From contig NZ_WLYS01000005.1 in NCBI RefSeq assembly GCF_011316935.1, positions 124,001 to 188,000 on the forward strand: 64,000 bases of DNA, read 5' to 3'. The notes beneath the pieces were generated by a model that worked only from the letters and a program-made list of their open reading frames with translations, was not told the DNA's origin and ran no database searches. Position 1 is the stretch's first letter; each line of letters starts with the position of its first letter. This DNA is from Sphingobacterium chungjuense. GTDB lineage: Bacteria > Bacteroidota > Bacteroidia > Sphingobacteriales > Sphingobacteriaceae. This document shows, piece by piece, positions 1-64,000 of this stretch. The position numbers were made by a program, and so were the translations under genes.

Positions 1-1
1 A

Positions 2-166
2 TGGAAAGATCGGCTTCAAATCTACGCGCATCACATATTCAAGCAGTTCTTGATCAAATTATCGTTGGCATTGGAGTGTCGAAGGTATATTTTCCGACCC
101 TTGTTTTGTAAACTTTGTGGCGTGAGGTTTGTTATAAAGATACCGATCAGTCGGATCAATTTTTAG
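2..166 (+). CDS. Possible 3' end of an upstream gene (54 codons)
   Basis: An open frame runs in from the window edge and stops at a TAG at 164-166. The translation is rich in basic and aromatic residues (for example RRYIFRPLFCKLCGVRF). This loosely resembles the start of a hexapeptide acyltransferase, but no hexapeptide repeats follow. I do not recognise the family. It may be the tail of a gene that begins before the window, a decayed remnant, or chance. Another short frame (1-111) also reads through here, so the frame choice is uncertain. Confidence 0.2.
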   Translation, partial: WKDRLQIYAHHIFKQFLIKLSLALECRRYIFRPLFCKLCGVRFVIKIPISRINF

Positions 167-268
167 GTGAGTTTGTAGGAGAGGGATCCTGAGAAATGAA
201 TAAAAGCCAGGCGCAATGCCTGATCAAGATATAAGGAAAATTGACAGATACTATAACTAAGAAATATT

Positions 269-760
269 ATGCGAATCGGAATTACATTCTCTTCTTTTGA
301 TTTATTACACGCAGGCCACGTAAAAATGCTGGAAGATGCGAAAGATCAATGTGACTATCTAATTTGCGGCCTGCAAACAGACCCAACTTTGGATAGAGCA
401 GAGAAGAATAAACCCACACAAACGGTAGTAGAACGCTACATTCAGTTAAAAGGTTGCAAACATGTAGACAAGATCATACCATATGCTACTGAACAGGATT
501 TGGAAGATATACTTCGTTCTTTCAAATTTCATGTACGCATATTAGGTGATGAGTACATGCATAAAAACTTTACAGGAAGAAGTTACTGTGAAGAGAAGGG
601 CATCGAATTGTATTTCAACCGTCGTGAAAATCGTTTTTCCAGCTCTGCATTAAGACAAATCGTATTTGAGAAGCAAGGTGAAATGGAAGGTACGATCTTA
701 CCATTCAAAGAGCCAATCGCGTTGCAGAATACTATTAAGAAAGTTTTGCTTAAAGGATAG
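269..760 (+). CDS. Nucleotidyltransferase of the TagD/glycerol-3-phosphate cytidylyltransferase type
   Basis: The 163-residue protein starts MRIGITFSSFDLLHAGHVKML, with the HxGH signature (HAGH) of the cytidylyltransferase superfamily at about residues 14-17. It ends its catalytic core with RFSSSALR, at the position of the second nucleotide-binding motif (ISST in the classic family). Such enzymes transfer CMP or AMP from a nucleotide triphosphate to a phosphorylated small molecule such as glycerol-3-phosphate, ethanolamine phosphate or a sugar phosphate. It is cytosolic. The substrate cannot be told from sequence. A paralogue with an altered motif starts 15 bases downstream, so the pair is probably co-transcribed. 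Bacteroidota do not make classical wall teichoic acid, so a role in capsule or lipid head-group activation is more likely. Confidence 0.85.
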   Translation: MRIGITFSSFDLLHAGHVKMLEDAKDQCDYLICGLQTDPTLDRAEKNKPTQTVVERYIQLKGCKHVDKIIPYATEQDLEDILRSFKFHVRILGDEYMHKNFTGRSYCEEKGIELYFNRRENRFSSSALRQIVFEKQGEMEGTILPFKEPIALQNTIKKVLLKG

Positions 761-775
761 AAAAAGGGATAGTTG

Positions 776-1207
776 ATGAAAATTGGAATTACATTTGGCG
801 CATTTGATATGCTGCATGCAGGACAAATCATGTTTTTGGCACAAGCACGAAAACAGTGTGATTATTTAATCGTAGGATTGTGTACAAACGGGCAAGTAGA
901 TTCTGCACGTAAAAGCAAACCTGTACAATCACTCGTTGAGCGCTTCATACAATTGGAAGGCAATCCTAGTGTGGATGAGATTATTCCCTTTGAGAATGAT
1001 GATGATTTAGTCGATTTGTTGCAAACAATGCCAACGGATATCAGGTTTGTGGGCAGCGAATATGAAAATGCAGCATTCACCGGAAAAGAGTATTGCCACG
1101 AGGCAGGGATTGAGATCTGCTACATCAATAGATCGCACCGTTTTTCCGCAAGATCATTGCGTAAGATCGTGGCAGAAAAACAGGCGGCTAAGTTGATGTC
1201 ACAATAA
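776..1207 (+). CDS. Cytidylyltransferase-like paralogue with altered HxGH motif
   Basis: The 143-residue protein is clearly homologous to its upstream neighbour: MKIGITFGAFDMLHAGQ against MRIGITFSSFDLLHAGH, and RFSARSLRKIV against RFSSSALRQIV. I chose the ATG at 776 over the in-frame TTG at 773 because it aligns with the neighbour's start. The second histidine of HxGH, which contacts the nucleotide phosphates in characterised members, is glutamine here (HAGQ). The protein may therefore be catalytically weak, a regulatory partner or heterodimer subunit of the upstream enzyme, or an enzyme with changed specificity. It is the last gene before a strong terminator. Confidence 0.8.
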   Translation: MKIGITFGAFDMLHAGQIMFLAQARKQCDYLIVGLCTNGQVDSARKSKPVQSLVERFIQLEGNPSVDEIIPFENDDDLVDLLQTMPTDIRFVGSEYENAAFTGKEYCHEAGIEICYINRSHRFSARSLRKIVAEKQAAKLMSQ

Positions 1208-1250
1208 ATTATAGCTAAGCAAAAATCACACTAATACTATCATATATTTA

Positions 1251-1281
1251 AAAGGCATTCAAAACAATGAATGCCTTTTTT
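1251..1281 (+). terminator. Intrinsic terminator after the cytidylyltransferase pair
   Basis: A perfect 10-bp stem, AAAGGCATTC (1251-1260) with GAATGCCTTT (1269-1278), has an 8-base loop and runs into T residues. It lies 43 bases after the stop at 1207. Confidence 0.85.
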
Positions 1282-1343
1282 CATGTTGTAAATTCTCGGC
1301 ATTTTCAATAAATTGCCTCATTCAATTTTACAACCAAACAAAC

Positions 1344-4205
1344 ATGAAAATACTTAAACCTTTAGCGCTAGCATTTCTGTTGCCAGCGCTGGGCGCAAAT
1401 GCAAAATCGCTTGCTAAAAAACCTACGGGATTGAATCCGCAAGCTCTGCAAATTTTGGCACAGGATACAACGTCGTGGTCACAAACCCTACCATTTGATG
1501 ATGGCGTAATTACTGGAAAATTAGAAAACGGGTTTCAATACTACATCCGTAAAAACGTAGAACCAGAGAATCGCGTGACGATGTTTCTTGCGGTTAAAGT
1601 AGGCTCTATTTTAGAAAATGAGAAAGAATTAGGCTTAGCCCATTTCTTAGAGCATATGAACTTCAATGGGTTGAAACATTTCCCCAAAAATGAGTTGGTG
1701 GATTACTTACAGCGCGCCGGGGTACGTTTTGGTAGTGATCTCAATGCCTATACAGGATTCGATGAAACGGTCTACCAGTTGCCTATCCCTTCGGACGATC
1801 CAGAATTGCTTAAAAATGGATTGCAGGTGATGCGCGATTGGGCGCAGGATGCATTATTGGACGAAGAAGAAATAAATAAAGAACGTGGTGTCGTATTAGA
1901 GGAGATGCGCGGATCGCGTGGTGCACAGCAACGGATGCGTGATCAATATTTCCCGTTGATGCTCAATGGATCTCGGTATGCGGAGCGTTTGCCGATAGGA
2001 ACGGAGGATATTGTCACGAACTTTAAACCCGAAACCATTCGTGAATTTCATCAGAAGTGGTATCGCCCAGATTTACAATCCATCATCGTAGTCGGAGATA
2101 TTGATCCAAAAATGATCGAGCAGGAGATCAAGCGCTTGTTTGGTGATATGAAACAACCAAAATCTCCGCAGGATCGTAAGAAGTACACCGTTGATTTGTT
2201 AAACAAAAATCAGTTTATGGTAGTTACTGATCCCGAAATGCAATATACCGTAGGACAAATCTTTATCAAACATCCTGAAGAAAAAGTTAAAACGGTAGGA
2301 GATTACCGACGCTCATTGCTCAAATCTACCTACAACGAAATGATCAATAGCCGACTAAGCGAATTGATGCAGTCTGCGGATGCACCATTTTTGCAAGCTG
2401 GTATCGGCATTAGTGAATTTTTAGGTGGGTTAGATAATCTATCTGCTTATTATGTAGCTAAGCCCGGAGCGATTGGAGACGGATTTAAATCTGTTGTGCG
2501 TGAACTCGACCGAGTAGACGAATTTGGTTTTACGGAATCAGAATTTGCTCGTACAATCGTTTCGATGCAGAAAAATAATGAACGTGCTTACACCGAGCGC
2601 GACAAACGCCGTTCAGACAGCTACGTAGATGCTTACTTGAGTCATTTTCTGAAAGATAATCCCGCTTTGAGTGATGAAGATAGCTATCGGATCAACAAAG
2701 AATTGCTACCCACCTTAACACTAAGTGAAGTAGAATCGATCGGCAAGCAATATTACGTAGATCAGAATCGCGATGTACTATTTCTAGCTCCCGATAAGGA
2801 AAAAGCCAACTTACCAGATGAAGCCGCTGTAAGCGCTTGGTTTCAAGAAGTGAATCAGGAAACGTTAACGGCTTACGATGATAAAGTTTCTGACTTACCA
2901 TTGCTCGCAGCAGAGCCTGCAAAAGGTACGGTGGTAGATCGTCAAAACATCGATGTGATCGAGGCAAAATCTTGGAAATTGAGCAATGGTGCCACGGTAG
3001 TTCTAAAACCGACCAAGTTCAAAAACGATGAAATTTTGATTCATGCATTTGGTCCAGGGGGTACTTCATTGTATCCAGATGCCGATTATTTTAATGCTTC
3101 TAATGCTGCCTCATTGGTAAACAGTAGCGGGTTAGGGCAGATGACTACTGTTGAGCTACAGAAATATTTGTCTGATAAGAAAGCCAACATCAGTCCGTTT
3201 ATCGGAGAGCGCACGCAAGGAATTTCTGGCTCTGCAGATAAGGAAGGTTTGAAAACAGCTTTCGAAATGATTTACGGCTATTTTACAGCACCTCGTATCG
3301 AAGATGATGTATTCAAAAGTACCATTAGTCGTGCGGTTTCATCGATGGAAAACCGCGAAAACAATCCTTCATTCGTATTCAGCGAAACAATTCAAAAGAG
3401 TTTGTATGGCGATAATGTACGTCGCATTCCAGCCAATGTAGCCGATATACAATCGATCAATAAAGATAAAGCTTTAGCTATTTTTCAAGAGCGATTTGCC
3501 GATGCATCGGATTTTACTTTTATGATCGTTGGCTCATTTACCGAAGAGGAAATCACACCCTATATTGAGCAGTACATAGCCTCTTTACCTAATACGGATC
3601 GCGATAATGCTGCGAAAGATCTACAAATTGTAGAACCAGAAAAAGGTTTTGAGAAAATCGTACACAAAGGCAAAGAAGAAAAGGCTCAGGTACGCTTGTC
3701 GTTTTATGGTGATTATGCTTACAATGAAAAGGAAAACCTAAATATGGACGCACTGGAATCGGTTTTGTCGATCAAATTGATTGAGCGTCTGCGCGAAGAC
3801 GAAAGTGGTGTATACGGCACGGGGGCTAGTGCGAGCTATCGTAAACAGCCAAGTGGACGATACGGCTTCCATATCGGATTTGGTACTAGTGTTGATCGAT
3901 ACAAATCATTGATTCAGTCTGCATTAGACGAAATTCGTAAGGTAAAAGAAAATGGACCGACCCAAGTGGATTTGGATAAATTTTTTATCGAGCAAAGACG
4001 CCAGCACGAGGTCAATTTGAGAGAAAATAGTTTTTGGCTTAATTCTTTGAATGAGGTGATCAGTAATGAAGAGGATTTCAAATCTATTATCAACCTTCAG
4101 GAGGATATACAAAACGTGACCGTGGAGTCGGTGAAAGCAGTAGCCAACAAATATTTGGACGAGACGAAATTGTTCAAATTCATCTTGTTACCAGATGCCA
4201 AATAA
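1344..4205 (+). CDS. M16 family zinc metallopeptidase (insulinase/pitrilysin type), exported
   Basis: The 953-residue protein starts with a signal peptide (residues 1-20, ending GANA) and carries the inverted zinc motif HFLEH at 100-104, with the downstream glutamate ligand in KERGVVLEE at E180. Two M16 halves are visible. The catalytic half lies before about residue 520. The second half starts near 'AKSWKLSNGATVVLKP' and lacks an HxxEH motif, as expected. The length matches periplasmic two-domain M16 proteases of Bacteroidota. It probably degrades peptides or processes proteins in the periplasm. It is a single-gene unit between two terminators. Confidence 0.93.
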   Translation: MKILKPLALAFLLPALGANAKSLAKKPTGLNPQALQILAQDTTSWSQTLPFDDGVITGKLENGFQYYIRKNVEPENRVTMFLAVKVGSILENEKELGLAHFLEHMNFNGLKHFPKNELVDYLQRAGVRFGSDLNAYTGFDETVYQLPIPSDDPELLKNGLQVMRDWAQDALLDEEEINKERGVVLEEMRGSRGAQQRMRDQYFPLMLNGSRYAERLPIGTEDIVTNFKPETIREFHQKWYRPDLQSIIVVGDIDPKMIEQEIKRLFGDMKQPKSPQDRKKYTVDLLNKNQFMVVTDPEMQYTVGQIFIKHPEEKVKTVGDYRRSLLKSTYNEMINSRLSELMQSADAPFLQAGIGISEFLGGLDNLSAYYVAKPGAIGDGFKSVVRELDRVDEFGFTESEFARTIVSMQKNNERAYTERDKRRSDSYVDAYLSHFLKDNPALSDEDSYRINKELLPTLTLSEVESIGKQYYVDQNRDVLFLAPDKEKANLPDEAAVSAWFQEVNQETLTAYDDKVSDLPLLAAEPAKGTVVDRQNIDVIEAKSWKLSNGATVVLKPTKFKNDEILIHAFGPGGTSLYPDADYFNASNAASLVNSSGLGQMTTVELQKYLSDKKANISPFIGERTQGISGSADKEGLKTAFEMIYGYFTAPRIEDDVFKSTISRAVSSMENRENNPSFVFSETIQKSLYGDNVRRIPANVADIQSINKDKALAIFQERFADASDFTFMIVGSFTEEEITPYIEQYIASLPNTDRDNAAKDLQIVEPEKGFEKIVHKGKEEKAQVRLSFYGDYAYNEKENLNMDALESVLSIKLIERLREDESGVYGTGASASYRKQPSGRYGFHIGFGTSVDRYKSLIQSALDEIRKVKENGPTQVDLDKFFIEQRRQHEVNLRENSFWLNSLNEVISNEEDFKSIINLQEDIQNVTVESVKAVANKYLDETKLFKFILLPDAK

Positions 4206-4231
4206 GCGATAATTGGATCGTATATTACTAA

Positions 4232-4260
4232 AAAGGGCTTTCATCTGAAAGCCCTTTATT
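4232..4260 (+). terminator. Intrinsic terminator after the M16 protease
   Basis: The stem AAAGGGCTTTC (4232-4242) pairs perfectly with GAAAGCCCTTT (4247-4257) across a 4-base loop. It lies between the convergent protease gene and the small minus-strand gene at 4268-4447, so it may serve both directions. Confidence 0.85.
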
Positions 4261-4267
4261 ATGTACA

Positions 4268-4447
4268 TTAATCGTTGAATTTTCTCTTTTGTCGCCGGTA
4301 CAACATAAATATGACGATAGCCAGCAACAGAATGCCAATTAAAACATAACCGGTTGGTGATGATTCAGTTCTATTCACAGATGGAGTTTGCGCAACCAAA
4401 TTGGAAAGAAACCCGCTCAAGACCAACCCACACAACCAATTTTTCAT
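4268..4447 (-). CDS. Small exported single-span membrane protein (59 aa)
   Basis: The minus-strand frame starts at an ATG (4447) and gives MKNWLCGLVLSGFLSNLVAQ, a convincing signal peptide ending at LVAQ. A short Ser/Thr-rich stretch (TPSVNRTESSPTG) follows, then a hydrophobic helix (about residues 34-49) and a basic tail (YRRQKRKFND). The predicted topology is a short periplasmic segment tethered by one helix with a cytoplasmic basic tail. That layout resembles short C-terminal sorting-tail peptides, but no sorting motif is clear. I do not recognise a family. It lies downstream of nothing on its strand except the M3 peptidase, which ends beyond its 3' side, so it is probably transcribed alone. 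Confidence 0.65.
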   Translation of the reverse strand: MKNWLCGLVLSGFLSNLVAQTPSVNRTESSPTGYVLIGILLLAIVIFMLYRRQKRKFND

Positions 4448-4514
4448 AATTATACGATTTAATAACCAATTTGAATCTACTCAAATTAGCTTTAAAAAGC
4501 AATAGTGATGCCAA

Positions 4515-6221
4515 CTAATTTTTATTTCGCTCTGATTTAACAAATTTTACCAGATCGGCTACATATTCTGGAGAAAAGTCGAAACGAATCCCCGCTGCTT
4601 CGTATATTTTACCAATAGGCTGTGTGTAACCTAGCTTCAATGCGGCAAGATAGTGCGTTAGCGTCTTATCACGATCGGATAAGTAATTTTTCCAAACAGA
4701 AATAGCACCCAATTGTGCAAAACCGTATTCGATATAGTAAAAAGGAACTTCGAAAATGTGCAATTGTTTATGCCAAAGGTATTGTTGCGCCTCATCGTGG
4801 CTCGTCCAGTCGGCAAAACCTTGACCAAACTCTGTATATATTCTCTTCCAAGCTTCTGTGCGCTGCACCGGTGTGTGCTCTGGATTAGTGTATAGCCAAT
4901 GCTGGAATTTATCGACCGTAGCCACCCAAGGTAAGGTCGAAAGCACATCTTCCATTTGTTCTCTCTTGGCACGAGCGAGATCATCGGGATTTGGAAGGAA
5001 GTGATGCCATTGTTCCATGGATAATAGTTCCATAGACATTGAGGCCAATTCTGCTACTTCCGAAGGCACATCCTTAAAATCATTCAGGGCCAAATCTGCA
5101 CTGATAAATGTGTGGATCGCATGGCCGCCTTCATGCACCATCGTGGTGAGATCGCGCATCGTACCCGTTGCATTCATAAATATAAAAGGTGCGCCTGACT
5201 CGTAAAGCGGATAATTGTAGCCACCTGGCGCTTTGCCTTTTCGGCTTTCTACATCGAATAATCCATTTGCTTTCATCGTGCTAATGCACTCGCCCATATA
5301 AGGGTGCATAGCTGCAAAAGCTTGTTGCGTTTTGTCAATCAATTCTTGACCCGATTGGAAAGGTTTTAGCGGCGCCAGATTATCCGGATCTACCTGCGTA
5401 TCCCAAGGCTTCAGTGTCTCCAGCTGCAATTTGTGTTTGCGCTCTACGGCCAGTTCCTGCATTACCGGCACGACATGATCTGCTACAGCAGTGTGGAAGG
5501 CCTCACAATCGGCTACGCTGTAATCAAAACGGCCCATGGCCACAAACATGTAATCACGGTAATTAGCAAATCCAGCATTCAGCGCAACCTGATGACGTAG
5601 TCGTAGCAAATCCTGAAAAATATCTTCTAATGCTTGAGCCTGTTCCAAGCGCACTGCAGTAATAGCGTCCCAAGCTTCTTGGCGAACGGCACGATCGGTA
5701 TCTAACAATCGTGTGGCGGCTTGTTGCATCGTGTATTCTTCGCCACGGAGCTTCACGGTCATACCGCCTACAATAGCTTGATAGGCCTGTTGTTGCAGTT
5801 GTATTTCGGTAAATAGGGAGATATTTTCTGAGCGAAAAATCTCTAAAGCTTTTTTCACTTTCCGCAGATAGATGAAGTATTGATCTTGATCAAGTTTATC
5901 CGTCCATGGATTAGCCATCAGCTTCTTATCTAATTCATTTTGGATAGGCGCAATTTTTGGCTCAATTTCCGTCGTGAAATAGCGAAAGTTTTCTGCATAT
6001 TCTTCCTTGTCGGTATGGCAGGTCATCTGGATGTAGCGCCAAGCCTGATCCTCTTGTATTACAGCATCCAACTCGTTGCGATCGAGCATCCACTTTTCTA
6101 AACTTGCTAAGTCGTTGATCTCACGGCTCAGTAATTCGTTGTATAAAACATCCAAATTCTCCCACACAATGGGTAGATCATGCGGTACATATGTTCTTGG
6201 CTTTGCCAGTGTAGTCTTCAT
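4515..6221 (-). CDS. M3 family oligoendopeptidase (PepF type)
   Basis: The 568-residue protein has the zincin motif HEGGH at 363-367 (context TMVHEGGHAIHTF) and the third ligand glutamate in the helix SEVAELASMSMEL (E391, 24 residues on). This is the thimet/PepF arrangement. There is no signal peptide, so it is cytosolic. Family members cleave short peptides of roughly 6-20 residues in peptide turnover. The length is normal for M3B oligoendopeptidases. It is divergent from lepA; the 133-base gap must hold both promoters. Confidence 0.93.
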   Translation of the reverse strand: MKTTLAKPRTYVPHDLPIVWENLDVLYNELLSREINDLASLEKWMLDRNELDAVIQEDQAWRYIQMTCHTDKEEYAENFRYFTTEIEPKIAPIQNELDKKLMANPWTDKLDQDQYFIYLRKVKKALEIFRSENISLFTEIQLQQQAYQAIVGGMTVKLRGEEYTMQQAATRLLDTDRAVRQEAWDAITAVRLEQAQALEDIFQDLLRLRHQVALNAGFANYRDYMFVAMGRFDYSVADCEAFHTAVADHVVPVMQELAVERKHKLQLETLKPWDTQVDPDNLAPLKPFQSGQELIDKTQQAFAAMHPYMGECISTMKANGLFDVESRKGKAPGGYNYPLYESGAPFIFMNATGTMRDLTTMVHEGGHAIHTFISADLALNDFKDVPSEVAELASMSMELLSMEQWHHFLPNPDDLARAKREQMEDVLSTLPWVATVDKFQHWLYTNPEHTPVQRTEAWKRIYTEFGQGFADWTSHDEAQQYLWHKQLHIFEVPFYYIEYGFAQLGAISVWKNYLSDRDKTLTHYLAALKLGYTQPIGKIYEAAGIRFDFSPEYVADLVKFVKSERNKN

Positions 6222-6354
6222 ATTATGTTTATTAGTAATGATGCACGAAATTACTTATTTTTTAGATAGCTTAATTGCTGGATCAAGCATGCGAAAAAGC
6301 GCATTGAAATAACTATATTTGCCGATTATAAAAAGAGAGACGGTAGAACCTAGT

Positions 6355-8145
6355 ATGGAGCATATACGCAATTTTTGCATCATCGCGCACATTGATCACG
6401 GAAAGAGCACCTTGGCCGATAGATTGTTGGAATTCACCAACACCATTACGCAGCGCGAAGCGCAAGCGCAATTATTGGACAACATGGATTTGGAGCGGGA
6501 GCGGGGCATCACGATCAAAAGTCATGCAATCCAAATGGATTTCATGCGTGACGGACAAAAGTATACGCTCAACTTAATCGATACACCAGGCCACGTCGAT
6601 TTTTCGTACGAAGTATCTCGTTCTATTGCGGCTTGTGAAGGTGCTTTACTAATTGTAGATGCTTCCCAAGGTATTCAGGCACAGACTATTTCCAATTTAT
6701 ACTTAGCGCTCGAGCACGATCTGGAGATTATTCCAATCTTAAACAAGATGGATTTGCCAGGGGCAATGCCAGAGGAAGTGAAAGATCAGATCGTTGATTT
6801 GATTGGTGGCAAGCGCGAAGATATTATTCCAGCTTCTGGAAAAACAGGGCTAGGTATTCCAGCTATTTTAGATGCGATTATTGATCGTATTCCTGCTCCA
6901 GTTGGCGATCCAAAAGGAGCCTTGCAAGCCTTGATTTTTGACTCAGTATTCAATTCCTTCCGCGGTATCATGGCCTATTTCAAAGTAGAAAATGGCGAAA
7001 TCCGCAAAGGCGACAAAGTAAAGTTCGTGGCTACAGGAAGAGAATATTTTGCGGATGAGATCGGTACCTTAAAGCTCAACCAGGTCGCTAAAGATGTGAT
7101 CAAGACGGGTGACGTAGGTTATATTATATCTGGAATTAAAGAAGCCAGAGAAGTGAAAGTAGGAGACACCATCACGCACAAAGATCGACCTTGTGCTTCT
7201 GCTATTCAAGGTTTTGAAGAAGTAAAGCCGATGGTTTTCGCGGGAATCTATCCGGTGGATACCGAAGATTACGAAGAGTTGCGTGAATCGATGCATCGCT
7301 TGCAATTGAATGATGCTTCGCTGGTGTTCGAACCAGAATCTTCTGCGGCCTTAGGATTTGGTTTCCGATGTGGATTTTTGGGAATGCTCCACATGGAGAT
7401 TATTCAAGAACGTCTCGAGCGCGAATTCAATATGACGGTGATAACCACCGTACCCAACGTGTCTTACAAAGCTTACCTAACGAAAGATAAGGAAGAAATC
7501 GTGGTGCACAACCCATCTGATCTTCCAGATCCAAGTAAGCTCGACATCATCGAAGAGCCGTATATCAAAGCAAATATTATTACTAAATCTGATTTCGTAG
7601 GGCCAGTAATGTCTTTATGTATTCAGAAAAGAGGGACGATCGTCAATCAATCTTATCTGACTTCTGACCGGGTAGAATTGGTATTTGAAATGCCGATGGG
7701 AGAGATTGTATTCGATTTTTATGATAAATTGAAAACAATATCCAAGGGCTACGCTTCGTTTGATTATCATCAGATTGGCTATCGTACATCGGATTTGGTT
7801 CGTTTGGATATTCGATTGAATGATGAGCCGGTAGATGCGCTATCATCGCTTATTCACCGAAGCAATGCGTATGATTTTGGTAAGAAGATCTGTGAAAAAC
7901 TAAAAGAACTATTGCCTCGCCAGCAGTTTGAAATTCGTATTCAAGCTTCCATCGGTGCTAAGATTATTGCGCGTGAAACCATTTCAGCCTTGCGTAAAGA
8001 TGTAACGGCTAAATGTTACGGTGGTGATATCTCGCGTAAACGTAAGTTGCTGGAAAAACAGAAAAAAGGAAAGAAACGCATGCGTTCGGTAGGTAACGTG
8101 GAGATTCCACAATCGGCGTTTATGGCGGTTCTCAAATTGGACTAA
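6355..8145 (+). CDS. lepA: Elongation factor 4 (LepA), translational GTPase
   Basis: The protein starts [19 protein letters not shown], the near-invariant LepA N-terminus. The upstream in-frame TTG at 6319 would add 12 unsupported residues, so I use the ATG at 6355, giving 596 residues (E. coli LepA has 599). The GTPase motifs are AHIDHGKS (G1), DTPGHVDF (G3) and NKMD (G4). The C-terminal LepA-specific domain ends with basic [19 protein letters not shown] and the conserved [13 protein letters not shown]4 back-translocates or remodels stalled ribosomes under ionic and other stress. The folD gene follows 31 bases downstream on the same strand. Confidence 0.97.
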
Positions 8146-8176
8146 TCTAAAATTTTAAGATCATAAATTATACAAT

Positions 8177-9061
8177 ATGCAATTACTAGACGGTAAAGTC
8201 GTATCGGCCAAGATAAAAGAAGATATTAAGCAGGAAGCTGCTGAATTTTTACAGGAAAAAGGTCGTAAACCGCATTTGGTCGCTATTTTAGTGGGTAATG
8301 ATGGTGGAAGCGAAACGTACGTGGCCAGTAAAATGCGTAATTGTGAAATGGTTGGATTCGATTCCACCAATATTCGCTATGATGTAGAAATTAGCGAAGC
8401 TGAATTGATCGCTAAAATCAAAGAAATCAATGCGGATGCTACGATTGATGGCTTAATTGTGCAATTGCCATTGCCACCGCATATTGATCCAGAAAAAATT
8501 ACAGAAGCAATCGACTACCGCAAAGATGTGGATGGTTTTCACCCAGTAAACTTGGGAAGAATGCAACGCAATTTGCCTTGTTTCATTCCGGCTACGCCGT
8601 ACGGAATTATGTTGATGTTGGAACATTATAACATTGATACAGCAGGCAAGAAAGCCGTAATTGTAGGTAGAAGTAACATTGTGGGTTCGCCGATGAGTAT
8701 CTTGCTAGCACGCAATACGCAGCCAGGAAACTGTACCGTAACGATAACACACAGTCGCACGCAAAATCTTCGTGAAGAAGTATTGCAAGGAGACATCGTC
8801 GTTGCTGCGATTGGCAAGAAAAACTTTGTAACTGCTGATATGGTCAAAGAAGGCGCTGTCGTTATCGATGTCGGTATTAACCGCGAGACCTCTACAGAAA
8901 CCAAATCGGGCTTTAAGTTGTATGGTGATGTGGATTATGAAAATGTAGCACCAAAGGCATCTTGGATCACCCCAGTTCCCGGAGGCGTCGGTTTAATGAC
9001 TATCGTTGGTTTGCTAAAAAACACACTCGAAGCCGCCAAAGGCACCATCTATAAAGACTAA
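8177..9061 (+). CDS. folD: FolD: methylenetetrahydrofolate dehydrogenase/cyclohydrolase
   Basis: The 294-residue bifunctional enzyme interconverts methylene-, methenyl- and formyl-tetrahydrofolate in the cytosol. The sequence shows VGNDGGSETYVASK (substrate site with the catalytic lysine), GLIVQLPLPPHI, KDVDGFHPVN and the NADP-binding GRSNIVGSPMS. The C-terminal signature PVPGGVGLMTI has Leu where most family members have Pro. The length is standard. It probably shares a transcript with lepA. Confidence 0.97.
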   Translation: MQLLDGKVVSAKIKEDIKQEAAEFLQEKGRKPHLVAILVGNDGGSETYVASKMRNCEMVGFDSTNIRYDVEISEAELIAKIKEINADATIDGLIVQLPLPPHIDPEKITEAIDYRKDVDGFHPVNLGRMQRNLPCFIPATPYGIMLMLEHYNIDTAGKKAVIVGRSNIVGSPMSILLARNTQPGNCTVTITHSRTQNLREEVLQGDIVVAAIGKKNFVTADMVKEGAVVIDVGINRETSTETKSGFKLYGDVDYENVAPKASWITPVPGGVGLMTIVGLLKNTLEAAKGTIYKD

Positions 9062-9088
9062 TATTTGGTATAAAAATTGCCCTATTAT

Positions 9089-9113
9089 GAGCGTAAACTT
9101 AAATTTTACGCTC
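9089..9113 (+). terminator. Hairpin between folD and the small lipoprotein gene
   Basis: The inverted repeat GAGCGTAAA (9089-9097) / TTTACGCTC (9105-9113) is perfect over 9 bp with a 7-base loop and ends exactly where the next gene's ATG (9114) begins. There is no T tract after it. It could be a weak terminator for folD or a hairpin limiting translation of the lipoprotein. It also argues against the upstream start at 9087, which would put the repeat inside the coding region. Confidence 0.45.
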
Positions 9114-9563
9114 ATGTACAAATCTACCATTTTTATCGCCGCACTTTCTGCGACTATGCTAGTCGGGTGCAATCAAAATCAACAACAGGATAGTTCCGCT
9201 GCGAAGGATGCAGATACCATATCTGCCACACCTGGGCAGCGCTTGGATGATGCTATCGAAAAAGTAGAGCAGAGTGCCGATCGCACCAGTCAACTAGCAA
9301 AAGAAGAAGTGGATAAAGCGGAAGCTGCTATGGAAAAAGCGAAGCGCGATCTCGCAGATGCTAAACAACGTGGCGATGCCAAAGCGGAAAGCGAAGCGCA
9401 AAAAGCATTAAACAAAGCAACTGGCATCTGGGAAAACACCAAAAAAGCAGCTAATCGTGCTGTAGATGCGACAGAAAAAGCAGCCCGCAAAACAGGACAA
9501 GCTGTAGATACATCGGTACAAAGAGCCAGTCGTAAAGTAAATGATTTGTTCGATAAAGACTAA
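9114..9563 (+). CDS. Small alanine/lysine-rich lipoprotein, coiled coil
   Basis: From the ATG at 9114 the 149-residue product begins MYKSTIFIAALSATMLVGCN, a lipoprotein signal with lipobox LVGC (Cys19). The frame can be extended to 9087, but that would bury the signal peptide. The rest is almost purely helical: about residues 50-140 are repeats rich in Ala, Lys, Glu and Asp (for example EKAKRDLADAKQRGDAK), resembling YtxH/apolipoprotein-like stress helices. It is likely anchored in a membrane facing the periplasm. The function is unknown. Confidence 0.75.
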   Translation: MYKSTIFIAALSATMLVGCNQNQQQDSSAAKDADTISATPGQRLDDAIEKVEQSADRTSQLAKEEVDKAEAAMEKAKRDLADAKQRGDAKAESEAQKALNKATGIWENTKKAANRAVDATEKAARKTGQAVDTSVQRASRKVNDLFDKD

Positions 9564-9595
9564 TAACCCCTTATTTACTTCATAATCTCCTATTT

Positions 9596-10015
9596 ATGCC
9601 ACTAACTTCTAAATACGCTGCATTAATTAATCTTTTGAATGATCTACAAGTAGATCAGCTGGATATACAGGAGGAAAACAATGTATTGCACATTTCAGGT
9701 GTCACTCCTTCGGTAGATGCCAAGCACAAGGCTTGGGATTTGTACAATCGGATCGATCCAAATTATATTTCTGAAGATCTTGCGCTCGAATTACGAGTGA
9801 TCACAGATGATGAGCTCAAAATCGTAAGCATTAATTGTGTAGACGAACCTTTTGTAGCTTTACGGCGAGGGCCAGGCGTCAATCAGCCCACAATTGCCGA
9901 GCTGAAACATGGTGATCCCGTTCAGATCTTGGGATTGACTGGTCAAAACTGGTGTTTGGTTAAAATTAACGATTTACTGGAGGGGTACGTTTACGTCGAT
10001 TATCTATCGGTCTAG
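9596..10015 (+). CDS. BON-like plus SH3 domain protein
   Basis: The 139-residue cytosolic-looking protein has no signal peptide. Residues 1-70 resemble a BON/OsmY-like fold (DLQVDQLDIQEENNVLHISG, then a helix). Residues 85-139 form a bacterial SH3 (SH3b) domain (VALRRGPGVNQPTIAELKHG, then GQNWCLVKI and EGYVYVDYL). SH3b domains bind peptides or cell-wall fragments. Such pairs are often found with LysM modules in envelope-stress proteins, but no LysM is visible here. The gene starts 32 bases after the lipoprotein gene and may share its transcript. Confidence 0.7.
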   Translation: MPLTSKYAALINLLNDLQVDQLDIQEENNVLHISGVTPSVDAKHKAWDLYNRIDPNYISEDLALELRVITDDELKIVSINCVDEPFVALRRGPGVNQPTIAELKHGDPVQILGLTGQNWCLVKINDLLEGYVYVDYLSV

Positions 10016-10049
10016 GTGTTATTTATTTTACGGAAATAAGACCTTACGA

Positions 10050-10081
10050 TTTGGATTTATTCCAAATAGTATTTAGATTTG
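10050..10081 (+). promoter_or_regulatory. Bacteroidota-type promoter for the 10098 gene
   Basis: TTTG at 10050-10053, a 20-base spacer and TAGATTTG at 10074-10081 match the Bacteroidota housekeeping consensus (TTTG, about 19-21 bases, TAnnTTTG). The ATG at 10098 follows closely, implying a very short leader. Confidence 0.65.
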
Positions 10082-10097
10082 TTCCAGTTAGATAAAT

Positions 10098-10457
10098 ATG
10101 ATCTGTCCCTTAGCAAACGTAGAGAAGGTGTTCGATACAGAACACGGTGTGGTATACCAATGTAGCCGTCAAAACTGCTATTGGTTGGAATTTCAGGGTA
10201 CAACTACTGCTTTTAAAATTTCTGATCTTTTCTTGTTCAAGAAACGCATTGACGCGATCGATATTGAAGCGATGTTATCTGAATCCTCCAGATCATATGA
10301 CTTTGAAATCGTAATGCCATTCCGTACGGAGCGGTGTTATTTGCTTAACGTATCTGACATTCTCAATCTAAAAGAGATACTTGCTGGAACTAAGTTTATG
10401 ATTCAGCTCAATAGCGAAGTAAAACGCTGTCTCCGTCGTGGTTGTGTGATTGCCTAA
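10098..10457 (+). CDS. Conserved-looking hypothetical protein (119 aa)
   Basis: The protein begins MICPLANVEKVFDTEHGVVYQ and is cysteine-rich for its size (CPLA, QCSRQNCYWLEF, ERCYLL, KRCLRRGCV). There is no signal peptide or membrane span, so it is probably cytosolic. I cannot name the family. It sits directly upstream of ferritin, and its cysteines could bind a metal or sense redox state, but that is inference from the neighbour only. It has its own promoter. Confidence 0.6.
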   Translation: MICPLANVEKVFDTEHGVVYQCSRQNCYWLEFQGTTTAFKISDLFLFKKRIDAIDIEAMLSESSRSYDFEIVMPFRTERCYLLNVSDILNLKEILAGTKFMIQLNSEVKRCLRRGCVIA

Positions 10458-10562
10458 AACACATTTATAATTATACTGATTCTAAAGAACTTACAGATCT
10501 AAAGTGTAATTTAGACTGAATTCGTATTGTACTTTTTTTATCCTAATTGCTGCCGGCTGCTG

Positions 10563-10570
10563 TATCTTTG
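10563..10570 (+). promoter_or_regulatory. Likely -7 element of the ferritin promoter
   Basis: TATCTTTG matches TAnnTTTG 67 bases before the ferritin ATG. No well-spaced TTTG/TTG partner is seen (the nearest TTG, 10547-10549, is only 13 bases away), so the promoter may need an activator or be weak. No obvious Fur-type palindrome is seen. Confidence 0.4.
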
Positions 10571-10636
10571 TATCAAACAAAAGCAAGGTACATCCTGTTA
10601 TCACGGTGTATTTAGTTTTTATAAAATAGATATAAC

Positions 10637-11164
10637 ATGAAAGACTTATTAAAATTAAAATCTTCTTTAGCAGAAGAGATAGAAAACATATTGAATGCAC
10701 AGATTAAAGTAGAAGCTCACGCATCTGCTTTGTACCTAGCGATGTCTAGCTGGTGTGATGATCAAGGTTTTGATAACGCAGCGGCTTTCTTCGCACGTCA
10801 ATCTGACGAGGAACGTGCCCACATGTTGAAATTATTTAAATATGTTGGTGATCGTGGTGGTCGTGCCATTTCTCCAGAAATCACCAATGTACCTACAGAC
10901 TTTGAGTCTTTCCGTGGTGTATTTGAGCAAACGTTGGAGCAAGAAATGTTCGTTACCGAGCAGTTCAATAATATTGCTGACCTGTGTATGAAATCAAAAG
11001 ATTACGTTACGTTTAACTTCGTGCAGTGGTTCTTAGAAGAGCAAGTAGAAGAAGAGTACGTAGCACGTCGTATCATCGAGTTATTTGATGTGATTGGTGA
11101 ACAAGGAACAGGCCAGTGGGAAATTGATAGACACTTGGTAAAAGTGACGTTTGACGAAGCATAG
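10637..11164 (+). CDS. ftnA: Ferritin (non-haem iron storage)
   Basis: The 175-residue four-helix ferritin has the ferroxidase ligands in place: E26 in IKVEAHASALY, E59 and H62 in QSDEERAHM, and the downstream glutamates/glutamine in LEQEMFVTEQFNNI and WFLEEQVEEE. The length and the absence of a haem-binding signature indicate the FtnA-like class rather than bacterioferritin. Twenty-four subunits would form a cytosolic cage oxidising Fe(II) and storing it as mineral. Confidence 0.95.
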   Translation: MKDLLKLKSSLAEEIENILNAQIKVEAHASALYLAMSSWCDDQGFDNAAAFFARQSDEERAHMLKLFKYVGDRGGRAISPEITNVPTDFESFRGVFEQTLEQEMFVTEQFNNIADLCMKSKDYVTFNFVQWFLEEQVEEEYVARRIIELFDVIGEQGTGQWEIDRHLVKVTFDEA

Positions 11165-11232
11165 TCACTTTGGAGTTTTAATGATGCTTTTCTGTGATTG
11201 AAGAGTAATACAAAACTTAGCATAATTATAAC

Positions 11233-11270
11233 AAATGGTAGTGAGCAATAGCTGACTACCATTTTTGTTT
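11233..11270 (+). terminator. Terminator between ferritin and glutaminase
   Basis: A 10-bp perfect stem, AAATGGTAGT (11233-11242) with ACTACCATTT (11255-11264), has an inner AGC/GCT pairing and then T residues. It lies between convergent genes, so it may act in both directions. Confidence 0.85.
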
Positions 11271-11297
11271 TTGTGGTTTGGGACAGATCAATCCGTT

Positions 11298-12569
11298 TTA
11301 TTCAGCTATATTTCCTAAATCCTGATATACTTTTGGTTCGAAGTCTGATGGCGTTTTCGCATGAGGTACGATGTTTTCAGGATCGACCAAGGCAACGTTG
11401 TGTCCATCTGCTCGCAATCGGTCGATACCATCCAATAACATGCGTCGGCCTACATCATTGACCAACGAGATATGACTTAGGTCTAAGATAATCGTACCGC
11501 TGTCTTGATCTTCTTCTTGTAATTTACGTAATAGACGTTCGGCGTCCGTAAACTGCAAAACGCCATGTAATTTGTATACTTTTACATCTGGTCGAATTTG
11601 TTCGACATCATGATCATTGACAATAACGCGCGAAGAGGGGACGCCTTCTAACAAATGCAAACCCATATCACGAGACATCTGTTGCATAATATCTATGCCA
11701 CGCACACTATTGCCAAACCGATCTAGCTTAGGAGAAAAAACCGCAAGTCCAACTTGACCGGGCAACACACCAATAATACCACCTGATACACCGCTTTTAG
11801 CTGGAATGCCAACATTTGCCAGCCAGTCGCCAGCAGCATTGTACATGCCGCAAGTCGTCATCACGGTCAACACCTGACGAACGGTTTGATGGCTCAAAAT
11901 ACGTTCACCTGTTCGTGGTAGAACGCCATCGTTCACCAGCACGCTCATCATATTCACTAGATCCTTTACCGTCACATTAATAGAACATTGCTTCACGTAG
12001 CTTTCCACAATTTCGACCGGGTCGCTCTCCAAAATATCAAAATTCCGCAGAGAATAGCCGATGGATAAATTCCGGAAAGCAGTTTCTTTTTCAGATTGGA
12101 AAATAGCAAGATCAAAAGACAATTCTCTCCCGGCCAACTGGCTAAAAAACTGCCGAACGGTTTCTGCGCGACAATCGTTTTCTGCTTTTGGTATTAAAGA
12201 ATGTACGGTAATAGCCCCTGAATTGATCATCGGATTTTTTGGTTTTATCCGGTCATCTGTCTGATCAAGCGAGATCTCATTAAATGCTTCGCCCGAAGGC
12301 TCGACACCAACTTTCTGCATCACCGCTTCCAATCCAAGCTTTTCTACGACGTAGGCGTAGGTAAATGCCTTCGAGATGGATTGTATGCTAAACTCATAAT
12401 CATCGTCGCCAACGCTATAAAGCAAGCCATCTAGGGTTATCAGTGCGACGGCTAACTTATTCGGATCTGCAGAAGCAAGTTCTGGAATATAATCGGCCAA
12501 CTCGCCACCTTCGGCAGCTTTACAGTTTCGTAATAGATCGGAAAGGTAATCAGGAACAGGTGTATTCAT
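11298..12569 (-). CDS. glsA: Glutaminase A fused to a C-terminal STAS domain
   Basis: From the ATG at 12569 (MNTPVPDYLSDLL) the protein has 423 residues. The beta-lactamase-fold glutaminase occupies about 1-310, with the catalytic SxxK in SIQSISKAF (S64, K67) and NPMINSGAI. It hydrolyses glutamine to glutamate and ammonia. Residues from about 325 form a STAS domain (KLHGVLQFTDAERLLRKL, then TIILDLSHISLVNDVGRRML), the anti-sigma-antagonist fold that binds nucleotides or partner proteins. Many glutaminases end at about 310, so the STAS tail is an added regulatory part. The longer frame up to 12617 is not supported. Ammonia released at low pH can aid acid tolerance. Confidence 0.93.
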   Translation of the reverse strand: MNTPVPDYLSDLLRNCKAAEGGELADYIPELASADPNKLAVALITLDGLLYSVGDDDYEFSIQSISKAFTYAYVVEKLGLEAVMQKVGVEPSGEAFNEISLDQTDDRIKPKNPMINSGAITVHSLIPKAENDCRAETVRQFFSQLAGRELSFDLAIFQSEKETAFRNLSIGYSLRNFDILESDPVEIVESYVKQCSINVTVKDLVNMMSVLVNDGVLPRTGERILSHQTVRQVLTVMTTCGMYNAAGDWLANVGIPAKSGVSGGIIGVLPGQVGLAVFSPKLDRFGNSVRGIDIMQQMSRDMGLHLLEGVPSSRVIVNDHDVEQIRPDVKVYKLHGVLQFTDAERLLRKLQEEDQDSGTIILDLSHISLVNDVGRRMLLDGIDRLRADGHNVALVDPENIVPHAKTPSDFEPKVYQDLGNIAE

Positions 12570-12665
12570 CAGTAATATATAGTAATCGTGTGATATGCCT
12601 TTGGTGCAGATCTCCATACCACAATATCCGATCCTAATTTTAAAGATAAGGTATTAAACTTCGTA

Positions 12666-13553
12666 TTACTGAAAAGTATGTCGAAATTGTAGAGGAGATA
12701 AGCTTGTTTTCTTTTTGAAGAGCGTGCTAAAAGATTGTGCATGTTCAAAACCTAACGCATAAGCGATTTCACTGACTGATAGTGTTGTGGTAGACAGCTT
12801 TTCTTTTGCCTTTGAAATGAGCTTTTCGTGAATATGTTGCTGTGTATTTTTTCCTGTATGCATCCTAAGCAGATCACTCAAATAATTGGAGGAAAAGTTC
12901 ATCTGTTCAGCCAAATGATGCACAGACAATAAAGTCGATACATCGCTCGCGAAATAATCATCTAGTAGCTGCTCGAACTTTGATAGCAGATCGTGATTGT
13001 TATTTTTACGCGTTAGAAACTGTCTCTCATAAAAACGATTGGAGTATTTTAATAAGCTTTCAATATGTGTAAGCACAATCTCCTGTGTGTATTTATCAAT
13101 GTGCTGATACTCTTTGTCAATTTTGAGCAATATATCAATTAAGTTTTCCTCTTCCTCGGCAGATAAGTGTAGTGACTCATGCACCGCATAATCGAAAAAA
13201 CCATACTGATGTATGGTATTTGCAAGCTGGTGTTGTAGCAAGAAATCTGGATGAAAGACGAGCAAATAACCAGATCCGCATTCTATCTTTTGCAGATCCA
13301 GTTGCTGCACTTGATTAGGCCTCGTAAAACTTAATATCCCTTTGTCGTAATCATAATGCTGCTGCCCATACCTTATTTTGCCTTTCACAGCGCGTTTCAG
13401 CGCTACGCAATAAAAGCGATTCACGAAACCATTCCAGACATCATCTTCTAAAAAGATGCTATCACTAAGATTGATAACCGTAACCAATGGATGCCGTGGT
13501 TCTGGTAAGGACAGCAAGCGGTGAAATTCGGATATGGAGTTGATCGACTGCAT
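12666..13553 (-). CDS. AraC family transcriptional regulator
   Basis: I place the start at the ATG at 13553 (MQSINSISEFHRLLSLPEP), giving 295 residues; the in-frame start at 13559 is only TTG. The N-terminal half looks like an AraC cupin-type sensor (about 20-170). Residues 190-295 are the paired helix-turn-helix domain (LAEQMNFSSNYLSDLLR and VSEIAYALGFEHAQSFSTLF). It follows the aldo/keto reductase gene by 8 bases on the same strand, so it probably controls that reductase in one operon. Confidence 0.9.
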   Translation of the reverse strand: MQSINSISEFHRLLSLPEPRHPLVTVINLSDSIFLEDDVWNGFVNRFYCVALKRAVKGKIRYGQQHYDYDKGILSFTRPNQVQQLDLQKIECGSGYLLVFHPDFLLQHQLANTIHQYGFFDYAVHESLHLSAEEEENLIDILLKIDKEYQHIDKYTQEIVLTHIESLLKYSNRFYERQFLTRKNNNHDLLSKFEQLLDDYFASDVSTLLSVHHLAEQMNFSSNYLSDLLRMHTGKNTQQHIHEKLISKAKEKLSTTTLSVSEIAYALGFEHAQSFSTLFKKKTSLSPLQFRHTFQ

Positions 13554-13561
13554 ACCCAAAT

Positions 13562-14566
13562 CTAATCAATTAATCCCATACTGAACTCGTCATACGCCGC
13601 TCCTGTATTCGTGCCAATTGGCACAATGCTTTCCAGCTTCTCCATATCAGACGAAGTGAGTTCAATCTCTGTCGCCTGAATATTCTGTTCCACGTATTTT
13701 CGACGTTTTGTACCAGGTATAGGTAGTATTTCTTTGTGGATAACCCAAGCTAATGCTAATTGTGAAGGCGAGATGTTTTTGTCTTCTGCCATACTTTTGA
13801 TCGCATTGACCAGTTCAATGTTTTTTTCGAACATTTCTCCCTGAAAGCGTGGGATCGCCCGACGGAAATCATCTTTTGGTAGATCATCCAGCGTTTTAAT
13901 ATCACCCGATAAAAATCCACGACCCAAGGGGGAGTACGCCACAAAACCAATACCCAACGTTTTTAGCGTGTCTAATATGCCTCGAGATTCTACCGTTCTT
14001 TCGAACAAAGAATACTCGCTTTGTATTGCAGTGATCGGATGTACAGCATGCGCTCGTTTAATAGTTTCTGAGGATACTTCGGATAGGCCCAAATATCCTA
14101 CTTTTCCCTCTTTGACTAATTCACTCATGGCTTCTACCGTTTCTTCGATGGGAGTGCTTTTATCCAGTCGATGTAAATAATAAAGATCAATGTAGTCCGT
14201 TTTGAGATTTCTTAATGACCGCTCGATAGACTTTTTTACATATTCCTTTTTACCATTGATGGCCCAAGTTGCTTTACCATGATCATCTATTTCCCAACCA
14301 AATTTGGTTGCTAGAATAAATTGATCTCGCTTTCCGCTGATAGCTTTAGCAATAAGTCGCTCATTGGCAAAGGGACCGTACAGATCTGCCGTATCCAAAA
14401 AGTTGCCTCCCAGCTCTAGTGAACGATGAATGGTAGCAATCGCTTCTTGCTCATCTGCTGGGCCGTACATATGTCCATCTTCGAAACCAGTCATTCCCAT
14501 ACATCCTAAACCGATCATGGGCACCTTCAGTCCTTGACTGCCTAATGCGATTTGTGCTTTTATCAT
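13562..14566 (-). CDS. Aldo/keto reductase
   Basis: From the ATG at 14566 (MIKAQIALGSQGLKVPMIGL) the protein has 334 residues. It shows the (beta/alpha)8 reductase signatures: GGNFLDTADLYG with catalytic Asp and Tyr, LATKFGW with the catalytic Lys, and DLYYLHRLD with the His. A C-terminal NADP-binding region has IPIPGTKRRKYVEQN. It is close to the AKR13/IolS-like family that reduces aldehydes and ketones with NADPH. The cofactor is likely NADPH; the substrate is unknown. It is the first gene of an operon with the AraC regulator. Confidence 0.93.
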   Translation of the reverse strand: MIKAQIALGSQGLKVPMIGLGCMGMTGFEDGHMYGPADEQEAIATIHRSLELGGNFLDTADLYGPFANERLIAKAISGKRDQFILATKFGWEIDDHGKATWAINGKKEYVKKSIERSLRNLKTDYIDLYYLHRLDKSTPIEETVEAMSELVKEGKVGYLGLSEVSSETIKRAHAVHPITAIQSEYSLFERTVESRGILDTLKTLGIGFVAYSPLGRGFLSGDIKTLDDLPKDDFRRAIPRFQGEMFEKNIELVNAIKSMAEDKNISPSQLALAWVIHKEILPIPGTKRRKYVEQNIQATEIELTSSDMEKLESIVPIGTNTGAAYDEFSMGLID

Positions 14567-14736
14567 AGTTCTAAATTCGCACAATTACTGTTTAGCTACG
14601 TAAGCAGATCAAGGAATTTTGTATGCAAATCGCGGAATGGTTGAACGATAGTAGGATAGAGCGCTTATGATATACTTATAGGTAGTCGTGAGATAATGCG
14701 TTTAAGATGAAGCTCATGTAATCGATTCATCACTAT

Positions 14737-15849
14737 TTAATGCAGGGTTACTCGTTTGCCAGTCTTGGCCGACTCTTTTGCTGCTTCGAGGATTTTCACC
14801 ACGATCAGATTGTTTTCTAAGCTGGATAAATCTTGTCCGGGTTCGATTTCTTGGTTCAATACGGCTGCTAAATAGTCGAGATGGTTGCTAAGATTAGTTG
14901 GTAGCGAATTGGCGGTTGTTTCGTGATAAGGAGCACGTTCATTTTCTCTTATTCTAAGCTTTGTTGGATTCACCGCTTGTATGTAACCGGTATCACCAAA
15001 TACTTCCATATCCTTAATTGAAAATGGCCAATTCCATGATGCTTCGACAATTCCGGTTGCTTCAGGATATTCTAAAAGAATAGTCGCGTCATCATCTACA
15101 TTCGGATAAATGTCTTTCTTGAGTTGGCGTGTAATGGCTGTGACCGCTATCGGTGCTTTTCCATCCATCAACCAGGTCATGAGGTTTGCACCATAACAAC
15201 CAAAATCCACAATCGCACCGCCGCCATTCTGTACGGGATCCGTTAGCCAGCTCAGAAACTCCTTACTCACGTTAATTTCTTTTGGCCCTTGATGCCCATC
15301 ATGTACCACCATTTTCCTAATCTTTCCGATCTCTTTGTTGATTTTGATTTTCTCATACACTTCCTGATTACTGGCGTACCATGTGGTTTCGTAGTTTGTC
15401 AACAAATGGATATCATGCCGTTTCGCCAATTGTGCCATACGTTCCGCTTGCTTTACTGTTGTTGCCAAAGGCTTTTCGACCATCACCGATATACCTAGTG
15501 GTGCTGCTGCTTCTACAACGGCGAGATGTTCATTGATAGGATTATAGGCCAACACGACATCTGGCTTTCGCATTTTGAGCAACGCGGATAGATCTTCATT
15601 AAAGAGCGAATCAGCTAGTTTGTACCGCTGCTTAAAGCGGTTGATCAGATCGCCGTTACTTTCGGAAATACCCACGATATTAACTTCCCCTTTTTCGTAG
15701 CTATTCATGATCAGGTAAATGTGATCATGACTTAGGCCGGCCACTACTACGTTCAGTTTATGCTGTGCCATGGCATTCATTCCGGCAGGGGAGAAGGCTA
15801 GGATGCACAGCGCACAAAATGCTATGAGGGAGAATTGCTTTTGCTTCAT
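14737..15849 (-). CDS. Exported Gfo/Idh/MocA family oxidoreductase
   Basis: From the ATG at 15849 (MKQKQFSLIAFCALCILAF) the protein has 370 residues with a signal peptide ending near MNAMAQ. The Rossmann domain (KLNVVVAGLSHDHIYLIM) carries an altered dinucleotide motif. EKPLATTVKQAERMA contains the conserved EKP. A C-terminal alpha/beta domain follows (VDFGCYGANLMTWLM). These enzymes oxidise or reduce sugars, inositols or glycosides with NAD(P). An export signal suggests the enzyme retains its cofactor in the periplasm, as for glucose-fructose oxidoreductase. It is 54 bases after the DUF1348 gene. Confidence 0.85.
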   Translation of the reverse strand: MKQKQFSLIAFCALCILAFSPAGMNAMAQHKLNVVVAGLSHDHIYLIMNSYEKGEVNIVGISESNGDLINRFKQRYKLADSLFNEDLSALLKMRKPDVVLAYNPINEHLAVVEAAAPLGISVMVEKPLATTVKQAERMAQLAKRHDIHLLTNYETTWYASNQEVYEKIKINKEIGKIRKMVVHDGHQGPKEINVSKEFLSWLTDPVQNGGGAIVDFGCYGANLMTWLMDGKAPIAVTAITRQLKKDIYPNVDDDATILLEYPEATGIVEASWNWPFSIKDMEVFGDTGYIQAVNPTKLRIRENERAPYHETTANSLPTNLSNHLDYLAAVLNQEIEPGQDLSSLENNLIVVKILEAAKESAKTGKRVTLH

Positions 15850-15903
15850 GTTTATCAGGTTAGATCGCAATGTAACGTTTTCTGTGCAGAATACATTTTA
15901 GCG

Positions 15904-16314
15904 TTATAAATATCTATCCGTTTCCTTTATTTCGAGATCATTAATGCTGGCATAGCGTCTTTTCATCAGGCCATTCTCGTCAAACTCCCAGTTTTCATTG
16001 CCATAAGCTCTAAACCATTTGCCTTCTTTGTTTCGATATTCGTATTCGAACCGAACAGCAATCCTGTTGTCGGTATGAGCCCAGTATTCTTTTCTAAGTT
16101 TGTAATCCAGTTCTTTTTCCCACTTCGCGGTTAAAAATTGGACAATCTCTTCCCGTCCGTTGACAAAAACGTCGCGGTTTCGCCACTCACTGTCTATGGT
16201 ATATGCCAAAGCAATCTTTTGAGGATCTCTGCTGTTCCAAGCGTCTTCTGCCATTTGAGTTTTCTGCTTTGCGGTCTCCACGGTAAATGGAGGCAAAGGG
16301 TGTTTCTGTTCCAT
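15904..16314 (-). CDS. DUF1348/SnoaL-like NTF2-fold protein
   Basis: The 136-residue protein has the NTF2-like pattern of this family: [20 protein letters not shown] at the start, [32 protein letters not shown] and [13 protein letters not shown]. It is cytosolic. The cavity in this fold binds small molecules, and some members are isomerases or dehydratases; no activity can be named. It lies 11 bases downstream of the TetR gene on the same strand. Confidence 0.85.
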
Positions 16315-16325
16315 TGCTGTAAAAT

Positions 16326-16850
16326 TTAAATTAAACTATCTATGATTTTTTTTGATTTTTCGACCAATTCATTTGATTTAAATAGTTGACTTTCAATGAT
16401 GGCACTTTCAAATAGGAGATAGATATGTGCAGCTAGCAATTCGTCTCCAATTTCTTTTTCAAAAAAACTTCTTAAGTCATTTTTGTGCGCCTGTATCACG
16501 GAAAGTATGGCGTTTTGCGCTTTGGATATTTCCGACAGGATATTTAAAAAACTACATCCCCTAAAATTCTCTTTCTGGTTCATCTGAATGATGAAATCAA
16601 AGGCGGTCAACAGTTTTTCTCTGCTATTCGCAGACTTCGCGACAAAGCTTAAGAGTTCAGAAAACCAGTATTCATGTCTGGCATTTAGAAATGCAACGCA
16701 GAGCTCGTCTTTTGATTTAAAATGCTGATAAAAGCTCGCCTTGGCTACCTTAGCTTCGCTAATAATCTGATTGATTCCAGTGCTATTATATCCTTGTTGG
16801 TGAAACAGGAGGGAAGCGGTATGTATTATTCTTTCTCGCGGACTGCTCAT
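16326..16850 (-). CDS. TetR/AcrR family transcriptional repressor
   Basis: I chose the ATG at 16850 ([20 protein letters not shown]); the frame is open further to 16901 but would run into the operator. The 174-residue protein has a helix-turn-helix in [19 protein letters not shown] and a C-terminal ligand-binding helical domain. An operator-like palindrome overlaps its own -33 promoter element, so it is probably autorepressed and controls the DUF1348 and Gfo/Idh genes that follow it. Confidence 0.9.
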
Positions 16851-16870
16851 GCCTTTTGTTATTATGTAAG

Positions 16871-16901
16871 CAAATGTAGATAAGTTATAATAAACAGACA
16901 A
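16871..16901 (-). promoter_or_regulatory. Promoter of the tetR operon
   Basis: On the minus strand, TTG (16899-16901), a 20-base spacer and TACATTTG (16871-16878) match the Bacteroidota consensus. The tetR ATG is 20 bases beyond the -7 element. Confidence 0.6.
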
Positions 16902-16907
16902 GTCTGT
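16894..16907. promoter_or_regulatory. Operator-like palindrome at the tetR promoter
   Basis: ACAGAC-AA-GTCTGT is a perfect 6+6 bp inverted repeat with a 2-base centre. It covers the -33 element of the tetR promoter. TetR-family repressors commonly bind such short GTCTGT-like half sites. Confidence 0.6.
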
Positions 16908-17077
16908 CTACAAAATTTAACATTTTGTTTACTACACACCCAACTGCTTGTAAAAACTACTAAACTGATCTGCATGACAATGCTAATTCCTCATCCTGCT
17001 TCCTACTACAATTAAAGCGGATAATTGTATACAAAAGAAATACGAAACCAAGCAGGTGTGTTCTTTGTTGAGTTTCT

Positions 17078-17323
17078 ATGCCACTTGATCCAGAAATTGC
17101 AAAAGCCATCTTGTCTCTCACCGCTGCGCGTGGTGCAGAGAAAAGCATTTGTCCATCGGAGGTGGCGCGCCACCTCTATCCAGACAATTGGCGTGATCGA
17201 ATGCAAGATGTGGTTGATGTAGCGATCGCAATGCACAGAAAAGGTGAGGTGCTGGTCGTACAGCACGGCGAACCCGTGGATGTAAACCAGATCAAAGGAC
17301 CAATACGCATTAAAACTACTTGA
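17078..17323 (+). CDS. DUF3253 family protein
   Basis: The 81-residue winged-helix-like protein has the family hallmarks: ICPSEVARHLYPDNWRDRMQ, then VAIAMHRKGEVLVVQHGEPV and GPIRIK. It is cytosolic. The fold suggests nucleic-acid binding, but the function is not established. It is the first gene of a four-gene run in which the next starts 13 bases on. Confidence 0.85.
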   Translation: MPLDPEIAKAILSLTAARGAEKSICPSEVARHLYPDNWRDRMQDVVDVAIAMHRKGEVLVVQHGEPVDVNQIKGPIRIKTT

Positions 17324-17336
17324 TTCGACCAATTTT

Positions 17337-17825
17337 ATGGTAAAAAACCGCAAACCGAGTTATCTCAGCTTTGACAAAGATAGTTACCCTTGGAAACCGG
17401 ATATCGACTATCGCGAAAATCCAGAACAGTATCGCGTAGGCAAAGGAGAACAAGGCGTACTGATTTGCGAACCTTACAAATCAGAAATCGGGCAATATTG
17501 GCGATTTAAAACGGAGCAGATCGCTGTAGAAAGTAGCGACAAAATATTTGAACTATTTGAAGCGTATGTGAAAGCAGACGATTTAGTAGGAGCTGACATG
17601 GCTCGAAAATATTTACAGATGGGCTATACCCGAGCCAGGCGTTATGCAAACTATAAAGGTGGAAAAAAATATGATGAGCAAAACGACTATGCCCTGTTAG
17701 AGCGTGGTACAGGCGATCTTGAAAAAGCAGCTGCTGCAGACGTATTTTATGACCGATGGAAACAAGCCGAAGCAAACGAAAAATATGCCACCATGAAAAA
17801 ACAGTGGAAGGATGAAAGGGGTTAA
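17337..17825 (+). CDS. DUF4385 family protein
   Basis: The 162-residue protein has the strongly conserved core of the family ([67 protein letters not shown]). It is cytosolic and of unknown function; the many invariant acidic, basic and aromatic residues suggest an enzyme or nucleic-acid-related role. Its end overlaps the DUF2256 start by 14 bases. Confidence 0.85.
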
Positions 17826-17955
17826 TAAAACGAACTTACCGCAAAAGATCTGTTTGACCTGCGGCCGGCCATTCACGTGGCGCAAAAAATGGGAAAAGGT
17901 GTGGGATGAAGTCAAATATTGTTCACAACGATGCAAAATAACGCGAGTAAAGTAA
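17812..17955 (+). CDS. DUF2256 small zinc-finger-like protein (47 aa)
   Basis: The product [20 protein letters not shown]... has a treble-clef-like set of cysteines (C14, C17, C37, C41) and the family core [20 protein letters not shown]. It is a complete gene. It overlaps the DUF4385 gene by 14 bases and the next gene by 25 bases. Such overlaps usually mean translational coupling. The protein probably binds zinc; its role is unknown. Confidence 0.85.
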
Positions 17956-18437
17956 TCTACATCTTGACCATCCAATTGGATGAGGCTAATCAATCGTACT
18001 TCGATCACTTAAGGGATCGGCATTTTCCTAGCGAGCGTAATTACCTCAAAGCGCATTTGACGCTATTTCACCAACTACCTGATACTGGACATACTTTTGA
18101 GATCCTACGAAATATAGCGAAGAATCAGTTTGATATGGAGGTTGTTGGCCTGATGCATTTGGGTGCTGGCGTCGCTTTTAAGATAATGTCTACAGCGTTG
18201 CAAGAATTGCACGCACATTTAAGTCAGGTATTTGCAGCGGTTCTGATCCCACAAGACAAGCAAGGTTTTAGACCGCACATTACAGTGCAAAATAAGGTGA
18301 CTCCGGCAGCATCAAAAGAATTGCTATCACAATTGGAAAAGACCTTTGAACCTTTTACTGTCCGCGCAACTGGTCTGGATCTTTGGATTTATCAAGGTGG
18401 ACCTTGGCAACATCAGGAAACATTTGATTTCCTATAA
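17931..18437 (+). CDS. 2H phosphoesterase / 2'-5' RNA ligase-like protein
   Basis: I start at the ATG at 17931 ([18 protein letters not shown]), giving 168 residues; the in-frame upstream start is TTG. The two HxT/Sx motifs that define the 2H superfamily are present: HLTLFHQL and HITVQNK. Family members hydrolyse cyclic phosphodiesters or join RNA 2'-5' ends. The cytosolic protein ends the overlapping four-gene run. Confidence 0.88.
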
Positions 18438-18485
18438 GAATACGCAAGCTTTGGTAAACGTGGGAGGAAGGTTTTACTACAAATC

Positions 18486-19253
18486 CTAATCTTTCGCTTC
18501 GCTTACGGCATTTCGTTTTCTCACTTTACTTCTTGTACTGATCACGTGACCGATATACATATAAGAAGCTCCTATTACCACGATCCATGCGATTAGCGGC
18601 GGCATATACTCTTTATAAAAGAACACAAATGCTACGGTGAAGCCAATTATGAAGGCAACAATTATATAGATCAGCACATAAGCCGTCTTAGACTCATAAA
18701 AAGATGGTGGTTTGGTGATGATGGAGTGATTTTCTGCGACTGCTTGCTCATTCCAACGTTCTATTTCGCTGAGAAAATCTTCTTTAAAGGCGAGAAAGTC
18801 ATTGCTTTTTGTTCTCATGCTCGCGAAAAGTCTTGTCTTACTACCATTATTTAGTGAAAGTTTCATACAATAGTAGTAACGAGTCCAAGGAAAACTGTAA
18901 TGTCGGATATTACTCCAATCTATTTTAAAATCATCTGCTTTACTCCATGGATAACGTCGCTGCCAATGCCATTTAATACCGTTTTGATTGATTGATAATT
19001 GGATTCTACCCGCGCCAAGTCGCCATCCAAGTAAGTATCCTGTAAGCATGTACACACCTATTACTAGAAGGGCTTGATCCTTACTCAAGCTATAAAAATA
19101 ATACTCTATCATTGAATATTGTTCGAATCCAAATAGGCGAAAAGCCATAATGCTTACGATAAAAGTGAAAAAGACCGAAAGGTGTCTCATGGGAGATCGT
19201 ACTTGCACAGCATATGTACGAGTGGAAGAAGCTGTTCTCGAATTCGTCGTCAT
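18486..19253 (-). CDS. Multi-span membrane protein with a central soluble domain
   Basis: The 255-residue protein has two membrane spans near 28-45 and 60-75, a soluble beta-rich middle (about 85-180: RIQLSINQNGIKWHWQ, then TRYYYCMKLSLNNGSKTRLF), and two spans near 195-215 and 222-240. The middle resembles membrane-associated PH-like domains of small bacterial YdbS/DUF304-type proteins. No signal peptide is visible. I do not recognise a named family. It is convergent with the 2H gene. Confidence 0.65.
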   Translation of the reverse strand: MTTNSRTASSTRTYAVQVRSPMRHLSVFFTFIVSIMAFRLFGFEQYSMIEYYFYSLSKDQALLVIGVYMLTGYLLGWRLGAGRIQLSINQNGIKWHWQRRYPWSKADDFKIDWSNIRHYSFPWTRYYYCMKLSLNNGSKTRLFASMRTKSNDFLAFKEDFLSEIERWNEQAVAENHSIITKPPSFYESKTAYVLIYIIVAFIIGFTVAFVFFYKEYMPPLIAWIVVIGASYMYIGHVISTRSKVRKRNAVSEAKD

Positions 19254-19601
19254 GATCTTATAAAAGTAACAGAAACTGGGTAATTGCTTAAAATGATATC
19301 ACTTCAATTTCCGTTAGCGGCATGCAAAAAAGAAATCATTGTCGTGAACATGACCTTAGCCGAAACATTTTACTGCAATATCCATTAAATATAATTTCTT
19401 AATATACTTAAAATTACGAGTTTTACAATTGTTTTGAGTTTACAATTAACAAATTCAGAAGTGACACAACATAATGCTATTAACCATATAATTGATTATA
19501 CACTGCTACAAGTTAAAAAAATTAACATAATTTACTATCTTTACTGTATTGAATTATAGACTTTATTGCACGTAGAATTTAAATAACCTAAAATATATGC
19601 T
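19254..19601. other. 348-base intergenic region, AT-rich
   Basis: The gap lies between divergent genes, so it must hold two promoters. TATCTTTA at about 19536-19543 is one base off the Bacteroidota -7 consensus and could serve the gene at 19602. I found no RNA gene, repeat or convincing coding frame. Confidence 0.4.
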
Positions 19602-19856
19602 ATGCAAAACCAAGGCATTGACGAAAAATTATTGTCTGACGAAGAGTTGCTAAAAAGAAGAAAGAAGGTGCGGAATCTGTCGATTTTGTCAGGTTTTATA
19701 ACGGCTATATTTCTAATCGTCATCGTAAATTTAGCCCTTAAAACCGACCAGTTTTTGATGTTGATTGGGGCAGCTTTTATACCCCTAAGTATTTTGCCGC
19801 TGCGCATAGCCTATAAAAGAACTGATAAAGAAATCAAAGCGAGAGGTCTAGATTGA
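19602..19856 (+). CDS. Small two-span membrane protein (84 aa)
   Basis: MQNQGIDEKLLSDEELLKRR is a charged cytoplasmic start, followed by two hydrophobic spans (about 28-45 and 52-67) and a charged tail (YKRTDKEIKARGLD). I do not recognise a family. The gene has its own terminator. Confidence 0.6.
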   Translation: MQNQGIDEKLLSDEELLKRRKKVRNLSILSGFITAIFLIVIVNLALKTDQFLMLIGAAFIPLSILPLRIAYKRTDKEIKARGLD

Positions 19857-19868
19857 TTCGCCACATAA

Positions 19869-19893
19869 AACACAACTCCTGAAGAGTTGTGTT
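19869..19893. terminator. Bidirectional terminator between convergent genes
   Basis: AACACAACTC (19869-19878) pairs perfectly with GAGTTGTGTT (19884-19893) across a 5-base loop. It lies between a plus gene ending at 19856 and a minus gene ending at 19919. The T run is short, so efficiency is uncertain. Confidence 0.7.
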
Positions 19894-19918
19894 CTATAAT
19901 AAACGACTGCCTGCTTCT

Positions 19919-20953
19919 TTAATTATTTGATATTAAAGTGATATGCTCCGATATCAGGTAGTTGAAGTTTAAAATTTTGTTCATCTCCACGTCATGAGGT
20001 GCATTCTTCATTTGCGAGGCCGTGACATTACCGTAGATAAATAGGTGCGTCTTGCCGACTTGGTAATATTTCAGGGAAAAGAATGATCCAATAATGGCCT
20101 GATCATTTTCAAAATCGTAACTGATCGTGTATCCCACAACATTGTCTTTCTCCTCTTTCACCAGAACCATGTTTTCATTTTCTGCTACAAATTTTTTCAT
20201 ATCAAAGCCTGCTGGATCAGTCGATACCCAGATGGTCAGCTGTTTTAACCCATAATCTTCTGCGTGTTCTATGTCGTAGATCTTTGAATGATCTTTAAAC
20301 GTTCCTATTTTTATATCGCCAAATTTTTCATTTTTAAGATCTCCTGATTCATATAGTGCGATCTGCTCTGGTATCTGCAAGATGATGTCGCTATCATACG
20401 TATCATCAAATATTGTATCCACTTTGGTGTTCAGTTTTTCCAACGGTAGTAGTTTAATAGGCGGTTGCTTTTTTAAGCTAGCTTTCAAGGAGATAATTTT
20501 GTTTTGCACCTCTCTTTCATAGGCAAAAGCCTCCGCAATGTCCTGATCATACTGCTCTTTATCGACTTTTTCAAACTCGATGATCGTGTTCTTGGATTTG
20601 GATGATGTCGCATTATCCTTGAATTTAATGAGAAAGCTACTATTGTGGAATGTGTAATCGTACATTTCGTAATAATCCTTTTCGGTAATATCGAGCTGTT
20701 TGAGATTAGTGAAACTATCTAGGTTAATTTCCAGCTTTTTGGGATAGTCGAAATGCAGGCTTCCATTCTTTCTGACAAAGTGAAAATTGTAATCCAATAT
20801 CTCTTCCATCGACATGGCTGTTAGCCCTACAAAGGGTTCATGATCTTCCCGATAAATGGTTTTGATTCGGTAATAGGTTTCCTTTTCCTGGCAAGAAGAC
20901 TGCAACGTAGTTAATGAAGTGAACAATAAGGAGAGGATAATTATATTTTTCAT
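19919..20953 (-). CDS. Lipoprotein of unknown function (344 aa)
   Basis: From the ATG at 20953 (MKNIIILSLLFTSLTTLQSSC) the product begins with a lipoprotein signal; the lipobox is LQSSC with Cys at about 21. The mature part is acidic and beta-strand rich with a lysine-rich helix in the middle. I do not recognise a family. It is probably anchored in the outer membrane facing the periplasm or outside. There is no neighbour on its strand. Confidence 0.65.
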   Translation of the reverse strand: MKNIIILSLLFTSLTTLQSSCQEKETYYRIKTIYREDHEPFVGLTAMSMEEILDYNFHFVRKNGSLHFDYPKKLEINLDSFTNLKQLDITEKDYYEMYDYTFHNSSFLIKFKDNATSSKSKNTIIEFEKVDKEQYDQDIAEAFAYEREVQNKIISLKASLKKQPPIKLLPLEKLNTKVDTIFDDTYDSDIILQIPEQIALYESGDLKNEKFGDIKIGTFKDHSKIYDIEHAEDYGLKQLTIWVSTDPAGFDMKKFVAENENMVLVKEEKDNVVGYTISYDFENDQAIIGSFFSLKYYQVGKTHLFIYGNVTASQMKNAPHDVEMNKILNFNYLISEHITLISNN

Positions 20954-21352
20954 ACGCAATTTACTCAAGTGATCTGTTGCTGTATATCAGGCACTCGCTT
21001 GATGCAAAGTAGTATTTACAACGATAGTATCGCCCAACGGTTTATTATTTACAGGTAATCATTTACGATTCGTATTTGATGCTCACAAGCACTTCCTAAA
21101 TCTACGCCGACAAAATTTCAACTATGCCTGCTATTGTTCGCGTATAGTAGGATTTTAATAAATCGCATACCATGCCAAAACGCCGTTGCATCGCATTGGA
21201 CGTATTACGAATAATAGGTGTTGCTCTTAACAAATCGTAAATGCCTTTTTGCGAATTGTAAACGATCAAGTGCTAAAAGCCCGTTATGGCTTAACTTTCG
21301 AAGTAAGATCAGAAAAGTCAAGATGAGCAAACTAATCTGTATAGCAAAAACC
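20954..21352. other. Intergenic region between divergent genes
   Basis: No RNA gene or good consensus promoter was found. A 22-codon frame at 21172-21240 (MPKRRCIALDVLRIIGVALN) resembles the start of membrane acyltransferases (pattern R..aLDvlR) but stops at once, so it could be a remnant. An earlier in-frame start for the TPR gene at 21323 also lies here. Confidence 0.35.
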
Positions 21353-22621
21353 ATGAAGATACTATGTTATCTGCTGTTCCCTTTTTGGCTCAGCGCTCAG
21401 GACCATCTTACGGAAGAAAAGACTTCTCAAGCGATGATTCATTACCAAGATAAAGAATATGCGCAGGCCGCAAAGCTCTATGAAGAAATCTTGGAGAAAG
21501 ACTACAAAAATAGCTATTTGCTCACTCAATGTGGGCTCTCGTATTATCATCAACAGAAATTTCAAGAAGCGAAAGAGAAATTTAGATTAGCCACGCTTTA
21601 TGGAAATGTAGACGATAGAGAAACTATGGCGCTATACCATTCTAATCTATCTGCGGCCTATTCCAATCTAGATGATGATGAACCTGCTTTTGAACATGCA
21701 GTTAAAGCTTATTATTTGGATAAAGAAAGATTGTGGAATGCCGCATCCATGGCGCAAAATCTTGGCCGATATGACGACTGTCTAAAGCTCATGAATGAGG
21801 CGGAGGAGGGAACATTGCATAATGCCTACCGTACGCTCTATGGCAGATCGTATTACAGAAAAGAGGAATTTAGAAAAGCAATACAACAGTATAAAACCTT
21901 TTTCGACCATTATGATCCGAATGATGACACCGTGCCGCTGGTTATTCGAGACGATCGGAACTTTTACCTGTATTCATGCCTTCATGTCTTAGCAAAAAGT
22001 GATGATGAGCAGGAGGTAAATGAGATCATCGATCAAGTTATTCAAGTGCAGAAAGCTCATCCTATGGTGATGTATCGTCAAGATATGCTCGCATTTTTTA
22101 CCATTCCAAAAAATATATGTAAAACCTACGGGTTAGACGTCGAAATGTCTAAGAGGCTTTTCTATGCTTGGGTAAATGATCCGAATAAATATGACGAGTT
22201 GCTATTTAGCTTCTACGCGCTGAATGCGTATCATGACACCTACCAGTTAACAGCTAAATATTTGCAGGATGATGTGGGCGAATTGGAGCGGGAATTTCAC
22301 GAGATTCATTTTTTATCCGCACTGCATCTTTATTTACAAGATCGCAAAAAGCAGCAGACATCTGCCAATGACGAAAGGTTGGAGGAGTTATTATTTCTGT
22401 TTGATGATTTTTTTGAAGCAGATCGAATCTATTCTGACGACGAATTCATGGTGATACCTCGAATTGAAAATCTGCTGATGGGCTTGCTGGCGGCTTTTCG
22501 ATCTAACTATGCTAAGGGGGAAGAACAGGAAAGAATCGCGCCGGTATTAATAAAATTCCTTGAGAGACTTCCCAACGAATCGATAAGAAACAAAATTAAG
22601 GATGACTTGGGCTATAATTAG
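21353..22621 (+). CDS. Secreted TPR-repeat protein
   Basis: From the ATG at 21353 (MKILCYLLFPFWLSAQD) the 422-residue product has a signal peptide ending LSA. An alternative start at 21323 would add ten residues before the hydrophobic core. The N-terminal half has tetratricopeptide repeats (for example YQDKEYAQAAKLYEEILEKD, YYHQQKFQEAKEKFRLA, SYYRKEEFRKAIQQYKTFF) that serve protein-protein contact. The C-terminal half is helical and acidic. It heads a run of uncharacterised genes (22646-27678) in the same orientation. The function is unknown. Confidence 0.75.
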   Translation: MKILCYLLFPFWLSAQDHLTEEKTSQAMIHYQDKEYAQAAKLYEEILEKDYKNSYLLTQCGLSYYHQQKFQEAKEKFRLATLYGNVDDRETMALYHSNLSAAYSNLDDDEPAFEHAVKAYYLDKERLWNAASMAQNLGRYDDCLKLMNEAEEGTLHNAYRTLYGRSYYRKEEFRKAIQQYKTFFDHYDPNDDTVPLVIRDDRNFYLYSCLHVLAKSDDEQEVNEIIDQVIQVQKAHPMVMYRQDMLAFFTIPKNICKTYGLDVEMSKRLFYAWVNDPNKYDELLFSFYALNAYHDTYQLTAKYLQDDVGELEREFHEIHFLSALHLYLQDRKKQQTSANDERLEELLFLFDDFFEADRIYSDDEFMVIPRIENLLMGLLAAFRSNYAKGEEQERIAPVLIKFLERLPNESIRNKIKDDLGYN

Positions 22622-22645
22622 TCATCCGGTGAAAACGAATAAAAT

Positions 22646-23557
22646 ATGAATAGAGGAACAGCAGAAAACCGTCATTCTAAATTGATCACTTATGGAATAA
22701 TAGCCATTGTACTGATCGCTGCCATTGCTTTTGGCGTACATACATATCTCAGATCATCTGTGGATACAACAATACTGAGAAACGCAAAGGATACGACTAA
22801 CATAAAAGATAGTATGCAACCTACCGGTGCTAATCTAGGAGAATTGCATCAACAAGATACAGTGGCTATAACAAAATTACCGATCGATTGGGATGGCGAC
22901 AACTCGCCATGGAGTGCGTACCGAGTGATTGGACATGCAACTGATTTGACAGCGAGAAATCTACAATTTGGCGATAAGGTGTGGGTAGACGACGATCAAT
23001 CCGAAGAAGCATATAAAGTGGTGTTGGCTAGACCTGTGGCCAATAGCAATAGCAGGTCTACATTTCGATTGAATAGTGATTTGCTGATTGAGGAATATCG
23101 ATTTGATAAGTACAAAACCAACTTTTCTTTAGCGCCATTTACCACGCTCTCATCGGGCGTCAAGAAAATCTTGCTGGATGACAATTATAGTGACGGAAAT
23201 GCCTACAGTCTGACACAAAATGAAGCTAGGAGCAAGTCATCCGTCGCTTTTGGAGATTTCGACGAAGATGGCATTCTAGATGTCGCCGTGATTATGGATA
23301 ATAACGAAAAGCAAATTAGTCGCTTACTGATCATTTGCTCTAATAAAGCGACACAACAACCGTATATCGCTTTCGCAGAAAATTACAATGATAAGATGCG
23401 TATTCGATCGTTTAAAGAAAAGGCAAAAATATACATGAATACTACTGAATTTGTGCCAGCGCCACGAGACGGTGTGATTCTAACTGCCGACGACGTGGTA
23501 CTCGCTATCGTGTATGATACCGTATCGCAAAAATTTAAGACGTATTTTCAAGAATAA
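22646..23557 (+). CDS. Membrane-anchored protein with FG-GAP-like/VCBS segment
   Basis: The 303-residue protein has a short cytoplasmic start, one membrane span (about 14-30: YGIIAIVLIAAIAFGVHTYL) and a large external part. The segment FGDFDEDGILDVAVIMDNNE (about 206-225) matches the calcium-binding DxDxDG loop of FG-GAP/VCBS repeats, though only one such repeat is clear. It lies 24 bases after the TPR gene. Confidence 0.6.
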   Translation: MNRGTAENRHSKLITYGIIAIVLIAAIAFGVHTYLRSSVDTTILRNAKDTTNIKDSMQPTGANLGELHQQDTVAITKLPIDWDGDNSPWSAYRVIGHATDLTARNLQFGDKVWVDDDQSEEAYKVVLARPVANSNSRSTFRLNSDLLIEEYRFDKYKTNFSLAPFTTLSSGVKKILLDDNYSDGNAYSLTQNEARSKSSVAFGDFDEDGILDVAVIMDNNEKQISRLLIICSNKATQQPYIAFAENYNDKMRIRSFKEKAKIYMNTTEFVPAPRDGVILTADDVVLAIVYDTVSQKFKTYFQE

Positions 23558-23595
23558 TGATTCATCATTAGGTTTTTAACCCTTAATCTGTTAGG

Positions 23596-24939
23596 ATGGC
23601 CAAAAGAATTACCGCGTTAAAATGCCCGCAATGCGGAAGTGTTAAAAAACAATCCGTCAAGGAAGATCACTACATATGCAATCATTGCGATACCGAATAT
23701 TTTTTAGATAATGACGATATCAATGTCAACGTAAATCATCATCATCGCGGTTTTGAGCGTCGAGGCGCTCAAAACACCACCAAGAAGAATATGGCCATTA
23801 TAGCTGTTGCGATAGCTTTGATTTTTTATGCCCTAATTAGTAGCATTTTATCCAATACTACATCCAGCTCCGATAAAAGCTCCGGCAAAGATATTTACCA
23901 AGATCATGTGCGAGATCAAATGGTGTATACAGGCGCAGATGGCAATCCCAAAATCTTATTTTCAGTCGAGAGAAGGTACGGTGCTTACAGCAAAAAGTCC
24001 GATGAATACCTGTTGCTATTCTATGATCCAATCCGAGGAAAAATCATACAAGAACAGAAACCAGAAGCAAAATGGGGAGATAGCCCGTCGTTGAGATACC
24101 GAAAATTTGCAGATGGCAATACCTATCTTATTGCAGACGGTAATAATCAATTATATAGGTTGGATAGTGAAGCGGATAAACTGTTGGACGTGTCTGCTCA
24201 AATATTTGGTTCGAAGCCAGAATTTGCTGCCGGATTGGCTACGCTAAAGTTTACCAACGACAACTATGGCGACGGGCTTGATATCATGACGAATGATGGA
24301 AAAGAGTTTATGTATTTTCCTATTCCCCAAAAGATCTATGCCGAGCGGAAGCTGTTTTTCCAAGATTCAGAGGAATTGAGTACGCTGCCAAGCGACGCGA
24401 AAATCAAAAAGTATTATATCTTTTCCGAGAAAAGCTCGTCTTATCCCGAGGAACCTATCCAACTCATTCAGTACGATTATCAGGAAAAGTCGGGTTTTCC
24501 GATTCGATTGCCGTATGGCGCCGAATGGAAGGATGTCCGAGATTATCGCTACTCCAATAATGTCACCTACAAATCGGTGTTTAGTAGTCATGATAAAAGA
24601 GTGGTGAGTTTCAAAGATCTGACGCCAGATCGTATGTATTTCAAACCGACCGTGATGTATCAGGAAGAAAATCGCCTGTACATCAAGACCTTGCCCAATG
24701 CCAATCCCGAAAATACGGCGTTATTACAAAAGATCGATACGGAAACTGGTCAGGTAATTTGGACCTACAAGCCCGACGCGGTCAAGTCTGAGTTTAGCGA
24801 CCTCAGCGTATACAAAGATGGTATTGGATTGTACGTTTACAGTTTTGGATCGCCCCGTGTGCGAAAATTTGTATTACTCGGTGATCAGGATGGTAAACCT
24901 TTTAAAGAGATTGATCTGGATAATTTTAAACTTAACTAG
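23596..24939 (+). CDS. Zinc-ribbon, single-span protein with a propeller-like external domain
   Basis: The 447-residue protein starts with a cytosolic zinc ribbon (CPQC at 10-13 and CNHC at 28-31), then a polar linker with HHHR, a membrane span (about 66-86) and a Ser-rich stem. The external 340 residues have repeated strand motifs ending in DTETGQVIWTYKPDA, typical of PQQ-type or WD-like propellers. A zinc ribbon on a membrane-anchored propeller is an unusual combination. It is part of the same-strand run with the SPFH protein. Confidence 0.65.
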   Translation: MAKRITALKCPQCGSVKKQSVKEDHYICNHCDTEYFLDNDDINVNVNHHHRGFERRGAQNTTKKNMAIIAVAIALIFYALISSILSNTTSSSDKSSGKDIYQDHVRDQMVYTGADGNPKILFSVERRYGAYSKKSDEYLLLFYDPIRGKIIQEQKPEAKWGDSPSLRYRKFADGNTYLIADGNNQLYRLDSEADKLLDVSAQIFGSKPEFAAGLATLKFTNDNYGDGLDIMTNDGKEFMYFPIPQKIYAERKLFFQDSEELSTLPSDAKIKKYYIFSEKSSSYPEEPIQLIQYDYQEKSGFPIRLPYGAEWKDVRDYRYSNNVTYKSVFSSHDKRVVSFKDLTPDRMYFKPTVMYQEENRLYIKTLPNANPENTALLQKIDTETGQVIWTYKPDAVKSEFSDLSVYKDGIGLYVYSFGSPRVRKFVLLGDQDGKPFKEIDLDNFKLN

Positions 24940-24947
24940 TTGGTGAT

Positions 24948-25952
24948 ATGAGTCTATTTAATTTTTTCAAGAAGCAACTCTCCACGGTAATATCATGGAA
25001 TCCACAGCAAACGGATATGCTACTTTGGAAATATCCCGCAAAAACCGATGAGATCAAAAATGCTAGTAAATTGATCGTTGGCCCAGGTCAGGGTTGTATT
25101 TTGGTGTACGAAGGCAAAATAACTGACGTATTGGATCAGGAAGGAACCTACACAATCAAAACAGACAATCTGCCATTTATCACCACTTTACTCAAGGTGA
25201 TGCAATTAATGGAGAGTGAGCACAAAGTGGCTTTATTCTTTTATCGGAAAGCCGAAGTCGTCAATCAAAGTTGGGGAACATCGTCGCCTGTAAAATACGT
25301 AGACCCCATCTATAAGATTCCGGTGAAAATGAGTGCTTTTGGGAATTTCTCGTATCAAATGATCAATCCACACAAAGTTTTTGCCGATTTGGTAGGTTCT
25401 ACGAATGAGTTTACCACCGAATCTTTTCGGGATATAGTGCAATCCAGAATTCCTTCTTTATTGATAAGCTATCTGGCCAATCAAAAGATGTCATATACGG
25501 AGATTGATACGCAACTGACAAGCATTATGACTGAAATGCGAACTCAGCTTATTAGCGAGTTTGAGAAACTCGGTGTTCGTATTACAGATTTCAGAGTGGA
25601 GGGTAATAGTTTTGATGCCGATACAGAAGAAAGAATTGGTCGTGTGGCTGATGTAACGATTGATGCGATGGCAGCAGCTGAAGGTGGCTTAAGTTACGAA
25701 CAATTAGAAAAACTGCGTGCGCTGCGTGATGCTGCGCGCAACGAAAGTGGCGTAGCTGGTGCGGGAGCAGCTTTAGGAGCGGGGCTGAGTATGGCAAATG
25801 TATTTAATAAGTCGATCGACGAAGTGACTACCCCAAGTCGAAATGCAGATCCCATTGCGCAATTGCAAAAGCTGAAACTTTTACTGGATGAAAGCATCAT
25901 TACGCAACAAGAATTTGATCAGAAGAAAAAAGAATACTTAGAAAATCTATAA
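24948..25952 (+). CDS. SPFH/band-7 domain protein with SHOCT tail
   Basis: The 334-residue protein is like the YdjI-type SPFH family: MSLFNFFKKQLSTVISW at the start, VGPGQGCILVYEGKITDVL, and a coiled-coil helix (EIDTQLTSIMTEMRTQLISE) before RVEGNSFDADTEERIGR. A glycine/alanine stretch then leads to a SHOCT motif (QLQKLKLLLDESIITQQEFD), a short oligomerisation/membrane-targeting segment. Such proteins scaffold membrane microdomains or stress complexes. There is no signal peptide. It begins 8 bases after the zinc-ribbon gene. Confidence 0.82.
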   Translation: MSLFNFFKKQLSTVISWNPQQTDMLLWKYPAKTDEIKNASKLIVGPGQGCILVYEGKITDVLDQEGTYTIKTDNLPFITTLLKVMQLMESEHKVALFFYRKAEVVNQSWGTSSPVKYVDPIYKIPVKMSAFGNFSYQMINPHKVFADLVGSTNEFTTESFRDIVQSRIPSLLISYLANQKMSYTEIDTQLTSIMTEMRTQLISEFEKLGVRITDFRVEGNSFDADTEERIGRVADVTIDAMAAAEGGLSYEQLEKLRALRDAARNESGVAGAGAALGAGLSMANVFNKSIDEVTTPSRNADPIAQLQKLKLLLDESIITQQEFDQKKKEYLENL

Positions 25953-25963
25953 CGACATAACGT

Positions 25964-26182
25964 ATGAAATACATTATTGTAGCCATTTTTATACTCTCTC
26001 TTTTGAGTGTTTGCTTTTTAAGTTTGAACTATATATGGGCATGGTTCCCCGTAAATTATGGGGATGTGATGAAAGTGGCAATTTCCATATTGATTCTGTT
26101 GTTGGTGATGACCGGATTGGTGATGATCTTCTCGGGTGCTTTTGCACAAAATCCGAACCATCCAAACGTGGGCAAAAAATGA
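25964..26182 (+). CDS. Small two-span membrane protein (72 aa)
   Basis: Two hydrophobic spans (about 1-22 and 33-56) with a short WAWFPVNYGDV linker and a polar tail ending NPNHPNVGKK. No family recognised. It starts 11 bases after the SPFH gene and so probably shares its transcript. Confidence 0.6.
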   Translation: MKYIIVAIFILSLLSVCFLSLNYIWAWFPVNYGDVMKVAISILILLLVMTGLVMIFSGAFAQNPNHPNVGKK

Positions 26183-26201
26183 TACCAGAAAAGAGCTCAA
26201 T

Positions 26202-26528
26202 ATGAAAAGTAGATTGCTATACACCATTGCTGCATTTTTATTCGTCACGATCTTTTTCACGGTTGGATTTATTTATCAATTTTCACATGGCGCCAAGATC
26301 GGAATTGCCACATTAAAAAATATTGTCATTGATCGGGCGCTGTGCCTAAGTATACCTATCTCAATTGCTTATTTTGCAATCCATTCGGTGGTTATTACCC
26401 AGAAAAACAGATGGGTATTGGCTATTATGATCTTACTCATTTTAGGAACATTATATGCTGTGTTAGGCTATTTTTTTCTATTTCACATTGTATTAGTGGG
26501 CTTGTTAGATAATCCTTTTGTTGATTGA
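26202..26528 (+). CDS. Small three-span membrane protein (108 aa)
   Basis: I start at the ATG at 26202 (MKSRLLYTIAAFLFVTIFF). Three hydrophobic spans are visible (about 5-24, 45-62 and 70-100). It lies 19 bases after the previous gene and its stop codon overlaps the start of the next frame (TTGA). No family recognised. Confidence 0.55.
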   Translation: MKSRLLYTIAAFLFVTIFFTVGFIYQFSHGAKIGIATLKNIVIDRALCLSIPISIAYFAIHSVVITQKNRWVLAIMILLILGTLYAVLGYFFLFHIVLVGLLDNPFVD

Positions 26529-26779
26529 TTCGCTGCTGTTTCCTACAGTCTGGAGGAGGTATAGAAGGCAGTTTCGGCACTGGTTTAGTAGATGATATAA
26601 ATGGCGTGGTCGCGAATATAATTCTGCGTAATGAAACAGGAGCGGAGATGGTGCTCGCAGACACCATTCAAAATCCAATTTATCTGCAACGCTTTGCGCT
26701 GCGGGATCACGAGAATCACTTATCTCCGCATCTCGGTATTCAAATACCGGTAGAGATCAGTATCACCGATGTGCTCTAA
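26525..26779 (+). CDS. Small protein without an ATG start (84 aa)
   Basis: The frame opens at a TTG overlapping the previous stop (TTGA), the kind of overlap seen in translational coupling. The translation is not membrane-like: GGIEGSFGTGLVDDINGVVA, then LADTIQNPIYLQRFALRDHE and PVEISITDVL. The next in-frame ATG is at 26648, too late for the conserved-looking glycine-rich start. It could instead be the 3' part of a gene broken from its start by a frameshift. Confidence 0.4.
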   Translation: MIRCCFLQSGGGIEGSFGTGLVDDINGVVANIILRNETGAEMVLADTIQNPIYLQRFALRDHENHLSPHLGIQIPVEISITDVL

Positions 26780-26805
26780 AATATTATTGTGCTAATAGCA
26801 GACTT

Positions 26806-27081
26806 ATGGTTATATATTTTTTTATCAGACTGATTATTGGAATAGCAGCCTTGTCGATTCTTGGTTTCTACCAGATGAACAACGATTTTGGCGGAGGTAA
26901 CAATGGTATGGGTTTAAAATTATGGTTATACGTAGCTCTGGCCATATTAGTCATTGAAGCATTATACTTGTTCGTAGAAATGCTGATTCTTGCTTATAAA
27001 TCCAACTTCCGTTTTGCCGCGATTAATCTGGTTCTTCTCGTTATAGGTATATTTGTTTTCCTGTTTTTGGCTTCCCGATAA
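26806..27081 (+). CDS. Small three-span membrane protein (91 aa)
   Basis: Hydrophobic spans are near 2-20, 38-58 and 70-88, with a glycine/asparagine linker (NNDFGGGNNGMGL). No family recognised. It lies 26 bases downstream of the preceding frame on the same strand. Confidence 0.55.
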   Translation: MVIYFFIRLIIGIAALSILGFYQMNNDFGGGNNGMGLKLWLYVALAILVIEALYLFVEMLILAYKSNFRFAAINLVLLVIGIFVFLFLASR

Positions 27082-27114
27082 TTCACTCATTATTACATTT
27101 TAAACTCTTTTATC

Positions 27115-27678
27115 ATGACTTTTAAATATTGTACCGTTTTAGTTTTCTTCCTGTTTCATCTCTCCATGTCTCGTGCACAGGAGGTAATGTTGCCAGAAGT
27201 GTTGGATGCGGACAAAATATTGTTTGATGGCAAATTACATCGATTCCTTTCTGTACAGGAGTTTGGAGCACACTTCCAGCAAGCAGACAGTACCAGACTA
27301 ATGATGGAATTGGAACCTTGTAGTTACGTTTTTGAGTATCCTGATGGGAGCAAAGATGCAGACGATGAATATTGGTATAAAGATGGCTCTCGTTTTGAGC
27401 GAAGTAAGGAAAAATTGGCCGTTGATGAATTTCGCTTTACTAAAGATCATTTTATCCTTTATGATGGACTAAGATTAGATTCATCTACCACGTTAGCAGA
27501 ACTGCGAAAACATTTTCCAAACGCAGTTTACGCGATGGGAGAAATAGAGGTGTATGGCGAAGGTAAACTACAATTGATCATATTCCGCGAAGATGATGAA
27601 AACCTATCTGATGGGCACATTCGTCTATTCCTTAAAGACGGGAAGTTATCTTTCATACATTGGTGGTTTCCATGCTAG
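27115..27678 (+). CDS. Secreted hypothetical protein (187 aa)
   Basis: The signal peptide MTFKYCTVLVFFLFHLSMSRAQ is clear, ending SRA. The mature domain is acidic and aromatic (EYPDGSKDADDEYWYKDGS, SFIHWWFPC). It carries only three cysteines (C6, C69, C187). No family recognised. It ends the run that starts with the TPR gene. Confidence 0.6.
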   Translation: MTFKYCTVLVFFLFHLSMSRAQEVMLPEVLDADKILFDGKLHRFLSVQEFGAHFQQADSTRLMMELEPCSYVFEYPDGSKDADDEYWYKDGSRFERSKEKLAVDEFRFTKDHFILYDGLRLDSSTTLAELRKHFPNAVYAMGEIEVYGEGKLQLIIFREDDENLSDGHIRLFLKDGKLSFIHWWFPC

Positions 27679-27894
27679 GCGTGGTGTGCTATTTCCATTA
27701 ACAGCGCATTAATATTTGAAAAATTGGTGCTACATTAGGGAAGTATTTAACGCAGTGCTGGTTTGCTATATAACGGTAGCAACCAGACATGCGGAAGTCT
27801 GACATTAAGAGCCAAGAAAACTCAGACAATTACCGAAAAACATACTTAAATTCAAAAATAGCATAATGGAAACGCACCAAATAATGATTTGCGC

Positions 27895-28638
27895 ATGATC
27901 AACGTGGTGATTATCGAAGACGAACCCGCTATACGCAACGAGATAAGCTACTTATTGCAGCAGGAAGAAGATGTTGCAATAACTGGCTGGAGTGATAATA
28001 TCGGCGATGCAATTACCTTGCTGGAGCAGCAGCCACCTGATCTTATATTAATGGATATTCAATTGCGGGATGGTACCGCTTTTGATATTTTGAATCAGCT
28101 GAAAACTCCACCGCAGAATATCATTTTTATCACCGCTTACAATCATTTCGCTATTAAAGCGATAAAATATGGGGCGCTTGATTATTTGCTCAAGCCAATT
28201 GACCAGACCGAATTGAAGGAAGCGCTCGATCGCTACCGGCGCCGTCACGAAGACAATCCACAGTGGATGCAGCAATTATCGCTTGCGCAACATACGATGG
28301 AGTATAAGCAACTTCCAGAACACATTGCTCTAAACTCCGTTCATAACATTCGAATTATACCAGTCAATGATATACTCTACTGCAAGGGAGATGGTCCGTA
28401 TACGCATTTTCATTTACAAAATGGAAAAGTGGAACTGACGTCAAAACCTTTAAAATACTTTGAAGAATTGCTTCCCAGTCCTTATTTTCTGCGTACGCAT
28501 CAGTCGTATTTGGTCAACAAGCAGTACATCTCTGCCGTGCATCGATCTGAGTTTTTGGTGTTAGAAAATAACGTGGAAATACCTATTTCTTTGCGGCGAA
28601 AGAACTTTATTATTGAACAACTTTCTCCGTCGAAATGA
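27895..28638 (+). CDS. LytTR-type response regulator
   Basis: From the ATG at 27895 (MINVVIIEDEPAIRNEI) the 247-residue protein has a receiver domain (phospho-acceptor D54 in LILMDIQLRDG; FITAY Thr; YLLKPID Lys) and a C-terminal LytTR DNA-binding domain (IRIIPVNDILYCKGDGPYTH, RTHQSYLVNKQYI). It is paired with the sensor kinase that overlaps it by four bases (ATGA), so the two are translationally coupled. Targets are unknown. Confidence 0.93.
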   Translation: MINVVIIEDEPAIRNEISYLLQQEEDVAITGWSDNIGDAITLLEQQPPDLILMDIQLRDGTAFDILNQLKTPPQNIIFITAYNHFAIKAIKYGALDYLLKPIDQTELKEALDRYRRRHEDNPQWMQQLSLAQHTMEYKQLPEHIALNSVHNIRIIPVNDILYCKGDGPYTHFHLQNGKVELTSKPLKYFEELLPSPYFLRTHQSYLVNKQYISAVHRSEFLVLENNVEIPISLRRKNFIIEQLSPSK

Positions 28639-30569
28639 TGCGTACCTTCTTTCCCTTATTTGTACTGCTCATATTTTTCATGCAAGCCTGCGAAGAGCAC
28701 GCTAATAGTACGAACCAGCTTGCATCCGATCTTACTGAACAAATACTGGCACTCGAAAAGGCATCTGTTACACCAGATAGCTTTGACTCGCTGAAAAGCG
28801 TCTGGCAAGGATTGTACAGCAATCCAGCGTTACATTTGGATAGCGTGCTGTATACCAAGGTAAACTATCATTTGGCGCGACTATACGGGATGAGAGGACA
28901 GGACTCTGCAAGTTTCTTTGTGAAGCAAGCGTTGGATTACATCGAGCCGACAAAAGGCAACTTTGATGAAAAGGCGTTGGTATACAATGGGATGGGCAAT
29001 ATCTTGAGCATGCAAGCCAAAGCGCACGAAGCGGGTTATTATTATAATCAAGCGGCTGCGATTGTACTATCCGACAGTTTGGTCGAACTCTCACCCGAAG
29101 CCAAATCCGTTATGTTGCTGTCAGCAGCGCAAAGTAACAATGCTACGTATCAACTATCTTTGGCCGAACGAATGATTCGCCAAGCAATCCCCATTTGTGA
29201 TTCGTTACCAGCAGGACACATCAGTCATCAACGCGTTTTAGTGCAGATGATTCACGTATTGCGAGCACTAAAACAGCCGGCAGACAGTATAGCACCTTAT
29301 CTGACGAAATTAGAAACACTTCATCTGCACTATCCCTCGCAATACAATCCGGCCTATCTATATGAGTCGAAGGTTTTTTATTTTGAAAAGACCAATCAAA
29401 CGGATTCTCTGCTGCGCTATCAGCTACTCAAGACGCAGTTGGATGAAGAAAAAATTCGGTCAACTGAAACTCATGCTACGGATATCAACAATTTGTTTCT
29501 GGATTACTGCAATGTAGCAACCACTTACTTGTTACTAAATCAGGTAATTCCTGCGGGAAATTTTTTGCAAAAAGCAGCCACGCTAAAAAGAGAAAACAAG
29601 GAAAAGATGTTGGCGCGGAACGATATCTATTACCAAAAGGCAGTTTCCTCGCTGTGCAAACAAACAGGACGAAAAGACGAAGCTATCGCACTCTTGAATC
29701 AGACCATAGATTTGGAAGAAAATATCTACCAAGAGCAAAACACACAAGCGGTCGCCGAAATGAATGCCTTGTATCAGCTGCAAGCTAAAGATCGATCTAT
29801 CCAGACCTTACATGAGAATATCAAAATCAATGACTTACGGCTGGAACAAAACCGCCTTTGGCTGATTATTTCTTTATTATCGTTGGGACTGTTGGCATTC
29901 CTAATATTCTTTTTGTACTACCGTCAACAGCAGCGGCGAATCCGGTCGGAACGAGAAAAGGTGATTTTACAGCAACAGCTGTTGCGCACGCAGATGGAAC
30001 CGCATTTTATCTTTAATACGCTTGCTGCATTGCAAAGTTTTGTACGTCTAGATCAAAAAGAACGCGCCATTAAATACTTGAACCGTTTCAGTCGGCTTTT
30101 GCGAAGTAGTTTGGAGTTGAGTCGAGAGCAATTGGTACCACTGAGTGAAGAGGTAGAAACGTTGGAAAATTACCTGAGTTTACAACAGATGCGCTTCGAG
30201 CAAACGTTTACCTACCAGATCAAGAGTCCCGAAGATCAAGATTTGACAGCGATCATGATACCACCGATGTTGATACAACCTTTTGTGGAGAATGCCATTG
30301 TCCATGGTATGGATATGGAAACGGGAACGGGCTATGTCGTAATTGAATTTTTATTACACGAGGATATCTTGGAAATCAAGATTAGCGACAGTGGTAAAAC
30401 TGTCGCGGCGGGAGTCGTGCCGGATCACCGATCATTATCCAGCACAATAAGTCGCGAAAGACTCCATTTACTAGGCAAAAAGGCAAAACTAAAAATCAAG
30501 GCGACTGCAAATGGTGGTACGATTGTCACCCTTCATATTCCGGTTCGAAATCAGTGCAAAACGGTGTAA
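28635..30569 (+). CDS. LytS-type histidine kinase with lipoprotein signal and TPR-like sensor
   Basis: The 644-residue protein begins MMRTFFPLFVLLIFFMQACE, whose lipobox FMQAC would make it a lipoprotein as well as a membrane protein. Residues 30-400 are helical repeats resembling TPRs, facing the periplasm. A membrane span (about 411-433) follows. The kinase of the His_kinase/LytS family has the phospho-acceptor in MEPHFIFNTL (H457) and an ATPase with PFVENAIVHGMD (N-box). It signals to the regulator directly upstream. Confidence 0.9.
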   Translation: MMRTFFPLFVLLIFFMQACEEHANSTNQLASDLTEQILALEKASVTPDSFDSLKSVWQGLYSNPALHLDSVLYTKVNYHLARLYGMRGQDSASFFVKQALDYIEPTKGNFDEKALVYNGMGNILSMQAKAHEAGYYYNQAAAIVLSDSLVELSPEAKSVMLLSAAQSNNATYQLSLAERMIRQAIPICDSLPAGHISHQRVLVQMIHVLRALKQPADSIAPYLTKLETLHLHYPSQYNPAYLYESKVFYFEKTNQTDSLLRYQLLKTQLDEEKIRSTETHATDINNLFLDYCNVATTYLLLNQVIPAGNFLQKAATLKRENKEKMLARNDIYYQKAVSSLCKQTGRKDEAIALLNQTIDLEENIYQEQNTQAVAEMNALYQLQAKDRSIQTLHENIKINDLRLEQNRLWLIISLLSLGLLAFLIFFLYYRQQQRRIRSEREKVILQQQLLRTQMEPHFIFNTLAALQSFVRLDQKERAIKYLNRFSRLLRSSLELSREQLVPLSEEVETLENYLSLQQMRFEQTFTYQIKSPEDQDLTAIMIPPMLIQPFVENAIVHGMDMETGTGYVVIEFLLHEDILEIKISDSGKTVAAGVVPDHRSLSSTISRERLHLLGKKAKLKIKATANGGTIVTLHIPVRNQCKTV

Positions 30570-30779
30570 TGGAATTTTTAGGAATCGCTTCATTTAAGGC
30601 TTAAATGATAAAAAAATGTAGATAATTAACCTTATTCGAGGTTTAATTTTTGTATTTAATCCATTTTTTTCTTTGAGATCACATATGCAACATACAAACT
30701 CCTCAACTATTGATTATCAGCCCTTGCGCCGACTACTGTTAATTGAACTCTTGGGTTCTCATCCCAGCTATAAACGACA
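30570..30779. other. Intergenic region after the histidine kinase
   Basis: TCATTTAA (30590-30597) and TTAAATGA (30601-30608) form an 8-bp stem, but no T run follows, so it is at best a weak terminator. I see no gene. The open frames that reach into this region overlap the tRNA and its hairpins and look spurious. Confidence 0.4.
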
Positions 30780-30805
30780 AAAGCCTCAACTTTCGTTGAG
30801 GCTTT
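30780..30805 (-). terminator. Hairpin next to the duplicated tRNA 3' end
   Basis: AAAGCCTCAAC (30780-30790) pairs perfectly with GTTGAGGCTTT (30795-30805) over 11 bp with a 4-base loop, followed by TTTTG on the minus strand. It sits just downstream (minus strand) of the tRNA-like fragment at 30807-30822, exactly as the other hairpin follows the real tRNA. Confidence 0.7.
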
Positions 30806-30806
30806 C

Positions 30807-30822
30807 GTGATCCCGCTGGGAT
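30807..30822 (-). repeat. 16-base copy of the tRNA-Lys 3' end
   Basis: GTGATCCCGCTGGGAT here is identical to 30942-30957, which is the 3' acceptor and T-stem end of tRNA-Lys. It could be the relic of a second tRNA-Lys copy or an old integration (att) site. Confidence 0.7.
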
Positions 30823-30907
30823 ATTTTGCGTCGATATGCCCCATACGCGAGGCCGCAAAGAATATGTTCGAGCCCATCCTCACGCTTCTGTTCGAATCGG
30901 GCGGAAA

Positions 30908-30942
30908 CAAAGAAAGCAACTCTAAAAGAGTTGCTTTCTTTG
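30908..30942 (-). terminator. Terminator of tRNA-Lys
   Basis: CAAAGAAAGCAACTC (30908-30922) pairs perfectly with GAGTTGCTTTCTTTG (30928-30942) over 15 bp with a 5-base loop. The hairpin begins directly after the tRNA 3' base. Confidence 0.8.
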
Positions 30943-31015
30943 TGATCCCGCTGGGATTCGAACCCAGGACCACTACATTAAAAGTGTAATGCTCTACCAG
31001 CTGAGCTACGGAATC
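30943..31015 (-). tRNA. tRNA-Lys(UUU)
   Basis: Reading the minus strand from 31015, the cloverleaf is complete: acceptor GATTCCG/CGGGATC (one G-U pair), D arm GCTC-GAGC, anticodon stem TTACA/TGTAG with loop CTTTTAA (anticodon TTT = UUU), and T arm CTGGG/CCCAG with loop TTCGAAT, 73 bases without an encoded CCA. A matching promoter and terminator flank it. Open reading frames over it are spurious. Confidence 0.97.
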
Positions 31016-31058
31016 GAACTTCTCATTTTCGAAGTAACCTTCGTTGTTTGAAGTGATG

Positions 31059-31089
31059 CAAAGGTACGTTTTTATAAGACAATTGCAAA
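31059..31089 (-). promoter_or_regulatory. Promoter of tRNA-Lys
   Basis: On the minus strand TTTG (31086-31089), a 19-base spacer and TACCTTTG (31059-31066) fit the Bacteroidota consensus perfectly, about 44 bases before the tRNA. It is the best promoter match in the window. Confidence 0.8.
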
Positions 31090-31123
31090 TATCTTTTTCA
31101 ATTTTCTCGTCTTGCAGTACTAT

Positions 31124-31819
31124 TTACTTAGGATTTTCCTTTCGGTATTGCGTATAAGATTCACTGATATAGACCCTTAAATCTTCCGGGCTAGCACTTT
31201 GAATAAATGATAAACTTGGTCTATAGCCGTCTCTAAATAGAGGGATCTCATCATCCGTAAGTGGTGTAAGAGAACGAATCAGTTGATTGGTGAATACACG
31301 ATCTACCGTACGGTTGTCTCGTTCAGCGATCAGAATGTCTAGATTACTACGCGCTTGCTTACCACGTCTTCCAAATAAACGAGAAGGAGAGACCCGAAGT
31401 CCACCACGTTGTTGGCTTGCTTCAGCGGCCTTGCCATCATTCTTTGCGCGCGCAATTTCTGATGCTAGCCGGCTATCTGATAGGCGGGTTACGTAGACTT
31501 CGTTGATCACCAAAGTTTCTGGATCTCTCACCAGATAGACGCGACGAAGTGCTTGTTCGTAGATAAAAATGGTATCAGCTTCATATCCACCACCTGATAA
31601 ACGCAGATAATCATTGGTTTTTGCTTCAATTTTGAAATTACCATCACTATCAGTCTCCGTTTGCTTATTAGTGCTCAGGTTTTTGACTAATATACCACGC
31701 AGCTTATTGCTACTTTCAAGGTCATATACTACGCCCTTTAATTCCTGACCCCAAGCACGAAGCCCAGAGGTCAGGAATACAATTGCCAAGATGGTAATGG
31801 ATAAATACGTTCTTTTCAT
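31124..31819 (-). CDS. Secreted carboxypeptidase-regulatory-like domain protein
   Basis: From the ATG at 31819 (MKRTYLSITILAIVFLTSG) the 231-residue protein has a signal peptide ending near WGQ. Residues 28-110 are a CarboxypepD_reg-like beta sandwich (ELKGVVYDLESSNKLRGILV, then SDGNFKIEAKTNDYLRLSGG), the module often found at the start of TonB receptors. The rest is helical with no clear family. It starts 2 bases after the M1 peptidase gene and is surely in the same operon, so it may be a partner or an anchor of that peptidase. Confidence 0.75.
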   Translation of the reverse strand: MKRTYLSITILAIVFLTSGLRAWGQELKGVVYDLESSNKLRGILVKNLSTNKQTETDSDGNFKIEAKTNDYLRLSGGGYEADTIFIYEQALRRVYLVRDPETLVINEVYVTRLSDSRLASEIARAKNDGKAAEASQQRGGLRVSPSRLFGRRGKQARSNLDILIAERDNRTVDRVFTNQLIRSLTPLTDDEIPLFRDGYRPSLSFIQSASPEDLRVYISESYTQYRKENPK

Positions 31820-31821
31820 TT

Positions 31822-33780
31822 TTAGTTGGCTCTCCAAGTATTGTTTTCTTGATTAATATCTGGATACACGTGATCCGGATCGATAGTGACTGACGTCAAT
31901 CTTTCTGTAGTTTCTAACGTAAATGACCAGCTTTTGTTTCGTTCCCAAATATCTACAGGCAATTTTTTGCGCACTTTTTTTCCACTTTCGGTCGTCGCTT
32001 CTACGACAACAGGTAAGGCCAATTTTTGCAAGTTGCTAATTTTGATTATGGCCCCTTTTTCTGGCGACATTTCTACGTACCGTACTTCATCAATCGCTTG
32101 ATCCAATAGCCAATTGTGTTGAAACCATCCACGCCAAAACCAAGCAAGATTTTCACCTGTTTCATTTTCGATTGTGCGGAAGAAATCTTCTGGTGTAGGA
32201 TGCTTGAAGGCCCAAGCATGCACATACGCTCTGAATGCCGCATCGAATCGCTTAGCACCAATAATCTCATCGCGCAATAAGCGTAAGCCAAAGCCAGGTT
32301 TGTAGTAGGCTAGGATTCCTAAATTACGCTCGCGCATGTTTTGAGGCGAACTCATAATTGGCTCCAAGCCTGGTACAGCAAAAGCTGTTGTCATACTATT
32401 ACGATCACCTATGCGACGCTCATATTCACCGTTGTTAAAAGCGGCAGTAGAGAGATCATTAATGAAAGTATTAAAGCCTTCGTCCATCCAAGCGTGTAGG
32501 CGCTCGTTGCTACCGACGATCATCGGAAACCAATTGTGTCCAAACTCATGATCTGTAACTCCCCACAAGCTACCTGCTTTTGCTTCGCTAGAACAAAATG
32601 AAATGCCAGGGTACTCCATACCACCTACATTGGATGCTACATTGACTGCGACAGGGTAAGGATATTCAAACCATTTTTTAGAATAATACTCAATCGAAGC
32701 TTTGGTGTATTCGGTAGAACGCTCCCAAGCATTGGTGCCGTTACTTTCTGCCGGATACGCAGACATGGCCATGGCAGTTTTGCCGCTAGGAAGATTTATT
32801 TTCGCCCCATCAATGATGAATGATTTTGAAGAAGCCCAAGCTACGTCACGGGCATTTTCTAAGCGGTATTTCCAGGTTAGTTCCTTCTTGCCGCTTGGAC
32901 GCGATTGTTTATTGGATACTTCAGCAGCACTACGAATCATCACGGTCTTGTCGCTCTTTTGAGCGTCTTTATAACGTTTTAATTGCTCACTTGTCCATAC
33001 ATCTTGTGGGTTCAACAGTTCGCCACCCATGACTACGATATGATCTGCCGGAGCGGTAATTTCTAGATTAAAATCTCCGTACTCACAATAAAACTCTCCT
33101 GGGCCAGTATACGGAAGTGAATTCCAACCTTGCACGTCATCGTAAACGTAAACGCGCGGATAACATTGCGCGATAGCGTAGATATTGCCTTGTTTTGTTT
33201 CTAATATCCCAGTACGATCAGCACCATACTTCGGGATGTTGTATGCGTATTCGATCGTCAGCGTGGTCTTTCCACCATTTGCCGCTAGCGGCTTGGCAAA
33301 ATCAACGCGCATACGCGTGTCGTTGATCGTATACTTAGTGTCGTTTTGCCCATTAATAGTTACGGAAGCAATGTCATATCCCCCTTTGAAATCGTTACCT
33401 GCACTGCCGTAGCGACTATTTGAAAGAGGTACTACAGCTTGTCCAACAGAATTTGGCTCGAAGAGGTTTTGATCCAACTGCAACCAAATGAAATCCAACG
33501 CGTCCGGACTATTGTTGGTGTACGTGATCGTTACTTGACCCGACACCCTGTTAGCCTGATCATCTAGACGAACTTTTAGATCATAGCTGGCGGCATTCTG
33601 CCAATAGCTGTGACCAGGACGACCACTTGCTGAGCGATATGGAGAGCCATTATTGTTATAAAATATAGGGTGGAAAGCTTCTGTATAGTTGTATAACGAC
33701 TCTGTCGTCTGTTGTGCTTGAAGGCTTAAAGTGCTGATGGCCATCCCAGCCATGGCTACACAGGATAATAGTTTATTCAT
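31822..33780 (-). CDS. M1 family metallopeptidase (aminopeptidase N type)
   Basis: The 652-residue exported protein has a signal peptide (about 1-22, ending LQAQ). The zinc motif HEFGH (411-415) is followed after 18 residues by the glutamate ligand E434 ([10 protein letters not shown]). GGMEYPG at 386-392 matches the exopeptidase GAMEN-type substrate loop. It cleaves N-terminal residues or acts as a related hydrolase in the periplasm. It lies between the ArsC-like gene upstream and the regulatory-domain gene downstream. Confidence 0.93.
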
Positions 33781-33794
33781 TTGTATGCGCTTTT

Positions 33795-34160
33795 CTAAAG
33801 GGTTGTTTCATAAGTTTTTTCGTCGAATCCAACGATCAAGCCTGATGCGTGTTGGATTATCGGACGTTTGATCATGCTATTGTTAGCGGCAAGGATTTCA
33901 TTCGCCGACGGCGCATCTACAATTTGCTGCTGTACTTCGGGTTCGAGCTTCCGCCAAGTTGTCCCTTTCTTATTTAATAAGGTTTCGTAAGAAACGTGTT
34001 CTTCCCACGCGGCCAACTGGGTGACGGTAGCTTGTTCTTTCTTGAAATCATGAAATACAAAAGGTTTGTTATGCTGCGTGAGCCAATCCAGTGCTTTTTT
34101 TACGGTGCTGCAATTTTTGATGCCGTAAACATGTAAAGGAGAATTATTGGATGCTGTCAT
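33795..34160 (-). CDS. ArsC/Spx family protein
   Basis: The 121-residue thioredoxin-fold protein has the ArsC-family start [18 protein letters not shown] with a lone cysteine in NCSTV, and MIKRPIIQH that matches the conserved RPI motif of arsenate reductase-like YffB proteins. It is cytosolic. Spx members instead act on RNA polymerase, so the role is open. It is 14 bases upstream of the M1 peptidase gene. Confidence 0.85.
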
Positions 34161-34316
34161 GTCATAAAGATATTAAATAATCGTTTATAAGGGTATAAGC
34201 AGGCATAAAACTTGTCGATGGGTTATTTGTTATTATAGCAGATAACGAGATACAAAAACTTAAATTGATTGTAAATCTTGAATATAGTTTGTATTTTAAT
34301 AAGAAATTTTGAACAG

Positions 34317-34745
34317 ATGCACCTAGACACTATTCACCTCGAAGTAACCTACAATGCGCCCGTAGAACGTGTGTGGCAGGCATTAACCGAACCAGATCAG
34401 ATTCGGGAATGGTGTTTTGATGTACCCAACTTTATGGCGGAGCAAGGCACTGAATTTGAGTTCCATAAATTAGGGCATAAACGAATGTTTCTGCATCGTT
34501 GTAAAATTTTAGATGCAAAAGATAAAAAGCGTTTGCAATACACGTGGAGCTATCCAGATTTGCAGATTGGCGAATCCGTCGTGACTTGGGAACTGATCCC
34601 TCGCGGTGCGGTTACTTCTGTACGATTGGTGCACGAACATTTGCTTAATCACAAAGATGGCGGAGAAGCGTTTACAATAGATAGTTTTGATTCGGGTTGG
34701 AATAACATATTGAAGCGTTCATTAGCAGACTATTTAGAAAAATAA
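34317..34745 (+). CDS. SRPBCC/AHSA1-type domain protein
   Basis: From the ATG at 34317 (MHLDTIHLEVTYNAPVERVWQ) the 142-residue product shows the START-like fold motif: APVERVWQALTEPDQIREWC near the start and a final helix (FDSGWNNILKRSLADYLEK). These bind hydrophobic ligands or, as AHSA1, HSP90-like proteins. It is 2 bases before the next gene, so co-transcribed. Confidence 0.85.
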   Translation: MHLDTIHLEVTYNAPVERVWQALTEPDQIREWCFDVPNFMAEQGTEFEFHKLGHKRMFLHRCKILDAKDKKRLQYTWSYPDLQIGESVVTWELIPRGAVTSVRLVHEHLLNHKDGGEAFTIDSFDSGWNNILKRSLADYLEK

Positions 34746-34747
34746 AC

Positions 34748-35029
34748 ATGGAATTTAAACATATCCCTAAGGGAAAAAACGGAATCATCCTAGCTTTAGA
34801 AGATGATGTACAATACGGTGAGGTTACGTACGTTTCTCGTACTGAAAACGAAATCGTTATAGACCATACCGAGGTGGAATCTTTTGCTCGTGGCAAAGGT
34901 GTTGGCAAAGCACTTATTGCGGAGTTGGTAGCCATAGCACGGGCAGAGAATTGGAAAATCGTTCCTGAATGCCCATTTGCACTTGCTGAGTTTGAAAAAA
35001 ATGATTCTTATGCCGATTTACGAGCTTAA
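34748..35029 (+). CDS. GNAT-fold N-acetyltransferase (NATD1-like)
   Basis: The 93-residue protein has the acetyl-CoA loop ESFARGKGVGKALIAELVAI and the terminal motif KIVPECPFALAEF typical of the short NATD1/YidJ-like GNATs. Cytosolic. The substrate is unknown. Confidence 0.85.
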   Translation: MEFKHIPKGKNGIILALEDDVQYGEVTYVSRTENEIVIDHTEVESFARGKGVGKALIAELVAIARAENWKIVPECPFALAEFEKNDSYADLRA

Positions 35030-35050
35030 ACGTCATAATTTCTGTGATAT

Positions 35051-35074
35051 AAGTGAGCATGACTCACTTTTTTT
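35051..35074 (+). terminator. Terminator after the GNAT gene
   Basis: AAGTGAG (35051-35057) pairs with CTCACTT (35063-35069) across a 5-base loop, followed by a T run (35068-35074). Confidence 0.8.
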
Positions 35075-35124
35075 GTTTTCTTTGTAAGCTGACAGATTTT
35101 TAGAATTGGCACCCGAATAGTATA

Positions 35125-35940
35125 ATGGATGATATAGTCTCGTATTTCGCCTCACTAGATCCCTTAGTGGCGGCTTTATTTGCTGGTTTATTTACCTGGG
35201 GCGTTACGGCGCTAGGTGCTGCTTTGGTCTTCTTCTTCAAGGAAATCAATCGGAAGTTTTTAAACATGATGCTGGGATTCACCGGTGGCGTCATGATTGC
35301 TGCGAGTTTCTGGAGTTTGCTACAACCTGCTATTGAAATGAGTGGGGGCGAAGGCTTTAAGAAAGTCATGCCCGCGGCGATCGGTTTTGTCGCTGGTGCT
35401 TTGTTTATTTTTGGGTTGGATAAGTTGATGCCGCATTTACACATTAACTTTTCCAAGTCAGAGGGACCGAAATCTTCCTTGCACCGTACTACTTTATTAG
35501 TTATTGCGATCGCACTACACAATATTCCAGAAGGCTTGGCTGTAGGCGTGCTCTTCGGCGGTGTAGCCTACGGGTTGGGTGACGCTACTATTACTGGAGC
35601 AGTATTGTTGACGATTGGTATTGGCTTGCAAAATTTCCCAGAAGGAGTAGCTGTTTCGATGCCACTGCGGCGAATGGGATTGAGCAGATGGAAAAGCTTT
35701 ACCTACGGACAGCTTTCTGCTATCGTAGAGCCGATCTTTGCGGTGGTGGGTGTGCTTGCCGTTGGCTTTTTTGTGCCAGTATTGCCATATGCACTAGCTT
35801 TCGCTGCTGGCGCAATGATATTTGTCGTAATCGAAGAAGTTGTGCCAGAAACACAAGCGGAAGGACATTCCGATGTACCAATCTTAGGATTTGTGCTGGG
35901 ATTTGTTGTGATGATGGTATTGGATGTCGCCTTGGGCTAA
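35125..35940 (+). CDS. ZIP family metal transporter
   Basis: The 271-residue membrane protein has eight predicted spans and the two ZIP signatures: HNIPEGLAVGV and QNFPEGVAVSMPLRR, whose His/Asn/Pro/Glu residues form the metal site. It imports zinc, iron or similar divalent metals. No signal peptide. A cytoplasmic loop (about 100-125: HINFSKSEGPKSS) lies between spans 3 and 4. Confidence 0.93.
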   Translation: MDDIVSYFASLDPLVAALFAGLFTWGVTALGAALVFFFKEINRKFLNMMLGFTGGVMIAASFWSLLQPAIEMSGGEGFKKVMPAAIGFVAGALFIFGLDKLMPHLHINFSKSEGPKSSLHRTTLLVIAIALHNIPEGLAVGVLFGGVAYGLGDATITGAVLLTIGIGLQNFPEGVAVSMPLRRMGLSRWKSFTYGQLSAIVEPIFAVVGVLAVGFFVPVLPYALAFAAGAMIFVVIEEVVPETQAEGHSDVPILGFVLGFVVMMVLDVALG

Positions 35941-35959
35941 CATCCAATTCATCTAAGTA

Positions 35960-37423
35960 TTATAATTCTTTGCGTAGCCGCGCCACAGGGATATTCATGG
36001 CTTCGCGGTATTTGGCCACCGTGCGTCGTGCAATAGAATATCCTTTTTCTTTCAGAATATCGGTTAGCTTCTCATCCGCCAATGGCTTACGTTTATCTTC
36101 GTTAGCAATGCATTCTTCCAAGATTTTCTTCACTTCTTTATTAGAAACTTCTTCACCAGAATCGGTCTGTATCGCCTCTGAGAAAAAAGATTTTAGTAAA
36201 AATGTACCAAATTCAGTCTGAACATATTTAGAATTAGCCACACGCGAGACAGTCGAAATATCCATCTCTATACGCTCCGCAATATCTTTTAAGATCATGG
36301 GTTTGAGCAAGCGATCATCACCTTTCAAGAAGTAATCATATTGATACTCCATGATCGCATTCATCGTCTTTAGCAATGTCTGTTGTCGCTGTTTGATCGC
36401 ATCGATAAACCACTTGGCAGAATCGAGCTTTTGCTTCACAAACTGCACAGCATCTTTCATCTTTTTATCGTTCTTCTCTGCCTTTTCGTAGTGCGCAAAC
36501 ATCTCTTGGTACGATCGAGACACACGCAATTCTGGCGCATTGCGTCCATTCAAAGTAAGATGTAGCACACCATCATTATTAGAAATATGGAAATCAGGGA
36601 TCACGTGCAGCTGTTTGCCTGCGACAGCGCCCGAATCACCCGGCTTCGGATTCAATTTTAAAATCTCTGCAAAGATCTCGCGGAGCTCTACCGAATCCAC
36701 GCCCAGCTGCTTCTCAATTTTATCGTAATGTTTCTTAATAAATTCCTCTAGGTACTTTTCGATCACAATCACTGCCTTCTGAATGATTGGATTAGTCGTA
36801 TCTTTTTTACGAAGTTGGATCAGCAAACATTCTTGCAAATCTCTAGCACCTACACCAGCAGGGTCGAATTCTTGCACTACTTGCAAGATCTCTAACACAT
36901 CTTGCTCTTCGGCAATCACATTCTGAGAAAATGCTAAATCATCAATTAACGAATGTATTGGTCTTCTCAAGTATCCATCATCATCAAGACTACCAATAAT
37001 CTGTAATCCAATCTGATATAATTTATCACTCAACGCCAAAAGATCCAATTGGTTACGCAGATTTTCATAAAATGAATCCTGTATGGCCACGGGAATTTCT
37101 TTACGATCATCCTCATCGTCTCCAGAATAAGAGGAGCTATATTCGTTAAAATCGTCTTCTTGTATATATTCTTCTACACTGAATTCTTCTTCCGTAGAAC
37201 GCTCTTCCATTTCAAAATTATCATCTGGATCGCGATCTGGATATTCTTCTGTGGGCTCACTCATATTGGTAAGACTACCATCTTCCAAGGCAGGATTCTC
37301 CTCAAGTTCTTCCTTTATGCGTGCATCTAATGAAACTGTCGGCACCTGCAATAGCTTGATAAACTGAATTTGCTGCGGCGATAGCTTTTGTAAAAGTTTT
37401 TGTTGTAAGGTCTGCTTTAACAT
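35960..37423 (-). CDS. rpoN: RNA polymerase sigma-54 factor
   Basis: The 487-residue protein begins with the activator-responsive region I (LQQKLLQKLSPQQIQFIKLLQ, then ARIKEELEENPALED), followed by an acidic linker (about 60-100). It ends with the RpoN box ARRTVAKYREAMNIP. It directs RNA polymerase to -24/-12 promoters and needs an enhancer-binding ATPase; none is in this window. It is convergent with the ZIP gene. Confidence 0.96.
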   Translation of the reverse strand: MLKQTLQQKLLQKLSPQQIQFIKLLQVPTVSLDARIKEELEENPALEDGSLTNMSEPTEEYPDRDPDDNFEMEERSTEEEFSVEEYIQEDDFNEYSSSYSGDDEDDRKEIPVAIQDSFYENLRNQLDLLALSDKLYQIGLQIIGSLDDDGYLRRPIHSLIDDLAFSQNVIAEEQDVLEILQVVQEFDPAGVGARDLQECLLIQLRKKDTTNPIIQKAVIVIEKYLEEFIKKHYDKIEKQLGVDSVELREIFAEILKLNPKPGDSGAVAGKQLHVIPDFHISNNDGVLHLTLNGRNAPELRVSRSYQEMFAHYEKAEKNDKKMKDAVQFVKQKLDSAKWFIDAIKQRQQTLLKTMNAIMEYQYDYFLKGDDRLLKPMILKDIAERIEMDISTVSRVANSKYVQTEFGTFLLKSFFSEAIQTDSGEEVSNKEVKKILEECIANEDKRKPLADEKLTDILKEKGYSIARRTVAKYREAMNIPVARLRKEL

Positions 37424-37644
37424 TAGATGAATATGTTTGATATGGTAAAAGTAGCTAATTTATACCACAATCGTTTAAATGATTGCGTAAAATACTTATT
37501 TAGGTACAATTATTGCTTAAGCGTCATATTTTTATACACTTTGTCCCTTCTAATTGTTAAAAAGCCTTAAATTGCTCCAATCGAGGAGATCTTTTTTTTA
37601 ATATTGAATCGCAGTTTATCAAACTAATTACCCATTTTTACCAC

Positions 37645-39960
37645 ATGTTTAAAAGAGTGAAAAATCAGGTTTTGCGATGGATATTAATTCTAGTATATGC
37701 CGTTATTCTATTCACCTGTGCTATACAGCTTAATTTCCTTGGATTATTTGGTTATTCACCGACTAAGACTGATATTGTCTTGCCTACCTTAAACGTTAGT
37801 TCTGAGTTATATACCGCAGATTCGGTCTTGATAGGGCGTTATTTTCGAGAAGACCGAGATCCCGTTGCATTTGATAGTATCTCGCCAGCTATCTTAGATG
37901 CGTTGATCGCTACAGAAGATGTTCGATTCTATCAACATAGTGGTGTAGACTTTCGGGGTTTAATAGGTAGTGTTATATCCACCTTGCGCGGTAGTGATCG
38001 CGGGGGCAGTACCATTACCCAACAATTATCCAAAAATCTGTACAAAACACGTTACCAAGAGTCGCAAGGGTTATTAGGAAAGATTCCCGGTGTTGGCATC
38101 CTCATCACCAAGTACAAGGAGTGGATGACTGCTTTTAAATTGGAAAGCCGCTATTCTAAGCAGGAAATCATTACGATGTATTTGAATACGGTTTCCTTTA
38201 GTAATAATGCCTACGGAATCAAATCTGCTTCGCTACGTTATTTTAATAAATTTCCTTCCCAAATTGTAGACAGAGAAGCAGCAGTACTAATTGGGATGCT
38301 GAAAGCGACTACATTATACAATCCGATCCGCAATCCTAAAAATGCTTTTAAACGCAGAAATGTGGTGCTTGGTCAGATGCTTAAAGAAGGTTATTTGACG
38401 GAGGCTGAACATACGCAATTGTTAAAAGATTCGTTGGGATTAAACCTGAATTATAATGACGTGACCAGTTCTAATGATTCTTATCTACGCACTGCGGTAG
38501 AAAAGTGGTTGGACAAATGGTCCAAAGAAAACAATATAGATATCTACACGAGTGGCCTAAAGATCTATACCACGATAGATTCGCGTATGCAACGTATTGC
38601 GGAGGACAATATGGCGGACCGGATGCGCGAATTGCAAAATAGGTTTGACAATGTGTGGCGCGGAAAAACACCCTGGCGTGATAAAAGCGGAGAGGTAGTG
38701 CCAAACTTCTTGGAGGATCAGGCGCGTAATCTGCCGATCTACAAAACCTTGATGGCGCAGCACGGTAATAACGAAGAGCAGGTGTTTAACATCATGCGCC
38801 AAACCAAAGAGATGAATGTCTTTACGTGGGATGGCATGGAAAAACGTGAGCTATCGACCATGGACTCATTGCAGCATTATTTGACTATGTTGAATATGGG
38901 CATGATGGCGATGGATCCGTATTCGGGTGAAGTGAAGGTATGGATCGGTGGTATAAATCATCGCTTTTACAAGTTTGACCACGTGAATCAAGCGCGCCGT
39001 CAAGCCGGCTCTACCTTCAAACCGTTTGCATACATGACCGCACTGGAGTCGGGGATGGCCCCTTGTGATAAATACGAAGACAAGCCGGTGCGGATTGAGT
39101 TTATCAACGATAAAAAAGAAAATGAGGTCTGGGAGCCGAAGAATGCGGATTGGAATTTTTCACATCAACAGATGTCGCTTCGCTGGGCCATGGCCCGTTC
39201 GCTTAATAGCGTGACAGCACAGATCACGAACGATGTCGGTTGGGATAATGTGGTGAAGATGGCGCACAAATTGGGAATCACCAGTCCGCTGGCATCTGTG
39301 CCCTCCGTAGGTTTGGGGTCAAATGACGTATCCGTTTTTGAGATGGTACGTGCCTACGCGGCATTTATGAATAAAGGCAAGCGAACTGAACCTATTCTGG
39401 TATCCAAAATTGTAGATGCGAATGGTCGGACAATTGCGGAATTTGAATCAGAACAAAAACAAGCTATTTCTCCAGAAAATGCTTGGCTGATGAGTTATAT
39501 GTTGCGTGGTACGATTGAGGAACCAGGAGGTACATCACAAGCATTATGGGAATGGGATCTTTTTAAAGACAACAACGAAATCGGAGGCAAAACAGGTACT
39601 TCTTCCGATTATGTAGATGGCTGGTACATGGGCGTCACCAAAGACTTAGTAGCAGGTGTGTGGGTAGGATGCGATGAGCAAAGTATACATTTTACCAGCT
39701 CGGCTAATGGCGAAGGCTCTAAAACCGCTTTACCGATCTATGCTTCTTTTATGGAAGAATTATATAAACATCCTGAATTGGGAGTTACCTTTGGTAAATT
39801 TCCTGAAGCGACTGTCGATATAAAAAAATCTTATTTGTGTCCAAGTCCGAGAATCCGAGTACAAACCGACTCGATTAGTACAGAGCTGGACGAATTTGAC
39901 ATAGAGATGCCGGACTTTGAGGAAATCACTTTTCCTGATATTATCGGGCCAGAATTATAA
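37645..39960 (+). CDS. Class A penicillin-binding protein (PBP1A type)
   Basis: The 771-residue protein has one N-terminal span (about 10-32). The glycosyltransferase domain has TEDVRFYQHSGVD with catalytic E91 and GGSTITQQLSKNLY. The transpeptidase has S456/K459 in QAGSTFKPFAY, SLN in ARSLNSV and KTG at 649-651 (GGKTGTSSDY). It polymerises and cross-links peptidoglycan in the periplasm. No neighbour shares its strand within 78 bases. Confidence 0.95.
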   Translation: MFKRVKNQVLRWILILVYAVILFTCAIQLNFLGLFGYSPTKTDIVLPTLNVSSELYTADSVLIGRYFREDRDPVAFDSISPAILDALIATEDVRFYQHSGVDFRGLIGSVISTLRGSDRGGSTITQQLSKNLYKTRYQESQGLLGKIPGVGILITKYKEWMTAFKLESRYSKQEIITMYLNTVSFSNNAYGIKSASLRYFNKFPSQIVDREAAVLIGMLKATTLYNPIRNPKNAFKRRNVVLGQMLKEGYLTEAEHTQLLKDSLGLNLNYNDVTSSNDSYLRTAVEKWLDKWSKENNIDIYTSGLKIYTTIDSRMQRIAEDNMADRMRELQNRFDNVWRGKTPWRDKSGEVVPNFLEDQARNLPIYKTLMAQHGNNEEQVFNIMRQTKEMNVFTWDGMEKRELSTMDSLQHYLTMLNMGMMAMDPYSGEVKVWIGGINHRFYKFDHVNQARRQAGSTFKPFAYMTALESGMAPCDKYEDKPVRIEFINDKKENEVWEPKNADWNFSHQQMSLRWAMARSLNSVTAQITNDVGWDNVVKMAHKLGITSPLASVPSVGLGSNDVSVFEMVRAYAAFMNKGKRTEPILVSKIVDANGRTIAEFESEQKQAISPENAWLMSYMLRGTIEEPGGTSQALWEWDLFKDNNEIGGKTGTSSDYVDGWYMGVTKDLVAGVWVGCDEQSIHFTSSANGEGSKTALPIYASFMEELYKHPELGVTFGKFPEATVDIKKSYLCPSPRIRVQTDSISTELDEFDIEMPDFEEITFPDIIGPEL

Positions 39961-40038
39961 TAGCGTTTTCTCGCGAACTCGCTGCTTCGTACATAGTGCA
40001 CTATACTTGATCTGTCGCCACAGGTCGATCCTTATATT

Positions 40039-43000
40039 ATGAAATATATGAATGATATGATTCGCCATCGTTCCTTTATCCCTGTGCTTTTGGGATTTTT
40101 ATTTTGTCTGCTTACACCTACTGTTGGATGGGGTCAGTATTTCGGACAGAACAAAATGCGTTACAAGAAGCTGAATTTTAAGGTATATGACACCCCTCAC
40201 TTCAACGTTTACTATTACTTAAATAATGATTCGATGATGCATTGGTTAGCCAAAGAATCTGAAGTATGGTACGAGATGCATCAGCAAGTTTTTCAAGACA
40301 CCTTCCTGCGCAAAAATCCAATTATATTCTATAATAATCATCCCGACTTTCAACAGACAACAGCTACACAAGGTGAAATCGGTGAAGGTACGGGTGGTTT
40401 TACCGAAGCATTCAAACAGCGTGTCGTGATGCCGATTGCGCAATCCAATCACCAAACGCGCCATGTTTTGGGTCATGAGTTAGTGCATGCTTTTCAGTAT
40501 CGGATGCTGATCGAAGGCAATGATAGTACACGATTAGAAAATGTAGGCAACCTACCATTATGGATGGTTGAAGGTATGGCCGAGTATTTTTCGATCGGCA
40601 AGAAAGACGCCTTTACCTCGATGTGGATGCGTGATGCCTATGCCAGAAAGGATTTTCCGTCACTACAACAGATGACTCAGCAGTCTCACCGCTATTTCCC
40701 ATACCGATATGGCCAATCATTTTTAGCGTTCATTGGTGCTACATACGGCGACACGGTGATCATGCCCATGTTTATAGAATCTGCCAAATATGGTTACGAG
40801 ACGGGGATGAAACGCGTATTTGGATACGATGCGCAAACTATTTCTACGCTTTGGAAGAATTCCATGGAAGATACCTATCGTAAGCTTGGAAAAGACACCA
40901 CCACACGTCCAATTGGTACACCACTGTTGACACGAGCCAATGCAGGCCGAATGAATGTGTCGCCAGCCATTTCACCAGACGGGAAATATGTCGCTTTTCT
41001 ATCGGAGTTGGATCTTTTCGGTATCGACCTTTTTCTAGCCGACGCAAAGACCGGCCAAGTACTCAAAAAACTAGGGAGCAGGCAGACTAATAAGGATATC
41101 GACGCTTTCAGCTTTATCGAATCTGCGGGGGCATTTTCACCAGACAGCAAACGATTCGCTTTTAGCGTATTCAACCAAGGTAAAAATAAGTTGATGATCA
41201 TCGATGTGGAGAAGCGAAAGCAAGTGGGCTTGGTAGAGATGGAGGGCATTGCACAATTTGCCAATATTACTTGGTCCCCAGATGGTGAAACGGTCGCATT
41301 CTCTGGGCTCAAGAATGGACAAAGTGATATCTATACCTACCACTTTTCCAGCAAGAAACTCATGCAATTGATGGATGATTACTATTCGGATGTGCAGCCC
41401 AGTTTTTCACGTGATGGACGGTACATCGTATTCAGTACCGATCGTGTGGCGTTGCAATCCGAAAACCGTTCGGTGGATATTCCGATGAATTTGGCCATAT
41501 ATGACTTGCAGGAAAGTACCTTTAAAAATATAGAAATCTTTGCAGGAGCGAATAACCTCAATCCACATTTCTCGGCAGATGGATCAGCAGTCTATTTCTT
41601 ATCGAATAACGATGGCTTTCGCAATATGTACCGGATTACGTTAGCATCTACAGAAGTGGAGCGACTCACGGATTACTTTACGGGTATAAGTGGTATTACG
41701 GAGTATTCGCCCGCGATGAGTATCTCGGCACAAGATGAGATTGTATATTCTTTCTTCAAGAACAATGAATATAGCGTTTATCGTGCGCATGCTGCAGATT
41801 TTAACCCGGTTTCAGTGGATCATCAAGTAGTCGATTTTAAAGCGGCCATGCTATTTCCAGATGAAGATCGTGGCATAGATGTCGTGAACTATAATCTAAG
41901 AAACTTTAATGCGTATCAACGGATTTCATCTTCACAGATCAACCCAACACCTTATCGACCACAATTCAAGCTGGATTACCTCACCAACACCGGGATGGGA
42001 ATGGCAGTAGGAAATCGGTATGGCGCAGGAATGGCTGGCGGTGTCTTTGGGACATTCTCCGATATCTTGGGTTATAATCAGATCATGGGTGCACTCAATG
42101 TGAATGGGGAAATCTATGATATTGGTGGACAGGTTGCTTATATTAATCAGCAAAATCGTTGGAATTGGGGATTCTCTGCATCGCATATTCCTTTCCGGTA
42201 TGGATTTACCGAGTTTAATGTCCAAGATTTAGGCGCTGGTAATGAGTTAGTTGAAAACACGTATCTCATGCGTCAATTTCAGACACAGCTCGAAGGTTTT
42301 GTAGCCTATCCATTCAATCGCAATCATCGCTTCGAAGTGGGAGCAGCCTACGCTCGTTATGGTTTTAGAGCAGAGCATTGGCGGTTCGGCCGAAATACCG
42401 GCATTAGCGATCGCCGTGCCATGAGTGCCGATGATGCCATGCGATTGGGATTAGGGAATTTAGAATCCTTTGCCATGCCACAGGTTACCGCTGGTTTTAT
42501 TGGCGACAATACCATATTCGGAATTGCAGCACCTTTGCAGGGTTATCGCTATCGGATGACGGTCGGACAAAGTTTCGGCGAATACAATTTCCAAGTGTAC
42601 AACTTCGATTATCGTCGTTACGAACGACTCAAACCTATCACATTAGCAGCACGTGTTTATTCTTATATGCGCGTAGGCGAGGGCGAGGATCGTTTTCAAG
42701 GATTGTACATCGGTTATCCTTTTCTAATGCGTGGTTATGAGCGTATTCAAGATCTTTCTGGTCGCGTTACGTTTAATGATTTGGTGGGCTCGCGTATGGC
42801 GGTGGCCAATTTTGAGGTACGATTACCATTTACAGGTCCGGAAGGTTTAGCGATTTTTAAATCTGGACTTCTGTGGTCTGATCTTAACCTCTTTTTTGAT
42901 GCAGGTTTGGCGTGGAGCCGTGGCAATACGGTTCGATGGAGCAAAAGTGATTCTGATCGCATTTTGGTCAACAATCCGAATGGCGAATCCCTGTATGAAT

Positions 43001-43158
43001 ATGATCCACAAGTGCGTGCACCATTATATAGTGTCGGTGTTTCCATGCGTGTCAACCTGTTTGGCGCGATGATATTAGAACCTTACTATGCCATACCATT
43101 ATTGCGCAGTCGTTCGCAGTTCGGACACTTCGGATTAAACTTTGCGCCGGGCTGGTAG
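40039..43158 (+). CDS. Large exported protein: HExxH domain, propeller, C-terminal barrel
   Basis: The 1039-residue protein has a signal peptide ending VGWG. Residues 40-300 include HELVH at 146-150 (GHELVHAFQYRM) and E178 in WMVEGMAEYFS, the gluzincin metal-ligand layout. About 300-620 hold TolB/PD40 propeller repeats (for example SPDGKYVAFLSELDLFG, SPDGETVAFSGLKNGQSDIY, SRDGRYIVFSTDR). From about 650 it is a beta-rich region that ends 'FGLNFAPGW', resembling a BamA-type surface-antigen barrel. It is probably an outer-membrane protein. The name of the family is not known to me. A second ATG at 40048 is also possible. Confidence 0.75.
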   Translation: MKYMNDMIRHRSFIPVLLGFLFCLLTPTVGWGQYFGQNKMRYKKLNFKVYDTPHFNVYYYLNNDSMMHWLAKESEVWYEMHQQVFQDTFLRKNPIIFYNNHPDFQQTTATQGEIGEGTGGFTEAFKQRVVMPIAQSNHQTRHVLGHELVHAFQYRMLIEGNDSTRLENVGNLPLWMVEGMAEYFSIGKKDAFTSMWMRDAYARKDFPSLQQMTQQSHRYFPYRYGQSFLAFIGATYGDTVIMPMFIESAKYGYETGMKRVFGYDAQTISTLWKNSMEDTYRKLGKDTTTRPIGTPLLTRANAGRMNVSPAISPDGKYVAFLSELDLFGIDLFLADAKTGQVLKKLGSRQTNKDIDAFSFIESAGAFSPDSKRFAFSVFNQGKNKLMIIDVEKRKQVGLVEMEGIAQFANITWSPDGETVAFSGLKNGQSDIYTYHFSSKKLMQLMDDYYSDVQPSFSRDGRYIVFSTDRVALQSENRSVDIPMNLAIYDLQESTFKNIEIFAGANNLNPHFSADGSAVYFLSNNDGFRNMYRITLASTEVERLTDYFTGISGITEYSPAMSISAQDEIVYSFFKNNEYSVYRAHAADFNPVSVDHQVVDFKAAMLFPDEDRGIDVVNYNLRNFNAYQRISSSQINPTPYRPQFKLDYLTNTGMGMAVGNRYGAGMAGGVFGTFSDILGYNQIMGALNVNGEIYDIGGQVAYINQQNRWNWGFSASHIPFRYGFTEFNVQDLGAGNELVENTYLMRQFQTQLEGFVAYPFNRNHRFEVGAAYARYGFRAEHWRFGRNTGISDRRAMSADDAMRLGLGNLESFAMPQVTAGFIGDNTIFGIAAPLQGYRYRMTVGQSFGEYNFQVYNFDYRRYERLKPITLAARVYSYMRVGEGEDRFQGLYIGYPFLMRGYERIQDLSGRVTFNDLVGSRMAVANFEVRLPFTGPEGLAIFKSGLLWSDLNLFFDAGLAWSRGNTVRWSKSDSDRILVNNPNGESLYEYDPQVRAPLYSVGVSMRVNLFGAMILEPYYAIPLLRSRSQFGHFGLNFAPGW

Positions 43159-43196
43159 TCTATTTATCAAATAGTTACACAATAGGGTTATTTGAG

Positions 43197-43238
43197 TCGC
43201 CGTTTACGCAGTTCGCTGTCCAAACGGCGATTTTTTTT
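43197..43238 (+). terminator. Terminator after the large exported protein
   Basis: TCGCCGTTT (43197-43205) pairs perfectly with AAACGGCGA (43222-43230), followed by eight T residues. The 16-base loop is longer than usual. Confidence 0.85.
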
Positions 43239-43258
43239 GACATATAATTGTGTGATGT

Positions 43259-44287
43259 CTAAACGATACGTTCTTCAGCTGGTAAGATAGTTGATCCACG
43301 ATATTGTAAGGTGGCATCTAGGACAATTCGATTCTCAATTAACTCTACACCATCAATTAGTCTTAATAATAAGTTTGCTGCCTTGACTCCCATCTCGTGC
43401 AATGGTTGTTCAACAGTGGTTAACTGAGGGTGTACAATAGTAGAAAGCGCTGTTCCTGAAAAACTTGCTATGGCCACATCTTGTGGAATGCGTAAGCCTT
43501 TTTCTCTCAAATAATTCATAGCGCCAATGGCCAAAGTATCCGTAAAAGCAAAAATAGCATCGAATGACTTCTCCGCGATCAACAATCGAGCAGCAGCATT
43601 TCGGCCGTCTTCAAAAGTCAAGCCAGCTCGAACAAGCAAAGCAGGATCGAAATTTAAGCCAAATTTAGTGTGTGCATCGCGATAAGCCCGTGATCGCTCT
43701 ACAGAATTATAGATATAATCTGGTGCTTGAAGATGCACGATCTTTTTACGCCCTAAGTGAATTAAATGTTCCATCATCAGCATCGATTTGGTATAGTCAT
43801 TCACCATTACCCTTGGAGCGTCCAATCCCGAGAGTATCCTATCGTAGAACACTAATGGAATACCGTTGTATTGAAATTCCCGACAAAGATCAAGATTATA
43901 TGTTTGGTGACAGGCACTGATAATGACACCATCCACTAACGCTTGTTGCATCATCATGAGGTTTTTACGTTCTATTTTAGGATCTTCTCCAGACTGTGCG
44001 ATGATCACGTGATAACCATCATCAGCTATAGCATCCTGAATGCCTTCGAGTACACTCGATGCAAAAGGTGTTACCATTTCTGGAACAATTACACCGATAG
44101 TATAGGATCGACCGGACTTTAAATTTCTCGCTACGCGATTAGGTTTGTATCCCAAACGTTGTGCGGCTTCTTGTACTTGTTCCCGAGTTTCTCTGCGCAC
44201 GTTTTTATCGTTGGTAAGTGCTCGAGAAACGGTCGAAGTGGAAAGTAGAAGATGCTTAGCAAGATCCTTTAGAGTGGGCTGTTTCAT
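43259..44287 (-). CDS. LacI family transcriptional regulator
   Basis: The 342-residue protein starts with the LacI helix-turn-helix (KDLAKHLLLSTSTVSRALTN) and hinge (YKPNRVARNLKSGRSYTIGV), followed by the periplasmic-binding-protein fold (VIVPEMVTPFASSVLEGIQD). It is divergent from the sugar operon. The intergenic DNA has three operator-like sites, so it probably represses that operon and itself until a sugar ligand binds. Confidence 0.93.
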   Translation of the reverse strand: MKQPTLKDLAKHLLLSTSTVSRALTNDKNVRRETREQVQEAAQRLGYKPNRVARNLKSGRSYTIGVIVPEMVTPFASSVLEGIQDAIADDGYHVIIAQSGEDPKIERKNLMMMQQALVDGVIISACHQTYNLDLCREFQYNGIPLVFYDRILSGLDAPRVMVNDYTKSMLMMEHLIHLGRKKIVHLQAPDYIYNSVERSRAYRDAHTKFGLNFDPALLVRAGLTFEDGRNAAARLLIAEKSFDAIFAFTDTLAIGAMNYLREKGLRIPQDVAIASFSGTALSTIVHPQLTTVEQPLHEMGVKAANLLLRLIDGVELIENRIVLDATLQYRGSTILPAEERIV

Positions 44288-44308
44288 TATCGGTTTAATT
44301 CGTTAATC

Positions 44309-44340
44309 CAAATGTAACGTATATTGTTTACTTAAGCAAA
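44309..44340 (-). promoter_or_regulatory. Promoter of the lacI-type gene
   Basis: On the minus strand TTTG (44337-44340), a 20-base spacer and TACATTTG (44309-44316) fit the Bacteroidota consensus. The ATG at 44287 is 22 bases beyond the -7 element. Confidence 0.65.
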
Positions 44341-44342
44341 TT

Positions 44343-44385
44343 GCAATCGTTTGCAGATTTTGGGAACGTTTGCGGGAACGATTGC
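44343..44385. promoter_or_regulatory. Three LacI-type operator-like sites
   Basis: GCAATCGTTTGC (44343-44354) is an imperfect palindrome with half-site GCAA/TTGC. GGGAACGTTTGC (44362-44373) and GGGAACGATTGC (44374-44385) share the same CGTTTGC/CGATTGC half site. They sit between the -33 element of the regulator's promoter and the start of the divergent operon, a position fit for repressing both. Confidence 0.65.
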
Positions 44386-44452
44386 TTTGTGTTTTCTCTC
44401 CAAAGATTTCATTTAAAATAATATGTTTACTTCTCGATAACTATTATAGACC

Positions 44453-45916
44453 ATGACTACAAAAGAGATAATCCATCAACCCTTGGGGGTTGCTCAGACT
44501 GGTATTGACCGAACAGCTATCAAATCTGGAATTGTGCACATTGGTGTCGGTAATTTTCACAGAGCACATCAACAGTATTACACCAATCTATTATTAACTC
44601 AGCCAGATCAGCAAAACTGGGGAATTTGCGGTATCGCATTACTTCCTACTGACGAGAATCTGGTGCGAGCGTTACAGGCCCAAAACGGATGGTATTCGCT
44701 AACGATCTGCGGTCGTGATGGCAAAGATGATTTGCAAGAAATTAATTCTTTAGTCGAAATGATTTGGGGTGTAGAAGTGCCGGAAGCCGTAATCGATAAA
44801 ATAGCGTCTCCAGATATCAAAATCATTACCCTAACGATTACAGAAGGTGGCTATAATATAGATAGTAATGACGGTACTTTTCAGATAGATAACCCTACCA
44901 TTCAAGAAGATCTATTAAATCTTAAAACCACTAAAACAGTTTTTGGATTTGTTGCAGCTGGTTTGCGACAAAGAATGCATGCTGGAGGCGCGGGATTGAC
45001 CATCCTATCATGTGATAACTTGCAGCATAATGGTGATACGGCCAAAAAGGCATTTACATCATTTATCAAAGCGCAAGATAAAAGCTTGGCAGATTGGGTT
45101 GAGCTGAATGTTACTTTTCCTAATAGTATGGTGGATCGCATTACCCCAGTTACGCGACCAGAAGATATCAAGTGGCTCAATAGTAAAAATAAACTCGATG
45201 ACCAAGCACCGGTCTATTGCGAAGATTTTGTGCAATGGGTAATCGAAGATAAGTTTATAGCTGGGCGACCTGCGTGGGAAAAAGTAGGGGTAGAATTTAC
45301 AGATGATGTAGCTGCGTTCGAAAATATGAAACTCAGTTTACTTAACGCATCGCATTCGTTATTGTCGTACCCCGCATTTTTGTCTGGTTATCGAAAAGTA
45401 GATGAAGCTATGCAAAACATACACCTACATCAGTATCTGTCTGATTTAATGAATATTGATATCACACCGTACGTGCCAGCACCGCAAAACACAGATTTGG
45501 ACTTATATAAGCAGACACTCTTAGAAAGGTTTGCCCATCGCTCAGTGAGCGATCAAGTGAGCCGTCTGTGTTTTGATGGTATTTCTAAATTCCCAGTTTA
45601 TCTGATGCCAAATCTTAATAAAATGATACAAGACGGCAAAGATTTACAAAGGGTGGCGTATGGTATAGCTACTTATCGACATTACCTCAAATATAAAATC
45701 GATGATAAGGGACAAAGCTATGAGATAGCAGAGCCGTGGCTTTTAGATACAGACCGACCGTACATAGAATCGGACGATCCGTTACAATTTTTAGATTTCA
45801 AGCCATTTAGGGATAGCTTCTTATCATCATCAAAAGATTTCAAAACGCTCTATCTTTCTTATTGCACTGCTATCAAAGAACAAGGTGCTCTGGAGGTACT
45901 AAAAACAATTGCATAA
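44453..45916 (+). CDS. Mannitol dehydrogenase family oxidoreductase (polyol/hexuronate)
   Basis: The 487-residue protein has the family NAD(P)-binding start GIVHIGVGNFHRAHQQYY, the hallmark VDRITPVT and the catalytic KLSLLNASHSLLSYPAF. Members are mannitol-2-dehydrogenase, fructuronate reductase and tagaturonate reductase; the sequence alone does not separate them. It is cytosolic. The next gene is an importer that starts 10 bases after its stop. Confidence 0.93.
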   Translation: MTTKEIIHQPLGVAQTGIDRTAIKSGIVHIGVGNFHRAHQQYYTNLLLTQPDQQNWGICGIALLPTDENLVRALQAQNGWYSLTICGRDGKDDLQEINSLVEMIWGVEVPEAVIDKIASPDIKIITLTITEGGYNIDSNDGTFQIDNPTIQEDLLNLKTTKTVFGFVAAGLRQRMHAGGAGLTILSCDNLQHNGDTAKKAFTSFIKAQDKSLADWVELNVTFPNSMVDRITPVTRPEDIKWLNSKNKLDDQAPVYCEDFVQWVIEDKFIAGRPAWEKVGVEFTDDVAAFENMKLSLLNASHSLLSYPAFLSGYRKVDEAMQNIHLHQYLSDLMNIDITPYVPAPQNTDLDLYKQTLLERFAHRSVSDQVSRLCFDGISKFPVYLMPNLNKMIQDGKDLQRVAYGIATYRHYLKYKIDDKGQSYEIAEPWLLDTDRPYIESDDPLQFLDFKPFRDSFLSSSKDFKTLYLSYCTAIKEQGALEVLKTIA

Positions 45917-45926
45917 TTTTTATTTT

Positions 45927-47240
45927 ATGAGAAAGCAACACAGTATTTGGCCTTACGCCATTGTGACTTTTATTTACTTTATCGTGGGCTTTCTTACCAC
46001 GGTGAATGAGCAGCTACAAGCGCCACTTAAAGTCACTTTTTTAAAAGAAGCAGGTAGCTATTCTAATACACTCACCACATCCATTTCATTCTTTTTCTTC
46101 TTAGGTTATTTGATTAATAGCACACTAGGGAGTAAGTGGGTAAACCGATTTGGATACAAAAATACTATTATTCGCGGGTTACTGTTTATCATATCTGGAC
46201 TATGTTTTTATATGTTATCTACATGGGTTGGCTTGCACTATCCACATTACGTTATCCAAGTATCTGATGTAGTGGTACCATATGGCTTTATTATTTTCAT
46301 TATGGGATCTTTCTTAATGGGTACTTCAGCAGCCGTCATTCAAGTAGTGGTTAATCCGTACGTTGCCTCCTACGAATTGGCAGGTACCAATGATGTGCAA
46401 CGATTAAATATAACAACTGGTATAAATTCTATAGGAACTACGTCAGCACCATTTTTTGTCACCGTGATCATGTTCAGTGGTATCTCAATCGAGAGTATAC
46501 AGATTCAACAACTACTGCTGCCGTTGGCAGGCTTGATTTTCTGCGTACTTGTGGTAACATTATTCACACTAAAAATTCCTATTCCCGATATCGCAGACAC
46601 TAGAAGTACAGACAGCACTTTATTGCCACGAAGTATGTGGTCATTTCAGCATTTTGCACTTGGTGTCGCAGCTATCTTCTTCTATGTTGGTACGGAGGTA
46701 GCGATTGGAGCCAATCTCAATTTATACGCTTTTGAATTGTTAGAGTCAGGTTATCCAGTTACATTTTTTGGAAGTACAGAATTGATCATCGCAGGTAGAG
46801 ATCTTGGTATCCACGCTTTACTTTCTACACTTTATTGGGGAGGTTTTTTAGTAGGTCGACTGGCCTCTAGTTTTCTAAAAAATGTATCTGCTCGTAACCA
46901 ATTAATCGCCACCACCTCCTTAGCAAGTATTTTAGTAGTCGTAGCTATGGTATCTAATAATATATGGTTCTTGGTGGCTATTGGTTTATTGCATTCTTCT
47001 ATGTGGAGTTGTATTTATTCTTTATCTATCAAAGGTTTAAAGCAATATACTTCTAAAGCTTCGGGCATATTTATCTCTGCTGTATTTGGAGGTGCTGTGT
47101 TCACTTTACTGCAAGGTGGCTTGGCAGATTGGTTTGGATCATGGCGTTGGACTTGGACACTCTCTCTTGTCTGCGAACTATTGATGCTAGGATATGCTTT
47201 AGTTGGTTCACGACCACGCGAGCAGGATATTATTAGTTAA
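45927..47240 (+). CDS. FucP-like MFS sugar importer
   Basis: From the ATG at 45927 (MRKQHSIWPYAIVTFIYFIV) the 437-residue protein has about 12 spans. FLTTVNEQLQAPLKVTFL, and then FFFFLGYLINSTLGSKWVNR, follow the N-terminal pattern of fucose-type permeases. It is an inner-membrane symporter, probably for the sugar or polyol oxidised by the neighbour. The frame also opens at TTG 45909, overlapping the previous gene, but the ATG is a better start. Confidence 0.9.
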   Translation: MRKQHSIWPYAIVTFIYFIVGFLTTVNEQLQAPLKVTFLKEAGSYSNTLTTSISFFFFLGYLINSTLGSKWVNRFGYKNTIIRGLLFIISGLCFYMLSTWVGLHYPHYVIQVSDVVVPYGFIIFIMGSFLMGTSAAVIQVVVNPYVASYELAGTNDVQRLNITTGINSIGTTSAPFFVTVIMFSGISIESIQIQQLLLPLAGLIFCVLVVTLFTLKIPIPDIADTRSTDSTLLPRSMWSFQHFALGVAAIFFYVGTEVAIGANLNLYAFELLESGYPVTFFGSTELIIAGRDLGIHALLSTLYWGGFLVGRLASSFLKNVSARNQLIATTSLASILVVVAMVSNNIWFLVAIGLLHSSMWSCIYSLSIKGLKQYTSKASGIFISAVFGGAVFTLLQGGLADWFGSWRWTWTLSLVCELLMLGYALVGSRPREQDIIS

Positions 47241-47266
47241 AAAACCATATACTTTATTTTTTTAAG

Positions 47267-47995
47267 ATGAGACAGCTATTAGTGTGCCTCCTCATGTCCC
47301 TTGGCATCTCTGCTCATGGACAAAATCTACATTCGTCGCTGCAGCTGCGCAATAGTCACTTATGGCGGGGATTGGAAGTAGCGACGGGGCTAGTTTATAC
47401 AGGAAATCTCGAACTTACTGGTGATAATTTTTATGGCGGTTTTTGGGCTGGGGGAGATGCCACAGGAAGCTATAAGGAATTTAATCATTATGTGGGATAT
47501 CGTAATGCAAAGAATAGATTTAGGTTAGAATTGTGGGATATCTACAATTTTTCACCTGAAGCAGCTTACAACAATACCGAATACTTTAATTATAAAGCGG
47601 CTGAAACGGGACGATTTTGGGATTTTAGAAGCTTTTATACCATCAGCAACGATTTCCCATTAGAACTAAGCTGGAATGCGATTGTCTTTGGTAGAGATCG
47701 TAATGCGGATAACACGAGCAATAAATACTCATACTTTGCTAGTATGGAATACCCATTTCTTAGGAAAAGTGATCTTGTGGTAAGTGGCCGGGTTGGCTAC
47801 GCTGACGCGTTACGATCTCTAGGTGAGCGCAATAACTTTTTTGCTTCACGTAGCGGACTAAGTGAAATAAGTTTGATTGTCATTAAACCGATACCAGTGG
47901 GTTCTTGGAATATTCCAATAGGTATTTGGGCTATGTGGAATACGGTCGATCAAAATGCCTTCTTACAATTCTCGGTACAAGCATTCTCATTTTAG
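47267..47995 (+). CDS. Small outer-membrane beta-barrel-like protein
   Basis: The 242-residue protein has a signal peptide ending SAHGQ. The mature part is rich in alternating aromatic strands (NSHLWRGLEVATGLVYTGNL, YVGYRNAKNRFRLELWDIYN) and ends in a phenylalanine (SVQAFSF), as barrel proteins often do. It may be a pore for the sugar used by the operon. No family name can be assigned. Confidence 0.65.
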   Translation: MRQLLVCLLMSLGISAHGQNLHSSLQLRNSHLWRGLEVATGLVYTGNLELTGDNFYGGFWAGGDATGSYKEFNHYVGYRNAKNRFRLELWDIYNFSPEAAYNNTEYFNYKAAETGRFWDFRSFYTISNDFPLELSWNAIVFGRDRNADNTSNKYSYFASMEYPFLRKSDLVVSGRVGYADALRSLGERNNFFASRSGLSEISLIVIKPIPVGSWNIPIGIWAMWNTVDQNAFLQFSVQAFSF

Positions 47996-48104
47996 CGTTA
48001 AGTGGGAATGCTCATTTTAATCAATAAATACAAATTTGTCTCACTTTAAAGGATTTCGGCATTTAGAAATCAATCTCAATAACAAGTTAAAAGCATTGTA
48101 TTGA

Positions 48105-48200
48105 TTACTGGCAAGCGTTTAGATGTAAAAGCGCGATAACGGCAATTACTAAAAATGGTAGTGTAAATAATGATTTTAGTGCTGGTACTTTTTTAAACAT
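48105..48200 (-). CDS. Possible 31-residue membrane peptide
   Basis: From an ATG at 48200, MFKKVPALKSLFTLPFLVIA (a basic start and a hydrophobic helix) ends in LLHLNACQ and a stop. The pattern is like small single-span membrane peptides, but the length makes chance plausible. No promoter match was found. Confidence 0.25.
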   Translation of the reverse strand: MFKKVPALKSLFTLPFLVIAVIALLHLNACQ

Positions 48201-48826
48201 AAACAAATATTTGGTAGGAAAAATTAACGTGCTAAAATATAACTTAAACCTAAACTCATTTTACGGTTTCCCGCAAAGATTACATGCAAGTATAAATCAG
48301 TAGATTAAGTACGGTACAATAATGTTGAAATTTTCATATTCATACTAACTTTCTGAATATAAAACGTTATAACATGTATATTGTTTAGGATATTAGGCAA
48401 AAAGAGCAATTTCTTATGAGGAACAAATATTACACACAATAAGCAGGTTGGTACTGATTAATTTTTTTTGATCACGCTCCATTCCGTTCACCTGAAATTT
48501 GAAGAACATTCGAATTCGTATAGTGAGCTTTTTGAATCTATTCCAAAGATTATCGAATGTTCGCAAACGATGAATTACCAAATACACTGTTTCTAGATGT
48601 AGATTACTAAATATTCGCTAACAATCTGATTACCAATAAGGATATGTCTAATAGCGAAATTATTGATGAACAATAGCTAATAAGAAATAGTATTATATCC
48701 AGCACTAAAATTTCGTTATAAGCCCATCATTAAACGTGCTTGCTGAGTATGTTGCTTCTATCTCCTTGGGCAAAATACCCTGTAGCTGTTGATCTACAAT
48801 TTAAAAACATCAATGGATCTACAAAG

Positions 48827-48861
48827 AGTTAATTTACAATAAACTATACATATTTGCTTTC
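48827..48861 (+). promoter_or_regulatory. Promoter-like segment shared with the second module (copy 1)
   Basis: 35 bases here match 28 of the 35 bases at 51863-51897, including CAATAAACTA and ATATTTGC. CATATTTG is near the -7 consensus TAnnTTTG. The segment ends 174 bases before the peptide ATG at 49036. No TTTG partner is at the right distance, so it may need an activator or another sigma factor. Confidence 0.45.
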
Positions 48862-49035
48862 AGAGAATTAGGTGTTAATTACAATTTTCGATGCGTATGA
48901 AAATCCTTAGCTACACAAGTTTTTTAAGCTGGTTATTTAAGCTCTCGGGACAAGGATTTCATAAAACGATTTTAATTGCGCTTAGAGTAATGTGTCAGTT
49001 TATCATAACATATTTAATTAAAAGAAAGTGAAAAT

Positions 49036-49209
49036 ATGAAAGGTTTTAAAAAGAAGGTTTATTTAGCTCCTATGATCATATTGTCGTATATCGCCATGGA
49101 ATCAAACTTCAGCGCCGGCTCGGTAGTAGCGGTCACAGTCGGAAATAACGGAACTCCAACTGTTACGGATTGGCAAGAAAGAGAGACTGATGAGATTTGG
49201 AATTTTTAA
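49036..49209 (+). CDS. Small peptide of the fimbrillin-lipoprotein module, copy 1 (57 aa)
   Basis: The product MKGFKKKVYLAPMIILSYIA... has a basic start and a short hydrophobic stretch, the motif AMESNFSAGS, and a C-terminal TDWQERETDEIWNF. From the Tyr at residue 9 it aligns without gaps to copy 2 at 23 of 49 positions (shared: YLxP, MESxFxAGS, PxV, WxER, WNF). There is no cysteine. It could be exported and processed near AGS, a precursor peptide, or a structural minor subunit. The function is unknown; no family name can be given. Confidence 0.75.
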   Translation: MKGFKKKVYLAPMIILSYIAMESNFSAGSVVAVTVGNNGTPTVTDWQERETDEIWNF

Positions 49210-49233
49210 TGGGAATAATTTAGTATAAGCAGA

Positions 49234-51216
49234 ATGAAAAAGTTTATTTACTTACTCACCATTTTGGGAACACTAGGTTTGGTTAGCTGTAATGACAAAA
49301 TTTTGGAAGATAAGCCCGGAAATATGATGTTACGAGTCGATGTACAAGGTGTTTCTGAGGCGTTAGATATTGAATCAAATTCTGCTCCTCGATCAGCTAC
49401 TGTCAGAAATACGTCCTCAACGGTTCCAAGTAATACCAATGGTTTCCATGTAGATTTCTCGATATCTCAGGATGCTATAGTGCCCAATTCTGAATTTACA
49501 TCATCGGCAAATTCACAAAATGACTATAAACAGCGTGCATCTACAATAAATAGAGCTACCCAACCTATGCAAACTGGATATACGTACCGAATTCTACTAT
49601 ATAATAAAAATACAGGACAGCTTTGGAAGACTGAGCAAGGCACTTCAGGTACAGCATTATCAATAGAAGGTCAGACAGGCGAGAGCTATTTGTGGTACGC
49701 CTATTCTTACAACAATGATGATATGTTACCTGAACCAGCAAACATTGCAAATCCATCAGTAGAAACGTCTATTGTTAAAGATTTTCTCTATGCAACAGGC
49801 GAGATCAATATACCTGCAAATTCGGAAATAGACTACAACCTCCCGATTACTTTTGACCACAAGGTAACACAAATTCGTGTAAAAATAGATGCTACAGTAC
49901 TAGCAAGATTCGCAAGAATTGATAATCTAAATGCATCATTTGATAATAATAGCTATATTAAAAAAGGTCTATTTAGTATAAGGGATAATCAAACAACGAA
50001 TATTGAAGTGGTTCCCACGGAAACTATTTTCAACGCATCATCATCTAATGATACTTGGGAAGCTAACTATTATACTATTGATCCTTCAGCTGTAAGTTCC
50101 TATAAAATCATTATTAATGATTTACCTGTAAAATTCGATGGCGTAAGTGAAGATATCTCAGAAAGAAATCTTGCAACATATTTTGGATCAGCTAATAAAC
50201 CAACCTTTACCAGTAACTTTGCCGCTCCTGTTGTTGGACAACGACTTTCAACGACGCTGCGGCTAAATTATCAAGTAGCGCCATTACGCATTTTACATAT
50301 TTCAAATAATACCAGCTATGGTTATGCACTTCAACAAGGGCCATCGTGGGACTTTTTAAATTCAAAAGTGAACTTTGGCGACTTACCGGAAAGTATTGTA
50401 AAAATGGGGGTGTGGGCTCCTGGACAAGGTAGTTGGTCCGGTGGAAATCAGACAGACAATAAATCACAGAACTGGATACAATTTGCAGCTACAACTGCAT
50501 TTGATAACCAACTAGCAAGCAGATTGGCCGCAACAAACACAACAAACAGGCCGGACATAGTTATTCTAGGATATAACATGACTAGTGTACGACCAGTTGT
50601 AGCTCAGGCATTAAATTCTTATTTAAATGATAAGGGGGTTGTCATTATGCTGCTTCAAGACGCTGCGAACGCTTATACGCAATCATTTTTCAACACTATG
50701 TTTGGAGTTTCAAACATAGGCACCAATTCAAGCGGAAGTAGTGGAGCAATGTACCCCATAGAAGGGGTTGATCCAGATGATGAAATATTAAATGGACCTT
50801 TCGGAGATGTTCGAGGAAGACACTGGGGAGAAGATGCCGGTACGACACTAGGGATTACAAATTTACCTTTATCTGCAGTCACGGTTTACTCGTATGGTAA
50901 TGCTATTAATAGATCATCGGTAGCCACTAGAGTTACGATGTTTAAACACAATACTAAAAGTTTCTTTTATATAGGAGATGGTGGTTTCGTCTCTTACAAC
51001 GGAGGGAATAGCAATACGATCTGCCCTTTTAATTATGATCCTGTTGCAAAGAAACCATTACCAAAGTCTTACGGTAACGCGGGCTCTGGATATTCAGCAG
51101 GATCATTAGGTGCTTACAATAGCATTGTCATGGCTAATGTAATGGCTTGGGCAGTTGAAAAAGCCGAGCTTGAAGGTGTTAGGACATGGAAATATGCAGG
51201 GCCTCCAACACCTTAA
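49234..51216 (+). CDS. Fimbrillin-like lipoprotein, module copy 1 (660 aa)
   Basis: The lipobox is LVSC (Cys19; MKKFIYLLTILGTLGLVSCN). The N-terminal half (about 25-350) resembles the fimbrillin (FimA/Mfa) family of Bacteroidota surface proteins: GNMMLRVDVQGVSEAL, GQTGESYLWYAYSYNNDDM and FDHKVTQIRVKIDA. The C-terminal half starts with LRILHISNNTSYGYALQQGP and VILGYNMTSVRPVVAQALNS, a Rossmann/GATase-like alternation, and ends with GRHWGEDAGTTLG and GDGGFVSYNGG. The protein is probably surface-exposed. It follows the small peptide by 24 bases and shares its transcript. No adhesion or assembly partner is adjacent. Confidence 0.8.
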   Translation: MKKFIYLLTILGTLGLVSCNDKILEDKPGNMMLRVDVQGVSEALDIESNSAPRSATVRNTSSTVPSNTNGFHVDFSISQDAIVPNSEFTSSANSQNDYKQRASTINRATQPMQTGYTYRILLYNKNTGQLWKTEQGTSGTALSIEGQTGESYLWYAYSYNNDDMLPEPANIANPSVETSIVKDFLYATGEINIPANSEIDYNLPITFDHKVTQIRVKIDATVLARFARIDNLNASFDNNSYIKKGLFSIRDNQTTNIEVVPTETIFNASSSNDTWEANYYTIDPSAVSSYKIIINDLPVKFDGVSEDISERNLATYFGSANKPTFTSNFAAPVVGQRLSTTLRLNYQVAPLRILHISNNTSYGYALQQGPSWDFLNSKVNFGDLPESIVKMGVWAPGQGSWSGGNQTDNKSQNWIQFAATTAFDNQLASRLAATNTTNRPDIVILGYNMTSVRPVVAQALNSYLNDKGVVIMLLQDAANAYTQSFFNTMFGVSNIGTNSSGSSGAMYPIEGVDPDDEILNGPFGDVRGRHWGEDAGTTLGITNLPLSAVTVYSYGNAINRSSVATRVTMFKHNTKSFFYIGDGGFVSYNGGNSNTICPFNYDPVAKKPLPKSYGNAGSGYSAGSLGAYNSIVMANVMAWAVEKAELEGVRTWKYAGPPTP

Positions 51217-51289
51217 ATCGATGCATTCATACTAATTTTACAGCCAAATGATTGGTGTAAAAGAATGAATTTTCAAAGGTTATATCCAC

Positions 51290-51332
51290 AAAAGGACAAG
51301 AGAATTTCATAACAGAATTCTTTTGTCTTTTT
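51290..51332 (+). terminator. Terminator of module copy 1
   Basis: AAAAGGACAAGAGAATT (51290-51306) pairs with AATTCTTTTGTCTTTTT (51316-51332), 17 bp with two G-U pairs and a 9-base loop. It resembles the terminator of copy 2, both centred on GAATT/AATTC. Confidence 0.75.
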
Positions 51333-52047
51333 GAACAATTTACATCAGTAACAAATACATCAATCAATCTCTTTTGACGGTACTACAAATTATACTTAGT
51401 GCTCCCTATCTTTTAAAGTATAGTATAAATTATGATCTTTTTTAAGAATAAAGAAATAATTGTCGACTTGACTGTAATCAAAACATCAATAAAAAAGCTA
51501 AAAATTATCAAAAAGTAATGTCAGATAAACGTCTTGTTTATAAAATAATTTACATGCGTTGACATTGCCAACATAATTATCCCATCATATACAAATACTT
51601 ACAAATAAACCAAAGCATGGGATTTTTCACAGAATCTATAATCACAATTTTTTCTACTTATATAGCATTAAATTTGTTGTAAATTTATTAAAATAGAAAT
51701 TAATTGTACATAATTTGGAAATTTTTAATATTCTTCACTTACTTCAATAAGTATATTTTCCCTATTCAGTAAACTCATAAAATAGCCTTAAAATAATGAT
51801 AAAACCTGATTTGATGCTGTAGTCTTAACCCTACAAATCGAAATTATATTAACACTTGCGCCAGTAAAGTATCAATAAACTACAGATATTTGCCTTCTAT
51901 AAATGTTTAGTTTGATTAAAATATTTTCAAATATTTATAGAGGGAAAAATATATACATCCTTAAAATCAAATTGATTGGATTTACAAGCATCAACTTGTA
52001 GATAAAAAACATTTTTTCTTCTTGTAAAACAAATTCAATCACATAAA
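51333..52047. other. 715-base AT-rich leader before the second peptide gene
   Basis: Apart from the promoter-like segment at 51863-51897, I see no gene, RNA or repeat. Its composition matches the leader of copy 1. Confidence 0.45.
51863..51897 (+). promoter_or_regulatory. Promoter-like segment of module copy 2
   Basis: 28 of 35 bases are identical to 48827-48861; the segment ends 150 bases before the peptide ATG at 52048. GATATTTG is near TAnnTTTG. Conservation in otherwise diverged AT-rich DNA supports a regulatory role. Confidence 0.45.
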
Positions 52048-52251
52048 ATGGATTTAAATAAAAAAAGTAAACGTATTACAACAGGTGTTTATAAAAAACA
52101 CTATTTGTCACCATCAATTTCAGTCACTTTAATCACGATGGAATCAGCCTTTGCAGCAGGTTCAATAGTCAATATAAAGGTGGAAGACAATAACATACCA
52201 TATGTCGTAGAATGGGAAGAAAGGCAATCAGAGCAGACTTGGAATTTTTAA
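52048..52251 (+). CDS. Small peptide of the fimbrillin-lipoprotein module, copy 2 (67 aa)
   Basis: The product has a longer basic start (MDLNKKSKRITTGVYKKHYL), then the same pattern as copy 1: a short hydrophobic stretch, TMESAFAAGS, and a C-terminal VVEWEERQSEQTWNF. The gapless match to copy 1 (23 of 49) over the aligned region supports a real gene under selection. It precedes its lipoprotein gene by 26 bases. Confidence 0.75.
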   Translation: MDLNKKSKRITTGVYKKHYLSPSISVTLITMESAFAAGSIVNIKVEDNNIPYVVEWEERQSEQTWNF

Positions 52252-52277
52252 TCAAAACATCATATAGGTTATATAGT

Positions 52278-54281
52278 ATGAAAGCTCTTATTTATATATT
52301 CGGCATCATAGGCACAATTTGTTTGGCAGGTTGTTCGAAGGATTATTCCGTAGCACAAGTAGGGAATATGATGTTAAGAATCGATGTTGCGGGTGTAACA
52401 GAAAGTATTGTTGTCGCTAACGCCGCCAATTCTAGAGCCACCACAAATACTACATTCAGCAATATTTCGCGGACTTCTACCACTACTATGAACAATGATA
52501 ATGGAGGGTTTTATGTAGATCATGTTATGAGTCAAACTTCTGTAGGCTCCAATGTCGAAAACATCCGAGCCGCATCAGCAGAGGTTACTGATTCCGATAG
52601 ATCATCGACTATAAATCGTGCGGCTATTCCTATGCAAAATGGATACAGATACAGAATTTTATTATACAATAGAAACAGCGGACAACTTTGGCGTACAGTT
52701 CAAGGCACTGCAGGCACACCTTTGTCAATGGAGGGACAGACAGGTGAGACTTACCTGTGGTACGCCTATTCTTACAACGACAGCGAGGCTTTACCAGAAC
52801 CGGCAAACACGAATAATCCATCCATTGAAACATCTATTAATAGAGATTTTTTGTATGCAAGTGGTGAGATAACTATTCCTACAAATACGCAAGATGATTA
52901 TAATCTTAGTATTGTCTTCGAGCGTAAAGTCACGCAAGTACATATAAAGATAGATGCCACAGTATTAGCTAGGTTTGCTACGATCAATAATCTTAACGCC
53001 GCATTCGACAGGAATGATTACTTGAAAAAGGGAGTGTTTAGCATCCGAAGCAATCAAATGAACGCAGTTGAAGCAGTACCTACTGAAGTTATTTTCAATG
53101 CTCCATCTTCAGATAATACTTGGGAAAGAATCTATTATACTGTGGATCCGGCATCAGTAAGTACATATAATGTAGTGATAAATGATCTACCCGTAAGATT
53201 TGATGGTGTTCGTGAAGATATTTCACAGCGAAATTTAGCAACCTATTTCGGCGCAGCTAATAGACCGACTTTTACCAATGAATTTGAAAATGCAGCGATC
53301 GGCCAACGCTTATCAAGTATCTTAAATCTTAATTATCGAGTCTCTCCTTTACGAATCTTACATATTTCGAGTGGGGCGTCCTATGGTTATGCTTTAGAAA
53401 GAGGTCCAGCTTGGGATTTCTTAAATGCCTCAGAGAATTTTGGAGATCTTCCAGAAAGTATCGTCAAAATGGACTCTTGGTCACCAGGATTAGGTAGTTG
53501 GGCAGGAGGAAATCGTACGCAAAATGCCGCTGAAAATCGGATGTTGTATGCCGCTACAGCTGCTTTCGACAATCGATTGACGGCTAGATTGGCTGCTACC
53601 AATAATACAAACAGACCTGATATCGTGATCATAGGGTACAATATGATTAACATACGACCAGCAGTAGCTCGAGCGTTAAATAATTATTTAGACAATAACG
53701 GTGTCGTCATCATGATGCTGCAGGACGCCGCAAATAACAATACACGATCATTTTTCAATACGATGTTTGGAGTTTCAAACATTGGCGCTATTAGTAATGG
53801 TACCGCTGGAGCGATGTATCCGATTGTAGGTAATGATCCAAATGACAAAATATTGAATGGCCCATTCGGGGATGTCCGTGGACGGCATTGGGGTGAAGAT
53901 GCAGGAACCACGCTCGGACTTACAAACATTCCATTGTCTCAAGTCACCGTATATTCAAATGGCAATGCTATCAACAGGTCATCACTAGCCAATAGGGTTA
54001 CGATGTTTAAACACAACACTAAAAATTTCTTCTTTATTGGAGATGGTGGGTTCGTATCGTACAACGGGGGTCGAAGCTTCGTTATTTGCCCATTTAATTA
54101 TGATACACGTGCGAAGCGACCTCTACCTAAAGCATATGGTAATGCTGGCTCTGGCTATTCAGCTGGCTCGAGGAATGCGTACAATAGCGTAGTCATTGCG
54201 AATGTAATGGCTTGGGCTGTAGAGCGAGCCGAATTGCAAGGTATAAGACAATGGAGATACGCCGCACCACCAAGGCCATAA
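52278..54281 (+). CDS. Fimbrillin-like lipoprotein, module copy 2 (667 aa)
   Basis: From the ATG at 52278 (MKALIYIFGIIGTICLAGC) the lipobox is LAGC (Cys19), at the same residue as in copy 1. It aligns with copy 1 along its whole length, with blocks nearly identical (GRHWGEDAGTTLG, VTMFKHNTK, GDGGFVSYNGG, GNAGSGYSAGS). Many Lys, Gln and Asn positions in copy 1 are Arg here (NKNTGQLWKT to NRNSGQLWRT, KAELEGVRTWKY to RAELQGIRQWRY). It is probably a paralogous surface lipoprotein with altered charge. An upstream extension of the frame to 52212 overlaps the peptide gene and is unlikely to be used. Confidence 0.8.
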   Translation: MKALIYIFGIIGTICLAGCSKDYSVAQVGNMMLRIDVAGVTESIVVANAANSRATTNTTFSNISRTSTTTMNNDNGGFYVDHVMSQTSVGSNVENIRAASAEVTDSDRSSTINRAAIPMQNGYRYRILLYNRNSGQLWRTVQGTAGTPLSMEGQTGETYLWYAYSYNDSEALPEPANTNNPSIETSINRDFLYASGEITIPTNTQDDYNLSIVFERKVTQVHIKIDATVLARFATINNLNAAFDRNDYLKKGVFSIRSNQMNAVEAVPTEVIFNAPSSDNTWERIYYTVDPASVSTYNVVINDLPVRFDGVREDISQRNLATYFGAANRPTFTNEFENAAIGQRLSSILNLNYRVSPLRILHISSGASYGYALERGPAWDFLNASENFGDLPESIVKMDSWSPGLGSWAGGNRTQNAAENRMLYAATAAFDNRLTARLAATNNTNRPDIVIIGYNMINIRPAVARALNNYLDNNGVVIMMLQDAANNNTRSFFNTMFGVSNIGAISNGTAGAMYPIVGNDPNDKILNGPFGDVRGRHWGEDAGTTLGLTNIPLSQVTVYSNGNAINRSSLANRVTMFKHNTKNFFFIGDGGFVSYNGGRSFVICPFNYDTRAKRPLPKAYGNAGSGYSAGSRNAYNSVVIANVMAWAVERAELQGIRQWRYAAPPRP

Positions 54282-54355
54282 TTCTAACCAAAAGTTTTGA
54301 ATACCATTGGTCAGCCGCAGTCCTAGGCACTATATTAAATAAAAGTCGTCAATGT

Positions 54356-54391
54356 GAGAGGAGGGAATTCATTTCAGAATTCTCTCTTTTC
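54356..54391 (+). terminator. Terminator of module copy 2
   Basis: GAGAGGAGGGAATTC (54356-54370) pairs with GAATTCTCTCTTTTC (54377-54391), 15 bp with three G-U pairs and a 6-base loop. It shares the GAATT/AATTC apex with the terminator of copy 1. Confidence 0.7.
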
Positions 54392-54511
54392 TGTAGTACC
54401 TACTGTCAAGCATCTGAATTTCGACGAGATGATTAGAATGATACAATGCAAAAAATTGTTAACTTCATACATCCACAAGCGTACTATTTTGCTTTTAGTC
54501 TTATTCACAAA

Positions 54512-55657
54512 ATGATGCATCCTCAACACTTCCTATTCGCATTTATTCCAGCTATTCTCCTTTTTTTTGGCCATGTTAATGAATCCAGTGCACAGCATAA
54601 GGGTCTACTTCCGGGTTTTGATGCCATTGAATGTGAGGAAATTTTAAAATTGAACAAAGCATTGCTGGACACCGTGTCAGACAACAAGTTTGAAGACATG
54701 TTGGCCGGTTATAGCATGTATTATCGCTCACCAAGCGTTGGTCTCGACAATCGAGCAGACGTCTGGATCAGAAATGATTCTACCGTGGTATTAATTATCC
54801 GAGGCACGACCCGGAAGCAAGAATCCATCTTGGCCGATTTTTACTGCGCCATGATACCTGCAAGCGGCAGCATACAAATGCAGAAGGGTCACGATTTTTC
54901 CTATACATTAGCTAGGGATGATCGCGCTGCCGTGCATGCGGGTTTTTTGATAGGTTTTGTTTATCTCGCCGATCATCTGGAGAATACATTGCAGCAGTTG
55001 TATGCTGCTGGCTATCGGCAATATATTGTAGGTGGGCACTCTCAAGGCGGTGCGTTGAGTTATTATTTCAGTGCATGGCTAATGCAAAAGCGTGAACACG
55101 GTGAGATGAAAGATATTTCGGTAAAAACATACGCTAGTGCGGCACCAAAAATGGGGAACAGGTATTTTGCCTACGATTATGATAATGCAAATCGATCGGA
55201 GTGGAGCTTCAGCATTGTTAATACGGCCGATGCCATACCAGAAATGCCATTGACAACGCAGCAGTTAGATATTGATATGAATGAACCAAACCCGATCGTC
55301 GGATTATACACCCGCATAGACAATTTACCATTCTTCAAACGATTCTTCTTAAAGCGATCATTCAACATAATGAAGAAGCGCGCAAAAAAATCATCTGATG
55401 CCTACCAAAAATATTTAGGGAAATATACCGGTCGCTTTATCACCCGTTTTTTACCCGAACTAAAAATCCCCGAACCCGTCAAAACGACTTATTTCCAACG
55501 TCCGGGTGTGCCAATCATTTTATCCGCCAACAAAGCATACTCCGATTTCTTTGCGGACAACGCACGCTATTTTCACCACGGTATTGATACCTATCGTTTT
55601 TTACTGCGACAATATTATGATGGTTTAGACGAGTATGCACCTTTTGTAAAAAGGTAA
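54512..55657 (+). CDS. Exported class 3 lipase-like protein
   Basis: From the ATG at 54512 (MMHPQHFLFAFIPAILLFFG) the 381-residue protein has a signal peptide ending ESSAQ. The nucleophile elbow is GGHSQGGALSYYF (GxSxG) after a helix, and VVLIIRGTTRK is the oxyanion-loop strand, both typical of lipase class 3 (fungal lipase-like) enzymes. It hydrolyses acyl esters outside the cytosol. It may relate to the phospholipase operon that begins further on, but has its own transcript. Confidence 0.85.
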   Translation: MMHPQHFLFAFIPAILLFFGHVNESSAQHKGLLPGFDAIECEEILKLNKALLDTVSDNKFEDMLAGYSMYYRSPSVGLDNRADVWIRNDSTVVLIIRGTTRKQESILADFYCAMIPASGSIQMQKGHDFSYTLARDDRAAVHAGFLIGFVYLADHLENTLQQLYAAGYRQYIVGGHSQGGALSYYFSAWLMQKREHGEMKDISVKTYASAAPKMGNRYFAYDYDNANRSEWSFSIVNTADAIPEMPLTTQQLDIDMNEPNPIVGLYTRIDNLPFFKRFFLKRSFNIMKKRAKKSSDAYQKYLGKYTGRFITRFLPELKIPEPVKTTYFQRPGVPIILSANKAYSDFFADNARYFHHGIDTYRFLLRQYYDGLDEYAPFVKR

Positions 55658-55772
55658 ACGATACTCTAGTAATCGTCTTCAGAATTACGGTATTCATCAA
55701 GAGTTAATATGCACTTAATCCGCATATAATACTAATAGATCAATTTTGGTGCTGACCATACAAAAGCACGTC

Positions 55773-56339
55773 ATGGTATCATGTGATTTCGATTTTGATC
55801 TTCTTTATAAAGAACACGCAGCAACATTACTGAATATTGCCATCCGTAAGTTGGGCGATAAAGATCAAGCAATGGATGTGGTACAAGATTTATTTGTCGA
55901 TCTTTGGCAGCGCAAATCCATGATCAACATTACTTCCGAACCGCGGAATTACTTGATCTCAGCGCTTTACCATAAAATATTCCAGCATTTCCGAAAAGTC
56001 GGTGTCAATGATAAACATATCGCCCATTTTACCTTATTGCAAACTGTTGATCACGAACAGCTGGAAGAAGCGGAGTTAGAGGAAAATCATGAATCGATGA
56101 TCCAACACATTGACCACTCCGTAACGCAGATGCCTCCCCGCATGCGTAGGATATTCCAATTGAAGTATTACCAATCTTATTCCAATCAGGAGATTGCTTC
56201 TTTACTCGGTATATCCAATCAAACAGTCAAAAACCAACTCTGCAAGTCACTCGATCAGGTCAGGAAAGAACTAGCCGAAAAGAAGGTGCATGATACGGTT
56301 TTCCTATTGCCGATGCTCTCGTACTTCCTGCTACGATAG
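55773..56339 (+). CDS. ECF sigma factor (FecI type)
   Basis: From the ATG at 55773 (MVSCDFDFDLLYKEHAATLL) the 188-residue protein has sigma region 2 (KDQAMDVVQDLFVDLWQRK) and region 4 (SNQEIASLLGISNQTVKNQL). It pairs with the FecR gene that follows by 84 bases and is the switch for the SusCD-phospholipase operon. Confidence 0.92.
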   Translation: MVSCDFDFDLLYKEHAATLLNIAIRKLGDKDQAMDVVQDLFVDLWQRKSMINITSEPRNYLISALYHKIFQHFRKVGVNDKHIAHFTLLQTVDHEQLEEAELEENHESMIQHIDHSVTQMPPRMRRIFQLKYYQSYSNQEIASLLGISNQTVKNQLCKSLDQVRKELAEKKVHDTVFLLPMLSYFLLR

Positions 56340-56423
56340 GTGTTTTTAAATTAAGATAAAGTTGATCTTTTCTTAATACCAATTCTATGGTACGATCGCA
56401 TCGTTTGAGCTACTACCATATGT

Positions 56424-57476
56424 ATGTCCAAACAATCGCCCGAATTACAACAGTTGATCCAGCGCTATCTGGAAGGAAAGTGTACTGCCGAAGAAAAAGT
56501 CCAACTACAACACTGGATAGCATCTTTGAAAGTTTCCGACGAATCGGCCACCACAGAAGATCTGCTTCGACTTAGAGACCGTATTGATCGCATTACCCAA
56601 CCAGACGAAGTACGTGTAAAAAGAATCCAATGGCCAACCAAGTATGGTGCCGCAGCAGCTTTACTATGCATAGGCGTAGCAAGTTTCTATGTATTGCGTA
56701 ATAGCCTAGTTTACAAAAAGCACACCGCATCACAGATTGTCGAATCGAAATTTTCTGACGGTGTAAATCGACTACGTGTATACCACAATCATGGCAGTGA
56801 TAACAGATCCGTCATGCTCTCCGATGGCAGTAGCGTCACCTTGACACCACAGAGTAGCATTCACTTTCTCGACAATTTTGAAGCCGATAATCGCCAAGTA
56901 ACATTGTCCGGAAAAGCACGATTTGATGTGGCTAAAGATGCGTCGCGTCCATTCTCGGTCATCACGGGAGATATTCATACTACAGCACTCGGAACGGTGT
57001 TCTGGGTTACCCGTTTACACCATGAATCGCTTCCCATCGTAGAGCTTCTGTCCGGAAAAATAGCCATCACTAAAAAATCCAGTTTGGGCAATCGAGAATT
57101 GCTCGTTACACTAAATCCAGGTGATAGATGGGATAGCAAAGGATTACACCTCGCGCCAAATACCATACAGAAACCAGAAGCCAGCATCAAGAAAGCGCCT
57201 GCACAAGAAGCAGAAGTAGTCATGTTAGGCTTTCACCACACTCCATTAAGAGAAGTTTTCGACACGCTTGCGGCACATTTCCAAACCCAATTCTCCTATT
57301 CAGAAAGCGACTTGGAGGGGATGACTTTCTACGGTAATTATACGGACAAAGTTGTCTTGGACGATATCATCAAGCACATAATGTTGACCCACGAAATACA
57401 GATTACTTATCAAGAAGATACCGCTACGTATGTCGTATCTATACCATCCAATCTCCAAACAAACGATCAAATTTAA
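56424..57476 (+). CDS. FecR family anti-sigma factor
   Basis: The 350-residue protein has a cytoplasmic helical start (SPELQQLIQRYLEGKC), one membrane span (74-91), a FecR beta-rich domain (for example SDGSSVTLTPQSSIHFLDNF and LLSGKIAITKKS) and a C-terminal DUF4974-type domain (TPLREVFDTLAAHFQTQF). It holds the upstream sigma factor inactive until the outer-membrane receptor signals. The SusC gene starts 7 bases after its stop. Confidence 0.93.
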   Translation: MSKQSPELQQLIQRYLEGKCTAEEKVQLQHWIASLKVSDESATTEDLLRLRDRIDRITQPDEVRVKRIQWPTKYGAAAALLCIGVASFYVLRNSLVYKKHTASQIVESKFSDGVNRLRVYHNHGSDNRSVMLSDGSSVTLTPQSSIHFLDNFEADNRQVTLSGKARFDVAKDASRPFSVITGDIHTTALGTVFWVTRLHHESLPIVELLSGKIAITKKSSLGNRELLVTLNPGDRWDSKGLHLAPNTIQKPEASIKKAPAQEAEVVMLGFHHTPLREVFDTLAAHFQTQFSYSESDLEGMTFYGNYTDKVVLDDIIKHIMLTHEIQITYQEDTATYVVSIPSNLQTNDQI

Positions 57477-57483
57477 CAAACCA

Positions 57484-60400
57484 ATGCGTACAAAACTCAA
57501 TCCCAAGCCCTTTCTGAAATTCGGGCTCATCGGTGCATTTTTAAGTTTGCTATTATCCACCGTACAAGCACAACAGCAGGGCGAACTCGTCGTTCTCGTT
57601 CAGAACAAGGAAAACAGCGCGATCTCCAGTGCGACCGTGCGAATTCACAATACTAATCTCAAATTGGAGCGATTGGGCTCATCCGATGCCGATGGTCGTG
57701 TCGTGTTTCAAAATCTTCCAGCAGACAGCACTTATTGTATCACCGTTAGTTACGTGGGTATGTTGCCAAAAGATGAGTGCGCTATCATTATTTCCAATGG
57801 CAAACGAAGTAGTGCCATCATGGTACTCAAAGACCCCGCACTCAATGAAATGGATCAAGTGGTCGTGACCGCGATCGGTATCAAGCAGCAAAAGCGAAAA
57901 CTTGGCTATGCTACCCAGGAAGTGAATACCGAAGTGCTGCAAGAAGCTAAAACAATGAATATCGGTACGGCTTTAACGGGTCAAGTGGCAGGTTTGATTG
58001 TGAACAATCCTACTGGTATCTTTCAAGCACCGACATTCAATTTACGGGGCCGCAGTCCGATGATCGTGGTAGATGGTATCCCCGTAGAATCTGAATTGTT
58101 TGACATCCCAGCACAGCATATCGAGAATATCAACGTCCTAAAAGGTACAGCCGCATCGGTGCTATACGGTTTCCGCGGTCGCGATGGTGCGATTATGATT
58201 ACCACTAAAAATGCCAAGGTGGAAGGTTTGGAAGTCACCATCGGAACCACCAATATGATGTCGGCTGGATTTACGGTATTTCCAGAATCACAAACCGAAT
58301 TTGGTAGCGGATCCAACGGCCAATACGAATTTTGGGATGGTGCTGATGGCGGTATTTCCGATGGCGACATGACTTGGGGACCAAAGTTAAATACCGGATT
58401 ATTGCTACCGCAATGGAATAGTCCAATCCGCGACAAACAAACTGGAACGGTAATTCCTTGGTATGGCGATGTGAGCGGAACGCTCTATGACGACAAATCG
58501 CGCTACGAACGCGTGCCTATCGAATGGCGATCATACGACAATTTGCGTGATTTCTTGGGAACGGGTATCGTGACTGAGAACAACTTCACCTTATCGCATA
58601 AATCTGAGAAACTAAGCTTGTTTACTTCTGGTAAATATGCCTATCAGAAAGGTCAAGTACCCAATACGAGCTTGAACTCCGGTGGTATCAACATCAACTC
58701 CAATTATCGTTTTACACCAAATTTGAATTTAGACATCAACTTTTCCTACAACAAGGTGAAGTCACCAAATTTTCCACGATATGGTTACGGACCCAAAAAC
58801 CACATGTACACCATACTGCTTTGGATGGGAAATGATGTAAACGGACAAGACTTGGCTAACAATCTATACATTCCAGGACAGGAAGGATATCGCCAAGCCA
58901 ACTACAACTATGCTTGGTACAACAATCCCTACTTCGCTGCCAATGAGCTAAATCAAGTTTTTGACCAAGACGTGGTACACGCACAATCCAGATTGAACTG
59001 GCAAGTTTCCTCCAAGTTCAATGTGCAAGGACGTATTGCTGCTCGCCAAAAAACCACGTTTGAAGACATGCAAAGTCCGAAATCATACATGAATTACGGT
59101 GATTCGCGAAATGGCGATTACAAAATGTGGAACAATGGACAGTTGAACTTCGATGCCGACGTATTGGCCACGTACAGCGATCAGTTTAGCGATAATTTTG
59201 GCTTGAATATTAATGCGGGTGCCTCAACATTCAAGCGTACGTTGTCTAATGCATATCAATCGACCGACGGATTGGTTGTGCCATTCATTTATAATCTGGG
59301 AAATACCCAAGGACCGGTACGCGCTACCAATGCCAATCATACATCCATCACTAGAAGTGCCTATGCATCCGTTAACTTCGATATCTTTCGCTCTACGTAT
59401 TTGAATTTTTCAGGTCGTAATGATTGGTCATCGACTTTGTCGGCCGAAAACAATTCCTATTTCTATCCGTCAGCGTCCTTCAGTACGATCGTGTCTGATT
59501 ATATCCCGATGCCACGTGCGATTGATTACGTGAAGCTCTATTCTTCTTGGGCTTCGGTATCGTCGGCCTTAGATCCATACAGTATCCGCGCGGTGTACAA
59601 CAAAGCGTTGACATATGGATCTACACCATCCGTTAGTTATCCAAGCGGCATCATCAATCCTAACATCCTGCCCGAGCAATCCAATACTTGGGAAATGGGT
59701 TTGGCTTTTGCTTTCTTGAAGAATCGCCTGAATATGGATGTGACCTATTATGATATGCGCGATCGCAATCAGATTATTCAACTTGAAAACTCCGATGCTT
59801 CTGGATTCGCTACGCGAATGGTAAACGGTAATGTCTATCGTACGCAAGGTATGGAAGTGATGTTGGGTGCACGCATTATCGAAAATGATCATTTTTCGTG
59901 GCGTACGGCAGTCAACTGGACGCGTTCTGTACGCAGACTGCAATCGATCTACGGCGATCAAGCACGCTTTGGCAACCTGTATCAAGGAGATCGCGCTGAT
60001 GCTTATTACGATCAAGTTTGGCAGAAAAATGCCGATGGTCAGTTGATCCTCAATCCAACGACAGGAATGCCGATTCGTGATCCTTTCCCACGTTATTTGG
60101 GCTATTTCAATCCGGATTGGCAGTTTGGTTTTAGCAATACCTTTATGGTCAAAAATATTCGCATACAAATGGATATTGATGGGTCTATTGGTGGGGTGAT
60201 GCGTTCTCAAACGATTGAAAAAATGTGGTGGGGCGGTAAACATCCTTCTTCCACACTGTACAGACAAGAAGAATACGATGCAGGACAAAATGTTTATAGA
60301 CCATCTGGCGTCATAGTCACTGGCGGTGAGGTAAAGTATGATGTACAGGGAAATATTACGGAAGATACACGTACTTATGCGCCATTTACCGATGCCGTAA

Positions 60401-60705
60401 GTTGGCAGACTTGGTCACAGATTTATCCTTATCAGGCACGTGTTACGGAGAGCGAAAGCAGCACATTTGCCAACGTGTATGATCGTTCATTTGTAAAATT
60501 ACGTAGACTTTCTGTAGGATACGATTTAAATAAATGGCTGAAATCAAGCAAATTCAAAGCACTGGATGCCTCCGTATTCGGCACGAACTTATGGGTTTGG
60601 AAAAATATTCCTTACATCGATCCAGATTTTGGTATTGGTAACGACGACAACCTGCAAGATCCATCTACCAGATACCTTGGCGTATCTCTTAACCTTACTT
60701 TTTAA
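57484..60705 (+). CDS. SusC/RagA family TonB-linked outer-membrane importer
   Basis: From the ATG at 57484 (MRTKLNPKPFLKFGLIGAFL) the 1073-residue protein has a signal peptide ending TVQAQ, then a CarboxypepD_reg-like domain (about 33-110), a TonB-box-like MDQVVVTAIG, a plug (TALTGQVAGLIVNNPTG, KGTAASVLYGFRGRDGAIMI) and a long barrel. No STN signalling domain is seen between signal peptide and CarboxypepD domain, unlike many receptors regulated by FecR. It probably imports a product of the phospholipase. The upstream 57430 extension overlaps fecR. Confidence 0.95.
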   Translation: MRTKLNPKPFLKFGLIGAFLSLLLSTVQAQQQGELVVLVQNKENSAISSATVRIHNTNLKLERLGSSDADGRVVFQNLPADSTYCITVSYVGMLPKDECAIIISNGKRSSAIMVLKDPALNEMDQVVVTAIGIKQQKRKLGYATQEVNTEVLQEAKTMNIGTALTGQVAGLIVNNPTGIFQAPTFNLRGRSPMIVVDGIPVESELFDIPAQHIENINVLKGTAASVLYGFRGRDGAIMITTKNAKVEGLEVTIGTTNMMSAGFTVFPESQTEFGSGSNGQYEFWDGADGGISDGDMTWGPKLNTGLLLPQWNSPIRDKQTGTVIPWYGDVSGTLYDDKSRYERVPIEWRSYDNLRDFLGTGIVTENNFTLSHKSEKLSLFTSGKYAYQKGQVPNTSLNSGGININSNYRFTPNLNLDINFSYNKVKSPNFPRYGYGPKNHMYTILLWMGNDVNGQDLANNLYIPGQEGYRQANYNYAWYNNPYFAANELNQVFDQDVVHAQSRLNWQVSSKFNVQGRIAARQKTTFEDMQSPKSYMNYGDSRNGDYKMWNNGQLNFDADVLATYSDQFSDNFGLNINAGASTFKRTLSNAYQSTDGLVVPFIYNLGNTQGPVRATNANHTSITRSAYASVNFDIFRSTYLNFSGRNDWSSTLSAENNSYFYPSASFSTIVSDYIPMPRAIDYVKLYSSWASVSSALDPYSIRAVYNKALTYGSTPSVSYPSGIINPNILPEQSNTWEMGLAFAFLKNRLNMDVTYYDMRDRNQIIQLENSDASGFATRMVNGNVYRTQGMEVMLGARIIENDHFSWRTAVNWTRSVRRLQSIYGDQARFGNLYQGDRADAYYDQVWQKNADGQLILNPTTGMPIRDPFPRYLGYFNPDWQFGFSNTFMVKNIRIQMDIDGSIGGVMRSQTIEKMWWGGKHPSSTLYRQEEYDAGQNVYRPSGVIVTGGEVKYDVQGNITEDTRTYAPFTDAVSWQTWSQIYPYQARVTESESSTFANVYDRSFVKLRRLSVGYDLNKWLKSSKFKALDASVFGTNLWVWKNIPYIDPDFGIGNDDNLQDPSTRYLGVSLNLTF

Positions 60706-60717
60706 TTTTTCGATCAT

Positions 60718-62208
60718 ATGAAAAAGCTTAGAAATACGATTACTATAGCCAGCTTGCTGCTGCTAACCACCTTGTCTTCCTGCGAAAAGTTGACGGAGGT
60801 AAATATCGACCCGAACAATGCTTCATCCACACATCCTCAAGCTTTGCTGACCAATGTGGAGTGGAATGTTTTCAACACGTGGCGTGGTACATCACCCTTA
60901 TACACACTCAAGATGATCTTACAGACCGATGGCGAGAATGCCAATCAGATTTATAATTGGCAGCGTGGCAGTTTCGATCAGTACAATGATCTTCGTAATG
61001 TGACCAAAATGATGGAAGAAGCTTCCGCTATTGATGAGCCGACTTATTTGGCATTAGGCAAATTCTTTCGCGCCTATTATTTCTATAACCTGACACTCAC
61101 TTTCGGTGATATTCCCTATAGCGAGGCATTGCAAGGGGAATCGGCTGGATTGTATTTGCCCAAATACGACGAGCAAAAGGCCGTTTTTGTGGGTATTCTT
61201 GATGAATTAGCCGAGGCCGACGAATTGCTGCAAGTCAATCCCGACCTGATCGCCGGAGATATTATCTATGGTGGGAATGCGAGTAGCTGGCGCAAACTGA
61301 TCAATAGTTTCCGCCTAAAAGTATTAATGACCCTGTCTAGCAAAACCGCTGATGCGGACTTAAATATTGTGCAGCAGTTTGCACAAATTGCGAATAACGG
61401 CATATTATTGGAATCCGATGCAGACGATGGTCAACTCGTTTACCTAGATCAGCAAGACAATCGCTATCCAGAGTTTAACTCCAGCGGTTACGGATCGGGC
61501 ATGTATATGGATTCTACCTTCATTCGTCGTTTGCAAGATCATCAAGATCCGCGCTTATTCGCCATTGCATCACAAACACGCTTAGGCCGTGAAGCCGGAG
61601 CTGCATTAGATGATTTCACCGCTTATGAAGGCGGAGATCCTATCGTACCTTATGCATTGGTCAACGATAAAGCCATTGCTGGAAGACTTTCAAAAGTGCA
61701 TGATCGCTATACCATCGACCCGACATGCGAACCCATGGTATTAATGGGTTATGCCGAGCAACAGTTTATCTTAGCGGAAGCGGTTGTACGCGGATGGATT
61801 CCCGGCGACGCGGTTACGCAGTATAATGCTGGCGTGCGCGCGGCTCTCAACTTCTATGCAAAGTATGCCAAAAATTTGGGTCAGTACTTTAGTGCCGAGC
61901 GTGTAGATGCTTATTTGCGGTTGCCTAATGTTAATTTAGCGAATGCGACGACTACGGAGCAGCGTATCGAACGTATCATGATGCAGAAATATTTACGTTC
62001 CTTTCATCAAGGTGGTTATTCAGCTTACTTCGATCATTTGCGCACAGGTTATCCAACCATGCGCAAAGCGGCCAATGTGCGTACCGCTTACCGATGGATG
62101 TATCCACAGAAAGAGTACAATCAGAATACGGCTCAGGTAGATGCAGCGATCCAAAGACAATTTAACGGCAATGATGCCATTCAGCAAGAAACATGGTGGA
62201 CAAAATAA
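60718..62208 (+). CDS. SusD/RagB family substrate-binding lipoprotein
   Basis: The 496-residue lipoprotein has lipobox LSSC (Cys22). It follows the SusD-like architecture: an N-terminal helix region, TPR-like helices (for example YLALGKFFRAYYFYNLTLTFG) and C-terminal EQRIERIMMQKYLRSFHQG. It caps the SusC barrel on the cell surface and binds the ligand. It starts 12 bases after susC. Confidence 0.95.
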   Translation: MKKLRNTITIASLLLLTTLSSCEKLTEVNIDPNNASSTHPQALLTNVEWNVFNTWRGTSPLYTLKMILQTDGENANQIYNWQRGSFDQYNDLRNVTKMMEEASAIDEPTYLALGKFFRAYYFYNLTLTFGDIPYSEALQGESAGLYLPKYDEQKAVFVGILDELAEADELLQVNPDLIAGDIIYGGNASSWRKLINSFRLKVLMTLSSKTADADLNIVQQFAQIANNGILLESDADDGQLVYLDQQDNRYPEFNSSGYGSGMYMDSTFIRRLQDHQDPRLFAIASQTRLGREAGAALDDFTAYEGGDPIVPYALVNDKAIAGRLSKVHDRYTIDPTCEPMVLMGYAEQQFILAEAVVRGWIPGDAVTQYNAGVRAALNFYAKYAKNLGQYFSAERVDAYLRLPNVNLANATTTEQRIERIMMQKYLRSFHQGGYSAYFDHLRTGYPTMRKAANVRTAYRWMYPQKEYNQNTAQVDAAIQRQFNGNDAIQQETWWTK

Positions 62209-62232
62209 TGGTATCTTACACAGAAAAACAGC

Positions 62233-64000
62233 ATGGATAGTAGAAGAGCATTTTTAAAGAAAGCAGCGATGTTGGGTGGCGCAACGGCCGCTTATCAATT
62301 CCTTCCTAGTTCCATCGCACGCGCATTGGCCATTGAAGTCGAAGCGGGAACAACCTATTTGGATGCCGAGCATGTGGTATTCCTAATGCAGGAAAACCGA
62401 TCATTTGATCATTGTTTCGGCACGTTGCGTGGGGTTCGTGGTTTCAGCGATCCGCGCGCCATTCGCGACGGCGACGGATTACCTGCTTGGGTGCAGAAAA
62501 ATGCGCAAGGTGAAGCTTACGGCCCATTTCGCTTGGATATAGAGCAAACGAAAGCCACTTGGATGGGTTCTTTACCACATAGTTGGAAAGATATGGTGGA
62601 AGCTCGGAATAATGGCAAGCTCGATACTTGGCTAGAAGCTAAAAAAGCCGGAAACAAGGCGTATCAGCATTTGCCTTTGACCATGGGCTATCACACACGT
62701 CAGGATATTCCTTTTTACTACGCCTTTGCGGACGCATTTACGGTGTGCGATCAACATTTCTGTTCCTCACTCACGGGTACGAGTGCCAACAGATCGTATT
62801 TCTGGTCTGGCACGGTACGAGAAGAACCACATAATCCAGAGTCGGTGGCGCACGTGGAAAATGGACAAATTAATTACCGCGATGTGCAATGGACGACCTA
62901 TCCCGAACGATTAGAGAAAGCAGGTATTTCATGGAATGTATATCAAAACGAATTAAGCTTACCCGTAGGATTTGCAGGGGAGGAGGAAGATTGGTTAGCT
63001 AATTTCACCAATAACAACCTAGAGTTTCACGAACAATATAAAGTGCGATTCCATCCAGCGCATCGGCGCTGGATGGAAAATACGCTAGCATCTTCCAAAG
63101 CAGAGCTAGAAAAGCGGAGCGATCAGCAATCGGAGCAGTATACGAAATTGAAGCAGCAAATCGAGCGGCTCACGCGAGACTTAGAAAACTATTCCGCTGC
63201 TAAATTTGAGCAACTAGATTCTTTTAGCAAGAGCATCCATCGGAAAGCGTTTTGCACGAATACAGCCGATCCAGATTATCACCAATTAGCTTCGCTAAAA
63301 TATCAGGATCAAGAAGGAGAGAAGAAAGTCCAAGTGCCAAAAGGGGATATCTTCCATGAGTTTCGAAAAGATGTCGATGCGGACAATTTGCCAACCGTAT
63401 CTTGGTTAGTGGCACCTTGTCGATTTTCTGACCATCCTGGTTCACCTTGGTTTGGTGCGTGGTACGTATCCGAAGCATTGGATATTCTGACGAAGAATCC
63501 TGAAATCTGGAAGAAAACCATTTTCATTTTGACTTATGATGAGAATGATGGCTATTTTGATCATGTGCCACCGTTTGTGCCAGCACATTCCGATCGCTCA
63601 TTTTCGGGTTTAAATCCCGAAGGCATGGATACCCGATCGGAATATGTAACAGCAGCCCAAGAAAAAGTGCGCACCGGAAAACCAGAAGCTACCTTAGATA
63701 GTCCGATTGGCTTAGGGTTTCGCGTACCGATGGTTATTGCTTCTCCTTGGAGTAAAGGTGGGTGGGTGAATTCTGAAGTGCTCGATCTCACATCAAACAT
63801 TCAGTTTTTAGAGCACTTTATTGGCCGAAAATTTGGTAAAGAAGTATTGGAAAACAATCTATCTGATTGGCGAAGGGCGGTTTGTGGTGACCTCACTTCG
63901 GCTTTTCGCCCAGCAGCATCGAAAGACACAACGCCGCAACTGAAGCCTGTAGATCGCGATGCCGAAGTCGCGCGTATTTATGCCGCAAGCATACAGCAAC
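62233..64000 (+). CDS. Tat-exported phospholipase C (partial, cut by the window edge)
   Basis: The frame is open from 62233 to the window end (589 codons, no stop). The Tat signal MDSRRAFLKKAAMLGG has the twin Arg. The catalytic core has VVFLMQENRSFDHCFGTLRG, SLTGTSANRSYFWSG and LTYDENDGYFDHVPPF, the alkaline-phosphatase-like signatures of phosphocholine-specific phospholipase C. The usual length is more than 700 residues, so the C-terminal domains are missing from the window. It follows susD by 24 bases and presumably cleaves lipid or choline-phosphate esters for the importer. Confidence 0.93.
   Translation, partial: MDSRRAFLKKAAMLGGATAAYQFLPSSIARALAIEVEAGTTYLDAEHVVFLMQENRSFDHCFGTLRGVRGFSDPRAIRDGDGLPAWVQKNAQGEAYGPFRLDIEQTKATWMGSLPHSWKDMVEARNNGKLDTWLEAKKAGNKAYQHLPLTMGYHTRQDIPFYYAFADAFTVCDQHFCSSLTGTSANRSYFWSGTVREEPHNPESVAHVENGQINYRDVQWTTYPERLEKAGISWNVYQNELSLPVGFAGEEEDWLANFTNNNLEFHEQYKVRFHPAHRRWMENTLASSKAELEKRSDQQSEQYTKLKQQIERLTRDLENYSAAKFEQLDSFSKSIHRKAFCTNTADPDYHQLASLKYQDQEGEKKVQVPKGDIFHEFRKDVDADNLPTVSWLVAPCRFSDHPGSPWFGAWYVSEALDILTKNPEIWKKTIFILTYDENDGYFDHVPPFVPAHSDRSFSGLNPEGMDTRSEYVTAAQEKVRTGKPEATLDSPIGLGFRVPMVIASPWSKGGWVNSEVLDLTSNIQFLEHFIGRKFGKEVLENNLSDWRRAVCGDLTSAFRPAASKDTTPQLKPVDRDAEVARIYAASIQQ

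Follow-up and report, generated by a model that had tools for sequence, protein, structure and literature searches.

A dedicated small peptide very probably acts in trans with fimbrillin-like lipoproteins in Sphingobacterium and other Bacteroidota

In the 64,000-nucleotide stretch of the Sphingobacterium chungjuense genome analyzed here (hereafter, the window), a very short gene twice precedes a gene for a large lipoprotein, which raises the question of whether the two products work as one unit and what the small one may do for the large one. In module A, a 57-aa ORF (49036..49209, + strand) encodes peptide A, a member of the peptide family described below with the C-terminal end ...DEIWNF, and a 660-aa ORF (49234..51216, + strand) encodes lipoprotein A, which has a signal peptide and the lipobox LVSC (Cys codon at 49288-49290). 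Module B follows with peptide B (52048..52251, + strand; 67 aa, C-terminal end ...EQTWNF) and lipoprotein B (52278..54281, + strand; 667 aa, lipobox LAGC). Full-length homologues were also found for lipoprotein B, which belongs to the same family as lipoprotein A, and the two lipoproteins share 66% identity over their full length. A preliminary description of this DNA had reported two back-to-back modules of identical order and 23 gap-free matches over 49 positions between the peptides; both statements were confirmed, the second by a recount on the translations.

Both modules are framed by similar non-coding features. An upstream element in module A (CAATAAACTAtAcATATTTGCtTTC; 48827..48861, + strand, about 200 nt 5' of the peptide A start) has a counterpart in module B (51863..51897, + strand), so that a 35-base element lies ~175-200 nt 5' of each window peptide. 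The two copies are identical at 28 of 35 positions, compared to a best value of 26 among 60 mononucleotide-shuffled controls, a maximum that is possibly slightly low given that the shuffle search needed three matching columns as a shortcut; taken alone, the two segments appear only modestly beyond chance and are weak evidence. Two related species (L110, L123) also have the element 150-200 nt 5' of their orthologous peptides, and it precedes one other module type (L117/L023) at a similar distance; it is probably a shared promoter or operator. A sigma-70 consensus scan returned nothing useful. The lipoprotein genes are followed by hairpins at 51289..51333 (+ strand; 19 pairs with G-U pairs included, RNA fold z -5.6) and 54356..54391 (+ strand; 15 pairs with G-U pairs included, z -2.9 for the stretch). 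Their folding strength agrees with the earlier reading of G-U-rich terminators, which is probable, although neither hairpin was listed by a consensus terminator scan. On the 3' side of module B lies a class 3 lipase gene (54446-55657; PF01764, E 3.8e-17), which borders a sigma factor/FecR/TonB-receptor-like cluster on its other side and is missing at the corresponding place in S. corticibacter (L198).

An AlphaFold2 model of lipoprotein A (40-row alignment, in which the lipobox Cys is invariant; mean pLDDT 80) supports the fimbrillin-like front and Rossmann-like back proposed previously. Foldseek against the PDB matched the two-domain front half (49321..50277, + strand) to type V fimbrillins, among them BF2867, BF1861, Mfa2 and FimA1, at E 8e-8 to 1e-5 (4h40, E 8e-8; 3sy6; 5nfi, Mfa2; 6jzk, FimA1, E 4e-6). 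For the back half (50278..51213, + strand), the helix/strand pattern of the model and Foldseek matches at E 2e-4 to 5e-4 (4pxy, E 2e-4; 4jqs; 4e5v) point to a ThuA-like Rossmann domain. Lipoprotein B likewise has a predicted fimbrillin-like front and ThuA-like back. In profile searches, the Pfam model Mfa_like_1 matched the lipoprotein below threshold (E 0.003, 18.2 bits vs a cut-off of 27), no Pfam ThuA match to the back half was listed at E up to 10, and the four window proteins had nothing over the cut-off in Pfam and no NCBIfam match at E up to 10. Searches of PDB sequences with the lipoprotein (phmmer) and with the peptide profile yielded nothing meaningful. The front half is predicted to be fimbrillin-like in fold and lies outside the fimbrillin family by the Pfam criterion.

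The back half is an exchangeable domain. Most lipoprotein paralogues carry a different one, and FISUMP (PF09603, Fib_succ_major) is recognizable in some of those in the window's genome, above the cut-off in L020 (E 8e-13) and below it in L018 and L023. These paralogues resemble FISUMP proteins in carrying that domain behind the same front half, in the very position occupied in the window pair by the ThuA-like tail. The lipoproteins end in PPTP/PPRP, which is the end of the ThuA-like domain, and a C-terminal donor tail of their own is absent.

The same tandem is present in S. corticibacter 2c-3. Since the orthologues there are closer to their counterparts (77% identity for A/A' and 82% for B/B') than A is to B, the duplication predates the split from S. 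corticibacter and both pairs have been retained, in agreement with the paired retention through divergence that had been suggested. A frameshift right after the signal peptide of the S. corticibacter lipoprotein A orthologue (L110, 5630-5900) indicates a pseudogene or an assembly error; the peptide beside it is intact. The window's genome (3.87 Mb) contains a third full module of this type on another contig (C12:130587-132790), and the peptide search matches 13 places in total, with the other copies mostly lying directly 5' of shorter lipoproteins, some of which have FISUMP in place of the Rossmann-like tail. The tandem is thus one local instance within a large paralogous family that is dispersed over the genome. 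Three Mfa_like_1 fimbrillins of this genome did not appear among its peptide loci.

Across the genus, the peptide family was found in 35 of 41 Sphingobacterium genomes, often at 5-16 copies each. Among 138 distinct peptides, 116 are encoded immediately 5' of a lipoprotein gene whose product belongs to the same N-terminal family, eight immediately 3' of such a gene, and three more 3' of one that is cut by the locus edge. The peptide precedes the lipoprotein in most cases, but the order is reversed in about 11, and a single locus (L125) contains both orders. When the lipoprotein was used as the query, 27 of 28 congeneric loci had an adjacent peptide, and the 28th lies in an operon that contains one; the six Sphingobacterium genomes with no peptide match have no lipoprotein match either. 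Outside the genus, Elizabethkingia has four full-length lipoprotein homologues (41-50% identity), each preceded by a peptide, and pairing holds at every one of the 24 peptide loci examined in that genus. Lipoproteins that lack a peptide, which would have spoken against the proposed partnership, are thus not the rule. The largest expansions seen are in the Elizabethkingia genomes G565-G567, and in G743, with 26-32 peptide matches per genome. The spread is patchy, with matches in 5 of 100 genomes of Elizabethkingia's family and few genomes across the class. Hundreds of copies of the two-gene unit exist in Bacteroidota, the two window modules among them.

Weak matches to the peptide occur in family f33, which we read as Bacteroidaceae-type, in 56 of 121 genomes. 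These small ORFs score only 17-31 bits and share a Y..P.[IV].V..E....S motif, and their homology to the peptide family is likely, though short of proven. Some stand directly before Mfa_like_1 fimbrillins (L173, L230, L233, L247, L248), and about a dozen of the 29 loci have the small ORF directly after other secreted proteins. Because these weak members often follow secreted proteins of other kinds, the peptides may in general have partners other than the fimbrillin fold.

The peptides, about 60 residues long, are under strong purifying selection as proteins. Orthologues in three species gave dN/dS of about 0.05-0.24 where dS was measurable (pooled pN/pS 0.22), values that are approximate given the near saturation of synonymous sites in many pairs, yet are all far below 1; against the S. 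corticibacter orthologues, the values were 0.06 for peptide A and 0.15 for peptide B, and the tail is unchanged or nearly so among orthologues. The protein-level conservation whose absence would have spoken against the preliminary description is therefore found, and together with the pairing it supports the earlier proposal that peptide and lipoprotein act together. The median spacing of the two genes is 21 nt, with overlaps in 14 of 89 pairs, a layout that points to translational coupling.

Each peptide has two distinct parts. The N-terminal half is near-constant and slightly basic (consensus KKKYVSPTIEVVIIELESGIAAGS; motif Y..P.I.V..IELE.GIAAGS), and the C-terminal half is acidic, with a mean net charge of -4.8. 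Of the peptides, 83% terminate in W, F or L, compared to a frequency of 7.5% for these residues over the 30 positions before the last, and 58 of the 118 non-redundant peptides carry a Phi-[DNE]-Phi-COOH end, where shuffled tails predict about two. No Sec signal was detected in the peptide: its best 12-residue hydropathy is 1.19, compared to 2.54 in the partner signal peptides, only 2% of peptides exceed 2.0, and a near-invariant Glu sits inside the only semi-hydrophobic stretch. Export by Sec was rejected on this ground.

The tail also follows its partner. Distances between peptide C-terminal parts correlate with those between lipoprotein fronts (Mantel r = 0.66, 108 pairs), whereas shuffling peptides within genomes gave values that averaged 0.19 and never exceeded 0.31. 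For the N-terminal part, the correlation is 0.17-0.21, falling to 0.00-0.05 for distant pairs. The single peptide column most informative about the partner is the last residue. Of 12 peptides beside ThuA-type lipoproteins, 10 end in F, mostly as WNF or WDF, and those of the ThuA-type homologues in Elizabethkingia end in WEF. Such co-variation partly reflects the shared descent of linked genes. Since both parts of the peptide share one history, their differing behaviour favours a match to the partner in the tail and not in the front, which mitigates the effect of shared descent and does not remove it. The tail tracks the back half of the lipoprotein as well, so that binding may take place there rather than at the front.

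We consider it highly probable that a genuine, trans-acting and partner-specific peptide-lipoprotein unit underlies these patterns. From the pairing, the selection, the two-part architecture, the co-variation and the predicted lipoprotein fold, we infer a model in which the module would comprise a fimbrillin-fold surface lipoprotein with an exchangeable C-terminal domain and a dedicated small partner that acts in trans. The N-terminal half of the peptide would be recognized by something common to all copies, and the acidic C-terminal half, with its hydrophobic-[D/N/E]-(W/F/L)-COOH end, would recognize the lipoprotein encoded beside it. By taking the place of a strand in the fimbrillin-like front, as donor-strand complementation from a separate polypeptide, the tail may fold, cap or anchor the adhesin-like lipoprotein. 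Binding of the tail to the front seems to us an evenly balanced proposition, and strand insertion specifically is a more doubtful one. As a whole, a two-gene surface unit whose peptide tail serves as a trans donor strand is the best explanation we can offer, and we hold it tentatively.

A comparable C-terminus belongs to the type V fimbrillin Mfa1, which cannot polymerize without its last six residues, SYEVDL, and in which the C-terminus is able to occupy part of the vacated strand-1 position (PMC5789003). The peptide ends share the Phi-D-Phi pattern of this tail, although the likeness spans just three residues. Modelling of the peptide-lipoprotein complex, which the preliminary description had suggested, gave no docked complex: a first tethered AlphaFold2 run (with read-through stops) showed no docking, with a peptide pLDDT of about 40, and a second (127 rows) gave about 79 for residues 11-20 and about 50 for the tail, with no strand pairing. 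The strand-donor reading is further weakened by the missing export signal, as no route for the peptide to a periplasmic or surface partner was found.

This difficulty would vanish if the peptide never left the cell and acted as a cytoplasmic or inner-membrane pilot or chaperone, an explanation that is a serious, if somewhat unlikely, competitor. The N-terminal half would dock on a shared lipoprotein-export factor (Sec, Lol or the surface-export machinery), and the matched tail would hold the cognate precursor until export. Such a role fits a peptide that has no signal peptide, a common N-terminal half that carries no partner signal next to a matched C-terminal half, and the translation-coupled gene spacing; the varied secreted proteins adjoined by the Bacteroidaceae-type members are also what is expected of an export helper. 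However, the shared factor is still hypothetical, and a free aromatic C-terminus is not obviously needed by a chaperone of unfolded precursors. It is this free C-terminal Phi-D-Phi end, as in the SYEVDL of Mfa1, that leads us to favor a strand donor or cap slightly over an export pilot.

It is improbable that the peptide is instead an exported signalling or RiPP-like product, with the N-terminal half as a leader cut at AGS, the C-terminal half as the released product, and the lipoprotein as receptor, carrier or immunity protein. A constant leader-like half before a variable acidic core, Gly/Ser at the possible cleavage point and the expansion into many specificities would all suit this idea. 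Nevertheless, export by a C39/double-glycine route was rejected, as the peptides have no GG motif and Peptidase C39 exporters are absent from G002, G004 and G062, three complete or near-complete genomes that each carry 7-8 peptides. Furthermore, no modifying enzyme was recognized in the neighbourhoods examined, and no NCBIfam precursor family matched.

A small ORF that is usually upstream and close, with a conserved end near its stop codon, could also be a cis-acting leader or ribosome-arrest regulator of the translation of the downstream lipoprotein. We regard this as very improbable and rejected it because the upstream position is not universal. The peptide gene stands 3' of its lipoprotein gene in about 11 cases, several of them, as in L126 and L064, with no same-strand target after the peptide, and three species share a conserved orphan copy. 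Reversed orders and orphans rule out action as a cis leader in general and indicate that the peptide acts in trans. In addition, both halves of the peptide are conserved as protein, and a tail that tracks the lipoprotein sequence is needless for action in cis. Least probable of all is mere co-duplication of two genes with no shared function, for, common as tandem and dispersed duplications are here, the pairing survives in distantly related Bacteroidia genera, in both gene orders and at many independent loci, and purifying selection on the peptide is strong.

Compared with known systems, the lipoprotein half of the unit is of a known kind and the dedicated peptide partner is the new part. Like components of type V fimbriae (FimA/Mfa1 shaft, Mfa2 anchor and tip proteins), the window protein is a lipoprotein with two predicted beta-sandwich domains, and it is also predicted to share the long, flexible, Arg-containing loop after strand 1 (model residues 111-133, pLDDT below 50). 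It differs from type V fimbrillins in falling under the Mfa_like_1 cut-off, from the shaft proteins in having a ThuA-like or other domain at the C-terminus rather than a donor tail, and from the fimbrial systems in the attached peptide gene, which was absent from the descriptions of fimbrial operons that we found. The back half has the predicted Rossmann-like fold of ThuA-like proteins (BACUNI_01602, PARMER_02418), but it has no Pfam ThuA match and is fused behind a fimbrillin-like lipoprotein. A limited search of Pfam, NCBIfam and the open-licence literature, including work on small proteins with fimbrillins, on Sphingobacterium or Elizabethkingia fimbrillins or FISUMP, and on type IX secretion, turned up no account of either the peptide family or the gene pair, in line with the earlier remark that no described system has this layout.

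For the assembly of type V fimbrillins, P. gingivalis has no described chaperone or usher (PMC5789003), and the peptide is a concrete and easily tested candidate for a part in this assembly. A family of up to ~30 copies per genome, in nearly every case beside a surface lipoprotein that its C-terminal half matches, points to a dedicated partner for adhesin-like surface proteins of Bacteroidota, and hundreds of small ORFs become predictable gene pairs. If true, a trans donor-strand peptide would provide a fold with no assembly helpers found with an assembly factor used throughout the class. The extension of this reading to Bacteroidota in general, with fimbrillin-fold lipoproteins completed by the trans donor tail of a dedicated peptide and the N-terminal half exported or positioned by a common machine, is unlikely.

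Several loci depart from the usual layout. The orphan peptide (L004, L114, L122) is followed, 170-370 nt 3', by a protein of ~170 aa with hydrophobic stretches, and no lipoprotein is encoded there. In two species, peptide and lipoprotein are separated by a gene with a LuxR-like helix-turn-helix end (L018, 7621-8268; L112). In f33 loci L226-L254, small ORFs directly follow secreted proteins ending like GVYIVNGQKVVVK, an ending reminiscent of the C-terminal domain of type IX secretion; a comparable neighbour elsewhere (L172) matches Por_Secre_tail. Finally, an operon in G006 (L225/L031, contig C10) consists of a peptide, a FISUMP-like lipoprotein and a ThuA-type lipoprotein, and the FISUMP-like protein has an unusual extension ending in GGNNNVNF, similar to a peptide tail, which may represent a fusion in this single case.
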